Shown here piece after piece: positions 1 through 64,000 of a stretch of DNA of 64,000 bases; position 1 is the first letter of the stretch, and every line of letters starts with the position of its first letter. The stretch is from Leifsonia xyli (lineage in GTDB: Bacteria; Actinomycetota; Actinomycetes; Actinomycetales; Microbacteriaceae), in contig CP014761.1 of the NCBI GenBank assembly GCA_001647635.1, positions 806,001-870,000 of the forward strand. Reading direction: 5' to 3'. Under the pieces are notes generated by a model. That model was not told the origin of the DNA. It did not search any database and saw only the letters and a program-made list of their open reading frames with translations. The translations under genes and the position numbers were made by a program.

Positions 1-429
1 CGGCTCTGGGCGACGCCCTGGCTGTTCATCTCCACCCTGCTCGTGATCCCCGCGATCATGCTCGTCTTCGCGCCGATCAATTTCGCGGTCGGGGTCGTGC
101 TGGCGATCGTCGTGTACGTCGCCTGGGCGATCTTCCTGGTCGCGACGGCGCCGACCATCCGCGTGACGGAGGACGAGTTGATCGCCGGCAGCGCGCGCAT
201 CCCGCTGACCCTCGTCGGCGAGCCGGTCGCCTTCCACGGGGAGGACGCGTCGCTGGAGCGCGGACGTCGGCTGGACGCGCGGGCCTGGCTGCTCATCCGC
301 GGCTGGATCAAGCCTGTGGTGAAGGTGCCGGTGCTGGACGCGGACGACCCGGCGCCCTACTGGCTCCTCTCAACAAGAAACCCGGACCAGCTGGTCCGGG
401 TTCTCGGTGAGGCTCGACGCGTGTCGTGA
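1..429 (+). CDS. DUF3093 family membrane protein (5' end missing)
   Basis: The frame is open from the first base, so the start lies outside the window; 142 codons are visible. Two hydrophobic segments run from the window edge to about codon 50, and a soluble tail with a conserved WLLSTRNP motif follows. This matches the actinobacterial DUF3093 family, whose function is unknown. In many actinobacteria this gene lies next to dut and near the DUF4193 gene, as it does here. It converges on the DUF4193 gene, with one base between the two stop codons. Family assignment is fairly sure; nothing in the sequence gives a biochemical role. Confidence 0.8.
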   Translation, partial: RLWATPWLFISTLLVIPAIMLVFAPINFAVGVVLAIVVYVAWAIFLVATAPTIRVTEDELIAGSARIPLTLVGEPVAFHGEDASLERGRRLDARAWLLIRGWIKPVVKVPVLDADDPAPYWLLSTRNPDQLVRVLGEARRVS

Positions 430-430
430 G

Positions 431-723
431 TTATGCCGCGCACTCCACGCAGATCGGCCCGAGCTTCGTCTCGTGGTCGATCTGCGAGCGGTGCTTCACC
501 AGGAAGCAGTTCACGCAGGTGAACTCGTCCGCCTGGGGAGGCAGCACGACGACGTCGAGGTCGAGGTCAGAGAGGTCGGCACCGGGGAGCTCGTATCCGC
601 CGGGTTGTCGGCGTCCTCGACGTCGACGACGCCCGACATCTTGTCCGGGACACGCTCCTTGAGGGCCTCGATCGACTCGGAGTCGTCCTCGGTCTTCCGC
701 GGTGCGTCGTAATCGGTTGCCAT
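431..723 (-). pseudogene. DUF4193 family CxxC protein, interrupted by a 1-base frameshift
   Basis: The first half reads MATDYDAPRKTEDDSES and continues to VEDADNP. The frame then slips, and the second half (GGYELPGADLSD to a C-terminal CVECAA) continues in the neighbouring frame. Restoring one C in the run at 600-601 gives an uninterrupted protein of about 97 residues, the usual family length. Four cysteines (CVNC and CVEC) form a probable zinc site. I chose the ATG at 723 over the one at 729 because a GAGAAG Shine-Dalgarno sits 9 bases upstream. The family is nearly universal in actinobacteria and its function is unknown. The gene is probably intact in the organism, with the break a sequencing indel, since four other genes here show the same defect. 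It is divergent from sepH. Confidence 0.85.
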
Positions 724-927
724 GCCCATCCACTTCTCGTCGTAACGGCCGATTCTCGCAATCGGCGGCCATAGTTTGCATCAATCGCCACTGAATAGCA
801 AAACCATTCAGGAGCCTTTCAGCGATTGCTGGATGTGCAACTTCCGGCACGCCCGCGGTATTCCCCGGAATGCCTTCTCTCCCGTGTCATTCTGGGGCGG
901 TACAGACGAGCTCGGAAGGCACTCCAC

Positions 928-2070
928 ATGCAGGATCTGAAGGTCATCGGGGTCGAGAACGGCGCACTGGTCGCCGTCGGCGACGACGGTGAGCGTTTCC
1001 GCATCGCCGTCGACGAGGCGCTGCAGTCGAAAGTGCGGCAGGTGCGCCAGGAGGCGCCCGCCGACGCCCCCAAACTCTCTCCGCGCGAGGTCCAGGCGCA
1101 CATCCGCTCCGGCATGTCAGCCGAGGACGTCGCGGCCGTGACGGGAGCGCCGCTGGAGTACGTCCAGCGTTTCGAGGGACCGATCATCGCGGAGCGCGAG
1201 CACATCGTCGCGAGCGCCCTCAGCGTCCCCGTGCACACCACCGACGCCGTCGACCCGCTCGGCGAGGGCGAGACCTTCGGGTCCGTCATCCGCGATCGGC
1301 TGGCCTCCCTCGGCGTCGCCGGCGAGCGCTGGGCGAGCTGGAAGGACAGCGAGACCGGCTGGATCGTGAAGCTCGAGTTCACCGCCGACACGATCGACCA
1401 CGACGCGCGCTGGTCGTACGACGCCCGCAAGCACGCGCTGGCTCCGCTCAACTCCGAGGCGACCACGCTGTCCCAGGCGGGCGAGCTGCGCGGCGGGGCG
1501 CTCATCCCCCGCCTGCGTGCGGTGCTGCCGCACGAGGGCGAGCCGGACACGTCCCGCTTCGACAGCGGCGCTTTCACCTTCCCGGCGCCGTCGGTCGATC
1601 TACTCGGTCCCGAGATCACCCAGCCCATCGAGCCGCTGCCGCAGGGCCGCATCCCGGGGGCCAACAACTCCATTCCCGTGTCGGCCATGAAGCGCGCCGA
1701 CGAGGGCGCCCCGCGCGACCTGCACCAGACGGCCGACCTGCTGGAGGCGCTGCGCCGCCGCCGGGGCGAGCGCGAGGCCGCCACCTACGACGACCGCGGG
1801 TCGGCGCCCGAGGCTCCGGTCCACGCCGAGTCGCCGGTCGCGTCTCCGCAGGAGCCGACGCCGTCGGTGTCGCCGTTCCGTGTCGTGGATCGTCCGCCTG
1901 TCGCCGAGCAGCCCCCGCTGCCTCTGGATGTGCCCGCGCCACCGGCCACCCCGGCGCCGTCGAACAACGACTCCGGCCCGCAGCCGTCGACCCGCAAGAA
2001 GGGCCGGGCTGCCATGCCGAGCTGGGACGAGATCGTCTTCGGCGCGCGCACGGACGACGACCTGGCGTGA
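928..2070 (+). CDS. sepH: Cell division protein SepH
   Basis: 380 residues. The N-terminus (MQDLKVIGVENG, residues 1-12) and the following 160 residues match the DUF3071 domain of SepH, which contains a helix-turn-helix-like segment (about residues 50-85, SPREVQAHIRSGMSAEDV). A proline/alanine-rich linker follows, and then a conserved basic-acidic C-terminal motif (KKGRAAMPSWDEIVFGAR). In Streptomyces and mycobacteria SepH binds FtsZ and stimulates its assembly at the septum; the same role is expected here. The start was placed at ATG 928 because GGAAGG lies just upstream and the DUF3071 domain begins at that residue; the frame is open further upstream but carries no domain sequence. Neighbours (DUF4193, parC, parE, rpoD) reproduce the conserved actinobacterial order. 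Confidence 0.93.
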   Translation: MQDLKVIGVENGALVAVGDDGERFRIAVDEALQSKVRQVRQEAPADAPKLSPREVQAHIRSGMSAEDVAAVTGAPLEYVQRFEGPIIAEREHIVASALSVPVHTTDAVDPLGEGETFGSVIRDRLASLGVAGERWASWKDSETGWIVKLEFTADTIDHDARWSYDARKHALAPLNSEATTLSQAGELRGGALIPRLRAVLPHEGEPDTSRFDSGAFTFPAPSVDLLGPEITQPIEPLPQGRIPGANNSIPVSAMKRADEGAPRDLHQTADLLEALRRRRGEREAATYDDRGSAPEAPVHAESPVASPQEPTPSVSPFRVVDRPPVAEQPPLPLDVPAPPATPAPSNNDSGPQPSTRKKGRAAMPSWDEIVFGARTDDDLA

Positions 2071-2153
2071 CCGCTTCCGCTTAAAAGAGGTCTCGATTCC
2101 GGACCGTTCGTCGACGACACGGTGTCGATTCCAGGTTCTGCACGAACGTCCCG

Positions 2154-2159
2154 TATCCT
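2154..2159 (+). promoter_or_regulatory. -10 hexamer of a leaderless promoter for the acyltransferase gene
   Basis: TATCCT ends 6 bases before ATG 2166, so transcription would begin at or next to the start codon. No Shine-Dalgarno is visible. Confidence 0.6.
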
Positions 2160-2165
2160 GTGGGA

Positions 2166-3431
2166 ATGCTTGCAACCGACCCTGCACGCACGATCAGTGC
2201 CGGCCTGCGCGGCCATGACAATGCGCTCGGGCTGATCCGGCTCGTCCTCGCCCTCGCCGTGCTGGTGTCGCACACCTTCCCGCTCGGCGGTTTCGGCCAC
2301 GATCCGGGCACGGGGATCACCAAGGGTCAGGCCAACCTGGGCAGCCTCGCGGTCGCCGGGTTCTTCGCCATCAGCGGCTACCTCATCACCAAGAGCGGGA
2401 TGTCCGCCGACGTCGTGCAGTTCCTCTGGCGACGCGTGCTCCGCATCTTCCCCGCGTTCCTGCTCGCGCTCCTGCTCGCCGCCTTCGTCCTCGGCCCGAT
2501 CATCTGGTCGCTCGACGGCCACTCGCTCGCCGCGTACTTTGCCCGAGGCGCGACCAGCCCCTGGCATTACCTGCTCTCTAACTGGAACCTGCACGTCGGC
2601 ACGTGGGGCATCCTGGACATCTTCCAGCACTCCACCCCGTACGGTCAGGCCACTCACTCCAGCGTCATCAACGGGTCGATGTGGACGCTCGGCTACGAGT
2701 GGGACTGCTACATGATGATCGCGATCCTGCTGCTCGCGGGCGTGCTCACCAAGGCGCGACCGGTCGTCGTGATCGTGGCCGGCGTCATCTTCGCCGCGCA
2801 GATCGTCGACCTGGTCAGCCCGGGCACCATGGGCTCGGTCTTCCCGCCCCTCGGCAGCGTGCAGTTCTCCTACCTGTCGTACCCGTTCATCGTCGGCGCC
2901 GTCTTCGCGGTCTACTCGCGGTCCATCCCGCTCAACGCGCGCTTCGGCGTCGCCGCCGGCGTCGTCATGGTCTGGACGCTGCTCAACGGCGGATACGCGG
3001 TCGTCGGCGTGCCCGCGGGCGTCTACTTCATCCTGTGGCTCGGCTCGGCGATCCCGGGCCGTCTGCGCACCATCGGCCAGAAGAACGACATCTCGTACGG
3101 CGTCTACCTCTACGCCTTCCCGGTGCAGATGACCCTCGCCTACTTCGGTCTCAACAAGCTGGGCGTCGTCCCGATGATCCTCGGCGCGGCCATCATCGTG
3201 CTCGCGATCTCGTGGCTCAGCTGGCGGTTCATCGAGAGCCCCGCGATGTCGCTGAAGAACTGGGGACCCGGACGCGGCGTCGCCTACTGGGTGCAGAAGG
3301 TGCGCCGCCGGCCGGCCACGACCCCGGAGGCGCGGCCTGCGAACCACGTGCACGCCCCGCACCCCGTGACGGCGGAGCTCAGCCTGCCGCCCCGAACCGC
3401 AGCAGCGGCACCCGCGTCTCCTCCGGCGTGA
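2166..3431 (+). CDS. Membrane acyltransferase, acyltransferase 3 family
   Basis: About 421 residues with around ten hydrophobic helices. The N-terminal helix carries RLVLALAVLVSH, the R-x10-H pattern typical of the acyltransferase-3 (OafA/NodX-like) family, in which the histidine is thought to be catalytic. Such enzymes move acyl groups onto exported sugars, lipids or peptidoglycan at the cytoplasmic membrane; the substrate cannot be told from sequence. The soluble C-terminal tail is short and basic, with no SGNH domain. GTG 2160 lies in frame two codons upstream, but the -10 position favours ATG 2166. The last 53 bases overlap the 3' end of the convergent phosphodiesterase gene. The neighbourhood is otherwise cell division and topoisomerase. 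Confidence 0.82.
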   Translation: MLATDPARTISAGLRGHDNALGLIRLVLALAVLVSHTFPLGGFGHDPGTGITKGQANLGSLAVAGFFAISGYLITKSGMSADVVQFLWRRVLRIFPAFLLALLLAAFVLGPIIWSLDGHSLAAYFARGATSPWHYLLSNWNLHVGTWGILDIFQHSTPYGQATHSSVINGSMWTLGYEWDCYMMIAILLLAGVLTKARPVVVIVAGVIFAAQIVDLVSPGTMGSVFPPLGSVQFSYLSYPFIVGAVFAVYSRSIPLNARFGVAAGVVMVWTLLNGGYAVVGVPAGVYFILWLGSAIPGRLRTIGQKNDISYGVYLYAFPVQMTLAYFGLNKLGVVPMILGAAIIVLAISWLSWRFIESPAMSLKNWGPGRGVAYWVQKVRRRPATTPEARPANHVHAPHPVTAELSLPPRTAAAAPASPPA

Positions 3432-4512
3432 TCGAGCCGTGCTGGCCGATCATGTTCCGGCCGGTGCGCTGCGGGTCGCGCCCGTCGTAATAGGCCACGC
3501 GCTTGCGGGCGGCGACCAGGACGTCCCCGATGCGGGGAGCGACCTCGTCGTCCACGACGGAGCCGAACCAGCCCGCGTCGATCGCCTCGGCGCGCGTCGC
3601 CACCCACGAGCGGTCGCCCTCGGCGTCCCGCCAGCGCTCCGCGACCACGGGCGCGGACGTGCCGGGCACGGTGTAGAGGTGCAGCAACCGCGGCTCCCCC
3701 GCCACGTCGGCCACGCCGTCGAGCAGCTCGGGCGCGGTGTCGTAGAGGATGTGGCCGCTCTCGGGAACGTCGACGACGCCGTGGTCGGCGGTCAGCAGGG
3801 CCCCGCGCCCGGGGCCGAGACGCCGCGCGAAGGCGGCGACCAGCGCATCCAGCGTCTCGAGTGCCGCCGTCCAGTCCGGGGACTCCCAGCCGCGAGCGTG
3901 CGCAAGCGAGTCGAGCTCGGCGACGTAGAGGTAGGTGAGGCCGGGGCCGGCCTCTGCCACGATCGACGCGGCCACGTCGAAGCGCTCGCTCAGTGACTGC
4001 ACCCCGAGGAACTCGGCGCCGCGGAGGACCGCGGCCGTGAATCCGGACCCCGCGAACTTCGGCAGACCGATCGCCCTCGCGCGCACGCCCTGCTCGGTCG
4101 CGCGCTCGAAGACGGTGCGGGACCGCTGCCAGGTGGCGGGGTCCATCCGGTCGTCCCAGCCGGAGAGCTGGTTGGTGAGACGTCCGGCGGCGTCGCGCAC
4201 CCGGTAGCCGACGAGTCCGTGCTCGCCCGGCGTGGTCCCGGTGGTCAGGGTCGCCAGGGCCGCGGCGGTCGTCGTCGGGAAGCCGGCGTCGATCGTGGTC
4301 GTCTTGCCCAGCATCGGCGCGAGCGTCCGGGCGTGGCCGGAGCGCGCCCGCAGGGCGGCGGCGCCCAGTCCGTCGACGACGATCACGACCACGTGCTCGA
4401 GCCGCGGCAGCCCGAGGTCGTTCGCCCGGCCCTCGAGCGCGGCCAGCGAACTCGGCAGAACCGTGGCGAGGCTCGCTCGGGTGGTGAACGCGGCCGGTAG
4501 CATGAGTGGCAT
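3379..4512 (-). CDS. Alkaline-phosphatase-superfamily nucleotide pyrophosphatase/phosphodiesterase
   Basis: 377 residues of the type I phosphodiesterase/nucleotide pyrophosphatase family. Visible active-site elements are the metal aspartate in [10 protein letters not shown], the threonine nucleophile region [15 protein letters not shown], the DSLAH metal motif, TADHG, and GQHG near the C-terminus. All expected metal ligands appear to be present. There is no signal peptide, so it is probably cytoplasmic. Substrates in this family are nucleotides or other phosphodiesters, and the one used here is unknown. The gene is divergent from parC; a phosphodiesterase next to parC is common in actinobacteria. 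The start is ATG 4512 (a second ATG is at 4503), with CAGACT 7 bases upstream, so it may be leaderless. Its 3' end overlaps the acyltransferase gene. Confidence 0.85.
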
Positions 4513-4591
4513 CCGGCCCAGTCTGGCACAGGCCACGCCAGGCCGGACGAGCCGCCCCCGCTCCACCCGAGCCCCTGCACAGAATGCACGA

Positions 4592-7078
4592 ATGACACCA
4601 GCAGACGACCAGCCCGCCGCCGGAACGACGGAACGCATCGAAGACGTCGACGTCACGACCGAGATGCAGGGCTCGTTCCTCGAGTACGCCTACTCGGTGA
4701 TCTACTCCCGAGCGCTCCCGGACGCCCGCGACGGCCTCAAGCCGGTGCAGCGCCGCATCCTGTACATGATGACCGAGATGGGACTGCGGCCGGATCGCGG
4801 CCACGTGAAGTCGGCGCGCGTCACCGGCGAGGTGATGGGAAAGCTGCACCCGCACGGCGACAGCGCCATCTACGACGCGCTGGTGCGCATGGCGCAGGAC
4901 TTCACCCTCCGGGTGCCGCTGGTCGACGGCCACGGCAACTTCGGCTCGCTCGACGACGGCCCCGCGGCCGCCCGCTACACCGAGGCGCGCCTCGCCGCCG
5001 CGGCGCTCGCGATGACGGAGGACCTCGACGAGGACGTCGTCGACTTCGTCCCGAACTACGACAACCAGCTCATGCAGCCGGATGTGCTGCCCGCCGCCTT
5101 CCCCAACCTCCTGGTCAACGGCGCGAGCGGCATCGCGGTCGGCATGGCGACGAACATGGCACCGCACAACCTGATCGAGGTCGTCGGCGCCGCGCGGCAC
5201 CTGCTCGAGAACCCGGACGCGACCCTCGACGACCTGATGGCGTACGTGCCTGGCCCCGACCTGCCGAGCGGGGGCACCATCGCCGGTCTCGCCGGCGTGC
5301 GCGACGCGTACGCGACGGGACGCGGCAGCTTCCGGATGCGCGCGAAGGTGACGGTCGAGTCCATCACGGCGCGCAAGAGCGGACTCGTCGTCACCGAGCT
5401 GCCCTACCTCGTCGGCCCCGAGAAGGTCATCGAGAAGATCAAGGACGGCGTCAACGCCAAGAAGCTCAACGGCATCTCCGACGTCACCGACCTCTCCGAC
5501 CGTCAGAACGGCCTCCGGCTGGTCATCGGCATCAAGACCGGGTTCAGCCCGGAGGCGGTGCTCGAGCAGCTGTACCGGCACACGCCGCTGGAGGAGGGCT
5601 TCTCGATCAACAACGTCGCCCTCGTCGCCGGCGGCCCGCAGACCCTCGGCCTGCGCGAGCTGCTGCAGGTCTACCTCGACCACCGCGTCAGCGTGGTCAC
5701 CCGTCGGTCGCAGTTCCGGCTCGCACGTCGCAAGGAACGCCTGCACCTGGTCGAGGGACTGCTCATCGCGATCCTCGACATCGACGAGGTCATCCAGGTC
5801 ATCCGGACGTCCGACGACACGGAGGCGGCGCGCACCCGCCTGATGCAGGTGTTCGACCTGAGCACCCTGCAGGCGGACTACATCCTCGAGCTGCGCCTGC
5901 GCCGCCTGACGCGGTTCAGCCGTATCGAGCTCGAGACCGAGCGCGACCAACTGCGCGCCGAGATCGCAGAGCTGGAAGAGCTCCTCGCCTCGCGTCAGCG
6001 CATCAACGATCTGGTGTCGGATGAGATGGAGCAGGTGGCCACCCGTTTCGGCACCCCGCGCCGCACGTTGCTGACCGAGGCCAAGCCGTCGATCGCGAGC
6101 GCCTCCCGCAGCAAGGCGGCGAACGTGCAGCTGGAGGTGGCCGACGTCCCGACGCGCGTCTACCTGTCGACGACGGGGCGCATCCTGCGTGTGGACGCGG
6201 CGCTCGGGCCTGACGGGGAGGGCGGCCTCGACCGCATCCAGCCGCCGGCCCGCCGCAGCAAGCACGACGCGATCCTGTCGCAGCTGGACACGACGAGCCG
6301 CAGCGAGATCGGGGCGGTGACGAACCGCGGACGGCTGATCCGCTTCTCCCCCGTCGACCTGCCCGGCGTGCCGGCCAACTCCATCCAGCTCGGCGCGGGC
6401 GTGAAGGTCGGCGACTATCTGGCGCTCGCGGACGAGAAGGAGCGCATCCTCGCCCTCGTCTCCCTCACGGACACGGAGCGGACGATCGCTCTCGGCACCA
6501 GGCAGGGCGTCGTGAAGCGCGTGGCGGCGGGCGACTGGGCCAACAAGCAGGAGTTCGAGGTCATCTCGCTCAAGGCCGGCGACGAGGTCGTCGGCGCCAC
6601 CACGGTGACGGACGCGGACGAGCTGGTCTTCGTCGCGAGCGACGCGCAGCTGCTGCGGTTCGCCGCCTCGACGGTCCGCCCGCAGGGACGCGCCGCGGGC
6701 GGCATGGCTGGCATCAACCTCGGGGCGGACGCGCGGGTCATCTACTTCGGCGCGGTGGCTGCCGACGACGCGGCCGAGGCTGTCGTCGCGACCATCGCGG
6801 CGAGCGACGCCACGCTGCCGGGCGCCGACCCGGGCACCGCCAAGGTGAGCGACTTCGCGGAGTTCCCGGCCAAGGGACGCGCGACGGGCGGCGTCCGCGC
6901 GCAGCGGTTCCTCAAGGGCGAGAGCGAGCTCGTCCTCGCCTGGGCCGGCCGGGCCCCCGCGCTGGCCGTCGCCCCCGACGGCGTCGCGCGCACCCTCCCC
7001 GAGGGCGGCGCCCGCCGCGACGCCTCGGGCGTGCCTCTGGACATGGTCGTCGGCTCCATCGGCCGCCGCCTCGCCTAA
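4592..7078 (+). CDS. parC: DNA topoisomerase IV subunit A (ParC)
   Basis: 828 residues. The breakage-reunion domain contains [17 protein letters not shown], the quinolone-determining stretch [18 protein letters not shown], and the catalytic tyrosine in ARYTEARL. The C-terminal half is a beta-pinwheel of GyrA/ParC type. The GyrA-box (QRRGGKG) of gyrase is absent, and parE is next door, so this is the decatenating topoisomerase IV subunit and not GyrA. With ParE it unlinks daughter chromosomes. ATG 4592 begins [14 protein letters not shown] lies 6 bases upstream, so the transcript may be leaderless. The gene converges on parE across a long inverted repeat. Confidence 0.93.
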
Positions 7079-7088
7079 CGCAGCCCGC

Positions 7089-7143
7089 GAGCACAGGAAA
7101 AACGTCGCCTGATCAAACGATCGGCGACGTTTTTCCTGTGCTC
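7089..7143. repeat. Copy 1 of a dispersed inverted repeat; probable bidirectional terminator
   Basis: A perfect 21-bp inverted repeat (arms 7089-7109 and 7123-7143) encloses a 13-base loop. The arm reads GAGCACAGGAAAAACGTCGC plus one C. An A5 tract and a T5 tract sit inside the arms, so either strand gives a GC hairpin followed by U residues. It lies between the convergent stops of parC and parE. The same arms, with a different 13-base loop, recur at 49203-49269. The shared flank CGGCGGCTAG follows both copies. Confidence 0.9.
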
Positions 7144-7156
7144 GGCGGCTAGCAGG

Positions 7157-9256
<2,100 letters not shown>

Positions 9257-9467
9257 GGGCGCTCCTCAGGGATCAGGTGCGCCTCGGGTGCGGCGCGCAC
9301 GTACACGGTCAAGAGTACGTGGCGGCCGGGGCACACTACGCCACCGACACCCGCTCGCCGGGAGGCTACGCGTTGAGCGAAATAGCAGCCAATACGCGCC
9401 TGGTTGCCGAGCATCCGTGGTTCTATAGACGTACCGAGTTCACCGGTTGCGACGGAAGGAGCATCAC

Positions 9468-9704
9468 ATGTCGACAGTCACCTCGGAGAACGGGGCCATC
9501 GACGAGCTCGCATCGGGGCCGCAACTGACGGCCGCGGACCGTTGCGACAGCTGCGGAGCGCAGGCGTACATCCGGGTCGTCGTGAACAACGGCGAGCTGC
9601 TGTTCTGCGCCCACCACGGCAAGAAGCACCAGGAGAAGCTCTCGCAGATCGCCCACAGCTGGCACGACGAGACCGCTCGCCTGTTCGAAGAGCAGCGCGC
9701 CTGA
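9468..9704 (+). CDS. DUF7455 small zinc-finger-like protein
   Basis: 78 residues. A CDSCGAQA knuckle and a later CAHHGKKH motif form a likely single zinc site, matching the small actinobacterial DUF7455 family commonly encoded between rpoD/hrdB and parE. Its function is unknown. The start is ATG 9468 with GGAAGGA 7 bases upstream; an in-frame ATG at 9447 has no such site. About 210 bases of non-coding DNA separate it from divergent parE, and I recognise no RNA or repeat there. The alanine-racemase-like pair follows on the same strand after 36 bases, so all three could share a transcript. Confidence 0.85.
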   Translation: MSTVTSENGAIDELASGPQLTAADRCDSCGAQAYIRVVVNNGELLFCAHHGKKHQEKLSQIAHSWHDETARLFEEQRA

Positions 9705-9740
9705 CGCGGCTCGCTCGCGAAGCGCGGAACTGACCGGAGG

Positions 9741-10445
9741 ATGGCCGCCACGACTGGTGTGCGCCGACGTGCCCATATCGATCTCGACGCCATCCGCTCG
9801 ACGGCAGCCTCCGCCGCTTCGCCGCTCCCCGACTGCACCGCCGATCTCCGCGCCGACGCGTACGGACACGGGCTCATCCCCGTGGCACGTGCGCTGACGG
9901 ATGCGGGGGTCGGCGGTTTTCTCGTCTCCCGGGTGGAGGACGCGGCCGCGATCGCCGATGACGGACTGCCCGCGCGGGTCTTCGTCGGGCAGGCTCCCGA
10001 ACCGCTGCTCGGCACGTCGCTGTTCGGGCTCGACCCCGCGCATCCGACCCCGCCGGCGATGCGACTGGAGGGCGAGGTCGTCTCGGTCAAGCGGGTTCCT
10101 GCCGACCGCGGCGTCTCCTACGGCTACACCTACCGCACCTCCCGCCCCAGCACCCTCGTGCTCGTCGCTCTCGGGTACGCGGACGGCATCCTGCGCGTCG
10201 CCTCGAACAAGGCGCCGGTGAAGGTCGGCGACACGATCGGACGCATCACCGGACGCATCGCGATGGACCAGTTCGTGGTCGACATCGGCGACGACACGGC
10301 GCGCCCCGGTGACGCCGTCGTCCTGTTCGGCGACTCCGCACGCGGCGAGCCGACCGTGCTCGACTGGGCGGATGCGCTCGGCGTCGCCGCCCCCGTGATC
10401 ACCAGCCGCCTCGGCCGCCGCATCGAGAGGACCTACGCCGCATGA
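9741..10445 (+). CDS. Short alanine-racemase-like protein: Tyr domain kept, PLP lysine lost
   Basis: 234 residues, against about 370 for a normal alanine racemase. The N-terminal DLDAIR and RADAYGHG motifs are present, but the PLP-binding lysine of K-A-D-A-Y-G-H-G is Arg37. Most of the TIM barrel (roughly 150 residues carrying the phosphate, substrate-Arg and His positions) is absent. The C-terminal beta domain is complete: VSYGYTY with the catalytic tyrosine (Tyr127), GYADG and GRIAMDQ. The frame is open throughout, so this is not an obvious pseudogene. It sits 10 bases upstream of the long alr gene. In canonical Alr dimers this tyrosine acts in the partner's active site, so a heterodimer is plausible. 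GGAGG directly abuts ATG 9741, which makes the exact start slightly uncertain. Confidence 0.85.
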   Translation: MAATTGVRRRAHIDLDAIRSTAASAASPLPDCTADLRADAYGHGLIPVARALTDAGVGGFLVSRVEDAAAIADDGLPARVFVGQAPEPLLGTSLFGLDPAHPTPPAMRLEGEVVSVKRVPADRGVSYGYTYRTSRPSTLVLVALGYADGILRVASNKAPVKVGDTIGRITGRIAMDQFVVDIGDDTARPGDAVVLFGDSARGEPTVLDWADALGVAAPVITSRLGRRIERTYAA

Positions 10446-10455
10446 GGACGCCCGC

Positions 10456-11532
10456 ATGACGATCGTGGACGCCGTCGCCGAGCCGCTCCCCCGCGCCGTG
10501 ATCGACCTCGCTGCCGTGCGACACAACGTCGCGCACCTCACGAAGCTCATCGCGCCCGCCGAGACCATGCTGGCTGTGAAGGCCGACGCCTACGGCCACG
10601 GCCTCCTCCCCATCGCCCAGGCGGGCCTCGAAGCAGGGGCGTCGTCGCTGGCCGTGCTCGAGATCCCCGCCGGACTCGTGCTGCGGCACGCCGGCGTGAC
10701 CGTCCCGATCCTCGCCTGGCTGCACGGGCAGGACACGGACTGGCGCGCGGGCATCGAGGCCGACATCGAGCTCGGCATCTCCGCTGCGTGGCAGCTGGAG
10801 GCGATCGCGGCTGCCGGCGCCGACCGCCCGGCGGTCGTGCACCTGAAGGTCGACACCGGCCTCAGCCGCAACGGCGCGACCCGCGAGGAGTGGCCCGGGC
10901 TCGTTCAGTACGCCGTCGAACTGGAGCGCCAGGGCCTGGTCCGCATCCGCGCCGCCTGGTCGCACCTCGCCGACGCCTCCATCGCCGACGACGAGGCCGC
11001 GCTGGCGGAGTTCCGCGACGCGGTCGTCCAGGCGGAGAAGCTGGGCGCGCACTTCGAGGTGCTGCACCTGGCGGCGAGCTCGGCGGGCATCCGGATGCCG
11101 GAGGCGCGGTTCTCGTTCGTCCGGTTCGGCATCGCCGCCTACGGCTTCTCCCCCTTCGACGACGCCACCGGCGCGGAGCTCGGACTCATCCCGGCGATGC
11201 GGCTGGAGGCTCCCGTCACCCAGGTGCACGTCGGCGGCACCACGCAGGTGCGGCTCGGTATCGGCTGGGCGGACGGCGTTCCCACGCTCGGGATCGCCAA
11301 GACCAGCATCCAGCTGAACGGCCGACGCTGCCAGCTCCTCGCCGTCGAGGCGGACAGCATGCTGGTGGATGCGGGAGCGCACCGCGTCGAGGTCGGCGAC
11401 ACCGCGATCCTCTTCGGCCCGGGCACCGACGGCGAGGTCACCGCCGAGAAGTACGCCGACTGGGCCGAGACGATCGCCGACGAGATGGTCACCGGCGTCG
11501 CCCCTCGCGTCCCCCGCGTCTACGTCAACTGA
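10456..11532 (+). CDS. alr: Alanine racemase, PLP barrel subunit lacking the catalytic Tyr loop
   Basis: 358 residues, family fold III PLP racemase. The barrel carries the PLP lysine (Lys42, AVKADAYGHG) and the family motifs VDTGLSRNG, AWSHLAD, AASSAG and FVRFGIAAYG. The C-terminal domain is altered. About 17 residues that normally hold V-S-Y-G, with the second catalytic base, are missing between QVHVGG and GIGWADG. The usual R-I-x-M-D motif has also become VEADS. By family knowledge it should make D-alanine for the cell wall, but by itself it lacks the L-to-D proton-transfer tyrosine. The preceding gene retains exactly that part. GAGG of the upstream stop region may serve as the ribosome binding site. 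Confidence 0.88.
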   Translation: MTIVDAVAEPLPRAVIDLAAVRHNVAHLTKLIAPAETMLAVKADAYGHGLLPIAQAGLEAGASSLAVLEIPAGLVLRHAGVTVPILAWLHGQDTDWRAGIEADIELGISAAWQLEAIAAAGADRPAVVHLKVDTGLSRNGATREEWPGLVQYAVELERQGLVRIRAAWSHLADASIADDEAALAEFRDAVVQAEKLGAHFEVLHLAASSAGIRMPEARFSFVRFGIAAYGFSPFDDATGAELGLIPAMRLEAPVTQVHVGGTTQVRLGIGWADGVPTLGIAKTSIQLNGRRCQLLAVEADSMLVDAGAHRVEVGDTAILFGPGTDGEVTAEKYADWAETIADEMVTGVAPRVPRVYVN

Positions 11533-11552
11533 CCGCCGCTGAAGTGCAGCTT

Positions 11553-11600
11553 GTTGCGGTCGACACGCCGTGCGACACCGCAACGACCTGCCCTTCGGGC
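11553..11600. terminator. Two adjacent hairpins between alr and gatD
   Basis: GTTGCGGT (11553-11560) pairs with ACCGCAAC (11577-11584), and an inner CAC/GTG stem extends the hairpin. A second small hairpin, GCCC-TTC-GGGC, is at 11590-11600. They fill the gap between the convergent stops of alr and gatD. No clear U tract follows on either strand, so a terminator role is likely but not certain. Confidence 0.5.
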
Positions 11601-11605
11601 TGGGG

Positions 11606-12322
11606 TCAGAGCGAGACGCCGAGGCGGTCGGCGATAGCGCGGCGCGCGTTCGTCGCGTAGCGGTCGACCCGCTCGGTCTGCGCGACCGGCGGCAGCTCGC
11701 TGCGCAGCGCGGTGCCCAGCAGCCGGTCGGCCAGCGCCGGATTCATCGGAAGCAGCGGGCCGTGCAGGTGCGTGCCGATCGACGCGCCGACGACCACGCC
11801 CTCCGTGCCGTCGCCGTTGCCGGTCCCGCTGACGAGACGGCCGAGCGGTTCCGCGCCGTCGAGCACGGTCCGCGCCGAGTGGTTCTCGAAGCCCGCCACG
11901 GTCGAGCCATCTGCCAGACGCACGACGACCTCCCCGACGTGCCGCTTGCTCCCGAGCGCTGCCCGGGTCGGGAAGACGCCCGCGCCCGCCAGCAAGTCGC
12001 CTTCCGGCGTCTCCAGGCCCGTGCCGAGCAGCTGCCAACCGCCGGCGATGGCGAGGAAGGGCACGCCGGCGGCCTGCCACTCCCGCAGCCGCGGCGCGAT
12101 GCGCAGCACGTCCTCGTGCACGGCGCGCTGACCCGAGAGCGGGCCGGAGCCGATGTGCACGAGGTCGACGCCCGTGGGCAGCTCGCCGCCGACGGCGTGC
12201 GGGACGACCTCGGCGTCGATGCCGCGCCAGCGCGCGCGCTCGGCCAGCGCCAGGACGTTGCCGGCGTCGCCGTTGATGCCGAGCTCGGCCGGGTACAGGT
12301 GCAGGATGCGCAGGACGGTCAT
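11606..12322 (-). CDS. gatD: GatD-like glutamine amidotransferase without the nucleophilic cysteine
   Basis: 238 residues, CobB/CobQ-like class I glutamine amidotransferase of the GatD type. GatD normally hydrolyses glutamine and passes ammonia to MurT, which amidates D-Glu of lipid II. The nucleophile-elbow motif, normally [IV]-C-[AG]-G-[YL]-Q, reads AIAGGWQLLG: the cysteine is Ala93 (codon 12044-12046, GCC). The histidine motif HLHGPLLPMNP near residue 187 and the N-terminal strands are retained. ATG 12322 overlaps the murT stop (ATGA), so the two are translationally coupled. The protein should fold and bind MurT but not hydrolyse glutamine by the usual mechanism. This fits a family whose peptidoglycan uses that D-Glu carboxyl for cross-linking. 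Confidence 0.88.
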   Translation of the reverse strand: MTVLRILHLYPAELGINGDAGNVLALAERARWRGIDAEVVPHAVGGELPTGVDLVHIGSGPLSGQRAVHEDVLRIAPRLREWQAAGVPFLAIAGGWQLLGTGLETPEGDLLAGAGVFPTRAALGSKRHVGEVVVRLADGSTVAGFENHSARTVLDGAEPLGRLVSGTGNGDGTEGVVVGASIGTHLHGPLLPMNPALADRLLGTALRSELPPVAQTERVDRYATNARRAIADRLGVSL

Positions 12323-13593
12323 CGCTCGCCGCCCTCCAGGTCGAGGAAGCCCAGCTGCTTCCGGATGAGCATCATCTGCTCGTAGTTCACGATCATCGTC
12401 TTGGTGCCGCGGGCCGGCTTCGGCAGCTTCAGGAACGCCTGCAGCGCCGGCTTCAGCTCCGGGACGACCTGGTCGACGTCGATGCCCGCGTACGCGAAGC
12501 GCGTCGCGAACTGCCACGCCTTCGTGCCGGACACCACATCCACGTGCGTGAGCTTCGACAGGTCGATGTCGTAGACCCACGACGGATCCGGGGTGCCCTC
12601 GTCGACCGCGACGAACACCTGCTCGGGCGACTCCGCGAGATAGTCGAGGTTGAGCTGCAGGCTCGGCGGGTTCTTCATCATGATGATCTCGACGTCCTCG
12701 TCGTTCACCTTCAGCGTCTCGCCGCGTCCGTAGACCGTGCGGAGCGCGGCCATGGCGGCGACGACGGCGGTGGGCTGGAAGCGGTCGCCGAGGAGGCGGC
12801 GCGCCATCGCGGTCGCGCCCGCCGCGTCCACCGCGTAGTGCAGGCCGCGTGCGGGGAGGCCGATGCGCACATCCACGCCGCCGATGGTCAGCTGGGCGCT
12901 CTGCACCTCGAGCTTGCTGACGAAGACCGACGGGATGGGCAGCGTGCCCGCCGCCGTGCCGGTGAGGTCCTTCACGTTCGCCAGGCCGTTCGGAGACGAT
13001 TCGATGATGGACGGAGCCACGGCGAACGTCGTCACGTCGCGGCCCTGCGCGGTCAGCTCCGCACCGACGCGCGCCAGGCTGTCGTCGTCGGCGTTCACCA
13101 CGACGAACTCGGACGAGCCCTCGGCGATGGAGCGCAGCATCCCGATCACCCGGGTGGGCTCGAAGAAGCGGTTGAGCTGGTCGATCTGCACGTTGAGCAG
13201 CAGGGAGCCGCGCGGCTTCAGCACGCGAGCGAGGTCGACGCCGTAGGCCTCGTCGACCTCGATCACGCCGACGTCGCCGCGCACGTACCCGTCGAGCGGC
13301 ACGTCGGCGAGCAGGGCGGAGGCGATGCCCTGCGGCAGGTTGCCGCCGGACGGGTTGGTGAAGACGTCCAGGCCGTGCTCGCGCAGGATGGCGGTGAGCA
13401 TGTTCGTCGTCGTGGACTTGCCGTTCGATCCGGAGACGAACACGACGCCGAGCGGAAGCCGGCTGACGGCGCGCTCCAGGAACTTCGGCGCGATGGCGAG
13501 GGCGACGCGGCCGGGGACCGCGGAGCCGCCTCCCCGCAGGCGAAGGAGCCAGCGGGCGAGGCGGCCGGCGATGACCGCCAGTCGGTAGCGCAC
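12319..13593 (-). CDS. murT: MurT-like Mur ligase lacking the zinc-ribbon cysteines
   Basis: 424 residues. The Mur ligase central domain has the ATP loop GSNGKSTTTNML and NPSGGNLPQG. The C-terminal DUF1727 domain includes MKNPPSLQLNLDYL and DPSWVYDIDL. Other MurT proteins carry a four-cysteine zinc ribbon inserted in the central domain; this sequence has no cysteine at all. The loop that normally reads N-D-x-x-x-D-G-x-D-x-S-W is shortened to VDEGTPDPSW. MurT with GatD normally amidates the alpha-carboxyl of lipid II D-glutamate. Here ATP use and substrate binding seem preserved while the glutaminase interface is altered. The GTG start lies 4 bases after the rpoD stop, so rpoD-murT-gatD is a likely operon. 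Confidence 0.88.
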   Translation of the reverse strand: MRYRLAVIAGRLARWLLRLRGGGSAVPGRVALAIAPKFLERAVSRLPLGVVFVSGSNGKSTTTNMLTAILREHGLDVFTNPSGGNLPQGIASALLADVPLDGYVRGDVGVIEVDEAYGVDLARVLKPRGSLLLNVQIDQLNRFFEPTRVIGMLRSIAEGSSEFVVVNADDDSLARVGAELTAQGRDVTTFAVAPSIIESSPNGLANVKDLTGTAAGTLPIPSVFVSKLEVQSAQLTIGGVDVRIGLPARGLHYAVDAAGATAMARRLLGDRFQPTAVVAAMAALRTVYGRGETLKVNDEDVEIIMMKNPPSLQLNLDYLAESPEQVFVAVDEGTPDPSWVYDIDLSKLTHVDVVSGTKAWQFATRFAYAGIDVDQVVPELKPALQAFLKLPKPARGTKTMIVNYEQMMLIRKQLGFLDLEGGER

Positions 13594-13597
13594 CGGT

Positions 13598-14959
13598 TTA
13601 CTCGAGGTAGTCGCGCAGCGACTGCGACCGCGACGGGTGGCGCAGCTTCGCCATCGTCTTCGACTCGATCTGACGGATGCGCTCGCGCGTCACGCCGAAC
13701 GTGTCACCGATCTGGTCGAGGGTCTTCGGCATGCCGTCGCCGAGGCCGAAGCGCATGCGGATCACGCCCGCCTCGCGCTCCGACAGGGAGTCGAGCAGGC
13801 TCTCCAGCTGCTTCTGCAGCATGGTGAAGCCGACCGCGTCGGCCGGCACGACCGCCTCGGTGTCCTCGATCAGGTCGCCGAACTCGCTGTCGCCGTCCTC
13901 ACCCAGCGGGGTGTGGAGCGAGATGGGCTCGCGACCGTACTTCTGCACCTCGATGACCTTCTCCGGGGTCATGTCGAGTTCCTTCGACAGCTCCTCGGGG
14001 GTGGGTTCGCGACCCAGGTCCTGCAGCATCTGGCGCTGCACGCGGGCCAGCTTGTTGATGACCTCGACCATGTGCACCGGGATGCGGATGGTGCGCGCCT
14101 GGTCGGCCATGGCGCGGGTGATCGCCTGACGGATCCACCAGGTGGCGTAGGTGGAGAACTTGAAGCCCTTCGTGTAGTCGAACTTCTCGACGGCACGGAT
14201 GAGGCCCAGGTTGCCCTCCTGGATGAGGTCGAGGAACTGCATGCCGCGGCCGGTGTAGCGCTTGGCGAGCGACACGACGAGGCGCAGGTTGGCGCCGAGC
14301 AGGTGGCTCTTGGCGCGCTGGCCGTCGCGGGCGACCCACTTCAGCTCGCGCTCGAGCTCCTTGCTGAGGTTCGGAGTGTTCGCCAGCTTGTCCTCGGCGA
14401 ACAGACCGGCCTCGATCCGCATGGCGAGCTCGACCTCTTCGGCCGCGTTCAGCAGCGGGACCTTGCCGATCTGCTTCAGGTAGTCCTTGACCGGGTCGGC
14501 GGTGGCGCCGGTGATGGTCGTCGAGTAGACGGGGATGTCGTCCTCTTCGTCGACGGCGCGCAGCACGAGCGCGTCGGTCGGCAGGGGCACGTCGGCTGCG
14601 GCGGCCAGGGCCGCGGGGGCCTTGCTCTCCGTGTCGGGCTCGGCGTCGTCGTCCGCCTCGGCCTCGGCCTCGTCGGTCTCGGTCTCGTCGGTCGCCTCGG
14701 CGTCCTCCGCGACCTCCACCTCGTCGATCTCGACCTCGGCGTCGTCGTCGAGCTCCTCGTCGTCGTCAGCCGCGGCGGACGCCTTGGACGTCTGCTTCTT
14801 CGCAGCCGTCGACTTGGTCTTCGCCGGAGCCTTCGCCGCCGCCTTCTTGGGCGCGGCCTTCTTCGCCGCGGGCTTCGCGGTCTCGTCCGCAGCCGCAGTC
14901 ACGGTCTCTTCGACCTCGACCTCCGCTTCGCGGGTCTTCGTTGCTGCACGGGTTGCCAT
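13598..14959 (-). CDS. rpoD: Principal RNA polymerase sigma factor (SigA/HrdB type)
   Basis: 453 residues. The first 150 residues are low complexity: a Lys/Ala-rich stretch followed by a strongly Asp/Glu-rich stretch, typical of actinobacterial principal sigma factors. Then come region 1.2 ([16 protein letters not shown]), region 2 with the core-binding and -10 recognition helices ([21 protein letters not shown], here [20 protein letters not shown]), region 3, and region 4 with the -35 helix-turn-helix ([13 protein letters not shown]). It directs transcription of most housekeeping genes. ATG 14959 has AAAGG 8 bases upstream and begins MATRAATKT; an ATG five codons earlier is less well placed. 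Confidence 0.95.
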
Positions 14960-15030
14960 GTGAACACCTTTCATACCAAGCGGAGGAGGGCCGGGATCCT
15001 GACGGCCGAGCCTGGCTCAGGGTTGCGTGC

Positions 15031-15060
15031 GGACACTACTAAGACCCAAGTCAAGTCCGG
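15031..15060 (-). promoter_or_regulatory. Possible rpoD promoter region
   Basis: Read on the minus strand, TTGACTTGGGTCTTAGTAGT combines a TTGACT -35-like box with TAG-containing -10-like hexamers about 80 bases before rpoD. The spacing between boxes is not ideal, so which hexamer is used is unclear. The rest of the 228-base gap shows no other feature I recognise. Confidence 0.3.
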
Positions 15061-15187
15061 GTGGGTGCGCCGGGCATCGTCTAATGCTCCGGCCCCGGGA
15101 CATGAATGGGTCCAGACGTCAATTATTGCACGTTCCGCGTGAGCCCCCGACCACGTACATCCCTTTTTCGGCAATACAGCCGGAGCC

Positions 15188-16516
15188 CTACAGCGCTTCG
15201 TGCCCGCCGCGCCTCCTCCACGCTCCTACGAGTGCAACCCAGAGAGGGGCTACTTCTATTCCCTCTTCCTCGCGGAGGCGGCGGCGTGTCCGGCGCCGGG
15301 CACGGATCAGGAACAGCACGCCGATGCCGACGATGACGTACTGGATGGCGAACGCCCAGCGGAAGTGGTCCAGCTGGTAGAGCTCGGCATCCGCGTCGCT
15401 GTGGGCCTGCACGTCGAGCGCGACACCGATGAGGAACATCATCACGAAGCTGGCGAGGAAGCCGCCGACGTTCACGATGCCGTTCGCCGACCCGAGGCTG
15501 TGCAGCGGGTTGAAGGTGCGGGCGAAGTCGAATCCGATCAGCGATCCCGGGCCGCCGATCCCGATCGCCGCGATGAGCACGACGATCGTCCAGAACGGGG
15601 GCTTTCCCGGCCAGAGCAGCACGAGCGTCCACGCCGCCGCCATGAGGGCGACGATCCCGAGCACCAGGTTGCTGCGCCGCATCGGGTAGCGCGCGGTGAG
15701 GATGCCGAGGATGGGACCCGAGATGAGCCCCGCGCCGACGAGCACCGTGAGCAGCGCGGAGGCGGCCGCCGGCTGGATGCCGATCGCGAAGACGAGGAAC
15801 GGGATCCCCCACATCAGGCTGAACACCGTCCCGGACGACTGGGTCACGAAGTGGGACCAGAAACCGAGCTGCGTTCCCGGCCGAGCGAGGCTGATCCTGA
15901 GCTGGCGGAGCGACTCGGACCACGTCGCCGGACGCGGCCCCTCGCTCGCGCCGACCGGGCGATCGGTGACGCCGACCACGATGCCGATCAGCGCGACGAC
16001 GGACAGGGAGGCGGCCGAGAGGAAGGCGACCGTCCAGCCGGACAGGTGCAGGAGCAGCGCGAACGGCACGGCCGACAGCACCTGGCCCAGCTGACCGACG
16101 TTGCCGATCCACTGCGACAGCTGCGGCACGATGCGGCCGCGGAACCAGGAGTTCACCAGCCGCATGAGAGAGGTGAAGACGGTGGCGTCGCCGGCCCCGA
16201 CCAGGATGCGTCCGGCGATCGCGATGGCGATGGTCGGCGCGTACGCGACGGCGACCTGGCCGACGACCATGAGCGCCGTGCCCGTGAGCATGAGAACGCG
16301 CGAGCCGATCCGGTCGATCAGAACGCCGACGGGCACCTGCATGCCGGCGTAGACGATCAGCTGGACGACGGCCAGCGTCGAGAGGACGGACGCCGACACG
16401 TGGAAGCGCTCGGTCGCAGCGACTCCCGCGACACCGATCGTGGTGCGCTGCATGACGGCGATCAGGTAGGCGAAGACGCCGATCCCGTAGACGAACCAGG
16501 AGCGACGCGAATTCAC
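15188..16516 (-). CDS. MFS transporter
   Basis: 442 residues with about twelve transmembrane helices. Major-facilitator signatures are visible: VGVLIDRIGSRVLML in the loop between helices 2 and 3, and GRILVGAGDATVFTSLMRL in helix 4-5. The arginine-rich C-terminal tail is cytoplasmic. It resembles nitrate/sugar-phosphate-like MFS permeases in general form, but no substrate can be assigned. The start is GTG 16516 (MNSRRSWF). It shares direction with the PAC2 gene upstream but has its own promoter, so the two are probably separate units. Confidence 0.85.
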   Translation of the reverse strand: MNSRRSWFVYGIGVFAYLIAVMQRTTIGVAGVAATERFHVSASVLSTLAVVQLIVYAGMQVPVGVLIDRIGSRVLMLTGTALMVVGQVAVAYAPTIAIAIAGRILVGAGDATVFTSLMRLVNSWFRGRIVPQLSQWIGNVGQLGQVLSAVPFALLLHLSGWTVAFLSAASLSVVALIGIVVGVTDRPVGASEGPRPATWSESLRQLRISLARPGTQLGFWSHFVTQSSGTVFSLMWGIPFLVFAIGIQPAAASALLTVLVGAGLISGPILGILTARYPMRRSNLVLGIVALMAAAWTLVLLWPGKPPFWTIVVLIAAIGIGGPGSLIGFDFARTFNPLHSLGSANGIVNVGGFLASFVMMFLIGVALDVQAHSDADAELYQLDHFRWAFAIQYVIVGIGVLFLIRARRRTRRRLREEEGIEVAPLWVALVGAWRRRGGHEAL

Positions 16517-16522
16517 CAGACG

Positions 16523-16528
16523 ATCCTA
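16523..16528 (-). promoter_or_regulatory. -10 hexamer of a leaderless promoter for the MFS gene
   Basis: TAGGAT on the minus strand is followed by 6 bases (CGTCTG) and then GTG 16516. Confidence 0.65.
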
Positions 16529-16576
16529 CGCCCGGCTATGCATGTGCTCGGCCGGGCCGGGAGGCGCGGTGTGCGC

Positions 16577-17506
16577 TCAGCGGTCGCCGCGGCCGTTCTC
16601 CTCGTCGCCGTGACGGCGGAAGGCGAGGAAGTTCTCGAGCTCGGCCGCGATCTCGTCGGCGGTCGGGAGCTCGCCGTCGCTGTCGGTCAGCGGCGAGCGC
16701 ACCTGCGTGTCCTCCATATAGGAGTCGTGCCGCTCCTCCAGGGTGCCGACCAGGCGGCCCAGCTCGGTGTTGCCTGCGACCTGCTCGTCGATGTTGGCGA
16801 TGAAGTCCCGGTCCTCCTGGCGGAGCCGGTCGGTCGGGAAGATGAGCCCGGTGGCCGCACTGATCGAGTCGAGGGCGGCGACGGCCGCGGCCGGGTACTC
16901 CGTGTCGGCGAGGTAGTGCGGGATGAGGAGGATGAATCCGGCGATCGGGTACGACAGCTGCTGCAGCCGGTACTCGAGGAGGTGCAGCGCGTTGGCGGGC
17001 ACCTGCGTGTGCGGCTTCCAGATCGACATGGAGTCGATCAGGTCCTGCCGGTTGCCGCTCACGGTGACGCCGATGGGGCGCGTGTGCGGGACGGGCATCG
17101 GGATGGAGTGCACCCAGGTGATGCTCTTCACCTTGAACTGCTCGATGAGGCCGAGCACGGCTTCCGTGAAGGCCTCCCAGCGGAAGTCGGGCTCGAAGCC
17201 GGAGAGCAGCAGGAACGGCTGGCGGAGCTCGTCGTAGGCGAGGTACAGCTTGAGCGTGGCCGGCTGGTAGTCGGTCAGGTGGTCCTGGTCGAAGTAGATG
17301 ATCGGGCGACGCGCGCGGTAGTCGAGCAGGATGTCGGCGTCGAACGTGGCGACGACCTCGCTGTCGAGCGTACCGAGGAGATAGGTGCCGAGCTGGCTGA
17401 CCCCGGAGCCTGCGTCCGCGAAGCCGGTGAGGCCCGCAACCAGCGGCAGGCCCTCCGGCACCTGGAGCGCCGGGTTGAGCTCGAAGAGTCGACGGGGGTC
17501 TCGCAT
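16577..17506 (-). CDS. PAC2 family protein
   Basis: 309 residues. The PAC2 (proteasome-assembly-chaperone-like) domain runs from about residue 20 to 230, with recognisable stretches GLTGFADAGSGVSQLG, WVHSIPMPVPHTRP and LLIPHYLADTEYP. In eukaryotes PAC2 helps assemble proteasomes; actinobacterial members are conserved but have no established role. An acidic C-terminal tail (residues 265-309) follows. No signal peptide or membrane segment is seen. The gene is divergent from pepA, with 90 bases between the two starts, and both are leaderless. Confidence 0.88.
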   Translation of the reverse strand: MRDPRRLFELNPALQVPEGLPLVAGLTGFADAGSGVSQLGTYLLGTLDSEVVATFDADILLDYRARRPIIYFDQDHLTDYQPATLKLYLAYDELRQPFLLLSGFEPDFRWEAFTEAVLGLIEQFKVKSITWVHSIPMPVPHTRPIGVTVSGNRQDLIDSMSIWKPHTQVPANALHLLEYRLQQLSYPIAGFILLIPHYLADTEYPAAAVAALDSISAATGLIFPTDRLRQEDRDFIANIDEQVAGNTELGRLVGTLEERHDSYMEDTQVRSPLTDSDGELPTADEIAAELENFLAFRRHGDEENGRGDR

Positions 17507-17512
17507 ATCTCA

Positions 17513-17518
17513 ACTCTA
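17513..17518 (-). promoter_or_regulatory. -10 hexamer of a leaderless promoter for the PAC2 gene
   Basis: TAGAGT on the minus strand, then TGAGAT (6 bases), then ATG 17506. Confidence 0.65.
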
Positions 17519-17584
17519 GAGCGGACCCCGCGCCGCGAACCTGTCTGTGACCGCTGCCGGGAACGCCCACAGCGAACACCGGGT

Positions 17585-17590
17585 TAGGGT
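17585..17590 (+). promoter_or_regulatory. -10 hexamer of a leaderless promoter for pepA
   Basis: TAGGGT, then CGACTC (6 bases), then ATG 17597. Confidence 0.65.
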
Positions 17591-17596
17591 CGACTC

Positions 17597-19114
17597 ATGA
17601 CCGTTCCCGCGCTGACTGTGACCCTCTCCTCCACCCCCACCGCGTCCGCCGATGTGCTCGTCGTGGCCGCCCGGAACGGACGCGACGGCATCGCCGTGCT
17701 CTCCGGCGAGCGCCGGGAGGAGCTGGCCCAGCAGCTGCGCGAGGTCGGCTTCGCGGGAGGCAAGGACGAGCTCGTGCGGCTGCCCGGGTCGGGCGACGGT
17801 CCGTCGCTCGCGGTGGTCGGCCTGCCGGAGGACGGCGTGGACGGGCTGCGTTACGCCGCTGGAAGTGCGGTGCGCCAGCTCGCCGGCACGTCCGCTGTCG
17901 CGCTCGACCTGCCGGCCGTCGACGGGGAGCAGCTCGGCGCGATCGCCGAGGGCGCGGCCCTCGGCGCGTACGCCTTCACGGAGTACCGCGAGAAGAGCCG
18001 GGCGGCGACGAAGGACCCGGTCGCGTCGATCGAGGTGCTCGGCGGAGACCTCGCCTCGGACGGCTCGGCAGACGGCTCCGCGGTCGACGCCGATGCGCTG
18101 GCCGTGCGCGCCACCGCCGTCGCCGAGGCCGCGTCCCTGGTCAAGGACCTGGTCAACACTCCTCCTCTCGATCTCTACCCCGAGACGTTCGCCGAGCGTG
18201 CCTCCGAGGCGTCCTCCGGCCTCCCGGTCACCGTGAAGGTGTGGGACGAGCAGGAGCTCGCCGCCGACGGCTTCGGCGGCATCCTGGGCGTCGGCCAGGG
18301 GTCCACGCGCGCGCCGCGCCTGGTCAAGGTCACCTACGCCCCGGAGGGTGCCCCCCGTCATCTCGCTCTGGTCGGTAAGGGCATCACCTTCGACTCCGGC
18401 GGCCTGTCCCTCAAGCCCGCCACCGGCATGGTCGGCATGAAGTACGACATGACCGGCGCGGCGACCGTGCTGGCCGTAGCCCTCGCGGCCGCGCGTCTCG
18501 CGCTCCCGGTGAAGGTCACCGCGTGGCTCTGCCTCGCCGAGAACATGCCGTCCGGCTCCGCCATCCGTCCGAACGACGTGCTCCGCATCCGCGGCGGCCG
18601 CACCGTCGAGGTGCTGAACACCGACGCCGAGGGCCGCCTCGTGCTCGCCGACGGTCTGGTCGCCGCGAGCGAGGAGCAGCCGGACGCCATCGTCGACGTC
18701 GCCACCCTGACCGGAGCCGCGATGGTCGCGCTGGGCACTCGCTACGCCGCCGTCATGGGCTCCGACGACCTCGTGGACGACGTGCTCACCGCAGGCAAGG
18801 AGACCGGCGAGCTGCTCTGGCCGATGCCGCTTCCGGGTGAGCTCCGCGCCACGATCAACTCGGACGTCGCCGACATCGCCAACGCCAATCCGGGCAACAC
18901 CGCGGGCGGCGCCCTGCTGGCCGGCGTCTTCCTGCAGGAGTTCATCGGACGGACCGGCGCCGAGGACGACGCGCCGCGTATCCCCTGGGCGCACCTGGAC
19001 ATCGCGGGCCCCGCGAAGAGCCCGGCCGCGCCGTACGGCTTCACCGGCAAAGGACCGTCCGCCGTCAGCGTACGGGCGCTCATCCGTCTGGCCGAGAGCA
19101 TTTCCGGGAAGTAG
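17597..19114 (+). CDS. pepA: Leucyl aminopeptidase (M17)
   Basis: 505 residues. The C-terminal M17 catalytic domain has the lysine/metal motif GKGITFDSGGLSLKP, the metal aspartate in MKYDMTGAATVL, and the family signature NTDAEGRLVLADGL. The N-terminal macro-like domain is also present, so length and architecture are normal for PepA. It releases N-terminal residues from peptides in the cytoplasm using two divalent metals. In some bacteria PepA also binds DNA; nothing here tests that. The gene is divergent from PAC2. A hairpin follows its stop. Confidence 0.93.
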   Translation: MTVPALTVTLSSTPTASADVLVVAARNGRDGIAVLSGERREELAQQLREVGFAGGKDELVRLPGSGDGPSLAVVGLPEDGVDGLRYAAGSAVRQLAGTSAVALDLPAVDGEQLGAIAEGAALGAYAFTEYREKSRAATKDPVASIEVLGGDLASDGSADGSAVDADALAVRATAVAEAASLVKDLVNTPPLDLYPETFAERASEASSGLPVTVKVWDEQELAADGFGGILGVGQGSTRAPRLVKVTYAPEGAPRHLALVGKGITFDSGGLSLKPATGMVGMKYDMTGAATVLAVALAAARLALPVKVTAWLCLAENMPSGSAIRPNDVLRIRGGRTVEVLNTDAEGRLVLADGLVAASEEQPDAIVDVATLTGAAMVALGTRYAAVMGSDDLVDDVLTAGKETGELLWPMPLPGELRATINSDVADIANANPGNTAGGALLAGVFLQEFIGRTGAEDDAPRIPWAHLDIAGPAKSPAAPYGFTGKGPSAVSVRALIRLAESISGK

Positions 19115-19123
19115 TAGGGTCGT

Positions 19124-19145
19124 ATGGGCGGGAAAACCCGCCTAT
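19124..19145 (+). terminator. Hairpin after pepA
   Basis: ATGGGCGGG pairs with CCCGCCTAT around an AAAA loop, ten bases after the pepA stop. No U run follows, so it may be a weak terminator or simply a hairpin in the lpdA leader. Confidence 0.4.
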
Positions 19146-19218
19146 CAACATGCCTCCCGGAGCCATCCCCTCTGGGCGGCTTCGTGTCACATGATCTGAT
19201 GCGCGAGGGAGTAGCTGG

Positions 19219-20592
19219 GTGTCTGAGCAGAACTTTGACATTGTGGTGCTCGGCGGTGGGAGTGGAGGCTACGCAGCAGCGCTGCGTGCGGCCGAGCTCG
19301 GTTTCACCGTCGGCATGATCGAGAAGGACAAGGTCGGAGGTACCTGCCTGCACCGCGGCTGCGTCCCGACGAAGGCGCTGCTCCACGCGGCAGAGATCGC
19401 GGACTACTCGCGCGAGTCGGCGAAGTACGGCATCGTGACCGAGCTGCAGGGCGTCGACATCAACGGCGTCACCCAGTACCGCCAGGGCATCGTCGCCAAG
19501 AAGTACAAGGGCCTTCAGGGCCTCGTGAAGGCCCGCGGCATCACCGTGATCGAGGGTGAGGGCCGCCTGGTCTCCCCGACCACCGTGCAGGTCGGCGAGG
19601 ACACGATCGTCGGCAAGAACGTCATCCTCGCCACCGGCTCCTACTCGCGCTCGCTTCCGGGCCTCGAGATCGGCGGCCGCGTGATCACCAGCGAGCAGGC
19701 GCTCGAGCTGGACTTCGTCCCCAAGAAGGTCGCCGTGCTCGGCGGCGGCGTCATCGGCGTCGAGTTCGCGAGTGTCTGGAAGTCGTTCGGCTCCGACGTC
19801 ACGATCATCGAGGCGCTCCCCCACCTGGTCCCGAACGAGGACGAGTCGATCAGCAAGTCGCTCGAGCGCGCCTTCCGCCGCCGCGGCATCGACTACAGCC
19901 TGGGTGTGCGCTTTCAGGGCGTCACCCAGAACGAGAACGGCGTGGTCGTCACCCTCGAGAACGGCAACACGATCGAGGCCGACCTGCTGCTCGTGGCCGT
20001 CGGCCGCGGCCCCCTCACCCAGGGTCTCGGCTTCGACGAGGTCGGCATCACCATGGACCGCGGGTTCGTCATCACCGACGAGCGCCTCCACACCAACATC
20101 CCGGGCGTCTACGCCGTCGGCGACATCGTCCCCGGCCTGCAGCTCGCCCACCGCGGCTTCCAGCAGGGCATCTTCGTCGCGGAGGAGATCGCGGGCCTCA
20201 ACCCGATCGTCGTCCCCGACGTGAACATCCCCAAGGTGACCTACTGCGACCCCGAGGTCGCCTCGATCGGCCTCACCGAGGCGAAGGCGGCCGAGAAGTA
20301 CGGCGCCGACGCGGTGAGCAGCTACGACTACAGCCTCGCGGGCAACGCCCGCAGCGAGATCATCGGCACCAACGGCAGCGTGAAGGTCGTCCGTCTGAAC
20401 GACGGCCCCGTGCTCGGCGTGCACATGATCGGAGCCCGCGTCGGCGAGCTCATCGGCGAGGCGCAGCTGGCCGTGAACTGGGAGGCGTACCCCGAGGACA
20501 TCGCGCCGCTCATCCACGCGCACCCGACGCAGAACGAGTCGCTCGGCGAGGCCTTCCTGTACCTCGCGGGCAAGCCGCTGCACACCCTCTAG
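19219..20592 (+). CDS. lpdA: Dihydrolipoyl dehydrogenase
   Basis: 457 residues of the pyridine nucleotide-disulfide oxidoreductase class I. The FAD-binding GGGSGGYAAALRA, the redox disulfide motif GGTCLHRGCVPTKALLH, the NAD-binding GGGVIGVEFAS and the C-terminal HAHPTQNES (catalytic His-Glu pair) are all visible. It reoxidises dihydrolipoamide in 2-oxo acid dehydrogenase complexes. GTG 19219 has GAGGGA about 9 bases upstream. sucB follows 78 bases downstream with an intervening hairpin, so the two genes encode partners of one complex but may be transcribed separately or with attenuation. Confidence 0.94.
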   Translation: MSEQNFDIVVLGGGSGGYAAALRAAELGFTVGMIEKDKVGGTCLHRGCVPTKALLHAAEIADYSRESAKYGIVTELQGVDINGVTQYRQGIVAKKYKGLQGLVKARGITVIEGEGRLVSPTTVQVGEDTIVGKNVILATGSYSRSLPGLEIGGRVITSEQALELDFVPKKVAVLGGGVIGVEFASVWKSFGSDVTIIEALPHLVPNEDESISKSLERAFRRRGIDYSLGVRFQGVTQNENGVVVTLENGNTIEADLLLVAVGRGPLTQGLGFDEVGITMDRGFVITDERLHTNIPGVYAVGDIVPGLQLAHRGFQQGIFVAEEIAGLNPIVVPDVNIPKVTYCDPEVASIGLTEAKAAEKYGADAVSSYDYSLAGNARSEIIGTNGSVKVVRLNDGPVLGVHMIGARVGELIGEAQLAVNWEAYPEDIAPLIHAHPTQNESLGEAFLYLAGKPLHTL

Positions 20593-20599
20593 GACGATC

Positions 20600-20628
20600 A
20601 GCCGGGTCCGCCGCGGGCGGACCCGGCT
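20600..20628 (+). terminator. Hairpin between lpdA and sucB
   Basis: A perfect 13-bp stem (AGCCGGGTCCGCC and its complement) with a GCG loop lies just after the lpdA stop. It lacks a U tract, so it may only partly stop transcription into sucB. Confidence 0.5.
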
Positions 20629-20670
20629 GCAATAAGCTACTGAACGATCAGGTTTGAAGGAGAAAAGCTC

Positions 20671-22182
20671 ATGAGCGAATCCGTCAGCCTCCCGGCGCTC
20701 GGCGAGAGCGTCACGGAAGGCACGGTCACCCGCTGGCTGAAGAACGTTGGCGACCGTGTCGAGGTGGACGAGCCCCTGCTCGAAGTCTCGACCGACAAGG
20801 TCGACACCGAGATCCCGTCGCCGGTGGCCGGCGTCGTCGAGGCGATCCTGGTGCAGGAGGACGAGACGGTCGAGGTGGGCACCCCGCTCGTGACGATCGG
20901 CGACGGCTCCGGCGCAGGCGCCGAGGCCCCCGCCGCCCCGGCTGCTGAGGCCGCTCCGGCCGAGGCTGCTCCGGCCGAGGCTGCTCCGCAGGCTGCTCCG
21001 GCCCAGGAGGCCCCGCAGGCCGCTCCGGCTCCTGCTGCTCCGGCCCAGGAGGCGCCTCAGGCTGCTTCCGCACAGGAGGCGCCGGCTCAGCAGGCCGCTC
21101 CCGTCCAGGAGGCGCCGGCCCAGCCGTCCGCCCCTGAGCAGGCCGCTCCGCAGCAGGCCGCGCCCGCTGCCCCGGCGCAGCCCGCTGCCGCGGCCCCCGC
21201 GACTCCCGCTCAGCCCGCCGCTGCGCCCGCTCAGGCTGCTCCTGCTCAGGCAGCTCCCGCCCAGACGTCGGGCGCGCACGCCGGCAACGCCGGGTACGTG
21301 ACCCCGATCGTCCGCAAGCTCGCCAACGAGCAGGGCGTCGACCTGTCGACCGTCAGCGGCACCGGTGTCGGCGGACGCATCCGCAAGGAGGACATCCTCC
21401 AGGCCGCTGCTCCCGCCGCGTCCGGTTCGGCTGCTCCCGCCGCCGCGCCGGCCCCCGAAGTCTCGCCGCTGCGCGGGACCACGCAGCCGATGTCGCGTCT
21501 GCGCAAGGTCGTCGCCGAGCGCGCCGTCGTCTCGATGCAGTCGACCGCGCAGCTGACCACCGTCGTCGAGGTGGATGTCACCAAGGTGGCCGCATTCCGC
21601 GACCGCGTGAAGGGCGACTTCCTGGCGAAGACCGGCGTGAAGCTCTCGTTCCTGCCGTTCTTCACCCTGGCCGCTGCGGAGGCGCTGAAGACGTACCCCG
21701 TCATCAACGCCACGGTCGACGGCGACAGCATCGTCTACCCGGACCACGAGAACATCTCGATCGCCGTCGACACCGAGCGCGGCCTGCTCACCCCCGTCGT
21801 GCGCAACGCGTCGGAGCTCGACATCGCCACCCTTGCGAAGGAGATCGCCGACCTCGCCGAGCGCACCCGCGACAACCGCCTCAAGCCGGACGAGCTCGCG
21901 GGCGGAACGTTCACGGTCACGAACACCGGCTCGCGCGGCGCGCTGTTCGACACGCCGCTGGTGTTCCTGCCGCAGGTCGCCATCCTCGGAACCGGCATCG
22001 TCGTGAAGAAGCCGGTCGTCGTCTCGGCCGACGGCACGGACTCGATCGCGATCCGCTCGACGGTCTACCTGGCCCTCTCGTACGATCACCGCATCGTGGA
22101 CGGCGCCGACGCGGCCCGCTTCCTCGTCGCGGTCAAGAACCGTCTCGAGGGCGGCAACTTCGAGGGCAACCTCGGCATCTGA
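20671..22182 (+). CDS. sucB: Dihydrolipoyllysine succinyltransferase (2-oxoglutarate dehydrogenase E2)
   Basis: 503 residues. One lipoyl domain (residues 1-80, lipoylated Lys43 in STDKVDTEIPSP) is followed by an unusually simple Ala/Pro/Gln linker of about 120 residues. Next come a peripheral-subunit-binding domain (about 212-248, TPIVRKLANEQGVDLS) and the catalytic domain ending in SYDHRIVDGADAARFL with the HxxxD active site. It transfers acyl groups from lipoamide to CoA. E2 with LpdA next to lipB-lipA groups lipoate synthesis and use in one region. GAAGGAG lies 7 bases before ATG 20671. The linker repeats QEAP and AAPA units. Confidence 0.92.
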   Translation: MSESVSLPALGESVTEGTVTRWLKNVGDRVEVDEPLLEVSTDKVDTEIPSPVAGVVEAILVQEDETVEVGTPLVTIGDGSGAGAEAPAAPAAEAAPAEAAPAEAAPQAAPAQEAPQAAPAPAAPAQEAPQAASAQEAPAQQAAPVQEAPAQPSAPEQAAPQQAAPAAPAQPAAAAPATPAQPAAAPAQAAPAQAAPAQTSGAHAGNAGYVTPIVRKLANEQGVDLSTVSGTGVGGRIRKEDILQAAAPAASGSAAPAAAPAPEVSPLRGTTQPMSRLRKVVAERAVVSMQSTAQLTTVVEVDVTKVAAFRDRVKGDFLAKTGVKLSFLPFFTLAAAEALKTYPVINATVDGDSIVYPDHENISIAVDTERGLLTPVVRNASELDIATLAKEIADLAERTRDNRLKPDELAGGTFTVTNTGSRGALFDTPLVFLPQVAILGTGIVVKKPVVVSADGTDSIAIRSTVYLALSYDHRIVDGADAARFLVAVKNRLEGGNFEGNLGI

Positions 22183-22187
22183 CCCGC

Positions 22188-23663
22188 TCACGGGTACACC
22201 GCCCGTAGCCGCCAACCGGCCTCGCTCCTCACCAGCAGGAGCGAGGCCGGTTCGCTTTTCGGGGTGCGAGAGGCGTCGGGCGCCGCCGCGATCAGCGCTG
22301 CATCGCCCCATCGCTCCACGAGGCTCACGGACGCGCCCTCGAAGTCGCGCTCGTCGGCCGATCCCGGTCGATTCATCGCGTCTGTCTCCTGCGCGACGAA
22401 GGCGGGCTCCGCGTCGAGGACCCGAGCCAAGCAGGCCGGAGCGGCCGGCCGCTCGACGAAGCAGGCGTGTCGAGCCTCCAGCACGGCGGCCGCCGCCACC
22501 ACCGGGTCGGCGGTGTCCATCCCGTCGGATCCGGATGCCCGCGGCGCCGACGACGCCGCAGGCGCACCGCTCGGCGCCCCAGACGCAGCGCTCGACGCCG
22601 CCGCAGCAGCGCTCGGCGCCGTCGTCGGGGCGACCGCCCCGGGCGGCGCACTCGTCGCCCCAGCGCTCGAGCCGGCGAGTCCGGCGGTCGCTCCCGCGCT
22701 CTCCGCCGGGGTCGCCGGCAGCAGCGCGGCGATCGCCACCGCAGCGATCAGCGGCACGGACCCGACCGCGACCACGGCCGGACGCCTCCGGGCCCATGCG
22801 CCCAACCGACGGCCCACTGTGCGGGCGGGCTCGCCATCCAGGAACTCCATCGCCGACATCAGAGCTCCTCGCGCACCGCCGCTTCGGGACGCCCGGCGAG
22901 AGACCTCGGAGCCGACTGCGTCGACACCACTCGCGTGCTCCTGCAGCCTGACGGGCTCTGGCGCCACGGCCGCGAGCACCGATGACTCCACGTGCTCCCA
23001 CCTCCCCCGCCGCAGCCCGCGCTCGACGGCCCCGAGAAGCGTCATCCCGGTTCCGTCGACTACTTGGAGGCACACGGTCCGCGCGAGTCCGTAGAACGCC
23101 TCGGCATCAGCGACCGCCGCCTCCGGTTCGTACGGCACCACCCCATCCAGCTCATCCAGCGCCGGACAGCCGTCCGCGGCGAACACGACTCCGCTGGGGC
23201 TCAGGCCCGGGCGCGCCCACCCGGCCCGGTGCAGCGCCGCGACACCGTCGGCGACGCCGAGCAGCACGGTCGCCGCCTCGCCGCCCCGGAGGCCGTCGCC
23301 GCGCGTCAGCCGACGCGCAAGGTCGCCGCCTTCCGGATACACGAACAGCACCGCCTCCCAGTCCCGCCCGCGGACGCGGCAGTCACCGACCAGCCGCACC
23401 ACGCCGACCACGTGCTCGGACGCCGCACCTTCGCGGGCGGCCGCCTCCACCGGATCGGGTCCTCGTCTCTCGCGAACGCGCAGCAGGCAGCGCCTGCCCG
23501 AGACGGCGCCGGTCACGACGACCCGCGCCTCGGGACCGACGTCCGGCGGACGACACGAGGCATCGAGCTGCCATCCTTCGGCCTTCGCGAGCTGCACGGC
23601 AACGCGAAAGGACTCCGAGGGCTCGGCCGACAGGGAACGAGAGGAGCGCGAAGTTCTGATCAC
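22188..23663 (-). CDS. Membrane pseudokinase-like protein
   Basis: 491 residues. The N-terminal 250 residues weakly resemble a Ser/Thr protein kinase fold (VLLGVADGVAALHRAGW, then LSPSGVVF, then PALDELDG). The catalytic HRD, the asparagine and the DFG motifs are missing, and no glycine-rich loop or clear catalytic lysine is seen. A single membrane helix follows (about 293-312, VVAVGSVPLIAAVAIAALLP). An Ala/Ser/Pro/Gly-rich stretch and an extracellular domain of about 110 residues with two cysteines complete the protein. The layout mimics PknB-type receptors with a dead kinase. The start is GTG 23663, divergent from lipB. A terminator for sucB lies inside its last codons. Confidence 0.65.
   Translation of the reverse strand: MIRTSRSSRSLSAEPSESFRVAVQLAKAEGWQLDASCRPPDVGPEARVVVTGAVSGRRCLLRVRERRGPDPVEAAAREGAASEHVVGVVRLVGDCRVRGRDWEAVLFVYPEGGDLARRLTRGDGLRGGEAATVLLGVADGVAALHRAGWARPGLSPSGVVFAADGCPALDELDGVVPYEPEAAVADAEAFYGLARTVCLQVVDGTGMTLLGAVERGLRRGRWEHVESSVLAAVAPEPVRLQEHASGVDAVGSEVSRRASRSGGARGALMSAMEFLDGEPARTVGRRLGAWARRRPAVVAVGSVPLIAAVAIAALLPATPAESAGATAGLAGSSAGATSAPPGAVAPTTAPSAAAAASSAASGAPSGAPAASSAPRASGSDGMDTADPVVAAAAVLEARHACFVERPAAPACLARVLDAEPAFVAQETDAMNRPGSADERDFEGASVSLVERWGDAALIAAAPDASRTPKSEPASLLLVRSEAGWRLRAVYP
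22214..22252 (+). terminator. Intrinsic terminator of sucB, inside the convergent pseudokinase gene
   Basis: A perfect 16-bp stem (22214-22229 with 22237-22252) and 7-base loop is followed by CGCTTTTC. It lies downstream of sucB on the plus strand but within the coding sequence for the C-terminal residues of the minus-strand gene. Confidence 0.8.
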
Positions 23664-23768
23664 GACTCCATCCCAGCCGACCGCGCAACCGGCGACCCGA
23701 GTAGACCCGAATCGGTGGACAACCGGGCCTAACCTCTGCCTGTGGACAACTCCCGCCGGATCCGCGCA

Positions 23769-23774
23769 TAGACT
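23769..23774 (+). promoter_or_regulatory. -10 hexamer of a leaderless promoter for lipB
   Basis: TAGACT, then GACCCC (6 bases), then GTG 23781. Confidence 0.65.
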
Positions 23775-23780
23775 GACCCC

Positions 23781-24440
23781 GTGACCACGTATGACGTCAC
23801 GGGGCTAAGCGCCAACTCCGTGCCGTATCTCGAGGCCCTTCAACAGCAGCGTGCCCTGCACGCCGCCGTCGTCGCAGGCCGGGCGCCAGACACCGTCATC
23901 CTCCTCGAGCACTCGCCGGTGTACACCGCCGGCAAGCGCACCGCGCCGGACGAGCGTCCGACCGACGGAACCCCCGTCGTCGACGTCGACCGCGGCGGCA
24001 AGATCACCTGGCACGGGCCGGGGCAGCTCGTGGGGTACCCGATCCTCCGCCTCCACGACCCCATCGACGTCGTCGGCTACGTCCGTGCGCTGGAACGCGT
24101 CCTCATCGACGTGCTCGCACGCGTCGGCGTGACCGGTGTGCAGGTCGAGGGCCGCTCCGGCGTGTGGATGCTGCCCGAGCACAATCCCGGAGCCACACGC
24201 GACGAGAAGATCGCCGCCATCGGCATCCGTGTCGCCGAGGGCGTCACCATGCACGGCTTCGCGCTCAACTGCTCGAACAGCCTCGACGCCTACGACCGGA
24301 TCGTCGCGTGCGGCATCCGCGACGCCGGGGTGACGACGATCTCACGCGTGCTCGGCCGGACCGTCACGCCGCAGGACGTCGCACCGCTGGTGCAGGAGGC
24401 CTTCGACCTCGAGTTCACCCCTGCCGGGGCCGTCGCGTGA
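23781..24440 (+). CDS. lipB: Octanoyltransferase LipB
   Basis: 219 residues. The family signature [18 protein letters not shown] with the catalytic region, [17 protein letters not shown] (catalytic lysine) and HGFALNCSN (catalytic cysteine) are all present. It moves octanoyl groups from acyl carrier protein to the lipoyl domains of E2 and GcvH proteins, for example the SucB encoded just upstream. GTG start; the stop overlaps the lipA start as GTGA, so lipB and lipA are translationally coupled. Confidence 0.94.
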
Positions 24441-25426
24441 GCGCCGCACCTGAGGGGCGCCGGATGCTGCGCCTCGAGGTCCGCAACGCCCAGACGCCGA
24501 TCGAGCGCAAGCCCGAATGGATCAAGACCAAGGCGAAGATGGGCCCGGAATACCGGCAACTACAGAACCTGGTCAAGTCCGAGGAGCTGCACACCGTCTG
24601 CCAGGAGGCCGGCTGCCCGAACATCTACGAGTGCTGGGAGGACCGCGAGGCGACCTTCCTCATCGGCGGCTCGCAGTGCACCCGCCGCTGCGACTTCTGC
24701 CAGATCGACACGGGCAAGCCGGCGGAGTTCGACCGCGACGAGCCTCGTCGCGTCGGAGAGTCCGTCGAGCGGATGGGGCTGCGCTACGCCACGGTGACAG
24801 GCGTGGCGCGCGACGATCTGGAGGACGAAGGGTCGTGGCTCTACGCGGAGACGATCCGCGAGATCCACCGCCAGTCCCCCGGCACCGGGGTCGAGATCCT
24901 GGTGCCGGACTTCTCCGGCAACCCGGAGCACCTGGGCCGGGTGTTCGACGCGCGTCCCGAGGTGTTCGCGCACAACGTCGAGACGGTCCCGCGCATCTTC
25001 AAGCGCATCCGTCCCGCCTTCCGTTACGAGCGCTCGCTCGACGTGCTGACCCAGGGACGCGACGCCGGCCTGATCACGAAGTCGAACCTCATCCTCGGGA
25101 TGGGCGAGGAGCGGCACGAGATCAGCACCGCCCTCCGCGACCTCCACGACGCGGGGACCGACATCATCACGATCACGCAGTACCTGCGGCCGAGCCCGCG
25201 GCACCTGCCGGTCGCACGCTGGGTGCACCCCGACGAGTTCGTCGAGCTCAAGGAGGAGGCCGAGGAGATCGGGTTCCTCGGCGTGCTGGCCGGTCCGCTG
25301 GTGCGCTCGTCGTACCGCGCAGGGAGGCTGTGGGCGCAGTCGATGCAGGCTAAGGGGCGGCCGGTCCCCGACCACCTCCGGCACCTCGCGGACGCCTCCC
25401 TCGGCTTCGCCCAGGCCGTCTCCTGA
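24437..25426 (+). CDS. lipA: Lipoyl synthase LipA
   Basis: 329 residues, radical SAM enzyme. The auxiliary cluster motif ([12 protein letters not shown]) precedes the radical-[14 protein letters not shown], and the C-terminal RSSYRAG serine/arginine motif that completes the auxiliary 4Fe-4S site is present. It inserts two sulfurs into the octanoyl chain attached by LipB. GTG 24437 overlaps the lipB stop; ATG 24464 is an alternative nine codons in, but coupling favours the GTG. Length and motifs are normal. Confidence 0.94.
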
Positions 25427-25475
25427 GAGGTCTCCCCCAGCAGCGAACGGGTCATCTGGAACACCGCCGAGCCGG

Positions 25476-25481
25476 TATCCT
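25476..25481 (+). promoter_or_regulatory. -10 hexamer near-leaderless promoter for the DUF4191 gene
   Basis: TATCCT, then 7 bases (TGGAGCT), then ATG 25489. Confidence 0.55.
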
Positions 25482-25488
25482 TGGAGCT

Positions 25489-26184
25489 ATGGCAAAGGAC
25501 AAGTCCACCAAGGAGCCCGGCCGTCTGAAGCAGATGTGGCAGGTCTTCCAGATGACCCGTCGCTACGACGACCGCGCGGTCCTCTACATCGTCCTGGGGG
25601 CTGTCCTGCCGATCATCGTCGGCGTACTGCTCGCGGTGTTCCTCTCGGGCGGCAACGTCTTCACGATGGTGCTGTGGATCCTCGCCGGCGTGCTCGCGGG
25701 CGTCCTGATCGCGCTCATCATCCTCGGCCGCCGCGCCGAGCGCGCGGCGTACTCGCAGATCGAGGGCCAGCCGGGCGCGGTGGGCGCCGTGCTGCGGTCG
25801 TCGCTCAAGCGCAGCTGGCGCGGCTCGGAGATGCCCGTCGCTGTCAACGGCAAGACGCAGGACGCGGTGTACCGGGCGACCGGGCGCGGTGGCGTCGTGC
25901 TCATCAGCGAAGGCCCGGCGACCCGCACCAAGCGCATGGTCGACGAGGAGCGCCGCAAGGTCAACCGCGTGCTCCCGAACGTCCCGGTCACGATCATCAG
26001 CGTCGGCCCGGACGCCGACTCGGTGCCGCTGCACAAGGTGCCGCGCACGCTCGCGAAGATCAAGCCGACCCTCACCAAGGCCGAGGTCCTGGCGATCAGC
26101 AACCGCCTCCAGTCGATGGAGAACCAGATGCCGATCCCGAAGGGCATCGACCCGATGAAGGTCCGCGCGCAGCGGGCGCGCTGA
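25489..26184 (+). CDS. DUF4191 family membrane protein
   Basis: 231 residues. Two adjacent membrane helices (about residues 30-52 and 58-80) lie between a basic N-terminus and a cytoplasmic C-terminal domain with VYRATGRGGVVLISEGP and PLHKVPRTLAKI. This matches DUF4191, which in actinobacteria is typically encoded between lipA and glnA, exactly as here. Its function is unknown. A role linked to lipoate or nitrogen metabolism is suggested only by position. Confidence 0.87.
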   Translation: MAKDKSTKEPGRLKQMWQVFQMTRRYDDRAVLYIVLGAVLPIIVGVLLAVFLSGGNVFTMVLWILAGVLAGVLIALIILGRRAERAAYSQIEGQPGAVGAVLRSSLKRSWRGSEMPVAVNGKTQDAVYRATGRGGVVLISEGPATRTKRMVDEERRKVNRVLPNVPVTIISVGPDADSVPLHKVPRTLAKIKPTLTKAEVLAISNRLQSMENQMPIPKGIDPMKVRAQRAR

Positions 26185-26214
26185 CCCGAAGGCGCCTCCC
26201 GGCTGCCGAGCCGC

Positions 26215-26637
26215 TCAGCCGCGGATGAGGACGGTTCCGGCGACCTTGTCGTGGAAGCCGCGCTGGTCCGAGTCCCAGACGAGCGCCGGGATCACCACGC
26301 ACAGCAGCACCGTGCGGACGATCGGGCGCCAGACGCCGACCCAGCCGCCGCGGATCGCGACGACGCGCAGCCCGAAGATGCGGTGGCCGAGGCTGCCGCC
26401 GATGGTCGGGATGAAGACGATCTGCAGCAGCGCGAAGAGGCCGAGCGTCGCCCACTGGTCGTAGTGGAAGAACGCGAAGGACAGGAAGGACGCGATCGCC
26501 CAGTCCACGGCGATCGCCCCGATACGTCGGCCGAAGCGACCAACCGATCGCGGACCGGCCTCCGGAAGCCCGAGTCGCTCGCCCGGATAGCGGCTGGGGG
26601 CAATGTCGCCGGGGCGGTTCGACGGGTTCTGCGGCAC
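26215..26637 (-). CDS. RDD family membrane protein
   Basis: 140 residues with three hydrophobic segments. The RDD domain pattern is seen as [33 protein letters not shown], and [13 protein letters not shown] near the end. RDD proteins are small membrane proteins, some linked to ion exchange; no specific role is known here. GTG start. The gene is divergent from glnA. RDD next to glnA is common in actinobacteria. Confidence 0.85.
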
Positions 26638-26643
26638 CCGCCG

Positions 26644-26649
26644 AGTCTA
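26644..26649 (-). promoter_or_regulatory. -10 hexamer of a leaderless promoter for the RDD gene
   Basis: TAGACT on the minus strand, then CGGCGG (6 bases), then GTG 26637. Confidence 0.65.
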
Positions 26650-26776
26650 CCCGGCCGGGGTACGCGTAACATGCTCGAAACATTGGCGTGACCGCGGGGA
26701 AACGGCCTCCCCTACGTTGGACCCGTGGGCTGCACGCGCAGTCCGGTCACCCGCAAAGCCATTGGGAGTCGTCCGC

Positions 26777-28201
26777 ATGTTCCGTGATTCTTCCGAGGTG
26801 CTCAAGTTCATCAAGGACACCGACGTCAAGTTCCTTGATATCCGCTTCACCGACCTTCCCGGTGTGCAGCAGCACTTCAACATCCCCGCCGCTACCGTCG
26901 ACGAGGACTTCTTCTCCGTCGGCCAGCTGTTCGACGGCTCCTCGATCCGCGGTTTCGCGTCGATCCACGAGTCCGACATGCAGCTCATCCCGGATGTGTC
27001 GACCGCCTACGTCGACCCGTTCCGCGCCGAGCGCACCCTGATCATGGTGTTCGACATCTACAACCCGCGTAACGGCGAGATCTACGCGAAGGACCCGCGT
27101 CAGGTCGCGAAGAAGGCGGAGAAGTACCTGGCGTCGACGGGCATCGCCGACACCGCGTTCTTCGCCCCGGAGGCGGAGTTCTACATCTTCGACGACGTCC
27201 GCTACGAGGTGAACCAGCACTCGAGCTTCTACTCCGTCGACTCCAGCGAGGGCGCCTGGAACTCGGGTCGCACCGAAGAGGGCGGCAACCTCGCCAACAA
27301 GACCCCGTACAAGGGCGGCTACTTCCCCGTCTCGCCGGTCGACCAGCACGCCGACCTGCGCGACGACATCGTCCTCAAGCTGATCGAGGCGGGCCTCGAG
27401 GTCGAGCGCTCGCACCACGAGGTCGGCACCGCCGGCCAGGGCGAGATCAACTACAAGTTCGACACGATGGTCCACGCTGCCGACGACATCCTGAAGTTCA
27501 AGTACATCGTGAAGAACACCGCGAGCGAGTGGGGCAAGACGGCGACGTTCATGCCGAAGCCGCTGTTCGGCGACAATGGCTCGGGCATGCACACCCACCA
27601 GTCGCTGTGGAACGACGGCAAGCCTCTGTTCTACGACGAGGCCGGCTACGGCGGCCTGTCGGACGTCGCCCGCTGGTACATCGGCGGCCTGCTCAAGCAC
27701 GCCCCCGCGGTGCTCGCCTTCACGAACCCGACGGTGAACTCCTTCCACCGCCTGGTCCCCGGCTTCGAGGCCCCGGTCAACCTGGTCTACTCGGCCGGCA
27801 ACCGCTCGGCGTCGATCCGCATCCCGATCACGGGCTCCAACCCGAAGGCGAAGCGCATCGAGTTCCGCGCGCCCGACGCCTCCGGCAACCCGTACCTCGC
27901 GTTCGCCGCCCAGCTGATGGCGGGCCTCGACGGCATCAAGAACCGCATCGAGCCGCACGAGCCGGTCGACAAGGACCTCTACGAGCTCCCGCCGGAGGAG
28001 GCCAAGAACATCCCCCAGGTGCCGGCGTCGCTCGGCGAGGCCCTCGACGCGCTCGAGGCCGACCACGACTTCCTCACCGCGGGCGGCGTGTTCACCCCGG
28101 AGCTCATCGAGACCTGGATCGAGTACAAGCGCGAGAAGGAGATCAAGCCCCTCGCGCAGCGTCCGCACCCGTTCGAGTACGAGCTGTACTACGGGGTCTG
28201 A
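26777..28201 (+). CDS. glnA: Glutamine synthetase type I (adenylylation-regulated)
   Basis: 474 residues. The beta-grasp domain ([20 protein letters not shown]) and the catalytic domain ([53 protein letters not shown]) are complete. The adenylylation tyrosine lies in [10 protein letters not shown], so this is a GSI-beta enzyme controlled by GlnE, which is encoded 1.8 kb downstream. It condenses glutamate and ammonia. ATG 26777 has GGGAG 8 bases upstream. A leader of about 140 bases separates it from the RDD gene and contains a TACGTT hexamer near 26713, so unlike many neighbours it has a 5' UTR. Confidence 0.95.
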
Positions 28202-28219
28202 TCCGCGTCAGGTATCACA

Positions 28220-28253
28220 GAAGGGCCGCATCCCGCGAGGGGTGCGGCCCTTC
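28220..28253 (+). terminator. Intrinsic terminator of glnA
   Basis: A 15-bp stem with one G-U pair closes a GCGA (GNRA-type) tetraloop 18 bases after the glnA stop. The arms begin GAAGGGCCGCA, and TTCC ends the right arm. Confidence 0.75.
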
Positions 28254-28369
28254 CGCGTATCCGCCGGTCCTGCGCAACGTCGGATGTCGGGCCGAGGAAG
28301 TCCGAGGGCCGCGGTCGGGATGGACAATCCTCCCGACAACGGCCGGATCTCCGTCGATATGCGGGCGTG

Positions 28370-29833
28370 TCAATCCGCCGGTATCAGCGCGAACCCGGTG
28401 TCCGGCCTCGAGATCCCCCGCGAGAACGCTGCCAGCGAGTCCGAGCGGGAGTCGATACGCCAGTCGTTGGTCGAGCGTTCGCCTCCGACGTAGCTGGTGA
28501 TCGCCAGGCTGAACCAGCTGAAGCCGATGATGTCCGCGTTCTTGGGGTCCGCGAAGCCGTCGAAGAAGCTCTTCACCCAGGCCGGCTTGTGGCCGTCGGT
28601 CTCCGAGGCGCCGACCTCGGCGAGGAGGATCGGCTTGGTCGTGAGCGCCCGCAGCTGATTCAGGCTGGAGTCGTAGGTGTACGAGAACGTGAAGTCGTTG
28701 CCGGCACGCCACGGCGGGCGCAGGTAGCCCGACAGTCCCACCCAGTCGACGTACGCGTCGCCCGGGTAGTAGCCGTTCAGGAACGCTTGCGTCGCGTGCG
28801 ACGCCGGCTGCATGTTGTTGATGATGTTCGGCGCCCATACCCAGATCACCAGGCTGTTGGCGCCCTCCTCCTGGAAGATGTCGTGGACATGCCGCCACAT
28901 CCTCACGTAGTCGCCCACGTTGTTGCCATTGATCGGCTTGTTGCTGCCGTTGAGCTCCGACCACGGGTACCAGGTGCCGTTCATCTCGTGGTCGAGGCGG
29001 ATGGCGAGGGGCAGGCCGGTGGCGATGATGTCCTTCGCGTACTGGTGCAGGTACGCGTCGAAGCCCCCGTCGATGATCTTCGGCAGCGAGTAGTCGGGGG
29101 CGGAGTTCGAGTTGTTCGCGGCGGCGATCGGGCGCGACTCCCAGGTGAGCAAAGGGAGTCGGCCTTTCTGCCACGCGCGCGTGACGGCGTTCGCGCGGAA
29201 GTTCTCATCCCATCCGCTGAAGTACCCGACGACGTTCGGCTGCACGCCGATCTTCTTGGACGTCGCGTCGAACGTGGCCCAGTTGAACGGGGCCTGTTCG
29301 GTGAACATCCCGAAGTAGCGCTTGTCCGGATGCAGGAGGGTGTCCCGACTGGGCGCCGTGACCGCTGCGGGCTGGGTGTGCCCGGTCCCTCCACCCGTCG
29401 AGGGATGCGCGGAGCCACCCGTCGACGAGGCGCCTCCCGACGCCGATCCTCCCGAACCGTCGGCTCCGTCCGCCTTCAGCTGGGCGATCTCCTGCTGGGC
29501 CGCCGCGAGCTGCTGCTGCGCGGACGCCATCTCCTTGGCGTGCGCCGCCGCGGCGACAGCGGCCGCCGCGGCCTGGTGCTTCAGCTTGGCGGACTGGCTG
29601 GCCACGGTGCTCGTGGTCGCGTTCAGTTTCTTCCTCAACTGGGCGTTCTGGGCGGCGAGCGGATTCGTGGCGGCGATGACGGTGTCCGCCACCTTCCGCA
29701 CCGGGTTCTCGGGCGTCGACCAGACGAACCAGGACACGGCGACGAGGCACGCGGCGAGCACCAGGGCGGCGACGGCCGTCAAGCGGGCATTGGTCCGGCT
29801 GCGGGCCCAGAAGCGAAGAGAATTGGTCGACAT
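28370..29833 (-). CDS. Membrane-anchored GH26-like glycoside hydrolase with coiled-coil stalk
   Basis: 487 residues. One membrane helix (about 18-40) is followed by an alanine/glutamine-rich coiled coil (about 55-115), a Ser/Gly/Thr-rich linker to about residue 150, and a TIM-barrel domain of about 330 residues. RLDHEMNGTWYPW (acid/base Glu) and LLAEVGASE (nucleophile Glu) match family GH26 (beta-mannanases and related endo-glycanases). The enzyme is expected outside the cell, held off the membrane by the stalk; the polymer it cuts is unknown. GGAGGTG lies 5 bases before ATG 29833. It stands alone between glnA and glnE, with no other sugar genes. Confidence 0.78.
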   Translation of the reverse strand: MSTNSLRFWARSRTNARLTAVAALVLAACLVAVSWFVWSTPENPVRKVADTVIAATNPLAAQNAQLRKKLNATTSTVASQSAKLKHQAAAAAVAAAAHAKEMASAQQQLAAAQQEIAQLKADGADGSGGSASGGASSTGGSAHPSTGGGTGHTQPAAVTAPSRDTLLHPDKRYFGMFTEQAPFNWATFDATSKKIGVQPNVVGYFSGWDENFRANAVTRAWQKGRLPLLTWESRPIAAANNSNSAPDYSLPKIIDGGFDAYLHQYAKDIIATGLPLAIRLDHEMNGTWYPWSELNGSNKPINGNNVGDYVRMWRHVHDIFQEEGANSLVIWVWAPNIINNMQPASHATQAFLNGYYPGDAYVDWVGLSGYLRPPWRAGNDFTFSYTYDSSLNQLRALTTKPILLAEVGASETDGHKPAWVKSFFDGFADPKNADIIGFSWFSLAITSYVGGERSTNDWRIDSRSDSLAAFSRGISRPDTGFALIPAD

Positions 29834-29984
29834 GATGCACCTCCGGGTTCGGGAGGGTCGGATGCATCCACGTCGTCGGGGACCGGGTGGCCCCAGTGTG
29901 GGGGCCGCGGTCGGATGCGGCAACCCGGTCCGGCCGGAATTTACCTCCCCGAAACGCGCGGTTCTCCCGTCGCCGGCGCGAGCA

Positions 29985-32900
29985 TCACGCCGTCGGCGTC
30001 GGCCGCTGCGGAGCGCCGTAGAAGGCGCGCTCGAAGACCTGGCGCGCGCGGCGGGTGACCGCGAGGTAGTCCTCCTCCAGCCGGCTCGCCGAGCCGGGCG
30101 GGTACTCCATCAGGCGGGCGACGCCGTCCAGCGCCACCCGGTCCGAAGGCAGGACGTCGGCGGTCTTATTCGTCCAGAGGGTCATCGCCGAGCGGGTGCG
30201 GGACGCGAAGATCCAGGCGTCGCGCAGCCGGGTCGCGTCCTCCGCCGACACGAAGCCGTGGGCGGCGGCAGCGGTCAGGGCCTCCAGGGTGGATGGGGTG
30301 CGCAGCGCGGGGACGGCGGAGGCGTGCTCCAGCTGGATGAGCTGCACGAACCACTCCACGTCGCTCAGCGAGCCGCGGCCGAGCTTGAGGTGGCGGGAGG
30401 GATCGGCGCCCTGCGGGAGGCGCTCGTTCTCGACCCGGGCCTTGATGCGCTTCACCTCGCGCACCTCCTGCTCGCCGATCGACGCGGGATACCGCACCTC
30501 GTCGGCGAGCTCGGCGAAGTCCGCGAGCAGGGCCGCATCGCCGGCGACGCCGCGGGCTCGGAGCAGCGCCTGCGCCTCCCAGGTCAACGACCAGCGGCAG
30601 TAGTACGCGCGGTACGACTCGAGCGAGCGGACCGGCGGGCCGTTCTTCCCTTCCGGACGCAGCCCGATGTCGAGGTCGAGCGGGAGGCGGTTGTCCTCGG
30701 TCAGGCGGTTCAGCTCGGAGACGATGGTCAGGGCCGCGCGGTTGGCCGCCTCCTGGTCCGCCGCGAGCGGGCGGAAGACGTACATGACGTCGGCGTCGGA
30801 GCCGAAACCGAGCTCGCGTCCGCCGAACCGACCCATCCCGATCACCGCGAACTCGAGCTGGTCGGCGTCGTCTCTGGCGGCACGGATCGCCCGCAGTACG
30901 CCGTCGATGGTGTTCTCGGTGACGTCGCTCAGGCCCCGCGCCAGCTCGTCGATGGTCGCGAAGCCGAGGATGCCCGACACCGCCAGCCGCAGGATCTCGC
31001 GTCGGCGCATGGCCCGGATCGCGGTCGCGGCGGTGTCGACGGATTCGTGCCTCCCGAGGATCGCCGCCGTCTCGTCCCGCAGCAGCGCCGCCGACCGGGG
31101 GCGCAGCTCGTCCTCCGACTCCAGCCACGCCGCGGACTCCGGGATCCGGCCGAGCAGTTCGCCCGCGAAGCGCGAGCCCGACAGCACGCGGGTCAGGCGC
31201 TCGGCGGCGCCGGTGGAGTCGCGCAGCATCCGGAGGTACCAGTGCGTGCCGCCGAGCTCCTCGCTGAGGCGGCGGAAGGTGAGGAGGCCGTAGTCGGGGT
31301 CGGGGCCGTCGGCGAACCACTGCAGCATGACCGGCAGCAGGTGGCGCTGGATGGTCGCCCGGCGGGAGACGCCGCTGGTGAGCGCGGCGATGTGGCCGAG
31401 CGCTCCACGCGGGTCGCGGAAGCCGATCGCCGCGAGCCGCGCCTCGGCCTGGGCGCTGGTGAGGCCGACTCCCCCGGCCAGTCGCGCGTCCTCGACCGAG
31501 GTGGAGGCGACGGCGCTGAGAAGCGGACGGTAGAAGAGCCGCTCATGCAGGCCGCGCACGCGATGCTTGATCTCGTTCCAGGCGACGAGGAGCTGGTCTG
31601 CGTTCGGCGCGAGACCGGTGGCACGGGCGAGGATGCGCACGTCGGCCTCATCGCGCGGCATGAGGTGGGTGCGCGTCAGCCGGCGCAGCTGGAGTCGGTG
31701 CTCCATGAGGCGCAGGCTGCGGTAGTCGTGCGAGAAGGCGGCGGACTCCTCGCGGCCGATGTAGCCCTGCGCGGCGAGCGCGGCGAGGGCGGACAGCGTG
31801 TCGCGCTGGCGCACCTCCTCGTCCGTCTGGCCGTGGACGAGCTGAAGCAGCTGCACGGTGAACTCCACGTCGCGCAGCCCCCCGGGCCCGAGCTTCAGCT
31901 GGTAGTGCACCTCGTCGTCCGGGATGTTGTCGGTGACGCGCTCGCGCATCCGCTGCACCGATTCGACGAAGTTCTCACGGGAGGCGCTGCTCCACACCTT
32001 CGGAGACAGCGCCGCGACGTACCGGTCGCCCAGGCCGGGGTCGCCGGCGAGCGGGCGCGCCTTCAGGAGCGCCTGGAACTCCCAGCCCTTCGCCCAGCGG
32101 TCGTAGTACGCGATGTGAGAGTCGAGGGTGCGGACGAGCGCGCCGTCCTTGCCCTCGGGCCGCAGGTTGGGGTCGACCTCCCAGAGGCCGGGCTCGATGG
32201 CGGGCTCGTGGATGCCGCGCATCGTGAGCATCGCGAGGCGCGTCGCGATGTCGACGGCTCGGCCGGGCTCCAGTCCCGCGGACTCGACGCCCTCCGTGAC
32301 GAAGATGACGTCGACGTCGCTGAGGTAGTTGAGCTCCCGGGCGCCGGCCTTGCCCATCCCGATCACGGCGAACGGGGTGGCCCGCACCTGCCGCTCGGGG
32401 AAGCGGCCGGGGCCGGAGCCGATGGTCATGCGGCGGGCGACGGCCAGCGACGCCTCCAGCGCGGCGGAGGCGAGGTCGCTGAGGGCGGCGGCGACAGCGT
32501 CGAACCCGGCGACGGGATCCGCCTGCTCCAGATCGAAGGCTGCCAGCTGCACGAGCCGACGGCGGTAGCGGACGCGCAGGGCGGTCCAGGCGCGCTCGTC
32601 GGCGTCGGCCGCGACGCCGTCGACCGCATCCACGGCCTCCAGGAGGTCTGCCCTCAGCTCGTCGGGCCCGGGCAGCGAGGCGACGGGATGCGCGAGAGCG
32701 TCGAGCTCCTGCGGCTGGCGCAGGAAGAACTCGGCGATGCCCTCCGACGCGCCGATCACCCGGAACAGCCGGCGGGCGTCCTCGACGGAGGCGAACCGCG
32801 GACGTGCACGGTCGGGCGCCTGCCGCAGCAGCCGCAGCGCCCAGGCGAGCGCCGTGTCCGGATCGGCGGCCGCGGAGATCGCGCCGGTCAGCTCCTCCGG

Positions 32901-33008
32901 GTCGAGCCCGGTCAGGTCGGCGAGCTCGTCCAGCTCGCCGCGGACCGAGCTCAGCCCCACGAACCCGGCACGCGCCAGGGCGGTGAGAGAGAGCTGCTGC
33001 CGGGTCAC
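29985..33008 (-). CDS. glnE: Bifunctional glutamine synthetase adenylyltransferase/deadenylase GlnE
   Basis: 1007 residues with two nucleotidyltransferase domains, each with its GlnE glutamine-synthetase-binding region: GKAGARELNYLSDVDVIFV in the first half and GFGSDADVMYV in the second. It attaches AMP to, and removes it from, the regulatory tyrosine of GlnA. The start was placed at GTG 33008 (VTRQQLSL), 11 bases after the glnA-type gene stop; the frame is open upstream only because it shadows that gene. The length matches actinobacterial GlnE. It is probably co-transcribed with the second glutamine synthetase gene. Confidence 0.93.
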   Translation of the reverse strand: MTRQQLSLTALARAGFVGLSSVRGELDELADLTGLDPEELTGAISAAADPDTALAWALRLLRQAPDRARPRFASVEDARRLFRVIGASEGIAEFFLRQPQELDALAHPVASLPGPDELRADLLEAVDAVDGVAADADERAWTALRVRYRRRLVQLAAFDLEQADPVAGFDAVAAALSDLASAALEASLAVARRMTIGSGPGRFPERQVRATPFAVIGMGKAGARELNYLSDVDVIFVTEGVESAGLEPGRAVDIATRLAMLTMRGIHEPAIEPGLWEVDPNLRPEGKDGALVRTLDSHIAYYDRWAKGWEFQALLKARPLAGDPGLGDRYVAALSPKVWSSASRENFVESVQRMRERVTDNIPDDEVHYQLKLGPGGLRDVEFTVQLLQLVHGQTDEEVRQRDTLSALAALAAQGYIGREESAAFSHDYRSLRLMEHRLQLRRLTRTHLMPRDEADVRILARATGLAPNADQLLVAWNEIKHRVRGLHERLFYRPLLSAVASTSVEDARLAGGVGLTSAQAEARLAAIGFRDPRGALGHIAALTSGVSRRATIQRHLLPVMLQWFADGPDPDYGLLTFRRLSEELGGTHWYLRMLRDSTGAAERLTRVLSGSRFAGELLGRIPESAAWLESEDELRPRSAALLRDETAAILGRHESVDTAATAIRAMRRREILRLAVSGILGFATIDELARGLSDVTENTIDGVLRAIRAARDDADQLEFAVIGMGRFGGRELGFGSDADVMYVFRPLAADQEAANRAALTIVSELNRLTEDNRLPLDLDIGLRPEGKNGPPVRSLESYRAYYCRWSLTWEAQALLRARGVAGDAALLADFAELADEVRYPASIGEQEVREVKRIKARVENERLPQGADPSRHLKLGRGSLSDVEWFVQLIQLEHASAVPALRTPSTLEALTAAAAHGFVSAEDATRLRDAWIFASRTRSAMTLWTNKTADVLPSDRVALDGVARLMEYPPGSASRLEEDYLAVTRRARQVFERAFYGAPQRPTPTA

Positions 33009-33019
33009 TTCGTCAGCGG

Positions 33020-34357
33020 TCAGAGGATCTCGAGGTTGGTCCGGAGCTCGAAGGGGGTGACCTGCGCGCGGTACTCCGACCACTCCCGCCGCTTGTTGAG
33101 GAGCACGTAGTTGAACGCCTGCTCCCCCAGCGTCTCGGCGACGAGCTCCGAGTCCTCCATGAGCGAGATCGCGTGGTCGAGACTGGCCGGCAGCTGGCTG
33201 TAGCCGAGGGCGCGGCGTTCGCCGTCCGAGAGGGCCCAGACGTTGTCCTCGGCCTCCGGCGGGAGCTCGTACTGGCCCTCGATGCCCTTGAGACCCGCCG
33301 CGAGGAGCAGCGAGAACGCGAGGTAGGGGTTGGCCGCCGAGTCCATCGCCCGGTACTCGACCCGGGAGCTCTGCCCCTTGTTCGGCTTGTACAGCGGAAC
33401 GCGGACGAGCGCCGAGCGGTTGTTGTGGCCCCAGCTCACGAAGCTGGGCGCCTCGTCGCCGCCCCACAGGCGCTTGTAGGAGTTGACGAACTGGTTGGTC
33501 ACCGCCGTGATCTCGGGCGCGTGACGCAGGAGGCCGGCGATGAAGTGGCGGCCGATCTTCGACAGCTGGTACTGCGCGCCCGGCTCGAAGAACGCGTTCG
33601 TGTCGCCCTCGAAGAGCGACATGTGCGTGTGCATGCCCGAGCCCGGGTGGCCCTGGAGCGGCTTCGGCATGAAGGTCGCGTACACGCCCTGCTCGATCGC
33701 CACCTCCTTGATCACCGTGCGGAAGGTCATGATGTTGTCGGCGGTCGTCAGCGCGTCGGCGTAACGCAGGTCGATCTCGTTCTGACCCGGGCCGGCCTCG
33801 TGATGACTGAACTCGACCGAGATGCCCAGGTCTTCGAGCATCCGTACCGAGCGGCGGCGGAAGTCGTGGGCAGTGCCGCCGGGGACGTTGTCGAAGTAGC
33901 CGGCCGAGTCGACGGGCTCAGGCCCCTCTTCGCCGAACGAGGACGACTTGAGCAGGTAGAACTCGATCTCGGGATGCGTGTAGAAGGTGAAGCCGCGGTC
34001 GGCCGCCTTCTCGAGCGTGCGCTTCAAAACGTTGCGCGGGTCGGAGACCGCGGGCTGGCCGTCGGGCGTCGTGATGTCGCAGAACATGCGCGCGGTGGGG
34101 TCGATCTCGCCGCGCCACGGCAGGATCTGGAAGGTGGTCGCGTCGGGAAGCGCCAGGAGGTCGGACTCGTAGGCGCGGGTCAGACCCTCGATGGCCGACC
34201 CGTCGAAGCCGAGGCCCTCGCTGAACGCGCCCTCGACCTCGGCCGGGGCGATCGCGACGGACTTCAGCGTGCCGACGACATCGGTGAACCACAGCCTCAC
34301 GAACTTGACGCCACGCTCCTCGATCGTACGAAGAACGAAGTCGCGCTGCTTGTCCAT
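33020..34357 (-). CDS. Second glutamine synthetase-family protein (GlnA2-like)
   Basis: 445 residues. The glutamine synthetase fold is complete: WFTDVVGTLKSVAI, LGFDGSAIEG, HPEIEFYLL, HHEAGPGQNEIDLRYADA, KPLQGHPGSGMHTHMS and SRVEYRAMDSAANPYLAF. It is shorter than the other glutamine synthetase and lacks the K-D/N-L-Y-x-L-P adenylylation site, so it should not be a GlnE target. This is the GlnA2 class found beside glnE in actinobacteria; related members act as glutamine synthetase or as polyamine glutamylating enzymes, and which applies here is open. AAAGGGG lies just upstream of ATG 34357. The gene is divergent from the toxin-antitoxin pair. Confidence 0.9.
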   Translation of the reverse strand: MDKQRDFVLRTIEERGVKFVRLWFTDVVGTLKSVAIAPAEVEGAFSEGLGFDGSAIEGLTRAYESDLLALPDATTFQILPWRGEIDPTARMFCDITTPDGQPAVSDPRNVLKRTLEKAADRGFTFYTHPEIEFYLLKSSSFGEEGPEPVDSAGYFDNVPGGTAHDFRRRSVRMLEDLGISVEFSHHEAGPGQNEIDLRYADALTTADNIMTFRTVIKEVAIEQGVYATFMPKPLQGHPGSGMHTHMSLFEGDTNAFFEPGAQYQLSKIGRHFIAGLLRHAPEITAVTNQFVNSYKRLWGGDEAPSFVSWGHNNRSALVRVPLYKPNKGQSSRVEYRAMDSAANPYLAFSLLLAAGLKGIEGQYELPPEAEDNVWALSDGERRALGYSQLPASLDHAISLMEDSELVAETLGEQAFNYVLLNKRREWSEYRAQVTPFELRTNLEIL

Positions 34358-34436
34358 CCTGCCCCTTTCCTCGGCCGGTTCCAGACTAGTGGGTGGAGGG
34401 TCGCGACACGCGGTGCAACACGGTTCTGGGCGGTGG

Positions 34437-34442
34437 TACACT
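34437..34442 (+). promoter_or_regulatory. -10 hexamer of a leaderless promoter for the antitoxin gene
   Basis: TACACT, then TGCGGA (6 bases), then ATG 34449. Confidence 0.6.
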
Positions 34443-34448
34443 TGCGGA

Positions 34449-34709
34449 ATGCCGACCACGTTGCTCCGGACTCAGGTGACCCATACGCCAGCCGTCGTGC
34501 GCGCTCTCGAGACCGCACGCGAGACATGGTCCGACGAGAGCGACGGCAAGCTGCTGCTGCACCTGATCGAGGCCGGCGAGCGGAGCGTCCGCGAGCAGCG
34601 GGACCGAGAGATCGAGGAGCGCCGCGCCGCGCTGGATCGCATGAGCGCCAAGTACGCCGGAATGTTCACGGAAAGCCTCGCCTCCATTCGCGAAGGCTGG
34701 CCCGAGTGA
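34449..34709 (+). CDS. Antitoxin of a VapBC-type pair
   Basis: 86 residues. The N-terminus (LRTQVTHTPAVVRALETA) could form a ribbon-helix-helix DNA-binding segment, and the rest is a charged helical region typical of antitoxins that wrap the toxin. I do not recognise the precise family. The assignment rests mainly on position: it ends in a GTGA overlap with a PIN-domain gene. It would neutralise the toxin and repress the operon. The start sits directly after a -10 box, so it is leaderless. Confidence 0.65.
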   Translation: MPTTLLRTQVTHTPAVVRALETARETWSDESDGKLLLHLIEAGERSVREQRDREIEERRAALDRMSAKYAGMFTESLASIREGWPE

Positions 34710-35092
34710 CATTCGCGGTGGACGCGGGTGTCCTGATCGCCCTTCTGGATCCGTGGGACGTCCACCACTCCGCGGCGAAGGATGTCTTCGAGGTCGGCAG
34801 CCGGTACCTCGTGCACCCGGTCAACCTGGCGGAAGCGCTCATCAATCCCGAGCGCGAGGGTCAGGCTCTCGAGGCTTTCGAGGACCTTCGCCGCTTCGGC
34901 GTCACACCGACGACCCTGGGACCGAACGAACCGCTGATCCTCGCACGCCTTCGCGCCGAACACCGCCTCACCATGCCCGACGCCTGCGCCCTCGCCGTCG
35001 CCGTCGGCAACGACATTCCGCTGGTCACCTTCGACAACAAGTTGGCTTCAGCCGCCTCGAAGCGCGGGCTCCACGAGCCCGTACCCGTCTGA
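34706..35092 (+). CDS. PIN-domain toxin (VapC family)
   Basis: 128 residues. The acidic metal residues of PIN nucleases are all visible: FAVDAGVLIALLD (first Asp), NLAEAL (Glu), MPDACAL (Asp) and LVTFDNKLA (last Asp). PIN toxins cut RNA when released from their antitoxin. GTG 34706 overlaps the antitoxin stop by GTGA, so toxin synthesis depends on antitoxin translation. It ends 35 bases before panB, whose own leaderless promoter lies in that gap. Confidence 0.85.
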   Translation: MTFAVDAGVLIALLDPWDVHHSAAKDVFEVGSRYLVHPVNLAEALINPEREGQALEAFEDLRRFGVTPTTLGPNEPLILARLRAEHRLTMPDACALAVAVGNDIPLVTFDNKLASAASKRGLHEPVPV

Positions 35093-35115
35093 CTCACCGG
35101 CCGTTTCCCCGTCAC

Positions 35116-35121
35116 TAGACT
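35116..35121 (+). promoter_or_regulatory. -10 hexamer of a leaderless promoter for panB
   Basis: TAGACT, then GACGAC (6 bases), then ATG 35128. Confidence 0.65.
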
Positions 35122-35127
35122 GACGAC

Positions 35128-35979
35128 ATGAGCGAGCAGTCACCGGTGCCCTCCGTCCATCCCTCGTCTTCGTCGATGCAGTCGCTGAAGCGGGTACGCA
35201 CCCGACACTTCCAGGCGGCCAAGGAGGAGGGCGCTCCGTTCACCGGCCTGACCAGCTACGACATGCTGACCGCTCAGATCTTCGACGAGGCCGGCATCGA
35301 CTTCCTGCTCGTCGGCGACTCCGCCGGCAACAACGTGCTCGGCTACGACACGACGCTTCCGGTCACCATCGACGACCTCATCCCGCTGACCCGCGCGGTC
35401 GCCAAGGCCGTGAAGCGCGCGTTCGTGGTGGCCGACATGCCGTTCGGCTCGTACGAGACCGGGCCGCTGGAGGCGCTGCACACCGCCGTCCGCTTCATGA
35501 AGGAGACCGGCGCGCACGCGGTCAAGCTGGAGGGCGGTCGGCGCAGCGCGGAGCAGATCCGCCGCATCGTGGAGGCGGGCATTCCTGTGATGGCGCACAT
35601 CGGGTTCACGCCGCAGAGCGAGCACGGGCTCGGCGGACACCTGGTGCAGGGGCGCGGCGACGCCGCCGAGCAGGTGCTGGCCGATGCGCACGCCGTCGAG
35701 GAGGCCGGGGCGTTCGCCGTGGTGCTCGAAATGGTGCCCGCCGAGGTGGCGAAGCGCGTGACGGCCGAGCTGCGCATCCCGACGATCAGCGTCGGAGCCG
35801 GCCCGCACACCGACGGCCAGCTGCTGGTGTGGACCGACTGGGCCGGCCTGTCGACGGGTCGCGTTCCGCGCTTCGTGAAGCAGTACGCCGACCTGAAGAC
35901 GATCCTCGGGGATGCTGCGCGCGCCTACAAGGCGGATGTGCAGAACCGCACCTTCCCCACCGAGGAGCACAGCTTCTAG
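35128..35979 (+). CDS. panB: 3-methyl-2-oxobutanoate hydroxymethyltransferase
   Basis: 283 residues. Family motifs include [24 protein letters not shown], the metal and substrate region [31 protein letters not shown] and [15 protein letters not shown]. It makes ketopantoate from 2-oxoisovalerate and methylene-tetrahydrofolate, the first step of pantothenate synthesis. No other pan gene is in the window. Its stop overlaps the convergent SPOR-like gene by 4 bases. Confidence 0.94.
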
Positions 35980-36185
35980 CGGTTCTCCTCCGCGTCCTCC
36001 TCGGCCCACTTGGCGGAGTTCTCGCGGAGCTTCTCGAGCGCGTGCTCCGCCTCTTCGCGCGTGTCGAACGGACCGACGCGGTTCGGAGCCGGCGACAGGA
36101 AGCCCTGCTCCACCTCGCCGGTCTTCATGTTGTACCAGTACTTGTGCTCGGCGTCCTGCTTGATGCCGTACTCGTCGCTCGTCAT
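35976..36185 (-). CDS. Small SPOR-like domain protein
   Basis: 69 residues. [15 protein letters not shown] and [19 protein letters not shown] resemble the small actinobacterial SPOR-like proteins; canonical SPOR domains bind denuded peptidoglycan glycans. There is no signal peptide, so a direct cell-wall role is doubtful. Its start is 12 bases from the start of divergent map. The position between panB and map is common in Microbacteriaceae. Confidence 0.75.
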
Positions 36186-36190
36186 AGAGT
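36185..36190 (+). promoter_or_regulatory. -10 hexamer of a leaderless promoter for map
   Basis: TAGAGT, then 7 bases (TGATCGT), then ATG 36198. The hexamer overlaps the start codon of the divergent gene. Confidence 0.55.
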
Positions 36191-36197
36191 TGATCGT

Positions 36198-37064
36198 ATG
36201 CCCAAGGATTCCGCCGGTCACCTCATCCCCGGCCGCGTCACACCGATGCGCCCGGTGCCGAGCCGCATCCCGCGGCCGGAGTACGTCGGCCGTCCCGGTC
36301 CCGCGCCGTACACCCGCGGCGACGTCTACACGCCCGACGAGGTGGCGCTCATCCGCGAGTCCGGCCGCATCGCGGCGCAGGCGATCGCGCTGGTCGGCGA
36401 GAACGTCCGACCCGGCGTGACCACCGAGGAGCTGGATGCGATCGGGCACGAGTTCCTGCTCGACCACGACGCGTATCCCTCCACGCTGGGGTACCGCGGC
36501 TTCACGAAGTCGATCTGCAGCTCGGTCAACGAGGTCGTCTGCCATGGCATCCCCGATGACACGGTGATCGAGGAGGGCGACATCGTCAACATCGACATCA
36601 CCGCGTACAAGAACGGCTTCCACGGCGACAGCAACCAGACCTTCATCGCCGGGACCGCGTCCGACGAGGTCACCCAGCTGGTCGACCGCACGCGCGAGGC
36701 GCTGAACCGCGGCATCAAGGCGGTCGCGCCCGGCCGTCAGGTCAACGTCATCGGCCGCGCGATCGAGTCGTATGCGAAGCGCTTCGGCTACGGCGTGGTG
36801 CGCGACTTCACCGGCCACGGCGTCGGCGCGGCCTTCCACACCGGACTGATCATCCCCCACTACGACGCCGCGCCCGCGTTCGACGACGTGATGGAGCCGG
36901 GAATGGTGTTCACCATCGAGCCGATGCTCACGCTCGGGACGCACGAGTGGGAGATGTGGCCCGACGACTGGACGGTCGTCACCAAGGACCGCAGCATCAC
37001 GGCCCAGTTCGAGCACACGCTGGTCGTGACCGAGCGGGGTGCGGAAATCCTCACGCTCCCCTAA
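36198..37064 (+). CDS. map: Methionine aminopeptidase, type I
   Basis: 288 residues. The pita-bread fold motifs are present: [12 protein letters not shown], the metal aspartates in [19 protein letters not shown], the histidine in [14 protein letters not shown], and the glutamates in FTIEPML and [10 protein letters not shown]. It removes the initiator methionine. An N-terminal extension of about 40 residues rich in Pro and Arg is typical of actinobacterial MetAP1c. Confidence 0.94.
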
Positions 37065-37097
37065 CGCCCCGGCCAGCGGCGACCGCTGCGGGCGCGG

Positions 37098-37103
37098 TAG
37101 ATT
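37098..37103 (+). promoter_or_regulatory. -10 hexamer of a leaderless promoter for ppgK
   Basis: TAGATT, then CGAGGC (6 bases), then ATG 37110. Confidence 0.6.
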
Positions 37104-37109
37104 CGAGGC

Positions 37110-37942
37110 ATGACTTCGCAGAAGCACGCGATCGGCATCGACATCGGCGGCACGGGGATCAAGGGGGCTCTGGTCGATCTGTCGACCGGCGAGCTGCTCA
37201 GCGACCGGGTCAAGCTGCCCACCCCGCGGGCGGCAAGCCCGACGACATCGTCGAGACGACGAAGGAGATCGTCGACCAGCTGGCCAAGGAGGAGCCGGAG
37301 GCGCCCGTCGGCGTGTGCTTCCCGGCGATCGTCAGCCACGGCGTGACCCTGTCCGCCGCGAACGTCGCCAAGGACTGGATCGGGCTGCACGCCGAGAACC
37401 TGTTCGAGAAGGCGCTCGAGCGCGACATCCACTTCGTCAACGACGCCGACGCCGCCGGCTACGCCGAGACGCGGTTCGGCGCCGCGAAGGGCAAGGACGG
37501 CCTCGTCATCATGACGACGCTCGGCACCGGGATCGGATCCGCTCTGATCTACGACGGCATCCTCATCCCCAACGCGGAGCTCGGGCACCTCGAGATCGAC
37601 GGCCACGACGCGGAGTCGCGCGCCGCCTACTCGGCGAAGGAACGCGAAGACCTCAGCTGGGAGAAGTGGGCGAAGCGCCTGCAGAAGTACTACTCGAAGG
37701 TGGAGTTCCTCTTCACCCCGGACCTCTTCATCGTCGGCGGCGGCGTGTCCAAGAACTACCAGGAGTTCCTGCCGCTGCTGAAGCTCAAGACGCCGATCGT
37801 GCCGGCGGTGCACCGCAACAACGCGGGCATCCTCGGCGCCGCCGCCCTCGCGGTGCGGAGCGAGCGTCGTCAGGCGGGCGCCCGCGGCCGGAGCGGCGAG
37901 GTCGCAACGCCGGACGACGCCCCCGCGCCGACTCCGGCCTGA
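37110..37942 (+). pseudogene. ppgK: Polyphosphate glucokinase, interrupted by a 1-base frameshift
   Basis: The ROK-family glucokinase starts with the phosphate loop GIDIGGTGIKGALVDLSTGE and runs to KLPTPR. It then loses frame; the rest (GKPDDIVETTKEIVDQL, FVNDADAAGYAETRFG, LGTGIGSALI, AELGHLEIDG) continues in the next frame. Adding one G to the GGG at 37228-37230 restores a protein of 277 residues, the normal size. PpgK phosphorylates glucose with polyphosphate or ATP. All glucokinase motifs are otherwise intact, so the break is more likely a sequencing indel than decay. Confidence 0.85.
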
Positions 37943-37959
37943 CGCACGGAGGTCATCGG

Positions 37960-40472
37960 ATGGCTCGGGGTCGCCTGCGGGTGATGCTCGGCGCCGCCCC
38001 CGGCGTGGGCAAGACGTTCGCCATGCTCGAAGAGGGCGAGCGTCTCCGCGGCCTGGGCAAGGACGTCGTGGTGGCGGTGGTCGAGACGCACGGCCGGGTG
38101 GCGACCGCCGCCATGCTCGAAGGTCTGGAGGTCGTTCCGCGCCGGCTGGTCGAGCATCGCGGGGTGACCCTCGACGAGATGGATCTGGACGCGGTGCTGC
38201 GCCGTCATCCCCAGGTCGCCCTGGTCGACGAGCTCGCGCACACGAATGCGCCCGGCTCGGAGCACGCGAAGCGCTGGCAGGACGTCGAGGACCTGCTGGA
38301 GGCCGGGATCGACGTGATCTCGACCGTCAACATCCAGCACATCGAGTCGCTGAACGACGTGGTCGAGCAGATCACGGGCGTCCCACAGCGGGAGACCATC
38401 CCGGATGCCGTGCTGCGACGCGCGGACCGCATCGAGCTGGTGGACCTCGCCCCGCAGGCGCTGCGCGACCGCCTGGCCGAGGGCGTGGTCTACCCGGCGG
38501 CGCGGGTGGATGCGGCGCTGTCCAACTACTTCCGGCTCGGCAACCTGACGGCCCTTCGAGAGCTGGCGCTGCTGTGGCTCGCCGACGAGGTGGACAGCGC
38601 CCTGCAGCAGTACCGCGCCGAGCACGGCATCGCCGGAACGTGGGAGGCGCGGGAGCGGGTCGTCGTCGCGCTGACCGGCGGCCCCGAGGGCGAGACGCTG
38701 CTCCGCCGCGGCGCCCGCATCGCCGCCCGCAGCTCCGGCGGTGAGCTGCTCGCGGTGCACGTCACGAGCCAGGACGGCCTCCGCGAGGCGGCGCCCGGCG
38801 TCCTGGCGAACCAGCGCGCACTGGTCGAACAGCTCGGCGGCAGCTACCACCAGGTGGTCGGCGAGGACATCCCGCGCGCCCTGGTCGAGTTCGCGCGCGG
38901 CGAGAGCGCGACGCAGCTGGTCATCGGCGTCTCGCGCCGCAGCCGGCTGTCCGCGCTGCTGACCGGTCCGGGGATCGGCGCGACGGTGATTCGGGAGTCC
39001 GGCGACATCGACGTGCACATCGTGTCGCACGCCAAGGCGGGCGGCCGGTTCGCGCTGCCGCGACCGAAGGGCGGCCTCACCGTCCGGAGGCGCGTGTACG
39101 GCTTCCTGCTCGCCCTGGTCGGCGGCCCCTGCTGACGCTGCTGCTGACGAGCGGGCGGTCGCACGAGTCGATGACGGCGGACGTGCTCAGCTACCAGCTG
39201 CTCGTCGTGGTCGTCGCGCTCGTGGGCGGCATCTGGCCGGCCCTGTTCGCCGCGCTGCTGTCCGGGCTGACGCTCGACTTCTTCTTCGTCGAGCCGCTGT
39301 ACACGATCACGGTCGGAGAGCCGCTCCACCTGCTCGCGCTCATCCTCTACGTGGTCATCGCCGCTCTGGTCAGCCTCGTCGTCGACCAGGCCGCCCGGCG
39401 CACGCGGGCCGCGCAGCGGGCGGCGGCGGAGGCCGAGCTGCTGGCGACCGTCGCGGGCGAGGTCATCCGCGGCGAGGACGCGGTGCAGGCGATCGTCATG
39501 CGGACGCGGGAGGCGTTCGGGCTCGCGACGGTGCGGCTGGTGACGCCTGGGGGCGAGGTCGTGGCGAGCGACGGCCCGGAGCCGGAGGACGAGCCCGCGC
39601 AGCGCATCCCGGTCGGCACCGTGGACGGCCGGGGCGCCCAGGACGCCCGCGTGAGTCTGGAGCTGTACGGCCGGGACCTGGAGGCGGGCGACCGGCGCCT
39701 GCTCTCCGCGATCGTCGCGCAATTGGATGCCGCGCTGGAGCACCGCGAGCTCACGGCCACCGCCGCCGAGCTGGCACCGCTGGCAGAGGCGGACCGGGTG
39801 CGGAGCGCCCTGCTGGCGGCCGTCGGTCACGACCTGCGCCGCCCGCTCGCGGCGGCGACCGCGGCCGTGACCACCCTGCGCCAGGAGGAGCTGGCGCTCA
39901 GCGAGGGCGACCGGGAGGCACTGCTCGAGACCGCGGAGGACAGCCTCCACAACCTGGCCTCCCTAGTCACCGACCTGCTCGACGCGAGCCGGGTGCAGGC
40001 GGGCGTGCTGGCCGTCTCGCTCGCGCCGACCGAGCTCGACGATGTCGTCCTGCCCGCGCTCGACGAGCTCGGCATCGGCCCGGGCGACGTGGAGCTCGAC
40101 CTCTCCCCCGACGTCCCTCCCCTGCTGGCCGACGGCGTGCTGCTGCAGCGGGTGCTGGTCAATCTGCTCGGCAACGCCCTCCGCTACAGCCCGGCCGGCA
40201 CGCCGCCGGTGCTCGCCGCCAGCGCGTTCGCGGGGACCGTGCAGCTGCGCGTGATCGACCGCGGGCCGGGCATCCCCGAGGAGCGGCGGGAGGCGGTGTT
40301 CGCGCCGTTCCAGCGGCTGTCCGACACCGAGAACGACTCCGGGATCGGGCTCGGACTCGCCCTGTCGAAGGGCTTCGTCGAGGGGATGGGCGGGACGCTC
40401 GACGTGGAGGACACACCCGGCGGCGGCCTCACGATGGTGGTCTCGCTCCCGGCGGCCGGAGGGGACGCATGA
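37960..40472 (+). pseudogene. kdpD: Sensor kinase KdpD, interrupted by a 1-base frameshift
   Basis: The first part (37960-39135) holds the KdpD N-terminal domain with Walker loop GAAPGVGKTFAML and a universal-stress-like domain (TQLVIGVSRRSRL). The second part holds the membrane DUF4118 segment, a GAF-like region, the phospho-His box (VGHDLRRPLAAAT) and the HATPase (NLLGNALRYSPAG, GIGLGLALSKGF). The frame breaks at the C run 39126-39129 inside the first membrane helix; one extra C restores about 837 residues. KdpD senses potassium limitation and phosphorylates KdpE. GGAGG precedes ATG 37960. The kdpFABC pump genes are not in this window. Confidence 0.88.
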
Positions 40473-41188
40473 AGATTCTGATCGCGGACGACGACCCGCA
40501 GATCCTGCGCGCGCTGCGCATCCTGCTCACCGCGCGCGGCTACGAGGTGCTGACGGCGCGCACGGGCGCCGAGGCGCTGTCGGTCGCGGTCGAGACGCAT
40601 CCCGACCTCGTGATGCTCGACCTCGGCATGCCGGAGCTGAACGGGATCGAGGTGATCGAGGGCCTGCGCGGCTGGACCAGCGTGCCGATCCTCGTCGTCT
40701 CCGGACGGACCGGCTCGGGCGACAAAGTGGATGCTCTGGACGCCGGCGCCGACGACTACGTCACCAAGCCGTTCGCGGCCGACGAGCTGCTCGCCCGCAT
40801 CCGCGCCCTCACCCGGCGGCAGACCACGACGGCGGACGAACCGGTGATCGCGTTCGGAGACGTCACGGTCGATCTCTCCGCCCATCAGGTGACGCGGCGG
40901 GATGCCGAGGGCGCGCATCCGGTGCGCCTCACGCCGACGGAGTGGCAGCTGCTCGAGGTGCTGCTGCGCAACCCGCGACGGCTGGTCACACGGCAGGCGC
41001 TGCTCACGCAGGTCTGGGGCCCGCAGTACACGAAGGACACCGGCTACCTGCGGCTCTACCTGGCGCAGCTGCGCAAGAAGCTGGAGCCGGAGCCTTCGCA
41101 GCCGCGGTACCTGCTCACCGAGCCCGGGATGGGGTACCGCTTCGTGCCGGACGAGGGCCCGGGCGAAGAAGGGGAATGGGCCGGCTGA
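40469..41188 (+). CDS. kdpE: Response regulator KdpE
   Basis: 239 residues, OmpR family. The receiver domain has the acidic pocket DDDPQILRALRIL, the phospho-aspartate in MLDLGMPELNG and the lysine in DYVTKPF. The winged-helix output domain runs from about residue 130 (LTPTEWQLLEVLLRNPRRLV, KDTGYLRLYLAQLRKKLE). It would activate potassium-uptake genes. The start overlaps the kdpD stop (ATGA), so the pair is coupled. The last codons lie within the 3' end of rnpB on the opposite strand. Confidence 0.93.
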   Translation: MKILIADDDPQILRALRILLTARGYEVLTARTGAEALSVAVETHPDLVMLDLGMPELNGIEVIEGLRGWTSVPILVVSGRTGSGDKVDALDAGADDYVTKPFAADELLARIRALTRRQTTTADEPVIAFGDVTVDLSAHQVTRRDAEGAHPVRLTPTEWQLLEVLLRNPRRLVTRQALLTQVWGPQYTKDTGYLRLYLAQLRKKLEPEPSQPRYLLTEPGMGYRFVPDEGPGEEGEWAG

Positions 41189-41548
41189 TACGCCGGGTTC
41201 TGTCACGGCGCCGAAGCGCCGCGGACGGCCATCTATCTCGGAGCGACGTTGCCGCCGCCCTCCAGCGGTCTACCCGGGGACGAGACGAGCAGCCTCATGG
41301 TCCCCTGTCCGACCTTGCTCCGGGCGAGGTTTACCCAGCCGGCCGGGTCACCCCGGCCGCTGGTGGTCTCTTACACCACCGTTTCACCCTTACCGGGAGG
41401 CGAGCCTCCCGGCGGTCTGCTTTCTGTTGCACTTTCTCGCGGGTTGCCCCGGGTGGGTGTTACCCACCGCCCTGCTCTGCGGAGCCCGGACGTTCCTCGG
41501 CGGCCCGCTGACGCGGACCGACGCGACCGTCTTGCCGACCCATTCCGG
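41173..41548 (-). ncRNA. rnpB: RNase P RNA (rnpB), bacterial type A
   Basis: About 376 nt on the minus strand. The conserved 5' core GAGGAACGTCCGGGCTCC and the 3' segment ACAGAACCCGGCGTATCAG are present. The two ends pair as helix P1: GGAATGGGTCGGC (5') with GCCGGCCCATTCC (3'), 13 pairs with one G-U. The ends were set from P1 and are good to a few bases. It is the catalytic RNA that matures tRNA 5' ends. The 3' end overlaps the last codons of convergent kdpE. Confidence 0.92.
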
Positions 41549-41585
41549 CCTCCACCCTAGCGCAGGGCCGATCTCCGAGCCTGGG

Positions 41586-42320
41586 TCAGAGCCCGCTGTC
41601 CTCGCCGCGGACGAGGATGGCCCCGCTGTCCGGGCAGAGCACGACGTCGTCGGCCGCGGCGCGGCGGATCTCGGAGAGGTCGGACTCGGTCAGCTTCACG
41701 TTGGAGCCCATCGAGACGCCGCGGATGAGCGCGGCGGCGCCGATGCCGTACCGGGCGCGCTGGCGCTCGTACAGCTCGATCAGGTCGGCGGGGAGCGCGT
41801 CGGCGATGGTCGCGCGGTCGGCCGCGGCGGCCTTGCGCTGCACATCGAGCTTGCCGGCCTCCTCGTCGCGCTGCGCCTCGAGCGCCTCGACGCGCGAGCC
41901 GAGTTCGGCGCGCTCCGCCTCCACCGCGGCGAGCGCCTCCTCCAGCGTCTCGACCCGCTCCATGACGGTCAGCTCGATCTCTTCGAGGTCGTCCTTGCGG
42001 CGCGCCAGCGAGGCGAGCTCGGCTTCGAGCGCCTGCACATCCTTGACGGAGGCGGTCTGCTGCACGCGGTCGGTGTCGCGCTTGACCCGGGCCTCGACGA
42101 GCTCGACGTCGGACTCGACGCGCTTGAGCTCTGCGCGGGCGTCCTCCAGCTCGCCGGTGGCGGCGATCCAGCGGGCACGCAGCGCCTCGACCTCGGGCTG
42201 GAGCTTCGCCAGCTCGCCCAGCTGCGGGAGGTTCTTGGTCGCGTGCGCGAGCTGCGCGAGGCGGGTGTCGGCGGCCTGCAGGCGCAGGAGCTCGTTCTGG
42301 TCGGCGGGACTGGCTTTCAC
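41586..42320 (-). CDS. DUF164-family coiled-coil protein with degraded zinc ribbon
   Basis: 244 residues. A long coiled coil (residues 10-175) precedes a C-terminal domain that in the family is a four-cysteine zinc ribbon. Here the first CxxC has become VSMGSN and the second reads CPDSGAILVR, so only one of four cysteines remains and metal binding is unlikely. The family (zf-RING_7 / DUF164) is widespread in actinobacteria and usually lies next to a Nif3-family gene, as here; its role is not established. GTG start with GAAGGAAG about 9 bases upstream. Confidence 0.82.
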   Translation of the reverse strand: MKASPADQNELLRLQAADTRLAQLAHATKNLPQLGELAKLQPEVEALRARWIAATGELEDARAELKRVESDVELVEARVKRDTDRVQQTASVKDVQALEAELASLARRKDDLEEIELTVMERVETLEEALAAVEAERAELGSRVEALEAQRDEEAGKLDVQRKAAAADRATIADALPADLIELYERQRARYGIGAAALIRGVSMGSNVKLTESDLSEIRRAAADDVVLCPDSGAILVRGEDSGL

Positions 42321-42348
42321 GATGCGGTGCTTCCTTCGTGCGGGGTGG

Positions 42349-43166
42349 TCATTGCAGGATGGCGAAATCCCACGGATCGGTCCGGAGCTCGCTCACGACG
42401 ACCTCGACGCCGGGGAGCGCCGCACGCAGCTGCTCGGCGGCGGTGTCGAGCCAGAGCCATTCGCTGGCCCAGTGGGAGACGTCGAGGAGCGCAGGGCCGC
42501 CGCCGAGCGTCGCCTGCTCGCGGGCTTCGGACGCCGGATGGTGGCGCAGGTCGGCGGTGATGTAGACGTCGGCCGTGCGGACGGCGTCGGAGCCCAGCAG
42601 CGAGTCGCCGGCTCCGCCGCAGACCGCGACGCGCGTGACGGGCTGGTGATAGTCGCCCGCCGCTCGCACGCCGCCGGCGGTGGGGGGCAGTAGGTCGGCC
42701 ACCGCACGGGCGAGCTGGCCGAGGGTCGTGGGCTGCGGGAGGTCGCCCACCCGCCCGATGCCGGTCGCGCCGTCGGCGGCCGGGGCGATGGGGCTCGTGT
42801 CGCGGAGGCCCAGCCGGGCGGCGAGCACGTCGCTGGTGCCGTCGGCGACCACATCGGCGGTGGTGTGCGCGGCGTACAGCGCGACGCCGCCGCGGATGAG
42901 CCGCGCGAGCAGGGCGCCCTTGTAGCGGTCCTCGGCGATGCTCGTCACCCGCGCAGCAGCAGCGGGTGGTGGGCGATCAGCAGGTCGGCGCCCAGCTCGA
43001 CCGCCTCGTCGACCGTCGCGGCGACGGCATCGACCGCCAGCAGGATGCGCTGCACGGGAGCCGCCGGATCGCCGGAGACGAGCCCGGGCGCATCCCAGCT
43101 CTCGGCACCCGCGAGCGGCCACAGCTGCTCGACGGTGTCGCGGACGGAGGAGAGGGTGTTCGGCAC
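42349..43166 (-). pseudogene. Nif3-like dinuclear metal centre protein, interrupted by a 1-base frameshift
   Basis: The N-terminal part runs from GTG 43166 to IAHHPLLLRG, which contains the family's HH metal ligands. The remainder (VTSIAEDRYKGALLARLI, ALYAAHTTADV, VAVCGGAGDSLL, YITADLRHH, DVSHWASE) continues in the next frame. Adding one base at the CCC 42948-42950 restores a 272-residue protein of normal length with all metal-binding histidines. Proteins of this family form hexamers; some have GTP cyclohydrolase-like or phosphodiesterase claims, but none is settled. Probably intact in the organism. Confidence 0.83.
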
Positions 43167-43173
43167 GTCGATC

Positions 43174-43179
43174 AGCCTA
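43174..43179 (-). promoter_or_regulatory. -10 hexamer of a leaderless promoter for the Nif3 gene
   Basis: TAGGCT on the minus strand, then 7 bases (GATCGAC), then GTG 43166. Confidence 0.5.
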
Positions 43180-43254
43180 CGGGATGGGTCCCCGGCACGA
43201 GCGGGCGGTCTCCGATCTGCGGAGAACCCGCCAGGCCCCCGCCTGTGGAGCGTG

Positions 43255-45302
43255 TCACTCGACGGACTGCTCCTGCCGGCGCACCGCAGGCACGGCCGAC
43301 ACCAGCACGCCGAACAGCCCGATCACGAGCGCGATCACGACGCCGATGTTGCTCGTGCCGATCCCCGCCTGCGGGTCGATGCCGACCATCCGGAACAGGT
43401 AGCCCTCCCAGCCGAGCCACGGCAGTGGCGAGCTCACGGTCCCGAGGCCGACCGCCGTGCCCGCGACCAGCAGGGCCAGGTTCGTCCACCGCCAGTCCGG
43501 GTACGCGCCGCCGCGCGCGAGCAGCGACGGCGAGTGCAGCCGCCGGGTGCGCAGCATCATCTCCCCGGAGAACACGCCGACCCAGGCGGCGACCGGCACC
43601 GACAGCGCGGTCGGCACTCCGCGGATCACCGAGGAGAGGTCGGTCACCGTCGCCGCGAGCACGCCGCCCACGATCGCCACGGCAGCCCCGGCGACCAGGG
43701 TGCTCCAGCGCCGCCCCAGCCGCACGCCGAGGGCGTCGATCGTGAACCCGGTCGAGTACAGCGTCAGCACCAGCGCCGAGACGAGCGAGAGTCCGACCGC
43801 CAGCAGCAGTGGGACGGGGTACCAGCCGGGGAGGCCGAGCCCGACGAGCGCGCCGACCGGGTCCTGCGCGAGATCGGCCGCCCATCCCGGATTCGACGCG
43901 GCGAGCAGGCCGCCGTACGAGACGAGGACGAACGGCGGGACGCCCGCTCCGAAGGTCGCCCAGAGCATCGCTGCTCCCCCGGACGACAGCGGACGCTGGT
44001 AGCGCGCGACCTCCGCGCTGCTCATCGCCCAGGCCAGCCCGACGTAGCTGAGCACGAGGACGGCACCGGTCACGACGTGCGTCCAGAGCGCGTCCCGGGC
44101 GTCGAGCGCCCGCGAAAGGTCGACGTGCTGCCACGTCGCCATGATCATCAGCACGATGAGCACGGCGGAGGCGATGGTGAGCACCAGCTGCACCCGCGCG
44201 ACCAGCGCATACCCGATGTACGCGACCGCGACGGCCACGGCGATCGTGACGGCGAGCGCCGTCACCGTCGCTCCGACGGCGTTGCCCGGCCACCCCTCTG
44301 CCTCGGTGAGCGACCCCGCCGCGGAGCCCGCCAGCCAGAGCAGCACGGAGCCCCAGAACAGCTTGACCACCAGCGCGATGACGGTCGGGAGGAGGTTGCC
44401 GCGCATCCCGAAGGTCGCCCGCGAGACGACGAGGGTCGGCTGCCCGCTCCACTTGCCCGCGAGCGTGCCGAGGCCGAGCGGGAGGAAGGAGAGCGCCACG
44501 CCCACGAGGGTGGCGACGAGCAGCTGCCGCAGGCTCAGGCCGAGGACGAACAGGGTCGCGCCGACGCCGACGCTGATGAGGGACGAGGTGCCCGCGAACC
44601 ACAGCCAGAACATCCGGGAGGCGCGGCCGGCGCGAGCGCGGAGGGGCGTCGGCTCGAGATCCGACGTCTCGGGGTGAGAATGCTCGGCCGCGCATGGCGG
44701 GCGGCAGCGTGCGAGGCGGATTCGACGGGGGCCTCGGGGGCCGGTGCCTCGGGAAGGGCGGCGGGGGCCGGAGCGGAGTCCACGGCGCGGGAGGCGGCGG
44801 GAGCGGGTGGGGTGTCCGGTCGGGGCTCCGGCTGCTGCTCGTCGGATTCGGGCTGCGCGACCGGGAGGACCGGCACCGGCTCGGAGTCACGCGGCGCGAG
44901 CTCCGGCGGGACGAAGTCGAGGGGCTCAGCGCGCGCGATCGGCCGATAGGCCGGCGGCGAGATCACCTCGGCCGGCGGCTCGGGCTGCGGCTCCTCTGCC
45001 CGCTGCACCGGGATCGCCGCCGTCGCCACCCACGGGCTGAAGGTCGGCTCCGGCCCTGTCGGCTCCCGTCGCACCGGGAGGTCGTCGAAACTGATCAGCT
45101 CCGTCGGCGCCCCGACCCACTGATCCTCGTCATCCGACGCCTCGTCTGCATCGTCACCGTCGGCGGCCTGCGCCTCCGCCGGCGCCGTCCCGGCCCGCGG
45201 AACGACGATGGGGATCGCGGGCGTTATCCGCGCGACCTCCTCCTCCAGCGCGCTGGCGAGCTCGTCGTCGCTGTGCCGCTCGCCGCGCGTCGCCCCATCC
45301 AT
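43255..45302 (-). pseudogene. Cytosine-permease family transporter with long N-terminal tail, interrupted by a 1-base frameshift
   Basis: The N-terminal 200 residues (MDGATRGERHSDDELASALE onward) are acidic and proline-rich and are predicted to be cytoplasmic. The second frame gives HSHPETSDLEPTPLRARAG, then FWLWFAGTSSLISVG and about twelve membrane helices of the purine-cytosine permease (NCS1) type, with SGQPTLVVSRATFG as a family motif. The frames join near 44686-44693 if one G is added, giving 682 residues in total. I treat both parts as one gene because the tail runs straight into a typical pre-helix segment and no start site separates them. The substrate is unknown. Confidence 0.72.
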
Positions 45303-45308
45303 GACGCC

Positions 45309-45314
45309 AGACTA
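45309..45314 (-). promoter_or_regulatory. -10 hexamer of a leaderless promoter for the permease
   Basis: TAGTCT on the minus strand, then GGCGTC (6 bases), then ATG 45302. Confidence 0.65.
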
Positions 45315-45349
45315 CCGACGCGTCGCGCGCACCTGGAGCGGCGAACACG

Positions 45350-45355
45350 TACCAT
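45350..45355 (+). promoter_or_regulatory. -10 hexamer of a leaderless promoter for thyA
   Basis: TACCAT, then CGGAGC (6 bases), then GTG 45362. It is back to back with the permease promoter. Confidence 0.6.
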
Positions 45356-45361
45356 CGGAGC

Positions 45362-46168
45362 GTGACCCGGATTGCGACCCCGTACGAAGACCTGCTGCGC
45401 GACGTGCTGGCGAACGGCGCCCGCAAATCCGACCGCACCGGCACCGGGACGCGCAGCGTCTTCGGCCGTCAACTGCGGTTCGATCTCGCCGACGGCTTCC
45501 CGCTCATCACCACCAAGCGCGTCCACTTCAAGTCGATCGCGTACGAGCTGCTGTGGTTCCTCCGCGGCGAGAGCAACGTCGGCTGGCTGCGCGACAACGG
45601 CGTCACCATCTGGGACGAGTGGGCCGATCAGGATGGCGAGCTCGGCCCGGTCTACGGCGTCCAGTGGCGCTCGTGGCCGACCCCCGACGGCCGGCACATC
45701 GACCAGATCCAGCAGGTGATCGACACCCTTCGAACCGACCCGGACTCGCGCCGCATCATCGTCTCCGCGTGGAACGTCGCCGACATCCCGGATATGGCGC
45801 TCGCCCCGTGCCACGCCTTCTTCCAGTTCTACGTCGCCGACGGCAAGCTCTCCTGCCAGCTCTACCAGCGCAGTGCGGACATGTTCCTCGGCGTCCCGTT
45901 CAACATCGCCAGCTACGCACTGCTGACGCTCATGGTCGCCCAGCAGGTCGGCCTCGAGCCGGGCGAGTTCGTCTGGACCGGCGGGGACGTCCACATCTAC
46001 GACAACCACGTCGAGCAGGTGACGGAGCAGCTGACGCGCGATCCGTATCCCGCGCCCACCCTCCGCTTCGCCCGGAAGCCCGAGAGCATCTTCGACTACC
46101 GGTTCGAGGACTTCGTCGTCGAGGACTACCAGCACCACCCCGCCATCCGCGCGGCCGTGGCCGTATGA
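45362..46168 (+). CDS. thyA: Thymidylate synthase ThyA
   Basis: 268 residues. The N-terminal phosphate-binding arginine segment [13 protein letters not shown], the catalytic cysteine in [27 protein letters not shown] and the C-terminal [11 protein letters not shown] end are all normal. It methylates dUMP using methylene-tetrahydrofolate, which becomes dihydrofolate for the next gene's product. GTG start. The stop overlaps the folA start as ATGA. Confidence 0.95.
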
Positions 46169-46644
46169 CGATCGGACTGATCTGGGCGCAGGCCCACGAC
46201 CGGGTGATCGGCGCCGGCGGCGTCATGCCCTGGCACCTCACCGAGGACCTCAAGCACTTCCGCGCAGTGACCGGCTCCGACCCGGTGATCATGGGACGCC
46301 GCACCTGGGAGTCGCTGCCCGAGCGCTACCGCCCGCTCCCGGGCCGCACGAACATCATCGTCACGCGGCAGGAGGGCTGGGAGGCACCGGGCGCGCAGGT
46401 CGTCCACTCGGTCGACGTCGCCCTCGCCGCGGCAGCCGACGGCATCGTCTGGGTGATCGGCGGCGCCGAGCTGTACAGCCAGACCCTGCCCCGCGCGGAC
46501 CGCCTCGAGATCACCGAGATCGACCTCGACGTGGACGGCGACACCCGGGCGCCGGACCCGGGCGACGGCTGGACCGTCGACGCCGGCGACTGGCAGACCG
46601 CCGGCAACGGGATGCGCTACCGCTTCCTCACGTACACCCGCTGA
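46165..46644 (+). CDS. folA: Dihydrofolate reductase
   Basis: 159 residues. Motifs are [20 protein letters not shown] (substrate pocket), [20 protein letters not shown] (NADPH site) and [13 protein letters not shown]. It regenerates tetrahydrofolate consumed by ThyA, with which it is translationally coupled. The acidic residue of the active site is Glu27-like in LTEDLKHF. Normal length. Confidence 0.94.
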
Positions 46645-46674
46645 CCCGAACCTGAACGGAACAGAAGGGATCCG

Positions 46675-47328
46675 TCAGCCTCCGGAGCCGAGACCGGCCA
46701 CGAGGTTCACCGTCGCCGCGACGATGACCGTCCCGAACAGGTACGAGAGCAGCACGTGGTGCAGGATCGTCCGCCGGATGTACGAGCTGGAGATGTCCGT
46801 GTCCGACACCTGGAACGTCATCCCGAGGGTGAAGGCGAGGTAGGCGAAGTCGCTGTACTGCGGCTCCTCCTTCTGATTGAAGTCGATGCCGCCGCCCCCG
46901 CGGTAGTAGATCCGGGCGTAACGGAGCGTGTAGAGGGTGTGGACCAGCGTCCAGGACAGGGCGACCGACACGATCGCCAGCAGCGCGACCCCCAGCTGGG
47001 CTCCGCCCTTGAGGTTCCGGGCGTCCACCAGGATGTAGACCACGGCCACGACGCTCGCCGCGGCCGCGAGGATGAGCACGAGGTCGGCCGTCCGGCGTCC
47101 CGGGTCCTCCAGCGTCGCGTGCTCCTTGGTGGTCGGCCCGTCGAGCTTCCACACCGACACCCAGACCCAGGTGACGTAGACGAGGCACGCCGCCGCCCAC
47201 CCCGCGATGACGGCGTAATGCCACGCGTTGAGGAGGCCGGTGACAATGGCGACGAGCAGTCCCGCCACCAGGGCCGCAGCCATCTTGATCCGCGTGATCC
47301 CGCGGCGGCGCTTCACTTCGTCGGTCAC
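46675..47328 (-). CDS. DUF1345 family membrane protein
   Basis: 217 residues with five hydrophobic helices. The family stretch FAYLAFTLGMTFQVSDTDIS and the preceding IDFNQKEEPQYSDF are clear. The function of DUF1345 is unknown. The start is taken as GTG 47328 (VTDEVKRRRG), since the frame upstream is arginine-rich shadow sequence. It is divergent from the aminotransferase gene, with 62 bases between starts. No convincing -10 box at leaderless distance. Confidence 0.83.
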   Translation of the reverse strand: MTDEVKRRRGITRIKMAAALVAGLLVAIVTGLLNAWHYAVIAGWAAACLVYVTWVWVSVWKLDGPTTKEHATLEDPGRRTADLVLILAAAASVVAVVYILVDARNLKGGAQLGVALLAIVSVALSWTLVHTLYTLRYARIYYRGGGGIDFNQKEEPQYSDFAYLAFTLGMTFQVSDTDISSSYIRRTILHHVLLSYLFGTVIVAATVNLVAGLGSGG

Positions 47329-47378
47329 ACTCCGGATGTTCGCACACCCGGGCCGCGCGGACCCTGAGGCTCGGCCGG

Positions 47379-47384
47379 TACGAT
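47379..47384 (+). promoter_or_regulatory. -10 hexamer of a leaderless promoter for the aminotransferase
   Basis: TACGAT, then CGATGC (6 bases), then GTG 47391. Confidence 0.6.
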
Positions 47385-47390
47385 CGATGC

Positions 47391-48689
47391 GTGACCGACG
47401 CACCGCTGCAGCCCGCTCCCCTCGCCGACCTCGACACCCCGACCCTGCGCGCGGCGCACGCCGCCTTCGCACACGACTACGACGAGCTCAAGGCCGCCGG
47501 CCTCTCACTCGACATCACGCGCGGAAAGCCGTCCGCCGAGCAGCTCGACCTGTCGAACGACCTGCTGCACCTGCCGGACGGCGCCTACCGCGATGCAGCG
47601 GGAACCGACCTCCGCAACTACGGCGGCCCGAACGGCCTGCCTGAGCTGCGCGCGATCTTCGCCGAGGCGCTCCAGGTGCCGGTGCCGCAGCTGCTCGCGC
47701 TCGGCAACTCCAGCCTCACGATCATGCACGACACCATCGCGCAGGCACTGCTCCACGGCGTTCCCGGCGGCGAGCTGCCGTGGGCGAACCAGTCGATCAG
47801 CTTCCTGGCGCCGGTGCCGGGGTACGACCGCCACTTCACCATCCTGGAGCGTTTCGGCATCCGGATGATCCCGGTCCCGATGAACGAGGACGGCCCCGAC
47901 ATCGAGGCGGTCGCGTCGCTTCTCGCCGCCGACGACAGCATCAAGGGGATGTGGTGCGTCCCCGTCTACTCGAACCCGACCGGCGCCGTGTACAGCGAGG
48001 AGGTCGTGCGCGCCCTCGTGTCGCTGCCCGCCGCCCCCGACTTCCGCCTGTTCTGGGACAACGCCTACGTCGTCCACCACCTCACCGACGAGCGACCGGC
48101 GCCGATCGACGTGCTCGCGCTGGCCGCCGAGGCCGGCAACCCGGACCGCCCGCTCATCTTCGCGTCCACCTCCAAGGTCACCTTCCCCGGCGCCGGGGTC
48201 GCGTTCTTCGGCGCGTCCGAGGCGAACGTCGCCTGGTTCCAGTACAACTCGGCCGCGCAGAGCATCGGGCCGGACAAGATCAACCAGCTGCGCCACGTCC
48301 AGCTGCTGCGGGATGCGAACGGCCTCGCCGCGCACATGGAGAAGCACCGCGCCATCCTCGAGCCGAAGTTCGCCGCGGTCGACACGGTCTTCCGCGACCG
48401 CCTCGCCCCGTGGGGCGCGGGCTCGTGGAACGCGCCGAAGGGCGGCTACTTCGTCAGCCTCGACGTGCCCGACGGAGCGGCGAAGCGCGCGGTGCAGCTC
48501 GCCAAGGAGGCGGGCATCGCCGTCACGCCGGCGGGAGCGACCTTCCCGTACGGCGACGACCCGCGCGACGCGAACATCCGGATCGCGCCGACCCTGCCGC
48601 CGCTCGGCGAGCTGACCACCGCGCTCGAGGGCTTCAGCACGGCGATCCTGCTCGCGGCGGCGGAGACGCTGCTCGCCGACCGGGACTGA
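47391..48689 (+). CDS. Class Ic aspartate-type aminotransferase (MocR-like aminotransferase domain)
   Basis: 432 residues. SLDITRGKPSAEQLDLS, NYGGPNGLPELR, VPVYSNPTGAVYS, FWDNAYVVHHL and the PLP lysine in FASTSKVTFPGAGVAFF match the actinobacterial AspT group, a distinct aspartate aminotransferase class with a MocR-like aminotransferase domain but no DNA-binding domain. It likely interconverts aspartate/oxaloacetate and glutamate/2-oxoglutarate. Followed after 2 bases by a GNAT gene, so probably one transcript. Confidence 0.88.
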   Translation: MTDAPLQPAPLADLDTPTLRAAHAAFAHDYDELKAAGLSLDITRGKPSAEQLDLSNDLLHLPDGAYRDAAGTDLRNYGGPNGLPELRAIFAEALQVPVPQLLALGNSSLTIMHDTIAQALLHGVPGGELPWANQSISFLAPVPGYDRHFTILERFGIRMIPVPMNEDGPDIEAVASLLAADDSIKGMWCVPVYSNPTGAVYSEEVVRALVSLPAAPDFRLFWDNAYVVHHLTDERPAPIDVLALAAEAGNPDRPLIFASTSKVTFPGAGVAFFGASEANVAWFQYNSAAQSIGPDKINQLRHVQLLRDANGLAAHMEKHRAILEPKFAAVDTVFRDRLAPWGAGSWNAPKGGYFVSLDVPDGAAKRAVQLAKEAGIAVTPAGATFPYGDDPRDANIRIAPTLPPLGELTTALEGFSTAILLAAAETLLADRD

Positions 48690-48691
48690 CC

Positions 48692-49201
48692 GTGGCCGGC
48701 TGGGTCGTCCGCGCGAGCACCGAGGACGACTGGGAGGCGTACCGCGCCCTTCGGTTCGAGATGCTCGCCGACGCGCCGATCGCGTTCCTCGAGACGCTGG
48801 AGCAGGCGAAGCAGCACCCCGAGGAGCACTGGCGCCGCCGCGCCTCCAACACCGTCGGCACCACCACGCTGTTCGCCGCGGTGGCGGAGGACGGGCGCTG
48901 GCTCGGCAGCATGGGCGGGTACCAGGCGGTGGGGGCTCTCGACCCGTACCTCGTCGGCGTCTACGTGACGCCGGCGTTCCGCGGCCGCGAGCACGGGATG
49001 ACGGACGCGCTCCTCGACGCCGTCATCGCCTGGGCCCGGGGACGCGGCGACCGGCTGCTGCTGGAGGTGCACGAGGACAACGAGCCGGCCATCCGTTCGT
49101 ACCTGCGGCGCGGGTTCGTCTTCACCGGCCGCACGCAGCCCTATCCGCTCGACCGCACGGCGAACGAGCGGGAGATGGAGCTCCCGCTCCCCACCTCCTG
49201 A
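48692..49201 (+). CDS. GNAT family N-acetyltransferase
   Basis: 169 residues. The GNAT acetyl-CoA motif is seen as VYVTPAFRGREHGMTDALLDAVIAW-like segments (VGVYVTPAFRGREHGM), followed by LEVHEDNEPAIRSYLRRGF. The acceptor substrate is unknown. GTG 48692 lies 2 bases after the aminotransferase stop, which suggests coupling. The gene ends just before copy 2 of the dispersed inverted repeat. Confidence 0.82.
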   Translation: MAGWVVRASTEDDWEAYRALRFEMLADAPIAFLETLEQAKQHPEEHWRRRASNTVGTTTLFAAVAEDGRWLGSMGGYQAVGALDPYLVGVYVTPAFRGREHGMTDALLDAVIAWARGRGDRLLLEVHEDNEPAIRSYLRRGFVFTGRTQPYPLDRTANEREMELPLPTS

Positions 49202-49202
49202 T

Positions 49203-49269
49203 GCCGCCGAGCACAGGAAAAACGTCGCCCCGCACGGAGGAAGGCGACGTTTTTCCTGTGCTCGGCGGC
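49203..49269. repeat. Copy 2 of the dispersed inverted repeat; probable bidirectional terminator
   Basis: Perfect 27-bp arms (49203-49229 and 49243-49269) with a 13-base loop. The inner 21 bases of each arm equal copy 1 at 7089-7143, while the loop differs completely. It lies between the convergent stops of the GNAT gene and dhaM. The A5/T5 tracts allow termination on both strands. Confidence 0.9.
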
Positions 49270-49282
49270 TAGGGGGCGCGGG

Positions 49283-49981
49283 TCAGACCTCGCCGAAGCC
49301 GGTGTCGACCAGGTCGGCCAGCGCGTCCACGGCGGGGCGGCCGTCGGGGTCGTCCGAGGCGATGCGCGCGGTCGACCCGGCCGTGAGACCGAGCGACATG
49401 ATGCCGAGGAGGCTCTTCGCGTCCTTGCCGTTGACGGTCACCTTCACCGGGAAGGTGTTGGCGAGCTTGACGAACTCCGCCGCGGGGCGTGCATGCAGGC
49501 CCTCCGGGTTCCGGACGACCACCTCGCGCTCGTAGGGACCGGAGGCGGCGGGCGCCTCGGGCTCCGGAGCCGCGTCGCCGCCGGAACCGGCCCACGCGTC
49601 GACTGCGCCGCGTGCCGCCTCGGCGACCGCGTCCAGCCCGCTCCCCGACTCGGCGGCGACCGCGGCCGCCACGCCGCCCTCGACGAATGGGACGTCGACC
49701 ACGCGGACGCGCGCCCGCTGGTCCTCGTCGAGCATGTCGAGCACCGTCTCCGCCGTCAGCAGGGCCGAGCCCAGGTCGCTGATGACCACGACCCCGTCAC
49801 CGCCGTCCGCCTCCGCGACACCGGACATGACCTTCGTGAAGCTCGTGCCGATCCCGTCGTCGTCCGTGCCGCCGGCCGCGACCAGGTGCACCGATCCCGC
49901 CATCTGACCGGCGAGGTCGACCATCCCCTCGGCGATCCGGGAGCTGTGCGAGACGAAGACGATGCCGACCTTCTCGCTCAT
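49283..49981 (-). CDS. dhaM: Dihydroxyacetone kinase phosphotransfer subunit DhaM fused to HPr
   Basis: 232 residues. The N-terminal EIIA-mannose-like domain has the phospho-histidine in VFVSHSSRIAEG and runs to about residue 135. A Pro/Ala linker and a complete HPr domain follow, with the phospho-histidine in GLHARPAAEF and KSLLGIMSLG. It relays phosphate from PEP via enzyme I to DhaL. Enzyme I is not in the window. ATG 49981 overlaps the dhaL stop (ATGA). Confidence 0.91.
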   Translation of the reverse strand: MSEKVGIVFVSHSSRIAEGMVDLAGQMAGSVHLVAAGGTDDDGIGTSFTKVMSGVAEADGGDGVVVISDLGSALLTAETVLDMLDEDQRARVRVVDVPFVEGGVAAAVAAESGSGLDAVAEAARGAVDAWAGSGGDAAPEPEAPAASGPYEREVVVRNPEGLHARPAAEFVKLANTFPVKVTVNGKDAKSLLGIMSLGLTAGSTARIASDDPDGRPAVDALADLVDTGFGEV

Positions 49982-50619
49982 CCGGCCGCCTCGGCCGTCT
50001 GCGCCGCAGCCCGCAGGATGAGCGCCGTCGACTGCGCGCCGGGATCGCGGTGCCCGGCCGACCGCTCGCCCAGGTAGCTCGCGCGGCCCTTCCGGGCGAC
50101 CAGCGGCTCGGTGGCCTCCGCGCCCTTCTCGGCCGCCTCCGCCGCGGCGCCCAGGATGCCCGCGGCCGACGCCCCGGACTCCTGGGCCGCCCGTGCGGCG
50201 TCGACGGCCGGCGTCCAGGCGTCGACCATGGTCTTGTCGCCGGGTTCGGCCTTGCCGCGGGACACGATGCCGTCGCGCGCGGCCGCCAGGGCCGCCACGA
50301 GGGCTTGGGTCTCGATCTCGTCGCCCGCGCCCACCGGATCCGCGGCCTTGAGGAACGCCGTGCCGTAGAGCGGGCCGGACGCGCCGCCCACGGTCGAGAT
50401 CAGCGTCATCGCGACCGAGCGCAGCGCCGCATTCGGCGTCGCGTCGTCCGGCAGCTTCTCCAACGCTGCAACCGAGGCGCGCAGGCCGCGGTCCATGTTC
50501 TCGCCGTGGTCGCCGTCGCCGATCTCGCGATCGAGGGTGTTGAGCTCCTGCTTGTGCTCGCCGATGGATTCGGCGGCGGCCGAGATCCACGCCTTCACCC
50601 AGTTCGTGTCCAGCGTCAT
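49978..50619 (-). CDS. dhaL: Dihydroxyacetone kinase subunit DhaL (ADP-binding)
   Basis: 213 residues. DREIGDGDHGENMDRG with the Mg/ADP-binding aspartates, STVGGASGPLYGTAFL, KTMVDAW and GRASYLGERSAGHRDPGA are the full DhaL set. The bound nucleotide is rephosphorylated by DhaM and its phosphate passed to dihydroxyacetone on DhaK. AAGGAGG lies 5 bases before ATG 50619, the strongest ribosome site in this operon. Confidence 0.93.
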   Translation of the reverse strand: MTLDTNWVKAWISAAAESIGEHKQELNTLDREIGDGDHGENMDRGLRASVAALEKLPDDATPNAALRSVAMTLISTVGGASGPLYGTAFLKAADPVGAGDEIETQALVAALAAARDGIVSRGKAEPGDKTMVDAWTPAVDAARAAQESGASAAGILGAAAEAAEKGAEATEPLVARKGRASYLGERSAGHRDPGAQSTALILRAAAQTAEAAG

Positions 50620-50651
50620 CGACGCCTCCTTGTCGTTGTCGATCCGGCTTG

Positions 50652-51650
50652 TCAGATGCCCCAGCGCAGCGCGGCGGTGTGGACGGGGGCGTCCCACAGC
50701 TGCGTGAACTCGTCGTCCAGCTTGAGCAGGGTGATCGACGCGCCCTGCATCTCGAGCGAGGTGACGTAGTTGCCCACGAGCGAGCGGGTGATCGAGATGC
50801 CGCGCTCGTCGAGGATCTCGGCCGCGCGGCGGTACAGGATGTACAGCTCCGACAGCGGCGTGCCGCCCATACCGTTGACGAACAGCAGCACCGGCGAGCC
50901 CTCGTACGAGAGATCGGCGAGGATGGCGTCCATCATCCGGTCGACCAGGCGGTCCGCCGGCTCGAGCTTGATCCGCTCGCGCCCCGGCTCGCCGTGGATG
51001 CCGACGCCGAACTCGATCTCGTCGTCCGGGAGCACGAAGCCGGGCTCTCCGGCGTGCGGGACGGTGCCGTCGGTCAGCGCGAGGCCGATCGACCGCACGT
51101 TCGCGTTGACGCGCTCGGCGATGGCGGTGACCGTGTCGAGGTCGTCTCCGCGGTCGGCGGAGGCGCCCGCGATCTTCTCGACGAGGACGGTGCCGGCGAC
51201 CCCGCGGCGTCCCGCGGTGTAGAGGGAGTCCTGCACGGCGACGTCGTCGTTCGTGACGACCGAGCGCACCGTGATGCCCTCGGCGCCGACGAGGTCGGCC
51301 GCGGTCTCGAAGTTGAGCACGTCGCCCGTGTAGTTCTTGACGATGTGGAGCACGCCCGCGCCGCCGTCGGCGGCCTTGGTGGCCTCCACGATCGGCATGG
51401 GGGTGGGCGAGGTGAAGACCTCGCCGGGCACGGCCGCGTCCAGCATCCCCTTGCCGACGAAGCCGGCGTGGAGGGGCTCGTGGCCGCTGCCGCCGCCGCT
51501 GACCAGTCCGACCTTGCCCTGGACGGGTCCGTCGGCCCGGGAGACGAACTTCGGATCCTGCGACACCCGGACGATGTCGGCGTGAGCCCGGCCGAACCCC
51601 GCGAGGGACTCGGTCACGACGTCGGGTACGTCGTTGATGAGCTTCTTCAT
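50652..51650 (-). CDS. dhaK: Dihydroxyacetone kinase subunit DhaK
   Basis: 332 residues. LVSGGGSGHEPLHAGFVG, the substrate-binding histidine in GVGIHGEPG, and VLLFVNGMGGTPLSELYIL are visible. DhaK holds dihydroxyacetone covalently on the histidine and receives phosphate from DhaL. First gene of dhaK-dhaL-dhaM. No dhaR regulator or glycerol dehydrogenase gene is nearby. The start is ATG 51650 with GGAAGGG upstream. Confidence 0.94.
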   Translation of the reverse strand: MKKLINDVPDVVTESLAGFGRAHADIVRVSQDPKFVSRADGPVQGKVGLVSGGGSGHEPLHAGFVGKGMLDAAVPGEVFTSPTPMPIVEATKAADGGAGVLHIVKNYTGDVLNFETAADLVGAEGITVRSVVTNDDVAVQDSLYTAGRRGVAGTVLVEKIAGASADRGDDLDTVTAIAERVNANVRSIGLALTDGTVPHAGEPGFVLPDDEIEFGVGIHGEPGRERIKLEPADRLVDRMMDAILADLSYEGSPVLLFVNGMGGTPLSELYILYRRAAEILDERGISITRSLVGNYVTSLEMQGASITLLKLDDEFTQLWDAPVHTAALRWGI

Positions 51651-51673
51651 CGAAACCCTTCCTTCCACTGCTG

Positions 51674-52723
51674 TCAGTGCGTCGCCGCCACCCACTGGTC
51701 GAGCTTCGCGGCCGCGGCCCCGGAGTCGATCGCTTGGGCTGCGACCGCCATTTGCGAACGGAAACGATCCAGGATGGAGACCTGGACCCTCGACGGGTCG
51801 GACGCGAGCTCGTAGGACACGAGCCCGGCCGCCGCGTTGAGCAGGACGATGTCGCGCACGGGGCCTTCTTCTCCCGCGAGCACGGCACGCACGACCGCCG
51901 CGTTGTACGCGGCGTCCTTCCCGAGCAGGTCCTCGATCCGCGCCCTCGGGATGCCGAGGTCGCGCGGGTCGATGTCGTGCTCGGTGACGAGGCCCCGGGA
52001 GACCTCCCAGACGTGGCTGTGGCCGGTGGTCGACAGCTCGTCGAGCCCGTCGTCGCCGCGGAAGACCAGCGCGGTCGCACCGCGGGTCTGGAACACGCCG
52101 ACGATGAGCGGGATGCGGTCGAGCGTCGCGACGCCGACCGCGGATGCCTCGGGGCGCGCCGGGTTGCACAGCGGTCCGAGGTAGTTGAAGACGGTGGGGA
52201 CGCCCAGCTGCGCGCGCACCGGCCCGGCGTTGCCGAATCCCGGATGGAAGGCGCTGGCGAAGGCGAACGTGATGCCGGCGACGCGCAGCACCTCGGCGAC
52301 GCGGTCGGCGGAGAGCGTGAGGTCGATGCCCAGGGCGGCCAGCACATCCGAGGAGCCGGACGAGGAGCTCGCCGCGCGGTTGCCGTGCTTGATGACCGGC
52401 ACCCCGGCCGCGGCGGCCACGATGGACGCGGTCGTCGAGACGTTCACCGTCCCGAAGCGGTCGCCGCCGGTGCCCACGATGTCGAGTGCCATCGGGTCGA
52501 CGTCGAGCGGGACGGCGTGGTCGAGGATCGCGTCGCGGAAGCCGACGATCTCGTCGACCGTCTCGCCCTTGGCGCGCAGCGCGATGAGGAAGGCGGCCAG
52601 CTGGGCGTCCGTCGCCTCGCCGCTCATCACCTGGTCCATGGCCCAGGCCGCATCCGCCACGCTCAGGTGCTCCCCCGCCAGGAGAGACGTCAGCACGGAC
52701 GACCAGGACTGCGTGTGGACCAT
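51674..52723 (-). CDS. trpD: Anthranilate phosphoribosyltransferase
   Basis: 349 residues. The PRPP-binding DIVGTGGDRFGTVNVST, KHGNRAASSSSGSSDVLAALG, NYLGPLCNP and GDDGLDELS are intact. It joins anthranilate to PRPP in tryptophan synthesis. It is alone; no other trp gene is near, as usual for this locus beside ctaE in actinobacteria. It could be co-transcribed with the dha operon, whose first start lies 24 bases downstream. Confidence 0.94.
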   Translation of the reverse strand: MVHTQSWSSVLTSLLAGEHLSVADAAWAMDQVMSGEATDAQLAAFLIALRAKGETVDEIVGFRDAILDHAVPLDVDPMALDIVGTGGDRFGTVNVSTTASIVAAAAGVPVIKHGNRAASSSSGSSDVLAALGIDLTLSADRVAEVLRVAGITFAFASAFHPGFGNAGPVRAQLGVPTVFNYLGPLCNPARPEASAVGVATLDRIPLIVGVFQTRGATALVFRGDDGLDELSTTGHSHVWEVSRGLVTEHDIDPRDLGIPRARIEDLLGKDAAYNAAVVRAVLAGEEGPVRDIVLLNAAAGLVSYELASDPSRVQVSILDRFRSQMAVAAQAIDSGAAAAKLDQWVAATH

Positions 52724-52729
52724 GATGTG

Positions 52730-52735
52730 ATCCTA
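52730..52735 (-). promoter_or_regulatory. -10 hexamer of a leaderless promoter for trpD
   Basis: TAGGAT on the minus strand, then CACATC (6 bases), then ATG 52723. Confidence 0.65.
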
Positions 52736-52851
52736 TCGGCGGCCGACACGCCACGGCGATACCGGCCATCCAGCACCGACTGAGGCTGACCTAACCGGAA
52801 ATCGGGCCGATTCAAGCCCCATTGGTGAGAAAACCCCGGCTTCTTTTCAGC

Positions 52852-52857
52852 CATAAT
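52852..52857 (+). promoter_or_regulatory. -10 hexamer of a leaderless promoter for ctaE
   Basis: CATAAT, then 7 bases, then GTG 52865. An in-frame ATG at 52856 overlaps the hexamer and would lie upstream of the transcript start. Confidence 0.5.
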
Positions 52858-52864
52858 GGGTTAC

Positions 52865-53500
52865 GTGACGAGCACCTCCCTTTCTCCCTCAGCGAGTGCG
52901 CCGGTTATCAACCGGCCCAACGTCGTGGCCGTCGGCACCATCGTCTGGCTCGGGTCGGAGGTGATGTTCTTCGCAGGCCTGTTCGCGATCTACTTCACCC
53001 TCCGGTCGACGTCGCCCGACCTGTGGGCCGCCGAGACGCAGCACCTCAACGTGCCGTACGCGCTGACGAACACGATCATCCTGGTTCTCAGCTCGGTCAC
53101 CTGCCAGTTCGGCGTGTTCGCCGCCGAGCGCATGCAGCCGCGCCGCGCGGGCGGCATCCTGCAGTTCTGGCGCTGGGGCATGGTCGAGTGGTTCACGCTG
53201 ACCTACATCATGGGCGCGATCTTCGTCTCCGGTCAGGTGCTCGAGTACGCGACGCTGGTGTCCGAGGGCATCGCGCTCAGCTCCAACGCCTACGGCTCCG
53301 CCTTCTACCTGACGACCGGCTTCCACGCCCTGCACGTCACGGGCGGCCTCATCGCCTTCCTCCTCGTCATCGGCCGCGCGTTCGCGGTCAAGATCTTCGG
53401 CCACAAGGAGGCGACCAGCGCCATCGTCGTCTCCTACTACTGGCACTTCGTCGACGTCGTGTGGATCGGACTGTTCGCGGTCATCTACATCATCCGATAG
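52865..53500 (+). CDS. ctaE: Cytochrome c oxidase subunit III
   Basis: 211 residues with five membrane helices. [15 protein letters not shown] and the C-terminal [14 protein letters not shown] are the subunit III signatures, and [12 protein letters not shown] precedes them. It stabilises the aa3 oxidase. I placed the start at GTG 52865 from the promoter position. It leads ctaE-qcrC-qcrA-qcrB, the standard actinobacterial order. Confidence 0.93.
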
Positions 53501-53523
53501 GAAACAGGAGCGTTCTTCACCCC

Positions 53524-54363
53524 ATGCGTCCGAAAAACCCCAGCACGGTCAAGCCGGCCCGTTCGGCCAGGGCCTCCCGCAAGGGCGGCCGTCGCCACCC
53601 GCTGGCCACCGTCGCGCTCCTCGCGATCGGCCTGGGACTGACCGGCGGCGCGTACGCCGCGTTCACCACCACCACGGCCTCGGCCGACGAGCCCCAGGTC
53701 GCTGCCGCGAGCCAGAGCTCCGTCGACGAGGGCAAGAAGCTCTTCCAGGCCAACTGCGCCACCTGCCACGGCCTCGACGCCCAGGGCAGCTCGGTCGCGC
53801 CGAGCCTCATCGGCGTCGGCGCCGCCGCGGTCGACTTCCAGGTCGGCACCGGCCGCATGCCGATGCAGATGCAGGGCCCGCAGGCGCAGGAGAAGCCGGT
53901 CCAGTTCACGGATGAGCAGGTCAAGGCGCTGGCCGACTACGTCGCCTCCCTCGCCCCCGGGCCGTCCATCCCGGAGCAGAAGTACCTCGACGGCAAGGGC
54001 GACGCCGCGCACGGCGCCGAGCTCTTCCGCATCAACTGCGCGATGTGCCACAACGTCGCCGGCGCCGGTGGCGCGCTGACCGAGGGCAAGTACGCCCCGC
54101 CGCTCACCGGCGTGAGCGCCCAGCACATCTACGAGGCCATGGTCACCGGTCCGCAGAACATGCCCGTGTTCAACGACCTGAACATCACGCCGCAGGGCAA
54201 GGCCGACATCATCACGTACCTGAAGTACATCCAGAACAACCCCTCCCCGGGTGGTTTCGAGCTCGGCTCCCTCGGCCCGGTGGCCGAGGGCCTCTTCCTC
54301 TGGATCTTCGGTCTGGGCGCCATCGTCGCCCTCACCGTGTGGATCACGGCGAAGTCGAACTAA
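53524..54363 (+). CDS. qcrC: Diheme cytochrome c subunit of the bc1 complex
   Basis: 279 residues. A basic N-terminus and signal-anchor helix precede two cytochrome c domains with CATCH and CAMCH haem sites and methionine ligands (RMPMQM, NMPVFND). A C-terminal helix (LFLWIFGLGAIVALTVWI) anchors it to the membrane. In actinobacteria the diheme QcrC replaces a soluble cytochrome c and wires complex III directly to CtaC. Confidence 0.94.
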   Translation: MRPKNPSTVKPARSARASRKGGRRHPLATVALLAIGLGLTGGAYAAFTTTTASADEPQVAAASQSSVDEGKKLFQANCATCHGLDAQGSSVAPSLIGVGAAAVDFQVGTGRMPMQMQGPQAQEKPVQFTDEQVKALADYVASLAPGPSIPEQKYLDGKGDAAHGAELFRINCAMCHNVAGAGGALTEGKYAPPLTGVSAQHIYEAMVTGPQNMPVFNDLNITPQGKADIITYLKYIQNNPSPGGFELGSLGPVAEGLFLWIFGLGAIVALTVWITAKSN

Positions 54364-54408
54364 TCCGGATCCGTCTTCGGGTACGAACACAGCGTAAGAA
54401 GGAGAGCA

Positions 54409-55476
54409 ATGGCACAGGACGACAACGGCGGGCACGAGCTCACGCCCGCCCGTCCGTCTGAGGAGCACCGGACCGGCAACCCCGGTACCGCGGTGGTGAT
54501 CCGCGACGCCGTCGAGAACCCCGGGTTCCCGCCGCACCGTCCCCGCGTCACCGACCTCGACCCGAGGAAGGAGCGGCGCGCCGAGCGCACCGTCTACACG
54601 CTGTTCTACCTGTCGATCGCCGGCTCCGTCTGGGCCATCGCCGCCTACATGGCGTTCCCGATCGTCGACGGCGACCCGGGCTCGGTCCGTCTCAACAACC
54701 TCTTCATCGGCATCGGCAGCGCGCTCGCGCTGCTCGCCATCGGCATCGGCGCGGTCCACTGGGGCAAGGCGCTCATGCACGAGAAGGAGGGCGTCGACCT
54801 CCGCCACCCTGTACGGGGCAGCGAGGCGACCACCGCCCGCGCGGCCGAGATCTTCCGCCAGGCCGACGAGGAATCCGGCTTCAGCCGCCGCACCCTGGTG
54901 CGCAACAGCCTGATCGGCGCGCTCGTCGTCTTCCCGCTCCCCGCCGTCGTCCTGTTCCGCGGCCTCGCGCCGCAGAACGTCGACCCGGTGGAGGCTCTCT
55001 CGCAGACCATGTGGGCCAAGGGCGTCCGCCTGACCCGCGACCCAACCGGCACGCCCATCAAGGCCTCCGACGTCACCCTCGGCAGCGCGTTCCACGTGAT
55101 CCCCGAGGGCCTCAACGAGGCCGAGGACATGCTCGAGCAAAAGGCGAAGGCCGCCGTGCTGCTCATGCGCCTCAAGCCCGAAGACCTGCACGTCTCCAAG
55201 GGCCGTGAGAACTGGAACTACGACGGCATCGTCGCCTACTCCAAGATCTGCACGCACGTCGGGTGCCCCGTGGCGCTCTACGAGCAGCAGACGCACCACC
55301 TGCTCTGCCCGTGCCACCAGTCGCAGTTCGACATCACGCACGAAGCGCAGGTCATCTTCGGACCGGCGAAGCGGCCGCTGCCGCAGCTGCCGATCACCGT
55401 CGACGCCGATGGCTACCTGGTCGCCCGCAGCGACTTCCACGAGCCCGTCGGCCCGAGTTTCTGGGAGCGCCATTGA
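54409..55476 (+). CDS. qcrA: Rieske iron-sulfur subunit of the bc1 complex
   Basis: 355 residues. Three membrane helices in the first half, typical of actinobacterial QcrA, precede the Rieske domain with CTHVGCPVALYEQQ and CPCHQSQFD, which hold the 2Fe-2S cluster through two cysteines and two histidines. AAGGAG lies 6 bases before ATG 54409. The stop overlaps the qcrB start. Confidence 0.94.
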   Translation: MAQDDNGGHELTPARPSEEHRTGNPGTAVVIRDAVENPGFPPHRPRVTDLDPRKERRAERTVYTLFYLSIAGSVWAIAAYMAFPIVDGDPGSVRLNNLFIGIGSALALLAIGIGAVHWGKALMHEKEGVDLRHPVRGSEATTARAAEIFRQADEESGFSRRTLVRNSLIGALVVFPLPAVVLFRGLAPQNVDPVEALSQTMWAKGVRLTRDPTGTPIKASDVTLGSAFHVIPEGLNEAEDMLEQKAKAAVLLMRLKPEDLHVSKGRENWNYDGIVAYSKICTHVGCPVALYEQQTHHLLCPCHQSQFDITHEAQVIFGPAKRPLPQLPITVDADGYLVARSDFHEPVGPSFWERH

Positions 55477-57095
55477 GCACCACCACCGCCGCACGGCCTG
55501 CGGCACAGTCGACCGCCCCGCAGAAGGGCGGATTCGTGGCGGCTGCCTCGAACTACCTCGAGGACCGCACCAGCATCTCGGGCGCCGTCAAGGAGTTCGG
55601 TCGCAAGATCTTCCCCGACCACTGGTCCTTCCTCCTCGGCGAGGTCGCGCTCTACAGCTTCATCGTCATCCTGCTGTCGGGCACGTTCCTCACGTTCTTC
55701 TTCCAGGCGTCCATGGCCGAGGTGGTCTACCACGGCTCGTACGTCCCGCTGAAGGGCATCGAGATGTCGTCGGCCATGCAGTCGACGCTGAACATCTCGT
55801 TCGAGGTCCGCGGCGGACTGCTGGTCCGTCAGATCCACCACTGGGCGGCACTGCTGTTCGTGGCGGCCATCGGCCTGCACATGCTCCGCATCTTCTTCAC
55901 CGGCGCGTTCCGCAAGCCGCGTGAGCTGAACTGGGTCATCGGCTTCGTCCTCTTCATCCTCGCGATGGGCGAGGGCTTCACCGGCTACTCCCTCCCGGAC
56001 GACCTGCTCTCGGGCAACGGCCTCCGGATCATCGACGGCCTGATCAAGGGCCTGCCGGTGGTCGGCACCTGGATCTCGTTCCTGCTCTTCGGCGGCGAGT
56101 TCCCGGGCACGGCGATCGTCGGACGCCTCTACACGCTGCACATCCTGCTGCTGCCCGCACTGGTCGTGGCCTTCATCGCCCTGCACCTGATGTTCGTGGT
56201 CATCCACAAGCACACGCAGTACGCGGCTCCGGGTCGCACCCAGGGCAACGTCGTGGGCTACCCGGTCCTCCCGGTGTACGCGGCGAAGGCCGGCGGCTTC
56301 TTCTTCATCGTCTTCGGTGTCGTGGCGCTGCTCGCGTCGTTCTTCACGATCAACCCGATCTGGAACTACGGCCCGTACGACCCCTCCCCCGTGTCCGCCG
56401 GTACGCAGCCGGACTGGTACATCGGCTTCGCGGACGGCGCCCTGCGTCTGGTCCCGCCGGGCTGGGAGTTCGTGTGGCTGAACCGCACCTGGTCGTTCAA
56501 CATCATCATCCCGGTGGCGATCCTCGGACTGTTCATCGTGACGGTCATGATCTACCCGTTCCTCGAGGCGTGGGTGACCGGCGACAAGCGCGAGCACCAC
56601 ATCCTGGACCGTCCGCGCAACGCCCCGACCCGCACCGCCATCGGCGCCGCCGGCGTCACGTTCTACGCGGTCTTCTGGGCGGCGGCGAGCTCGGACATCA
56701 TGGCGACGCACTTCAAGCTGACGATGGAGGGCGTGATCCACGCCCTGCAGCTGCTGCTGTTCGTCGGACCGCTGATCGCCTACGTCGTGACCAAGCGCGT
56801 CTGCATCGCCCTGCAGAAGAAGGACCGCTCGATCGCCTTGCACGGCTACGAGTCGGGCCGCATCGTGAAGCTCCCCGGTGGCGAGTTCATCGAGGTGCAC
56901 GAGCAGCTGAGCGACTACGAGCGCTGGCGTCTGGTCTCGTACGAGACCTACGAGCCGCTGATGCTCCGCCCGAACCGCCGCGGCAAGATCACCGCTGCGA
57001 ACCGGGTGCGCGCCGGCCTCTCCCGCTGGTTCTTCGAGGACCGTCTCGTTCCGCCGACCCGCGGCGAGCTCGAGTCGGGCCACGGCGAGCACTGA
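55473..57095 (+). CDS. qcrB: Cytochrome b subunit of the bc1 complex
   Basis: 540 residues. Haem-binding histidines occur in QIHHWAALLFVAAIGLHMLR and in LHILLLPALVVAFIALHLMF. GEGFTGYSLPDDLLSGNGLR forms the quinol site, and the C-terminal extension found in actinobacterial QcrB is present. TTG 55473 overlaps the qcrA stop (TTGA), with GGGAG 6 bases upstream. Confidence 0.93.
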   Translation: MSTTTAARPAAQSTAPQKGGFVAAASNYLEDRTSISGAVKEFGRKIFPDHWSFLLGEVALYSFIVILLSGTFLTFFFQASMAEVVYHGSYVPLKGIEMSSAMQSTLNISFEVRGGLLVRQIHHWAALLFVAAIGLHMLRIFFTGAFRKPRELNWVIGFVLFILAMGEGFTGYSLPDDLLSGNGLRIIDGLIKGLPVVGTWISFLLFGGEFPGTAIVGRLYTLHILLLPALVVAFIALHLMFVVIHKHTQYAAPGRTQGNVVGYPVLPVYAAKAGGFFFIVFGVVALLASFFTINPIWNYGPYDPSPVSAGTQPDWYIGFADGALRLVPPGWEFVWLNRTWSFNIIIPVAILGLFIVTVMIYPFLEAWVTGDKREHHILDRPRNAPTRTAIGAAGVTFYAVFWAAASSDIMATHFKLTMEGVIHALQLLLFVGPLIAYVVTKRVCIALQKKDRSIALHGYESGRIVKLPGGEFIEVHEQLSDYERWRLVSYETYEPLMLRPNRRGKITAANRVRAGLSRWFFEDRLVPPTRGELESGHGEH

Positions 57096-57110
57096 CCCAT
57101 CCCGCGTGAC

Positions 57111-57142
57111 AAGCGCCGGCGCGAGCGATCGCGCCGGCGCTT
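57111..57142 (+). terminator. Intrinsic terminator of ctaE-qcrCAB
   Basis: A perfect 14-bp GC-rich stem (57111-57124 with 57129-57142) closes a GCGA tetraloop and is followed by one more T. Its position argues against the ATG at 57106 as start of the next gene. Confidence 0.75.
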
Positions 57143-57171
57143 TCGCGTATCCCCGACAGGAAGCCGAAACC

Positions 57172-57987
57172 GTGCCGCGTGACCTCCCCCGCCTCGCCGC
57201 CTGGCTGCGCTGCCCTGTCTGCGCGGCGGACCTCGAGCAGGTCGACCGCCTGACCCTCGGTTGCACCAACGGCCACCGTCACGACGTCAACAAGCGCGGC
57301 TTCGTCTCGCTGCTCGGCGGCGGAAGCAAGCACCTGGGCGACTCCACCGAGATGCTCGACGCCCGCGACCGCGTGCTCGAGGGCGGCGCCTACTCCCCCA
57401 TCGCGTCGGCGGTGGCGGCCAGCGCCGCCGGTGTGCGCATCCTCGACGCGGGAGCCGGCACCGGCTACTACCTGCGCGCCGCCCTCGCCCCATCCCCCGA
57501 GGCGAGCGGCCTGGCGATGGACCTGTCCCCGCAGGCGGTCGCCCGCGCCGTCCGCTCCTCCGAGCGCGTGGACGGCCTGGTGGCCGACACCTGGCGTCCC
57601 CTCCCCGTGCGCTCCGGACTGGTCGATGCGGTCCTCGACGTGTTCGCCCCTCGGAACCTTCCCGAGTTCCACCGCGTCCTGCGCCCAGGCGGACTCCTCG
57701 TGGTCGTGGTCCCGCGGGCCGACCATCTTGCGTCGCTGCGTGCGGCGGGCACCATGCTCGACATCCCGTCCGACAAGGCGGACGACGTCATCCACGCCGC
57801 AGAGCCCCTGTACGCCCTGCAGGCGCGCGAGCACGTGGCATACGACCTGGCACTCACCGACGAGCTGCGAGCGTCCCTGGTGGGCATGGGCCCGTCCGCC
57901 CGACACACCGCTGGAGTCTCGGCACCCGACCTCGCCGTCGACACGACGCGCGTCTCCGTCGACGTCCTCACCTTCGCCCGCCGCTGA
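57172..57987 (+). CDS. RlmA-type 23S rRNA (guanine-N1) methyltransferase
   Basis: 271 residues. The N-terminal zinc-binding region LRCPVCAADL with CTNGH (three Cys, one His) and HDVNKRGFVSLL is the hallmark of the RlmA/TlrB family. The SAM-binding motif RILDAGAGTGYYLRAAL and [19 protein letters not shown] follow. The family methylates G745 or G748 of 23S rRNA; group II members can confer tylosin resistance together with other enzymes. Which base is used here cannot be told. GTG 57172 has GGAAG 8 bases upstream and lies beyond the qcrB terminator. Confidence 0.83.
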   Translation: MPRDLPRLAAWLRCPVCAADLEQVDRLTLGCTNGHRHDVNKRGFVSLLGGGSKHLGDSTEMLDARDRVLEGGAYSPIASAVAASAAGVRILDAGAGTGYYLRAALAPSPEASGLAMDLSPQAVARAVRSSERVDGLVADTWRPLPVRSGLVDAVLDVFAPRNLPEFHRVLRPGGLLVVVVPRADHLASLRAAGTMLDIPSDKADDVIHAAEPLYALQAREHVAYDLALTDELRASLVGMGPSARHTAGVSAPDLAVDTTRVSVDVLTFARR

Positions 57988-58753
57988 CGCGGCCTCCAGG
58001 CCGCCGCCGCGACGGCGGCTGCGCACGGGCGTCACAGTGCGCTGGCCCCGCCACACGCGACCCAGCCACCCCGCCACCGCGTCTGCGATTTGGTTGCCCC
58101 AATACGCCGTGGGACCTTCTCCCACAAAGGCGTGTTGCGTCAACCAGGCCGGCGCCGCGGCGACTGCGCACGGGCGTCATAGTGCGCTGGCCCGCCAGAC
58201 GTGAGCCGTTCGCCCCGCCACTACGCCTGCGATCTGGTTGACCCGACACGCCGATCGGCCGCCTCCTGCGACGGCGTGTTGCGTCAAGCAGAGTTCGCGG
58301 CGGCCTGTGAGGACTGGTGGGTGTGGGCGGCGCAGCTCCGCGCCGGCGGGGGCCGCATCCATGAGACGCAACACGCCGTTACGGGGTCCGCGAAGCAGCG
58401 TGTTACGTCCCATGGCTGACCCCGCCGTGCGGGTGGCGTGCTATCCAGCGTCCAGACAACGCGCTACGCCGTGCCGTCCGCGTCGCGCGACAGCGTGTTC
58501 CGTCAAGCAGAGGTCGTGACAGGCATCCACTGGTCCCAACACGCCGTTATACCCCCGTAGGTAACGGCGTGTTGGGACCAGTGGATGCGAGCGGAACAGG
58601 TCAGCTCCGGCCGGGCCGCATCCATGGGACGCGACACGCCGCTACGGGGCACGCCTAACGGCGTGTTGCGCCCCATCGATGGGGTCGGGGTGCCGGCGCA
58701 CACGACGAAGGCCGCCTCCCAGCGGGAGACGACCCTCGTACGGACGTGCGTGG
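57988..58753. repeat. 766-bp non-coding gap filled by a cluster of related hairpin repeats
   Basis: No gene is credible here. Five clear hairpins and one degenerate hairpin share the half-site AACACGCCG (or GACACGCCG) with its complement. Left and right arms: 58091-58108/58129-58146 (15 of 18 match), 58233-58253/58272-58292 (18 of 21), 58359-58378/58396-58415 (17 of 20), 58452-58468/58491-58508 (weak), 58523-58549/58562-58588 (27 of 27), 58624-58644/58656-58676 (18 of 21). The outer arms differ (TTGACGC, GGGACGC, TGGTCCC types). Direct repeats also occur, with a period near 145 bases (58019-58109 and 58164-58253) and again at 58331-58386 and 58600-58647. The gap lies between convergent genes. 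Confidence 0.85.
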
Positions 58754-59176
58754 TTACCGGGCGAAGTAGCCGCGGTAGTACTCGTAGACCCAGCCGACGA
58801 TGCAGACCAGGCTGAAGGCGACGCCGATGAAGCAGATCCAGATGCCGACGGCGAGGCCGAGGATGACCAGGCCGGCGCCGAAGGCCAGCGCGATCGGCCA
58901 CCAGCTCCACGGGCTGAAGTGCCCGAGCTCCGGGTCGCCGTCGTCGATGTTGGCGTCGAGGCGGTCCTCCGGGAGCTCACCGCCCTGCGAGGCGTGCGAG
59001 CGGCCCACGTAGAACGCGATGAACGCGGACAGGACGGCCGCGAGCAGCATGCCCACGGTTCCGACCCACTCGACGTTCCGGTGGAAGGAGTCGGCGAGGT
59101 TCCACAGCGTGTAGACGATCGCCGACAGGACGAAGAAGATCGACAGGATCCAGAAGAGGATGGCATTGGCGCGCAT
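58754..59176 (-). CDS. ctaF: Cytochrome c oxidase subunit IV (actinobacterial)
   Basis: 140 residues with four membrane helices (about 5-27, 38-60, 90-110, 112-132). It matches the small actinobacterial aa3-oxidase subunit 4; WNLADSFHRNVEWVGTVG and YEYYRGYFAR are typical. It starts 3 bases after the ctaD stop and ends the ctaC-ctaD-ctaF operon, next to the hairpin cluster. Confidence 0.92.
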   Translation of the reverse strand: MRANAILFWILSIFFVLSAIVYTLWNLADSFHRNVEWVGTVGMLLAAVLSAFIAFYVGRSHASQGGELPEDRLDANIDDGDPELGHFSPWSWWPIALAFGAGLVILGLAVGIWICFIGVAFSLVCIVGWVYEYYRGYFAR

Positions 59177-59179
59177 GTG

Positions 59180-60928
59180 CTACTTCACCTCGTCGTTCGC
59201 GACGTCGTGGACGGGGGCGTCGGGGGCGTCCTTCGCCGGGCCGATGCCGATCGGGATACCGGCCTCCGGGTGGTTCAAGTCGAACGCCGGCGACTCCGAA
59301 CGGATGCGCGGGATCGACGTGAAGTTGTGCCGCGGCGGCGGGCAGCTGGTCGCCCACTCGAGCGAGCGTCCGTAGCCCCACGGGTCGTTGACCGTGACCT
59401 TCGGCGCGTTGCGCGCGGTCAGGTACACGTTGACGAAGAACGGGATCATCGAGATCGCCAGGATGCCGGCGCCGATCGACGAGACCTGGTTCATCCAGGT
59501 GAAGCCGTCCGACGGCAGGTAGGTGGCGTACCGGCGCGGCATGCCCACGACGCCCAGCCAGTGCTGGATGAGGAACGTCGTGTGGAAGCCGATGAACAGC
59601 AGCCAGAAGTGCCACTTGCCCAGGCGGTCGTTGAGCATCTTGCCGGTCCACTTCGGCCACCAGAAGTAGAAGCCGGCGAACATCGCGAACACGACGGTTC
59701 CGAACACCACGTAGTGGAAGTGGGCGACGACGAAGTACGTGTCGGACACGTGGAAGTCGAGCGGTGGCGAGGCCAGGATGACACCGGTCAGACCACCGAA
59801 CGTGAACGTGATCAGGAAGCCGATCGACCACAGCATCGGCGACTCGAACGTGAGCGAGCCGCGCCACATCGTGCCGACCCAGTTGAAGATCTTCACGCCG
59901 GTCGGGACCGCGATGAGCATCGTCATCAGCGAGAACCACGGCAGCAGCACCGAGCCGGTCACGTACATGTGGTGCGCCCACACGGTGACGGACAGGGCAG
60001 CGATCGCGATCGTCGCGTAGATCAGCGTCTTGTATCCGAAGATCGGCTTACGGCTGAAGACCGGGAAGATCTCGGACACGATGCCGAAGAACGGCAGCGC
60101 GATGATGTACACCTCGGGATGGCCGAAGAACCAGAACAGGTGCTGCCAGAGCAGGGCTCCGCCGTTCGCGGCGTCGTAGATGTGCGCGTCGAACACGCGG
60201 TCGGCGGCCAGGGCGAACAGCGCGGCGGCGAGGACCGGGAAGGCCATGAGCACGAGGATCGAGGTCACCAGGGTGTTCCAGGTGAAGATCGGCATGCGGA
60301 ACATGGTCATGCCCGGCGCGCGCATCGTGATGATCGTCGTGATGAAGTTCACGGCGCCGAGGATGGTGCCGAAGCCGGAGAGGCCGAGGCCCAGCACCCA
60401 CAGGTTTCCACCGATGCCCGGCGAGAACGTCGTACTCGACAGCGGCGCATAGGCGAACCATCCGAACGAGGCCGCGCCCTGCGGGGTGAGGAAGCCGGCG
60501 ACGGCGATCAGCGAGCCGAACGAGTAGAACCAGTACGCCAGCGCGTTCAGCCGCGGGAAGGCGACGTCGGGCGCGCCGATCTGCAGCGGCATGAGCACGT
60601 TCGCGAAGCCCGCGAACAGCGGGGTCGCGAACATGAGCAGCATGATCGTGCCGTGCATGGTGAAGAGCTGGTTGTACTGCTCCTTCGTCTGCACGACCTG
60701 CAGGCCCGGCTCGAAGAGCTGGGCGCGGATGATCAGCGCCATCACGCCGCCGATGAGGAAGTACACGAACGACGAGATCAGGTACATGTACCCGATCGTC
60801 TTGTGGTCGGTCGACGTGATGTAGTTCACGAGGATGTTGCCCTTGCGCGCCACGCCGTTGGCGGACACGAACGAGGGCGTGGGCTTCGGGGCGGTGGTCG
60901 CCCCCGGTGCCGGTGCTGTCGTCGTCAT
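59180..60928 (-). CDS. ctaD: Cytochrome c oxidase subunit I
   Basis: 582 residues, twelve-helix haem-copper oxidase core. The haem a histidine in [14 protein letters not shown], the CuB/Tyr motif [14 protein letters not shown], the CuB histidine pair in WAHHMYV, and [13 protein letters not shown] for the haem ligands are all present. The E/D/K channel residues appear normal. It reduces oxygen and pumps protons in the bc1-aa3 supercomplex. It follows ctaC by 9 bases. Confidence 0.95.
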
Positions 60929-60937
60929 CAGTGCGTC

Positions 60938-61837
60938 CTACTCGTTGCCGCCCTGGGGACCCGAAGGGGTGCCCCGGCCCGGCAGGTTCTGGTTGCGGTC
61001 GTACTCGGAGCCCAGCTGGCCCTCGTATCCCTGGTCCTTGAGCTTCTGGATGTGCGCGTCGTACTCGGACTGCGACACGATCTTGACGTTGAAGAGCATC
61101 GCGGAGTGGTACTCGCCGCAGAGCTCGGCGCACTTGCCGACGAAGGTACCGGTGCGGTCCGTCGTCTCGAAGTACATGTAGTTGGTCTTGCCCGGGATGA
61201 CGTCCTTCTTGTAGAGCATCGCCGGCACCCAGAAGGAGTGGATCACATCGCGCGAGTCGAGCTGGATGGTGATCTTCTTGTTCTCGGGGAGGTACAGGGT
61301 CGGGACCTCGCCCTCCTGGACCGAGCCGGGAGTGGCGCTGTTGTCGTCCGGCTGGACCTGGATTCCCGGGTCGTAGACGTTGTCGCTGACGTAGTTGAAG
61401 TCCCACGCCCACTGCTTGGCGTACACCTGGATCTTGACGTCGGGGTTGGCGTAGGGCTGCTCGATGGCGGCCTGGTCGCGCGCGGTGAAGGCGAAGAAGC
61501 CGAGCACCAGGATGAGCGGCACGATCGTGTAGAAGATCTCGATCGGCATGTTGTAGCGCAGCTGCACCGGGAGGCCGGTCTGGCCCTTGCGCCGGCGGTA
61601 GACGATGACCGCCCACAGGATCAGGCCCCACACGACGATGCCGACGATGAGGAGGACGATCCAGCTGGTCACCCACAGGCCGCTGATGCGCTCGGTGTGG
61701 TTCGTGACGGGCGGCTCACCCTCGACGAAGCCCGGGAGGAATCCGTGCAGCTGGGCCTGAGTGCAGCCCGCGAGCGCTACGACGAGCGTCGCGGCGATCG
61801 GGATGGCAGCCCATCGGAGACGGCGATTGTGACGCAC
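60938..61837 (-). CDS. ctaC: Cytochrome c oxidase subunit II (lipoprotein)
   Basis: 299 residues. A lipoprotein signal peptide ends in VALAGC, so the mature protein is probably lipid-anchored. Two membrane helices follow, then the CuA domain with CAELCGEYHSAM holding the binuclear copper, and QWAWDFNY as the electron-entry segment. It takes electrons from QcrC. GTG start with AAAGG about 6 bases upstream. First gene of the ctaCDF operon. Confidence 0.95.
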   Translation of the reverse strand: MRHNRRLRWAAIPIAATLVVALAGCTQAQLHGFLPGFVEGEPPVTNHTERISGLWVTSWIVLLIVGIVVWGLILWAVIVYRRRKGQTGLPVQLRYNMPIEIFYTIVPLILVLGFFAFTARDQAAIEQPYANPDVKIQVYAKQWAWDFNYVSDNVYDPGIQVQPDDNSATPGSVQEGEVPTLYLPENKKITIQLDSRDVIHSFWVPAMLYKKDVIPGKTNYMYFETTDRTGTFVGKCAELCGEYHSAMLFNVKIVSQSEYDAHIQKLKDQGYEGQLGSEYDRNQNLPGRGTPSGPQGGNE

Positions 61838-61931
61838 CGGTGACCTTTCGAGTGACTACTGGGACAGTTCACATGCAACTGTATGTGGCTGTCTCTACCC
61901 TACTCCGACTGACACCCTGATCCGAACAAAA

Positions 61932-61955
61932 GGGCCGCCCCGAGAGGGGCGGCCC
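61932..61955 (-). terminator. Intrinsic terminator of erpA
   Basis: A perfect 10-bp stem GGGCCGCCCC/GGGGCGGCCC with a 4-base loop is followed on the minus strand by TTTTGTT. The sequence between erpA and this stem contains AGCACAGGAAAA, which also occurs in both copies of the dispersed repeat. Confidence 0.85.
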
Positions 61956-61982
61956 GATGTGTTTTCCTGTGCTATGGAGCGC

Positions 61983-62339
61983 TCAGTGGAACGAGTCTCC
62001 GCAGGCGCAGGAGCCGGTGGCGTTGGGGTTGTCGATGGTGAAACCCTGCTTCTGGATGGTGTCCTCGAAGTCGATCGTCGCACCGTCGAGGTACGGGACG
62101 CTCATCTTGTCGACGATGACCTCCACCCCGTCGAAGTCGACGGTCGCGTCCCCGTCGAGCATGCGCTCGTCGAAGTAGAGCTGGTAGATCAGACCCGAGC
62201 ATCCACCGGGCTGGACGGCGACGCGCAGACGCAGGTCGTCGCGGCCCTCCTGCTCGAGCAGGCTCTTGACCTTGGAGGCCGCGGTGTCGGTCAGGCCGAC
62301 GCCGTGGGCCTTGGTCGCGGTCAGCGTTGTGTCGGTCAT
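61983..62339 (-). CDS. erpA: Iron-sulfur cluster insertion protein (ErpA/HesB type)
   Basis: 118 residues. The three conserved cysteines are in QPGGCSG and CACG near the C-terminus. Proteins of this family hand 4Fe-4S clusters to target enzymes; likely clients encoded nearby include LipA and the respiratory Rieske protein, but no partner is proven. AAGGAG lies 5 bases before ATG 62339. Length is normal. Confidence 0.92.
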   Translation of the reverse strand: MTDTTLTATKAHGVGLTDTAASKVKSLLEQEGRDDLRLRVAVQPGGCSGLIYQLYFDERMLDGDATVDFDGVEVIVDKMSVPYLDGATIDFEDTIQKQGFTIDNPNATGSCACGDSFH

Positions 62340-62416
62340 GGGGCTCCTTCGGAAGGATGTTTCTGACTCCGGAACGAAATCTGGGTCGATTGTACGACTT
62401 CCCGGTGGGAATTGAT

Positions 62417-63856
62417 TCAGGATGCCTCGCGCGCGTTCAGCCGCGCAAGCAGGAGCGCCTCGGTGAGGATCGCCCGCTTGAACACGCCGAGGTGGAGCGA
62501 CTCGTTCGGGCTGTGCGCCCGCGTGTCGGGGTCCTCGACTCCGGTGACCAGGATCTGCGCCTCCGGGAACTCGCGGACGAGGTCGGCGATGAACGGGATG
62601 GATCCGCCGATGCCGGTCTCGACCGCCTCCTTGCCCCACGCGTCGGTCATGGCGCGCTTGGCCTCGGTCGCCGCCCAGCCGGCCGTGTCCACGAGGAAGG
62701 GGTCGCCCAGGTCGACGTCCTCGATCGTGACGTGCGCGCCGAACGGCGCGTGCGCCCGCAGGTGCCGCTCCAGCGCCTCGTACGCCTCCCGGGCCGGCTG
62801 CCCGGGCGCGACGCGCGAGCTGACGCGCACCGCGACGCTCGGCAGCAGCGTGTTGGACGCGTTGGCGACGGTGGGCGCGTCGATGCCGGTGATGGTGATG
62901 GTCGGCTGCGACCACATCCGGGACAGGATGGGCCCGGTGCCGATGCTGGTCACACCATCGAGGAACGCGGCGTCCTTCGCCAGCTCCTCCTCGCTGAACG
63001 CAGGCGGCTCGGCGGCGTCGGTGTAGGAGCTGAGGCCCTCGACGGCCACCGACCCCTTCTCGTCGTGCAGGGTCGCCAGCAGCTTGACCATGGCGAGCAT
63101 CGCGTCTGGGGCCGCGCCGCCGTACATGCCCGAGTGCGAGGCGTGCTCCAGCGTCGAGACGGTGAGCTTGAACGTGACGTTGCCGCGCAGCGACACGGTG
63201 AGTGCCGGGGTGTTCACGTCGACGTTGTCGGAGTCGGCGACGACGATCACGTCTGCGGCCAGCGCCTCCTTGTTCTGCTCCAGGAAGTGCGCGAAGGAGC
63301 GGGAGCCGAACTCCTCCTCCCCCTCGATGAAAACGGCGAGGCCGAGCTCGAGGTCGTCGCCGAAGGTGTCGCGCAGCGCGCGGACGGAGGCGACGTGCGC
63401 GAGCACGCCCGCCTTGTCGTCGGCGGCGCCACGCGCGTACAGGCGGTCGCCGCGCACGGTCGGCTCGAACGGCGGCGTCTCCCACAGAGCCTCGTCGCCC
63501 TCCGGCTGGACGTCGTGGTGCGCGTACAGCAGGACGGTCGGGCGGCCGTTGCGCGCAGCGCGCGTGGCGAGCACGGCGGGCTGGCCGAGGGTCTCGCCGT
63601 CCGCGGTCGGCGCCTGCTTGATCTCGACCGAGTCGAACATCCCGGTATCGCTCAGGAGGCCGGCCACGGCTTCGGCGCTGCGGCGGACGTTGGCGGGGTC
63701 GAACGCCGACCACGACACCGACGGGATGCGCACGAGCTGCGAGAGGTCGGCGACGGCGGAGGGCATCCCGCGGTCGACCGCGGTGCGCACCGCCCGCTCG
63801 GCGGGGTCGGACGAACCGGAAGTCGCCGGATCGGGAGTCTGCTGGCTGTCTGTCAT
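62417..63856 (-). CDS. M20 family dipeptidase
   Basis: 479 residues. Metal-site motifs are LYAHHDVQPEG, GAADDKAGVLAHVA and the EGEEEFGS glutamates, followed by a dimerisation domain inserted mid-sequence. All metal ligands of the M20 (carboxypeptidase/dipeptidase) family are present. It probably cleaves dipeptides in the cytoplasm. It is divergent from a DUF3043 gene, an arrangement shared with many actinobacteria. Confidence 0.9.
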   Translation of the reverse strand: MTDSQQTPDPATSGSSDPAERAVRTAVDRGMPSAVADLSQLVRIPSVSWSAFDPANVRRSAEAVAGLLSDTGMFDSVEIKQAPTADGETLGQPAVLATRAARNGRPTVLLYAHHDVQPEGDEALWETPPFEPTVRGDRLYARGAADDKAGVLAHVASVRALRDTFGDDLELGLAVFIEGEEEFGSRSFAHFLEQNKEALAADVIVVADSDNVDVNTPALTVSLRGNVTFKLTVSTLEHASHSGMYGGAAPDAMLAMVKLLATLHDEKGSVAVEGLSSYTDAAEPPAFSEEELAKDAAFLDGVTSIGTGPILSRMWSQPTITITGIDAPTVANASNTLLPSVAVRVSSRVAPGQPAREAYEALERHLRAHAPFGAHVTIEDVDLGDPFLVDTAGWAATEAKRAMTDAWGKEAVETGIGGSIPFIADLVREFPEAQILVTGVEDPDTRAHSPNESLHLGVFKRAILTEALLLARLNAREAS

Positions 63857-63863
63857 GCGGATA

Positions 63864-63869
63864 ATGTTA
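63864..63869 (-). promoter_or_regulatory. -10 hexamer of a leaderless promoter for the dipeptidase
   Basis: TAACAT on the minus strand, then 7 bases (TATCCGC), then ATG 63856. Confidence 0.5.
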
Positions 63870-63897
63870 AGCGGACCCCAGAATCGAAGGCGCGAAG

Positions 63898-64000
63898 TTG
63901 GCAAAGCGACAGAACCCGGCCGAGGCGGAGACGCCCGCGGTCGAGACCACGGAAGAGACGGCCGCCCGGCTGAAGCAGGGCAAGGGCGCACCCACGCCCT
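63898..64000 (+). CDS. DUF3043 family protein (3' end outside window)
   Basis: Only the first 34 codons are visible, starting at TTG 63898 with GAAGG about 8 bases upstream. The reading AKRQNPAEAE and then GKGAPTP is the usual beginning of DUF3043 proteins, which carry two membrane helices further on. The function is unknown. Divergent from the M20 dipeptidase, as in many actinobacteria. Confidence 0.7.
   Translation, partial: MAKRQNPAEAETPAVETTEETAARLKQGKGAPTP

Follow-up and report, generated by a model that had tools for sequence, protein, structure and literature searches.

What can a lipid II amidotransferase still do once its glutaminase subunit has no nucleophile? The question is posed by a gatD-murT pair of Leifsonia xyli, located in the window (the whole stretch of DNA analysed, 64,000 nucleotides of contig CP014761.1), and it bears on group B walls, in which, by the standard classification, the bridge sits on the alpha-carboxyl of D-Glu. 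Among the matches listed, no open-access paper named the enzymes that build this cross-bridge. The locus offers a small co-located set of candidate genes for its synthesis and a possible route by which bridge chemotypes differ between sister genera. It also presents a glutaminase subunit that selection has maintained although its glutaminase chemistry was, almost certainly, lost, and a single site with two unrelated ligase solutions.

A GatD without nucleophile in Leifsonia xyli

The pair and the positions discussed below are as follows.

11606..12322, reverse strand: gatD, 238 aa, GatD-like, glutaminase nucleophile absent
12319..13593, reverse strand: murT, 424 aa, GTG start, Mur-ligase-like, with ATP/D-Glu-site residues intact and no Cys tetrad
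12319..12322, reverse strand: ATGA overlap of the murT stop and the gatD start
12044..12046, reverse strand: Ala93 codon of gatD, at the catalytic Cys position (from gene coordinates and alignment)
12272..12274, reverse strand: Asn17 codon of gatD, where S. pneumoniae GatD has its channel plug Tyr30 (alignment; accessible text of PMC6085368)
12586..12603, reverse strand: shortened GatD-facing loop of MurT, DEGTPD, with the D349-equivalent retained (alignment)

Alignment to the solved S. aureus GatD placed Ala93 opposite Cys94, confirming the Ala that the initial annotation had assigned to the nucleophile position. Its other readings of the pair also held, namely a MurT free of Cys (zero residues), a GatD-contact loop that is shorter than usual (DEGTPDPSW in place of ...ADGRDxSW, with the D349-equivalent Asp kept) and two open frames coupled by ATGA. 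The catalytic His (in GTHLHGP) and Asp19 of GatD are retained. The MurT zinc ribbon is absent as claimed, but this is not part of the novelty because the Cys tetrad is likewise missing from the MurTs of Cys-type pairs in the rest of the order, and loss of the ribbon was rejected as a marker.

The MurT exceeded both Pfam cut-offs (PF08245 and PF08353, 38.5 of 24 and 35.9 of 25 bits), and its predicted structure had a mean pLDDT of 92.8 and a pTM of 0.93. The scores of the pair lay far below the NCBIfam equivalog cut-offs for canonical MurT-GatD (119.9 of 450 and 105.1 of 800 bits), which is weak evidence since the name of one model pair refers to staphylococci. In the same genome, the window's GatD found a single match, with three other GATase_3 matches besides. 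Compared with the MurT-GatD lipid II isoglutaminyl synthases of S. aureus (6gs2/6h5e) and S. pneumoniae (6fqb), the L. xyli genes share the paired arrangement, the sequence family, the ATP/D-Glu site residues and the D349-equivalent Asp, but they have no catalytic Cys, Tyr plug or Cys4 zinc ribbon, their DG loop is shortened, and they lie in a slot between sigA and parE. They are best explained as a derivative of the lipid II amidotransferase that is particular to this lineage.

Loss of the cysteine across the family and order

We read 138 adjacent GatD-MurT pairs. All 24 from outside the family had the Cys; inside it, the residue was present in 16 and absent from 98 of 114 pairs, and 88 of these 98 formed one clade with full support in the gene tree. 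The 24/24 figure and the clade split are the independent statements on the Cys, as the classes used for residue and neighbour counts (40 Cys-type and 86 Cys-less pairs) were set by the GatD nucleophile, which makes a value of 40/40 Cys true by definition. Omission of the duplicate loci L143 and L144 brought the 88 Cys-less rows to 86, and L138, with neither gatD nor murT, was left out before counting.

The nucleophile position of the Cys-less clade drifts among G, A, S, N and T, Gly being the commonest (60/86), and the GatD His is found in 57/86 (otherwise Q, G, K, N, S or Y) and the catalytic Asp in 77/86. The GatD Tyr plug and the MurT DG loop, each present in 40/40 Cys-type pairs, occurred in 0/86 Cys-less ones. 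GatD Asn22 is invariant in the clade, and the MurT P-loop Lys, Asn (Sp N85), Asp-Glu (Sp D112/E113), hinge Arg and D349-equivalent were kept in 86/86. The N322 equivalent was found in 83/86 and the Lys preceding it in 59/86, with Gln replacing Lys in this C-terminal loop in 27/86.

A decaying pseudo-enzyme in the course of losing its glutaminase would account for the drift at the nucleophile and His positions. However, gene order is conserved, Asn22 and the MurT site do not vary, and dN/dS among three Leifsonia loci (L006-L008) was 0.13-0.22 for gatD, indicating purifying selection, and 0.08-0.10 for murT; we find decay hardly credible. Such low values, together with the absence of the Cys from 98 of the 114 family pairs, also argue against chance or a sequencing slip.

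A ligase that no longer uses glutamine

In the accessible text of two reports, the C94G and C94S substitutions of S. aureus GatD abolished glutamine-dependent activity (PMC3266927, PMC6113224), and the loss of glutamine hydrolysis put forward by the initial annotation is almost certain for the Cys-less GatD. S. aureus MurT with GatD C94G, which had lost glutamine use, showed ammonia-dependent activity at pH 8.5 for which GatD was required, and was inactive with ammonia at pH 7.5 (PMC3266927, accessible text). As a precedent for MurT activity beside a GatD with Gly at the nucleophile position, the commonest residue there in the Cys-less clade, this result also supports the ligase reading below. 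The activity at the higher pH, and the intact D-Glu/ATP site of the MurT partner, would suit an amidase that makes D-isoglutamine from free or otherwise supplied ammonia, GatD being purely structural. The inactivity at pH 7.5 speaks against it, as does the complete Cys-type pair that accompanies the Cys-less one in some genomes (G050, G060, G113 and Leifsonia aquatica), a coexistence suggesting a job other than glutamine-dependent amidation. A second intact MurT-GatD pair was thus present in L. aquatica, and the genome of the window, with its single MurT_C match in the profile search, has none. Moreover, the alpha-carboxyl that would be amidated bears the bridge in group B walls, and the racemases, diaminobutyrate (Dab) transaminase and alternative amide ligases of the slot have no obvious link to amidation, so we judge an ammonia-dependent amidase unlikely.

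MurC-F, of the same ligase superfamily as MurT, use acyl-phosphate chemistry to join the amine of an amino acid to a carboxylate. The Cys-less pair is probably an ATP-dependent ligase of this type, which bonds a bridge amino acid to D-Glu at its alpha-carboxyl. It would differ from MurC-F in resembling MurT, in requiring, by homology, a GatD partner, and in acting on the alpha- and not the gamma-carboxyl of D-Glu. Given the residues conserved, MurT would remain able to bind both ATP and the alpha-carboxyl of D-Glu and to form the acyl phosphate. With the nucleophile, the DG loop and the Tyr plug that separates the GatD pocket from the MurT opening gone, the interface would have been remade, and the amine of an amino acid, not ammonia, would attack. 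The product would be the first group B bridge bond, D-Glu alpha-CO-NH-(D-diaminobutyrate, D-ornithine, D-lysine, or glycine leading to them). In the accessible text of the structural papers, Tyr30 of S. pneumoniae GatD is the channel plug (PMC6085368) and the GatD site lies just over 20 A from the ATP gamma-phosphate even in the closed model (PMC6113224); because of this distance, the amine need not bind in the GatD pocket.

Group B walls without the pair

The three loci read for Agrococcus, a genus with a type B wall, comprised two empty slots and one unrelated insert. In Leucobacter, GatD had the Cys in 9/9 genomes checked and the slot was empty in 10/10 determined loci. Leucobacter celer subsp. 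astrifaciens CBX151, for which cross-link type B with DAB is tabulated (PMC4804768), has a Cys-type GatD elsewhere in its genome and an empty sigA-parE slot. A group B wall therefore does not need the Cys-less pair, which was absent from Leucobacter, Agrococcus and the genomes with a CofE-like cassette (see below). Hence neither the description of the pair as the missing ligase for group B nor the expectation that Cys loss tracks group B as a whole can be maintained. The role in joining a diamino acid to D-Glu survives in a narrower form: the intact ligase half, the setting of the locus and the cassette phylogeny favour a part in the group B bridge, but not that of a universal ligase.

An exchangeable cassette between sigA and parE

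The slot is bordered by two genes whose names we take to be sigA and parE.

13598..14974, reverse strand: sigA, upstream border of the cassette slot
7157..9256, reverse strand: parE (topoisomerase IV B-like), downstream border

sigA adjoined 83 of the 86 Cys-less pairs versus none of the 40 Cys-type pairs, in a survey in which one row entered as a Cys-less pair (L317) is of a His type and several rows show part of murT only; among the 120 loci, Glaciihabitans RYN_57 was counted twice (L279, L365). Across 149 family genomes, the MurT of the Cys-less type was found in 94, the ATP-grasp ligase in 24 and both in a single one (Fisher p 5e-11), leaving out of the count other Mur ligases that the MurT profile also matched near E 1e-11.

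The idea that genomes without this MurT are ligase-free was contradicted by 20 of the 22 filled MurT-less slots of the family set, which hold a CofE-like ligase (PF01996), 18 of them together with the ATP-grasp ligase (PF14397, ATPgrasp_ST). The CofE-like gene was also present in 5/5 family members from the order search, and it occupies the slot in Yonghaparkia, some Salinibacterium and others. The inserts at L245 and L249, read as a list of open frames, gave no ligase profile match. CofE (F420:L-glutamate ligase) and ATPgrasp_ST are thus ligase-type families, unrelated to MurT, that appear in the slot when the Cys-less pair is missing. The best explanation is that the slot is an exchangeable cassette, holding the Cys-less pair or a CofE-like gene mostly with an ATP-grasp gene, or left empty. 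Cassette class is not simply chemotype, because Agromyces seonyuensis, Cryobacterium sp. BB307 and Frigoribacterium sp. CG_9.8 carry the CofE/ATP-grasp cassette and differ in this from their congeners with the Cys-less pair; with cassettes mixed within these three genera, a simple rule from class to chemotype was not supported.

The families' names, sugar-transfer associated for PF14397 and F420 synthesis for PF01996, might suggest that the target of the slot is a different envelope polymer or a small molecule, its correlation with bridge type being a phylogenetic coincidence, and the type B wall that Leucobacter makes without slot genes would agree with this. Nevertheless, the MurT partner keeps a lipid II-type carboxylate site, the slot is shared with a racemase-like pair and a Dab transaminase, and the cassette exchange in Agreia follows a change of bridge, which makes such a substrate very unlikely.

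Racemase-like pair and transaminase

Two further genes of the slot are present in the window.

10456..11532, forward strand: alrL, 358 aa, alanine-racemase-like, PLP Lys/His/Arg kept, C-terminal active-site part degenerate
9741..10445, forward strand: alrS, 234 aa, alanine-racemase-like, no PLP Lys, barrel mostly gone, C-terminal Tyr and Met kept

Complementary pairs of this kind were found in about 40 slots. In alanine racemase (Alr), the active site is formed jointly by both subunits of a homodimer. AlrL and AlrS belong to this family, but AlrS is without the PLP-lysine half and AlrL without most of the C-terminal half; with losses so complementary, the two proteins should be active solely as a heterodimer. 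Where the slot holds the pair, it may supply the D-diamino acid. A Dab transaminase above the EctB cut-off was detected at L227 and L232, the only two of the loci searched that had EctB.

Cassette tree and wall chemotypes

The gene tree of the Cys-less pair conflicts with the rpoB tree. Agreia grouped with Frondihabitans/Frigoribacterium in the former and with Subtercola in the latter (AU p 2e-10 and 0.005), so that the cassette tree places Agreia (D-Orn bridge) among D-Orn/D-Lys genera and apart from Subtercola (Dab). The gene lineage thus tracks the bridge residue against the species tree in one exchange, a single event in an rpoB tree with many weak inner nodes, and with chemotype labels assigned, for almost every strain, by genus. 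Leifsonia, Rathayibacter and Plantibacter are presumably Dab genera, and three genera labelled Lys are presumably so.

The same tree bears on whether the Cys-less pair adds just the Gly that stands between D-Glu and the diamino acid in several B types, a second enzyme then adding the diamino acid. A Gly-diamino acid bridge would require two carboxyl activations, and two-ligase cassettes (CofE-like plus ATP-grasp) are known here. On the other hand, the tree of this MurT follows the diamino acid, and the gene occurs in B2gamma genera, in which we take the diamino acid bridge to be attached directly. Group B hydrolysates do contain Gly, which is however also the position-1 residue, as Mur-Gly (PMC4156110). 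We regard a glycine ligase as quite unlikely and favour a ligase of the bridge amino acid as set out above.

Taken at its widest, the evidence would be consistent with the region from sigA to parE being a 'wall-bridge' locus of Microbacteriaceae that resembles a serotype locus. Amide ligases of unrelated families that can replace one another (the glutaminase-dead MurT-GatD, CofE-like plus ATP-grasp, or a His-for-Cys MurT-GatD variant), together with a diamino acid racemase active as a heterodimer and, in some loci, a Dab transaminase, would set the amino acid on the D-Glu alpha-carboxyl, and horizontal exchange would switch the taxonomic group B chemotype. We advance this model tentatively, as a plausible but still somewhat doubtful one. 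A candidate second exchange concerns Okibacterium/Mycetocola versus Plantibacter, with chemotypes that we assume. The label of Herbiconiux sp. SYSU D00978 is doubtful because the strain lies far from H. gentiana in the rpoB tree. The pocket pattern FED/FEN had one exception, a Cryobacterium MAG with FED.

The Cys-less MurT-GatD pair of Leifsonia xyli

The initial annotation described a GatD without its catalytic cysteine coupled to a MurT without its zinc ribbon. The genes concerned are:

11606-12322, minus strand, gatD, complete frame
12319-13593, minus strand, murT, complete frame

This description is confirmed here. The two complete frames overlap by ATGA, and alignment to solved GatDs placed Ala93 at the position of the S. 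aureus catalytic Cys94; Asp19 and the HGP-motif His are retained. The MurT carries Mur_ligase_M and MurT_C domains, both above the Pfam cut-offs, contains no Cys, retains the Asp aligned with D349 and has a shorter loop, DEGTPDPSW, in contrast to NAADGRDTSW in S. aureus MurT; as a single protein, its structure was predicted with confidence (pLDDT 92.8, pTM 0.93). A second intact pair, which had been named as evidence against a new function, was not found in the genome (one contig, 3.6 Mb), which holds a single MurT_C match and a single match to the window GatD. The zinc-ribbon Cys tetrad is indeed absent, but this is not special: since nearly all the Cys-type partners of the order (those whose GatD keeps the nucleophile) also lack it, and PMC6085368 describes the ribbon in some Actinobacteria only, its absence is, on these alignments, an ordinary part of the finding.

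Distribution and conservation

Using the window GatD as query, matches were obtained in 118 of the 149 genomes from its own family (Microbacteriaceae) and in 75 of 198 taken from the order, and 138 loci in which murT and gatD are neighbours were read (L138, also fetched, had neither gene and was excluded). The GatD Cys was present in 24/24 pairs outside the family, a subset of the top matches in the order, and in 16 of the 114 family rows, while the remaining 98 had G (64), A (17), H (8), S (4), N (3) or T (2) instead. Leaving aside the His-type rows and those of a divergent VFGTS variant, the Cys-less rows (88) formed one split with support 1.0 in the concatenated tree, and the simplest account is therefore a single loss of the Cys at the root of the clade, with later drift at the position (G 60, A 17, S 4, N 3 and T 2 in the 86 pairs left once two duplicate loci were removed). 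Both pair types coexist in G050, G060 and G113, and also in Leifsonia aquatica, so the job of the Cys-less pair (MurT*-GatD*) is probably other than glutamine-dependent amidation.

The ligase site is intact in the Cys-less clade. The MurT P-loop Lys, hinge Arg and D349 equivalent, as well as the equivalents of S. pneumoniae Asn85, Asp112 and Glu113, were kept in 86/86 MurTs, and the N322 equivalent in 83/86; the residue preceding the latter was Lys in 59/86 and Gln in 27. Changing Asn85 or Asp112/Glu113 inactivated the S. pneumoniae enzyme (PMC6085368), and D349N, C94S and C94G that of S. aureus (PMC6113224). In contrast, the MurT DG loop, found in 40/40 Cys-type pairs, occurred in 0/86 Cys-less ones, and the same counts were obtained for Tyr at the position of S. 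pneumoniae GatD Tyr30, reported as the plug of the passage to MurT (PMC6085368). Among three Leifsonia, dN/dS was 0.13-0.22 for gatD and 0.08-0.10 for murT. The Cys loss is a family-wide, selected and structurally coherent change.

The sigA-parE slot

Adjoining sigA was found for 83/86 Cys-less, 8/8 His-type and 0/40 Cys-type pairs (the flank read for the 24 outside loci being 1.5 kb only), the exceptions being the second copies of G111 and G145 and a locus with a short flank (L025); parE was on the far side in most loci whose flank extends to it. The interval was also read in genomes without MurT*. It measured at most 0.74 kb in seven genomes (L257-L263) read of the 14 family genomes with a Cys-type pair alone, and was also empty in G005, G017, G047, G057 and G110. 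Where the family genomes had no MurT (27), the slot was filled in 22, empty in 4 and cut off in 1 (G040). A PF01996 (CofE/F420 ligase-like) protein was encoded in 20 of the 22 filled slots, in nearly all as the first gene after sigA, and was accompanied by a PF14397 ATP-grasp in 18 of the 20; G045 and G108 had other content. Five further family members from the order search (L252-L256) all had both genes. The PF01996 gene was found in none of the Cys-less clade loci, and is present in the two VFGTS loci. Of the 149 family genomes, 94 had MurT* and 24 the ATP-grasp, with a single genome having both (Fisher p 5e-11), MurT* being called in 91 by a profile score of at least 429 bits (Cys-type MurTs, at most 411) and in 3 by GatD and place, with three low-scoring or cut MurTs excluded. 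The sole genome with both (G016, L118) has them at the same slot. Three slots (L236, L241, L244) contain two ATP-grasp copies, and in L245, L249 and L356 (Agrococcus sp. KRD186) about 3 kb between sigA and parE matched no ligase profile.

At least 120 named loci were retrieved by a SigA pattern. In the 120 listed, the slot contained MurT (80), a CofE-like gene (16), nothing (15) or another insert (1), or was cut off (8), and none had MurT and a CofE-like gene together. Among the matches listed, MurT slots belonged to Leifsonia, Agromyces, Clavibacter, Rathayibacter, Cryobacterium, Subtercola, Herbiconiux, Agreia, Frondihabitans, Frigoribacterium, Plantibacter, Okibacterium, Mycetocola, Microcella and Pseudoclavibacter, and CofE-like slots to Yonghaparkia, Pseudolysinimonas, one Lacisediminihabitans, one Homoserinimonas MAG and some Salinibacterium, Agromyces, Cryobacterium, Frigoribacterium and Rhodoglobus, genera in which other members have MurT; the class of cassette (the genes filling the slot) can thus differ between congeners. 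The Leucobacter slot was empty in 10/10 determined loci among these matches. Whole searches of 30 named genomes yielded MurT* in 13, a Cys-type MurT in 11 (nine Leucobacter and two Pseudoclavibacter) and none in 6.

Two alanine-racemase-like genes, alrS (short) and alrL (long), adjoin gatD in the window (9741-11532, plus strand), and about 40 related loci carry such a tandem. In the aligned set, which includes a few repeats of one species, AlrS had the PLP Lys in 0/41 rows with a residue at the position, and at the C-terminal site Tyr or Phe in 42/42 and Met in 41/41; AlrL had the PLP Lys, His and Arg each in 41/41, and at the C-terminal site Met in 2/41 and Tyr or Phe in 19/41. These losses of active-site parts are complementary and, because the Alr active site is formed by both subunits, AlrS-AlrL looks like a candidate obligate heterodimeric D-amino acid racemase. 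The genome has, besides this pair, a separate Alr with a higher score. Two slots (L227 and L232) encode a diaminobutyrate-2-oxoglutarate transaminase (DAB TRANSAMINASE), above the EctB cut-off, the order in L232 being alrS, alrL, ectB, ATP-grasp. A strongly reduced family genome (G013, L121, 0.93 Mb contig) retains at the slot both the racemase-like pair and a Cys-less pair, with Ser at the nucleophile position.

Bridge residues and proposed role

We take Leifsonia, Rathayibacter and Plantibacter to be Dab genera, and Okibacterium, Mycetocola and Microcella to be Lys genera. Bridge residues are reported as D-Lys in Frigoribacterium, Orn in Frondihabitans and DAB in Cryobacterium and Glaciihabitans (PMC7033078), and as L-DAB linked to D-Orn in Agreia and DAB in Subtercola (PMC5945732); Clavibacter, Agromyces and Herbiconiux are described as B2gamma (PMC5358740, PMC5217419, PMC10011130). 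The rpoB tree placed Agreia with Subtercola and Herbiconiux gentiana, and in the MurT*-GatD* tree it paired with Salinibacterium sedimenticola (99), the two then joining Frondihabitans and Frigoribacterium (100). Each data set rejected the grouping of the other (AU test: cassette data against the rpoB grouping, p 2e-10; rpoB against the cassette grouping, p 0.005). Dab versus D-Orn/D-Lys required one change on the cassette tree and two on that of rpoB, or two and four with the assumed Lys label added. FED, together with Lys at the HGP His, is found in GatD* of Agreia, Frondihabitans and Frigoribacterium, and FEN in that of the Dab-labelled genera, except for one Cryobacterium MAG with FED. Other deep rpoB nodes were weak, and cassette exchange is one well-supported event, not many.

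Fem-type peptidyl transferases extend amines and are not known to extend carboxyls, and a bridge growing from the D-Glu carboxyl therefore calls for a carboxylate-amine ligase of the MurT* sort. The D-Glu alpha-carboxyl would carry an acyl phosphate, to be attacked by the amine of an amino acid. Since the C94G complex, which has no nucleophile, is reported to amidate with supplied ammonia at pH 8.5, both subunits being required (PMC3266927), a switch from glutamine to a supplied amine would, by analogy, require no new chemistry. We believe that the data are best explained by a role of MurT*-GatD* in the synthesis of the group B bridge, and that this role is reasonably probable; among the matches listed, no account of a dead-glutaminase MurT-GatD in this synthesis was found in the open literature. 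However, the earlier proposal that the pair is the missing group B ligase fails as a universal claim, and the Cys is retained in another group B species: Leucobacter celer subsp. astrifaciens CBX151, for which cross-link type B and DAB are tabulated (PMC4804768), encodes a Cys-type GatD and has nothing in the slot. PF14397 gave no match above cut-off in the nine Leucobacter searched, and no MurT match was found in Agrococcus baldri, searched whole. Given the Leucobacter case and the latter, MurT*-GatD* is excluded as the ligase of group B walls in general. The differences in cassette class between congeners also count against the reading.

Other MurT-GatD variants

At the sigA slot of eight loci (L127-L134), a distinct variant combines a GatD with His at the Cys position (FTHNALEV) with a Cys-rich MurT, and the ATP-grasp is present as well in four of these loci; the one GatD of this type scanned (L127) matched no Pfam family. 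The VFGTS variant (L135 in G112 and L137 in G049; sigA was not found within the flank read of L137) adjoins a CofE-like gene, and its MurT has VLEVAE and Cys.
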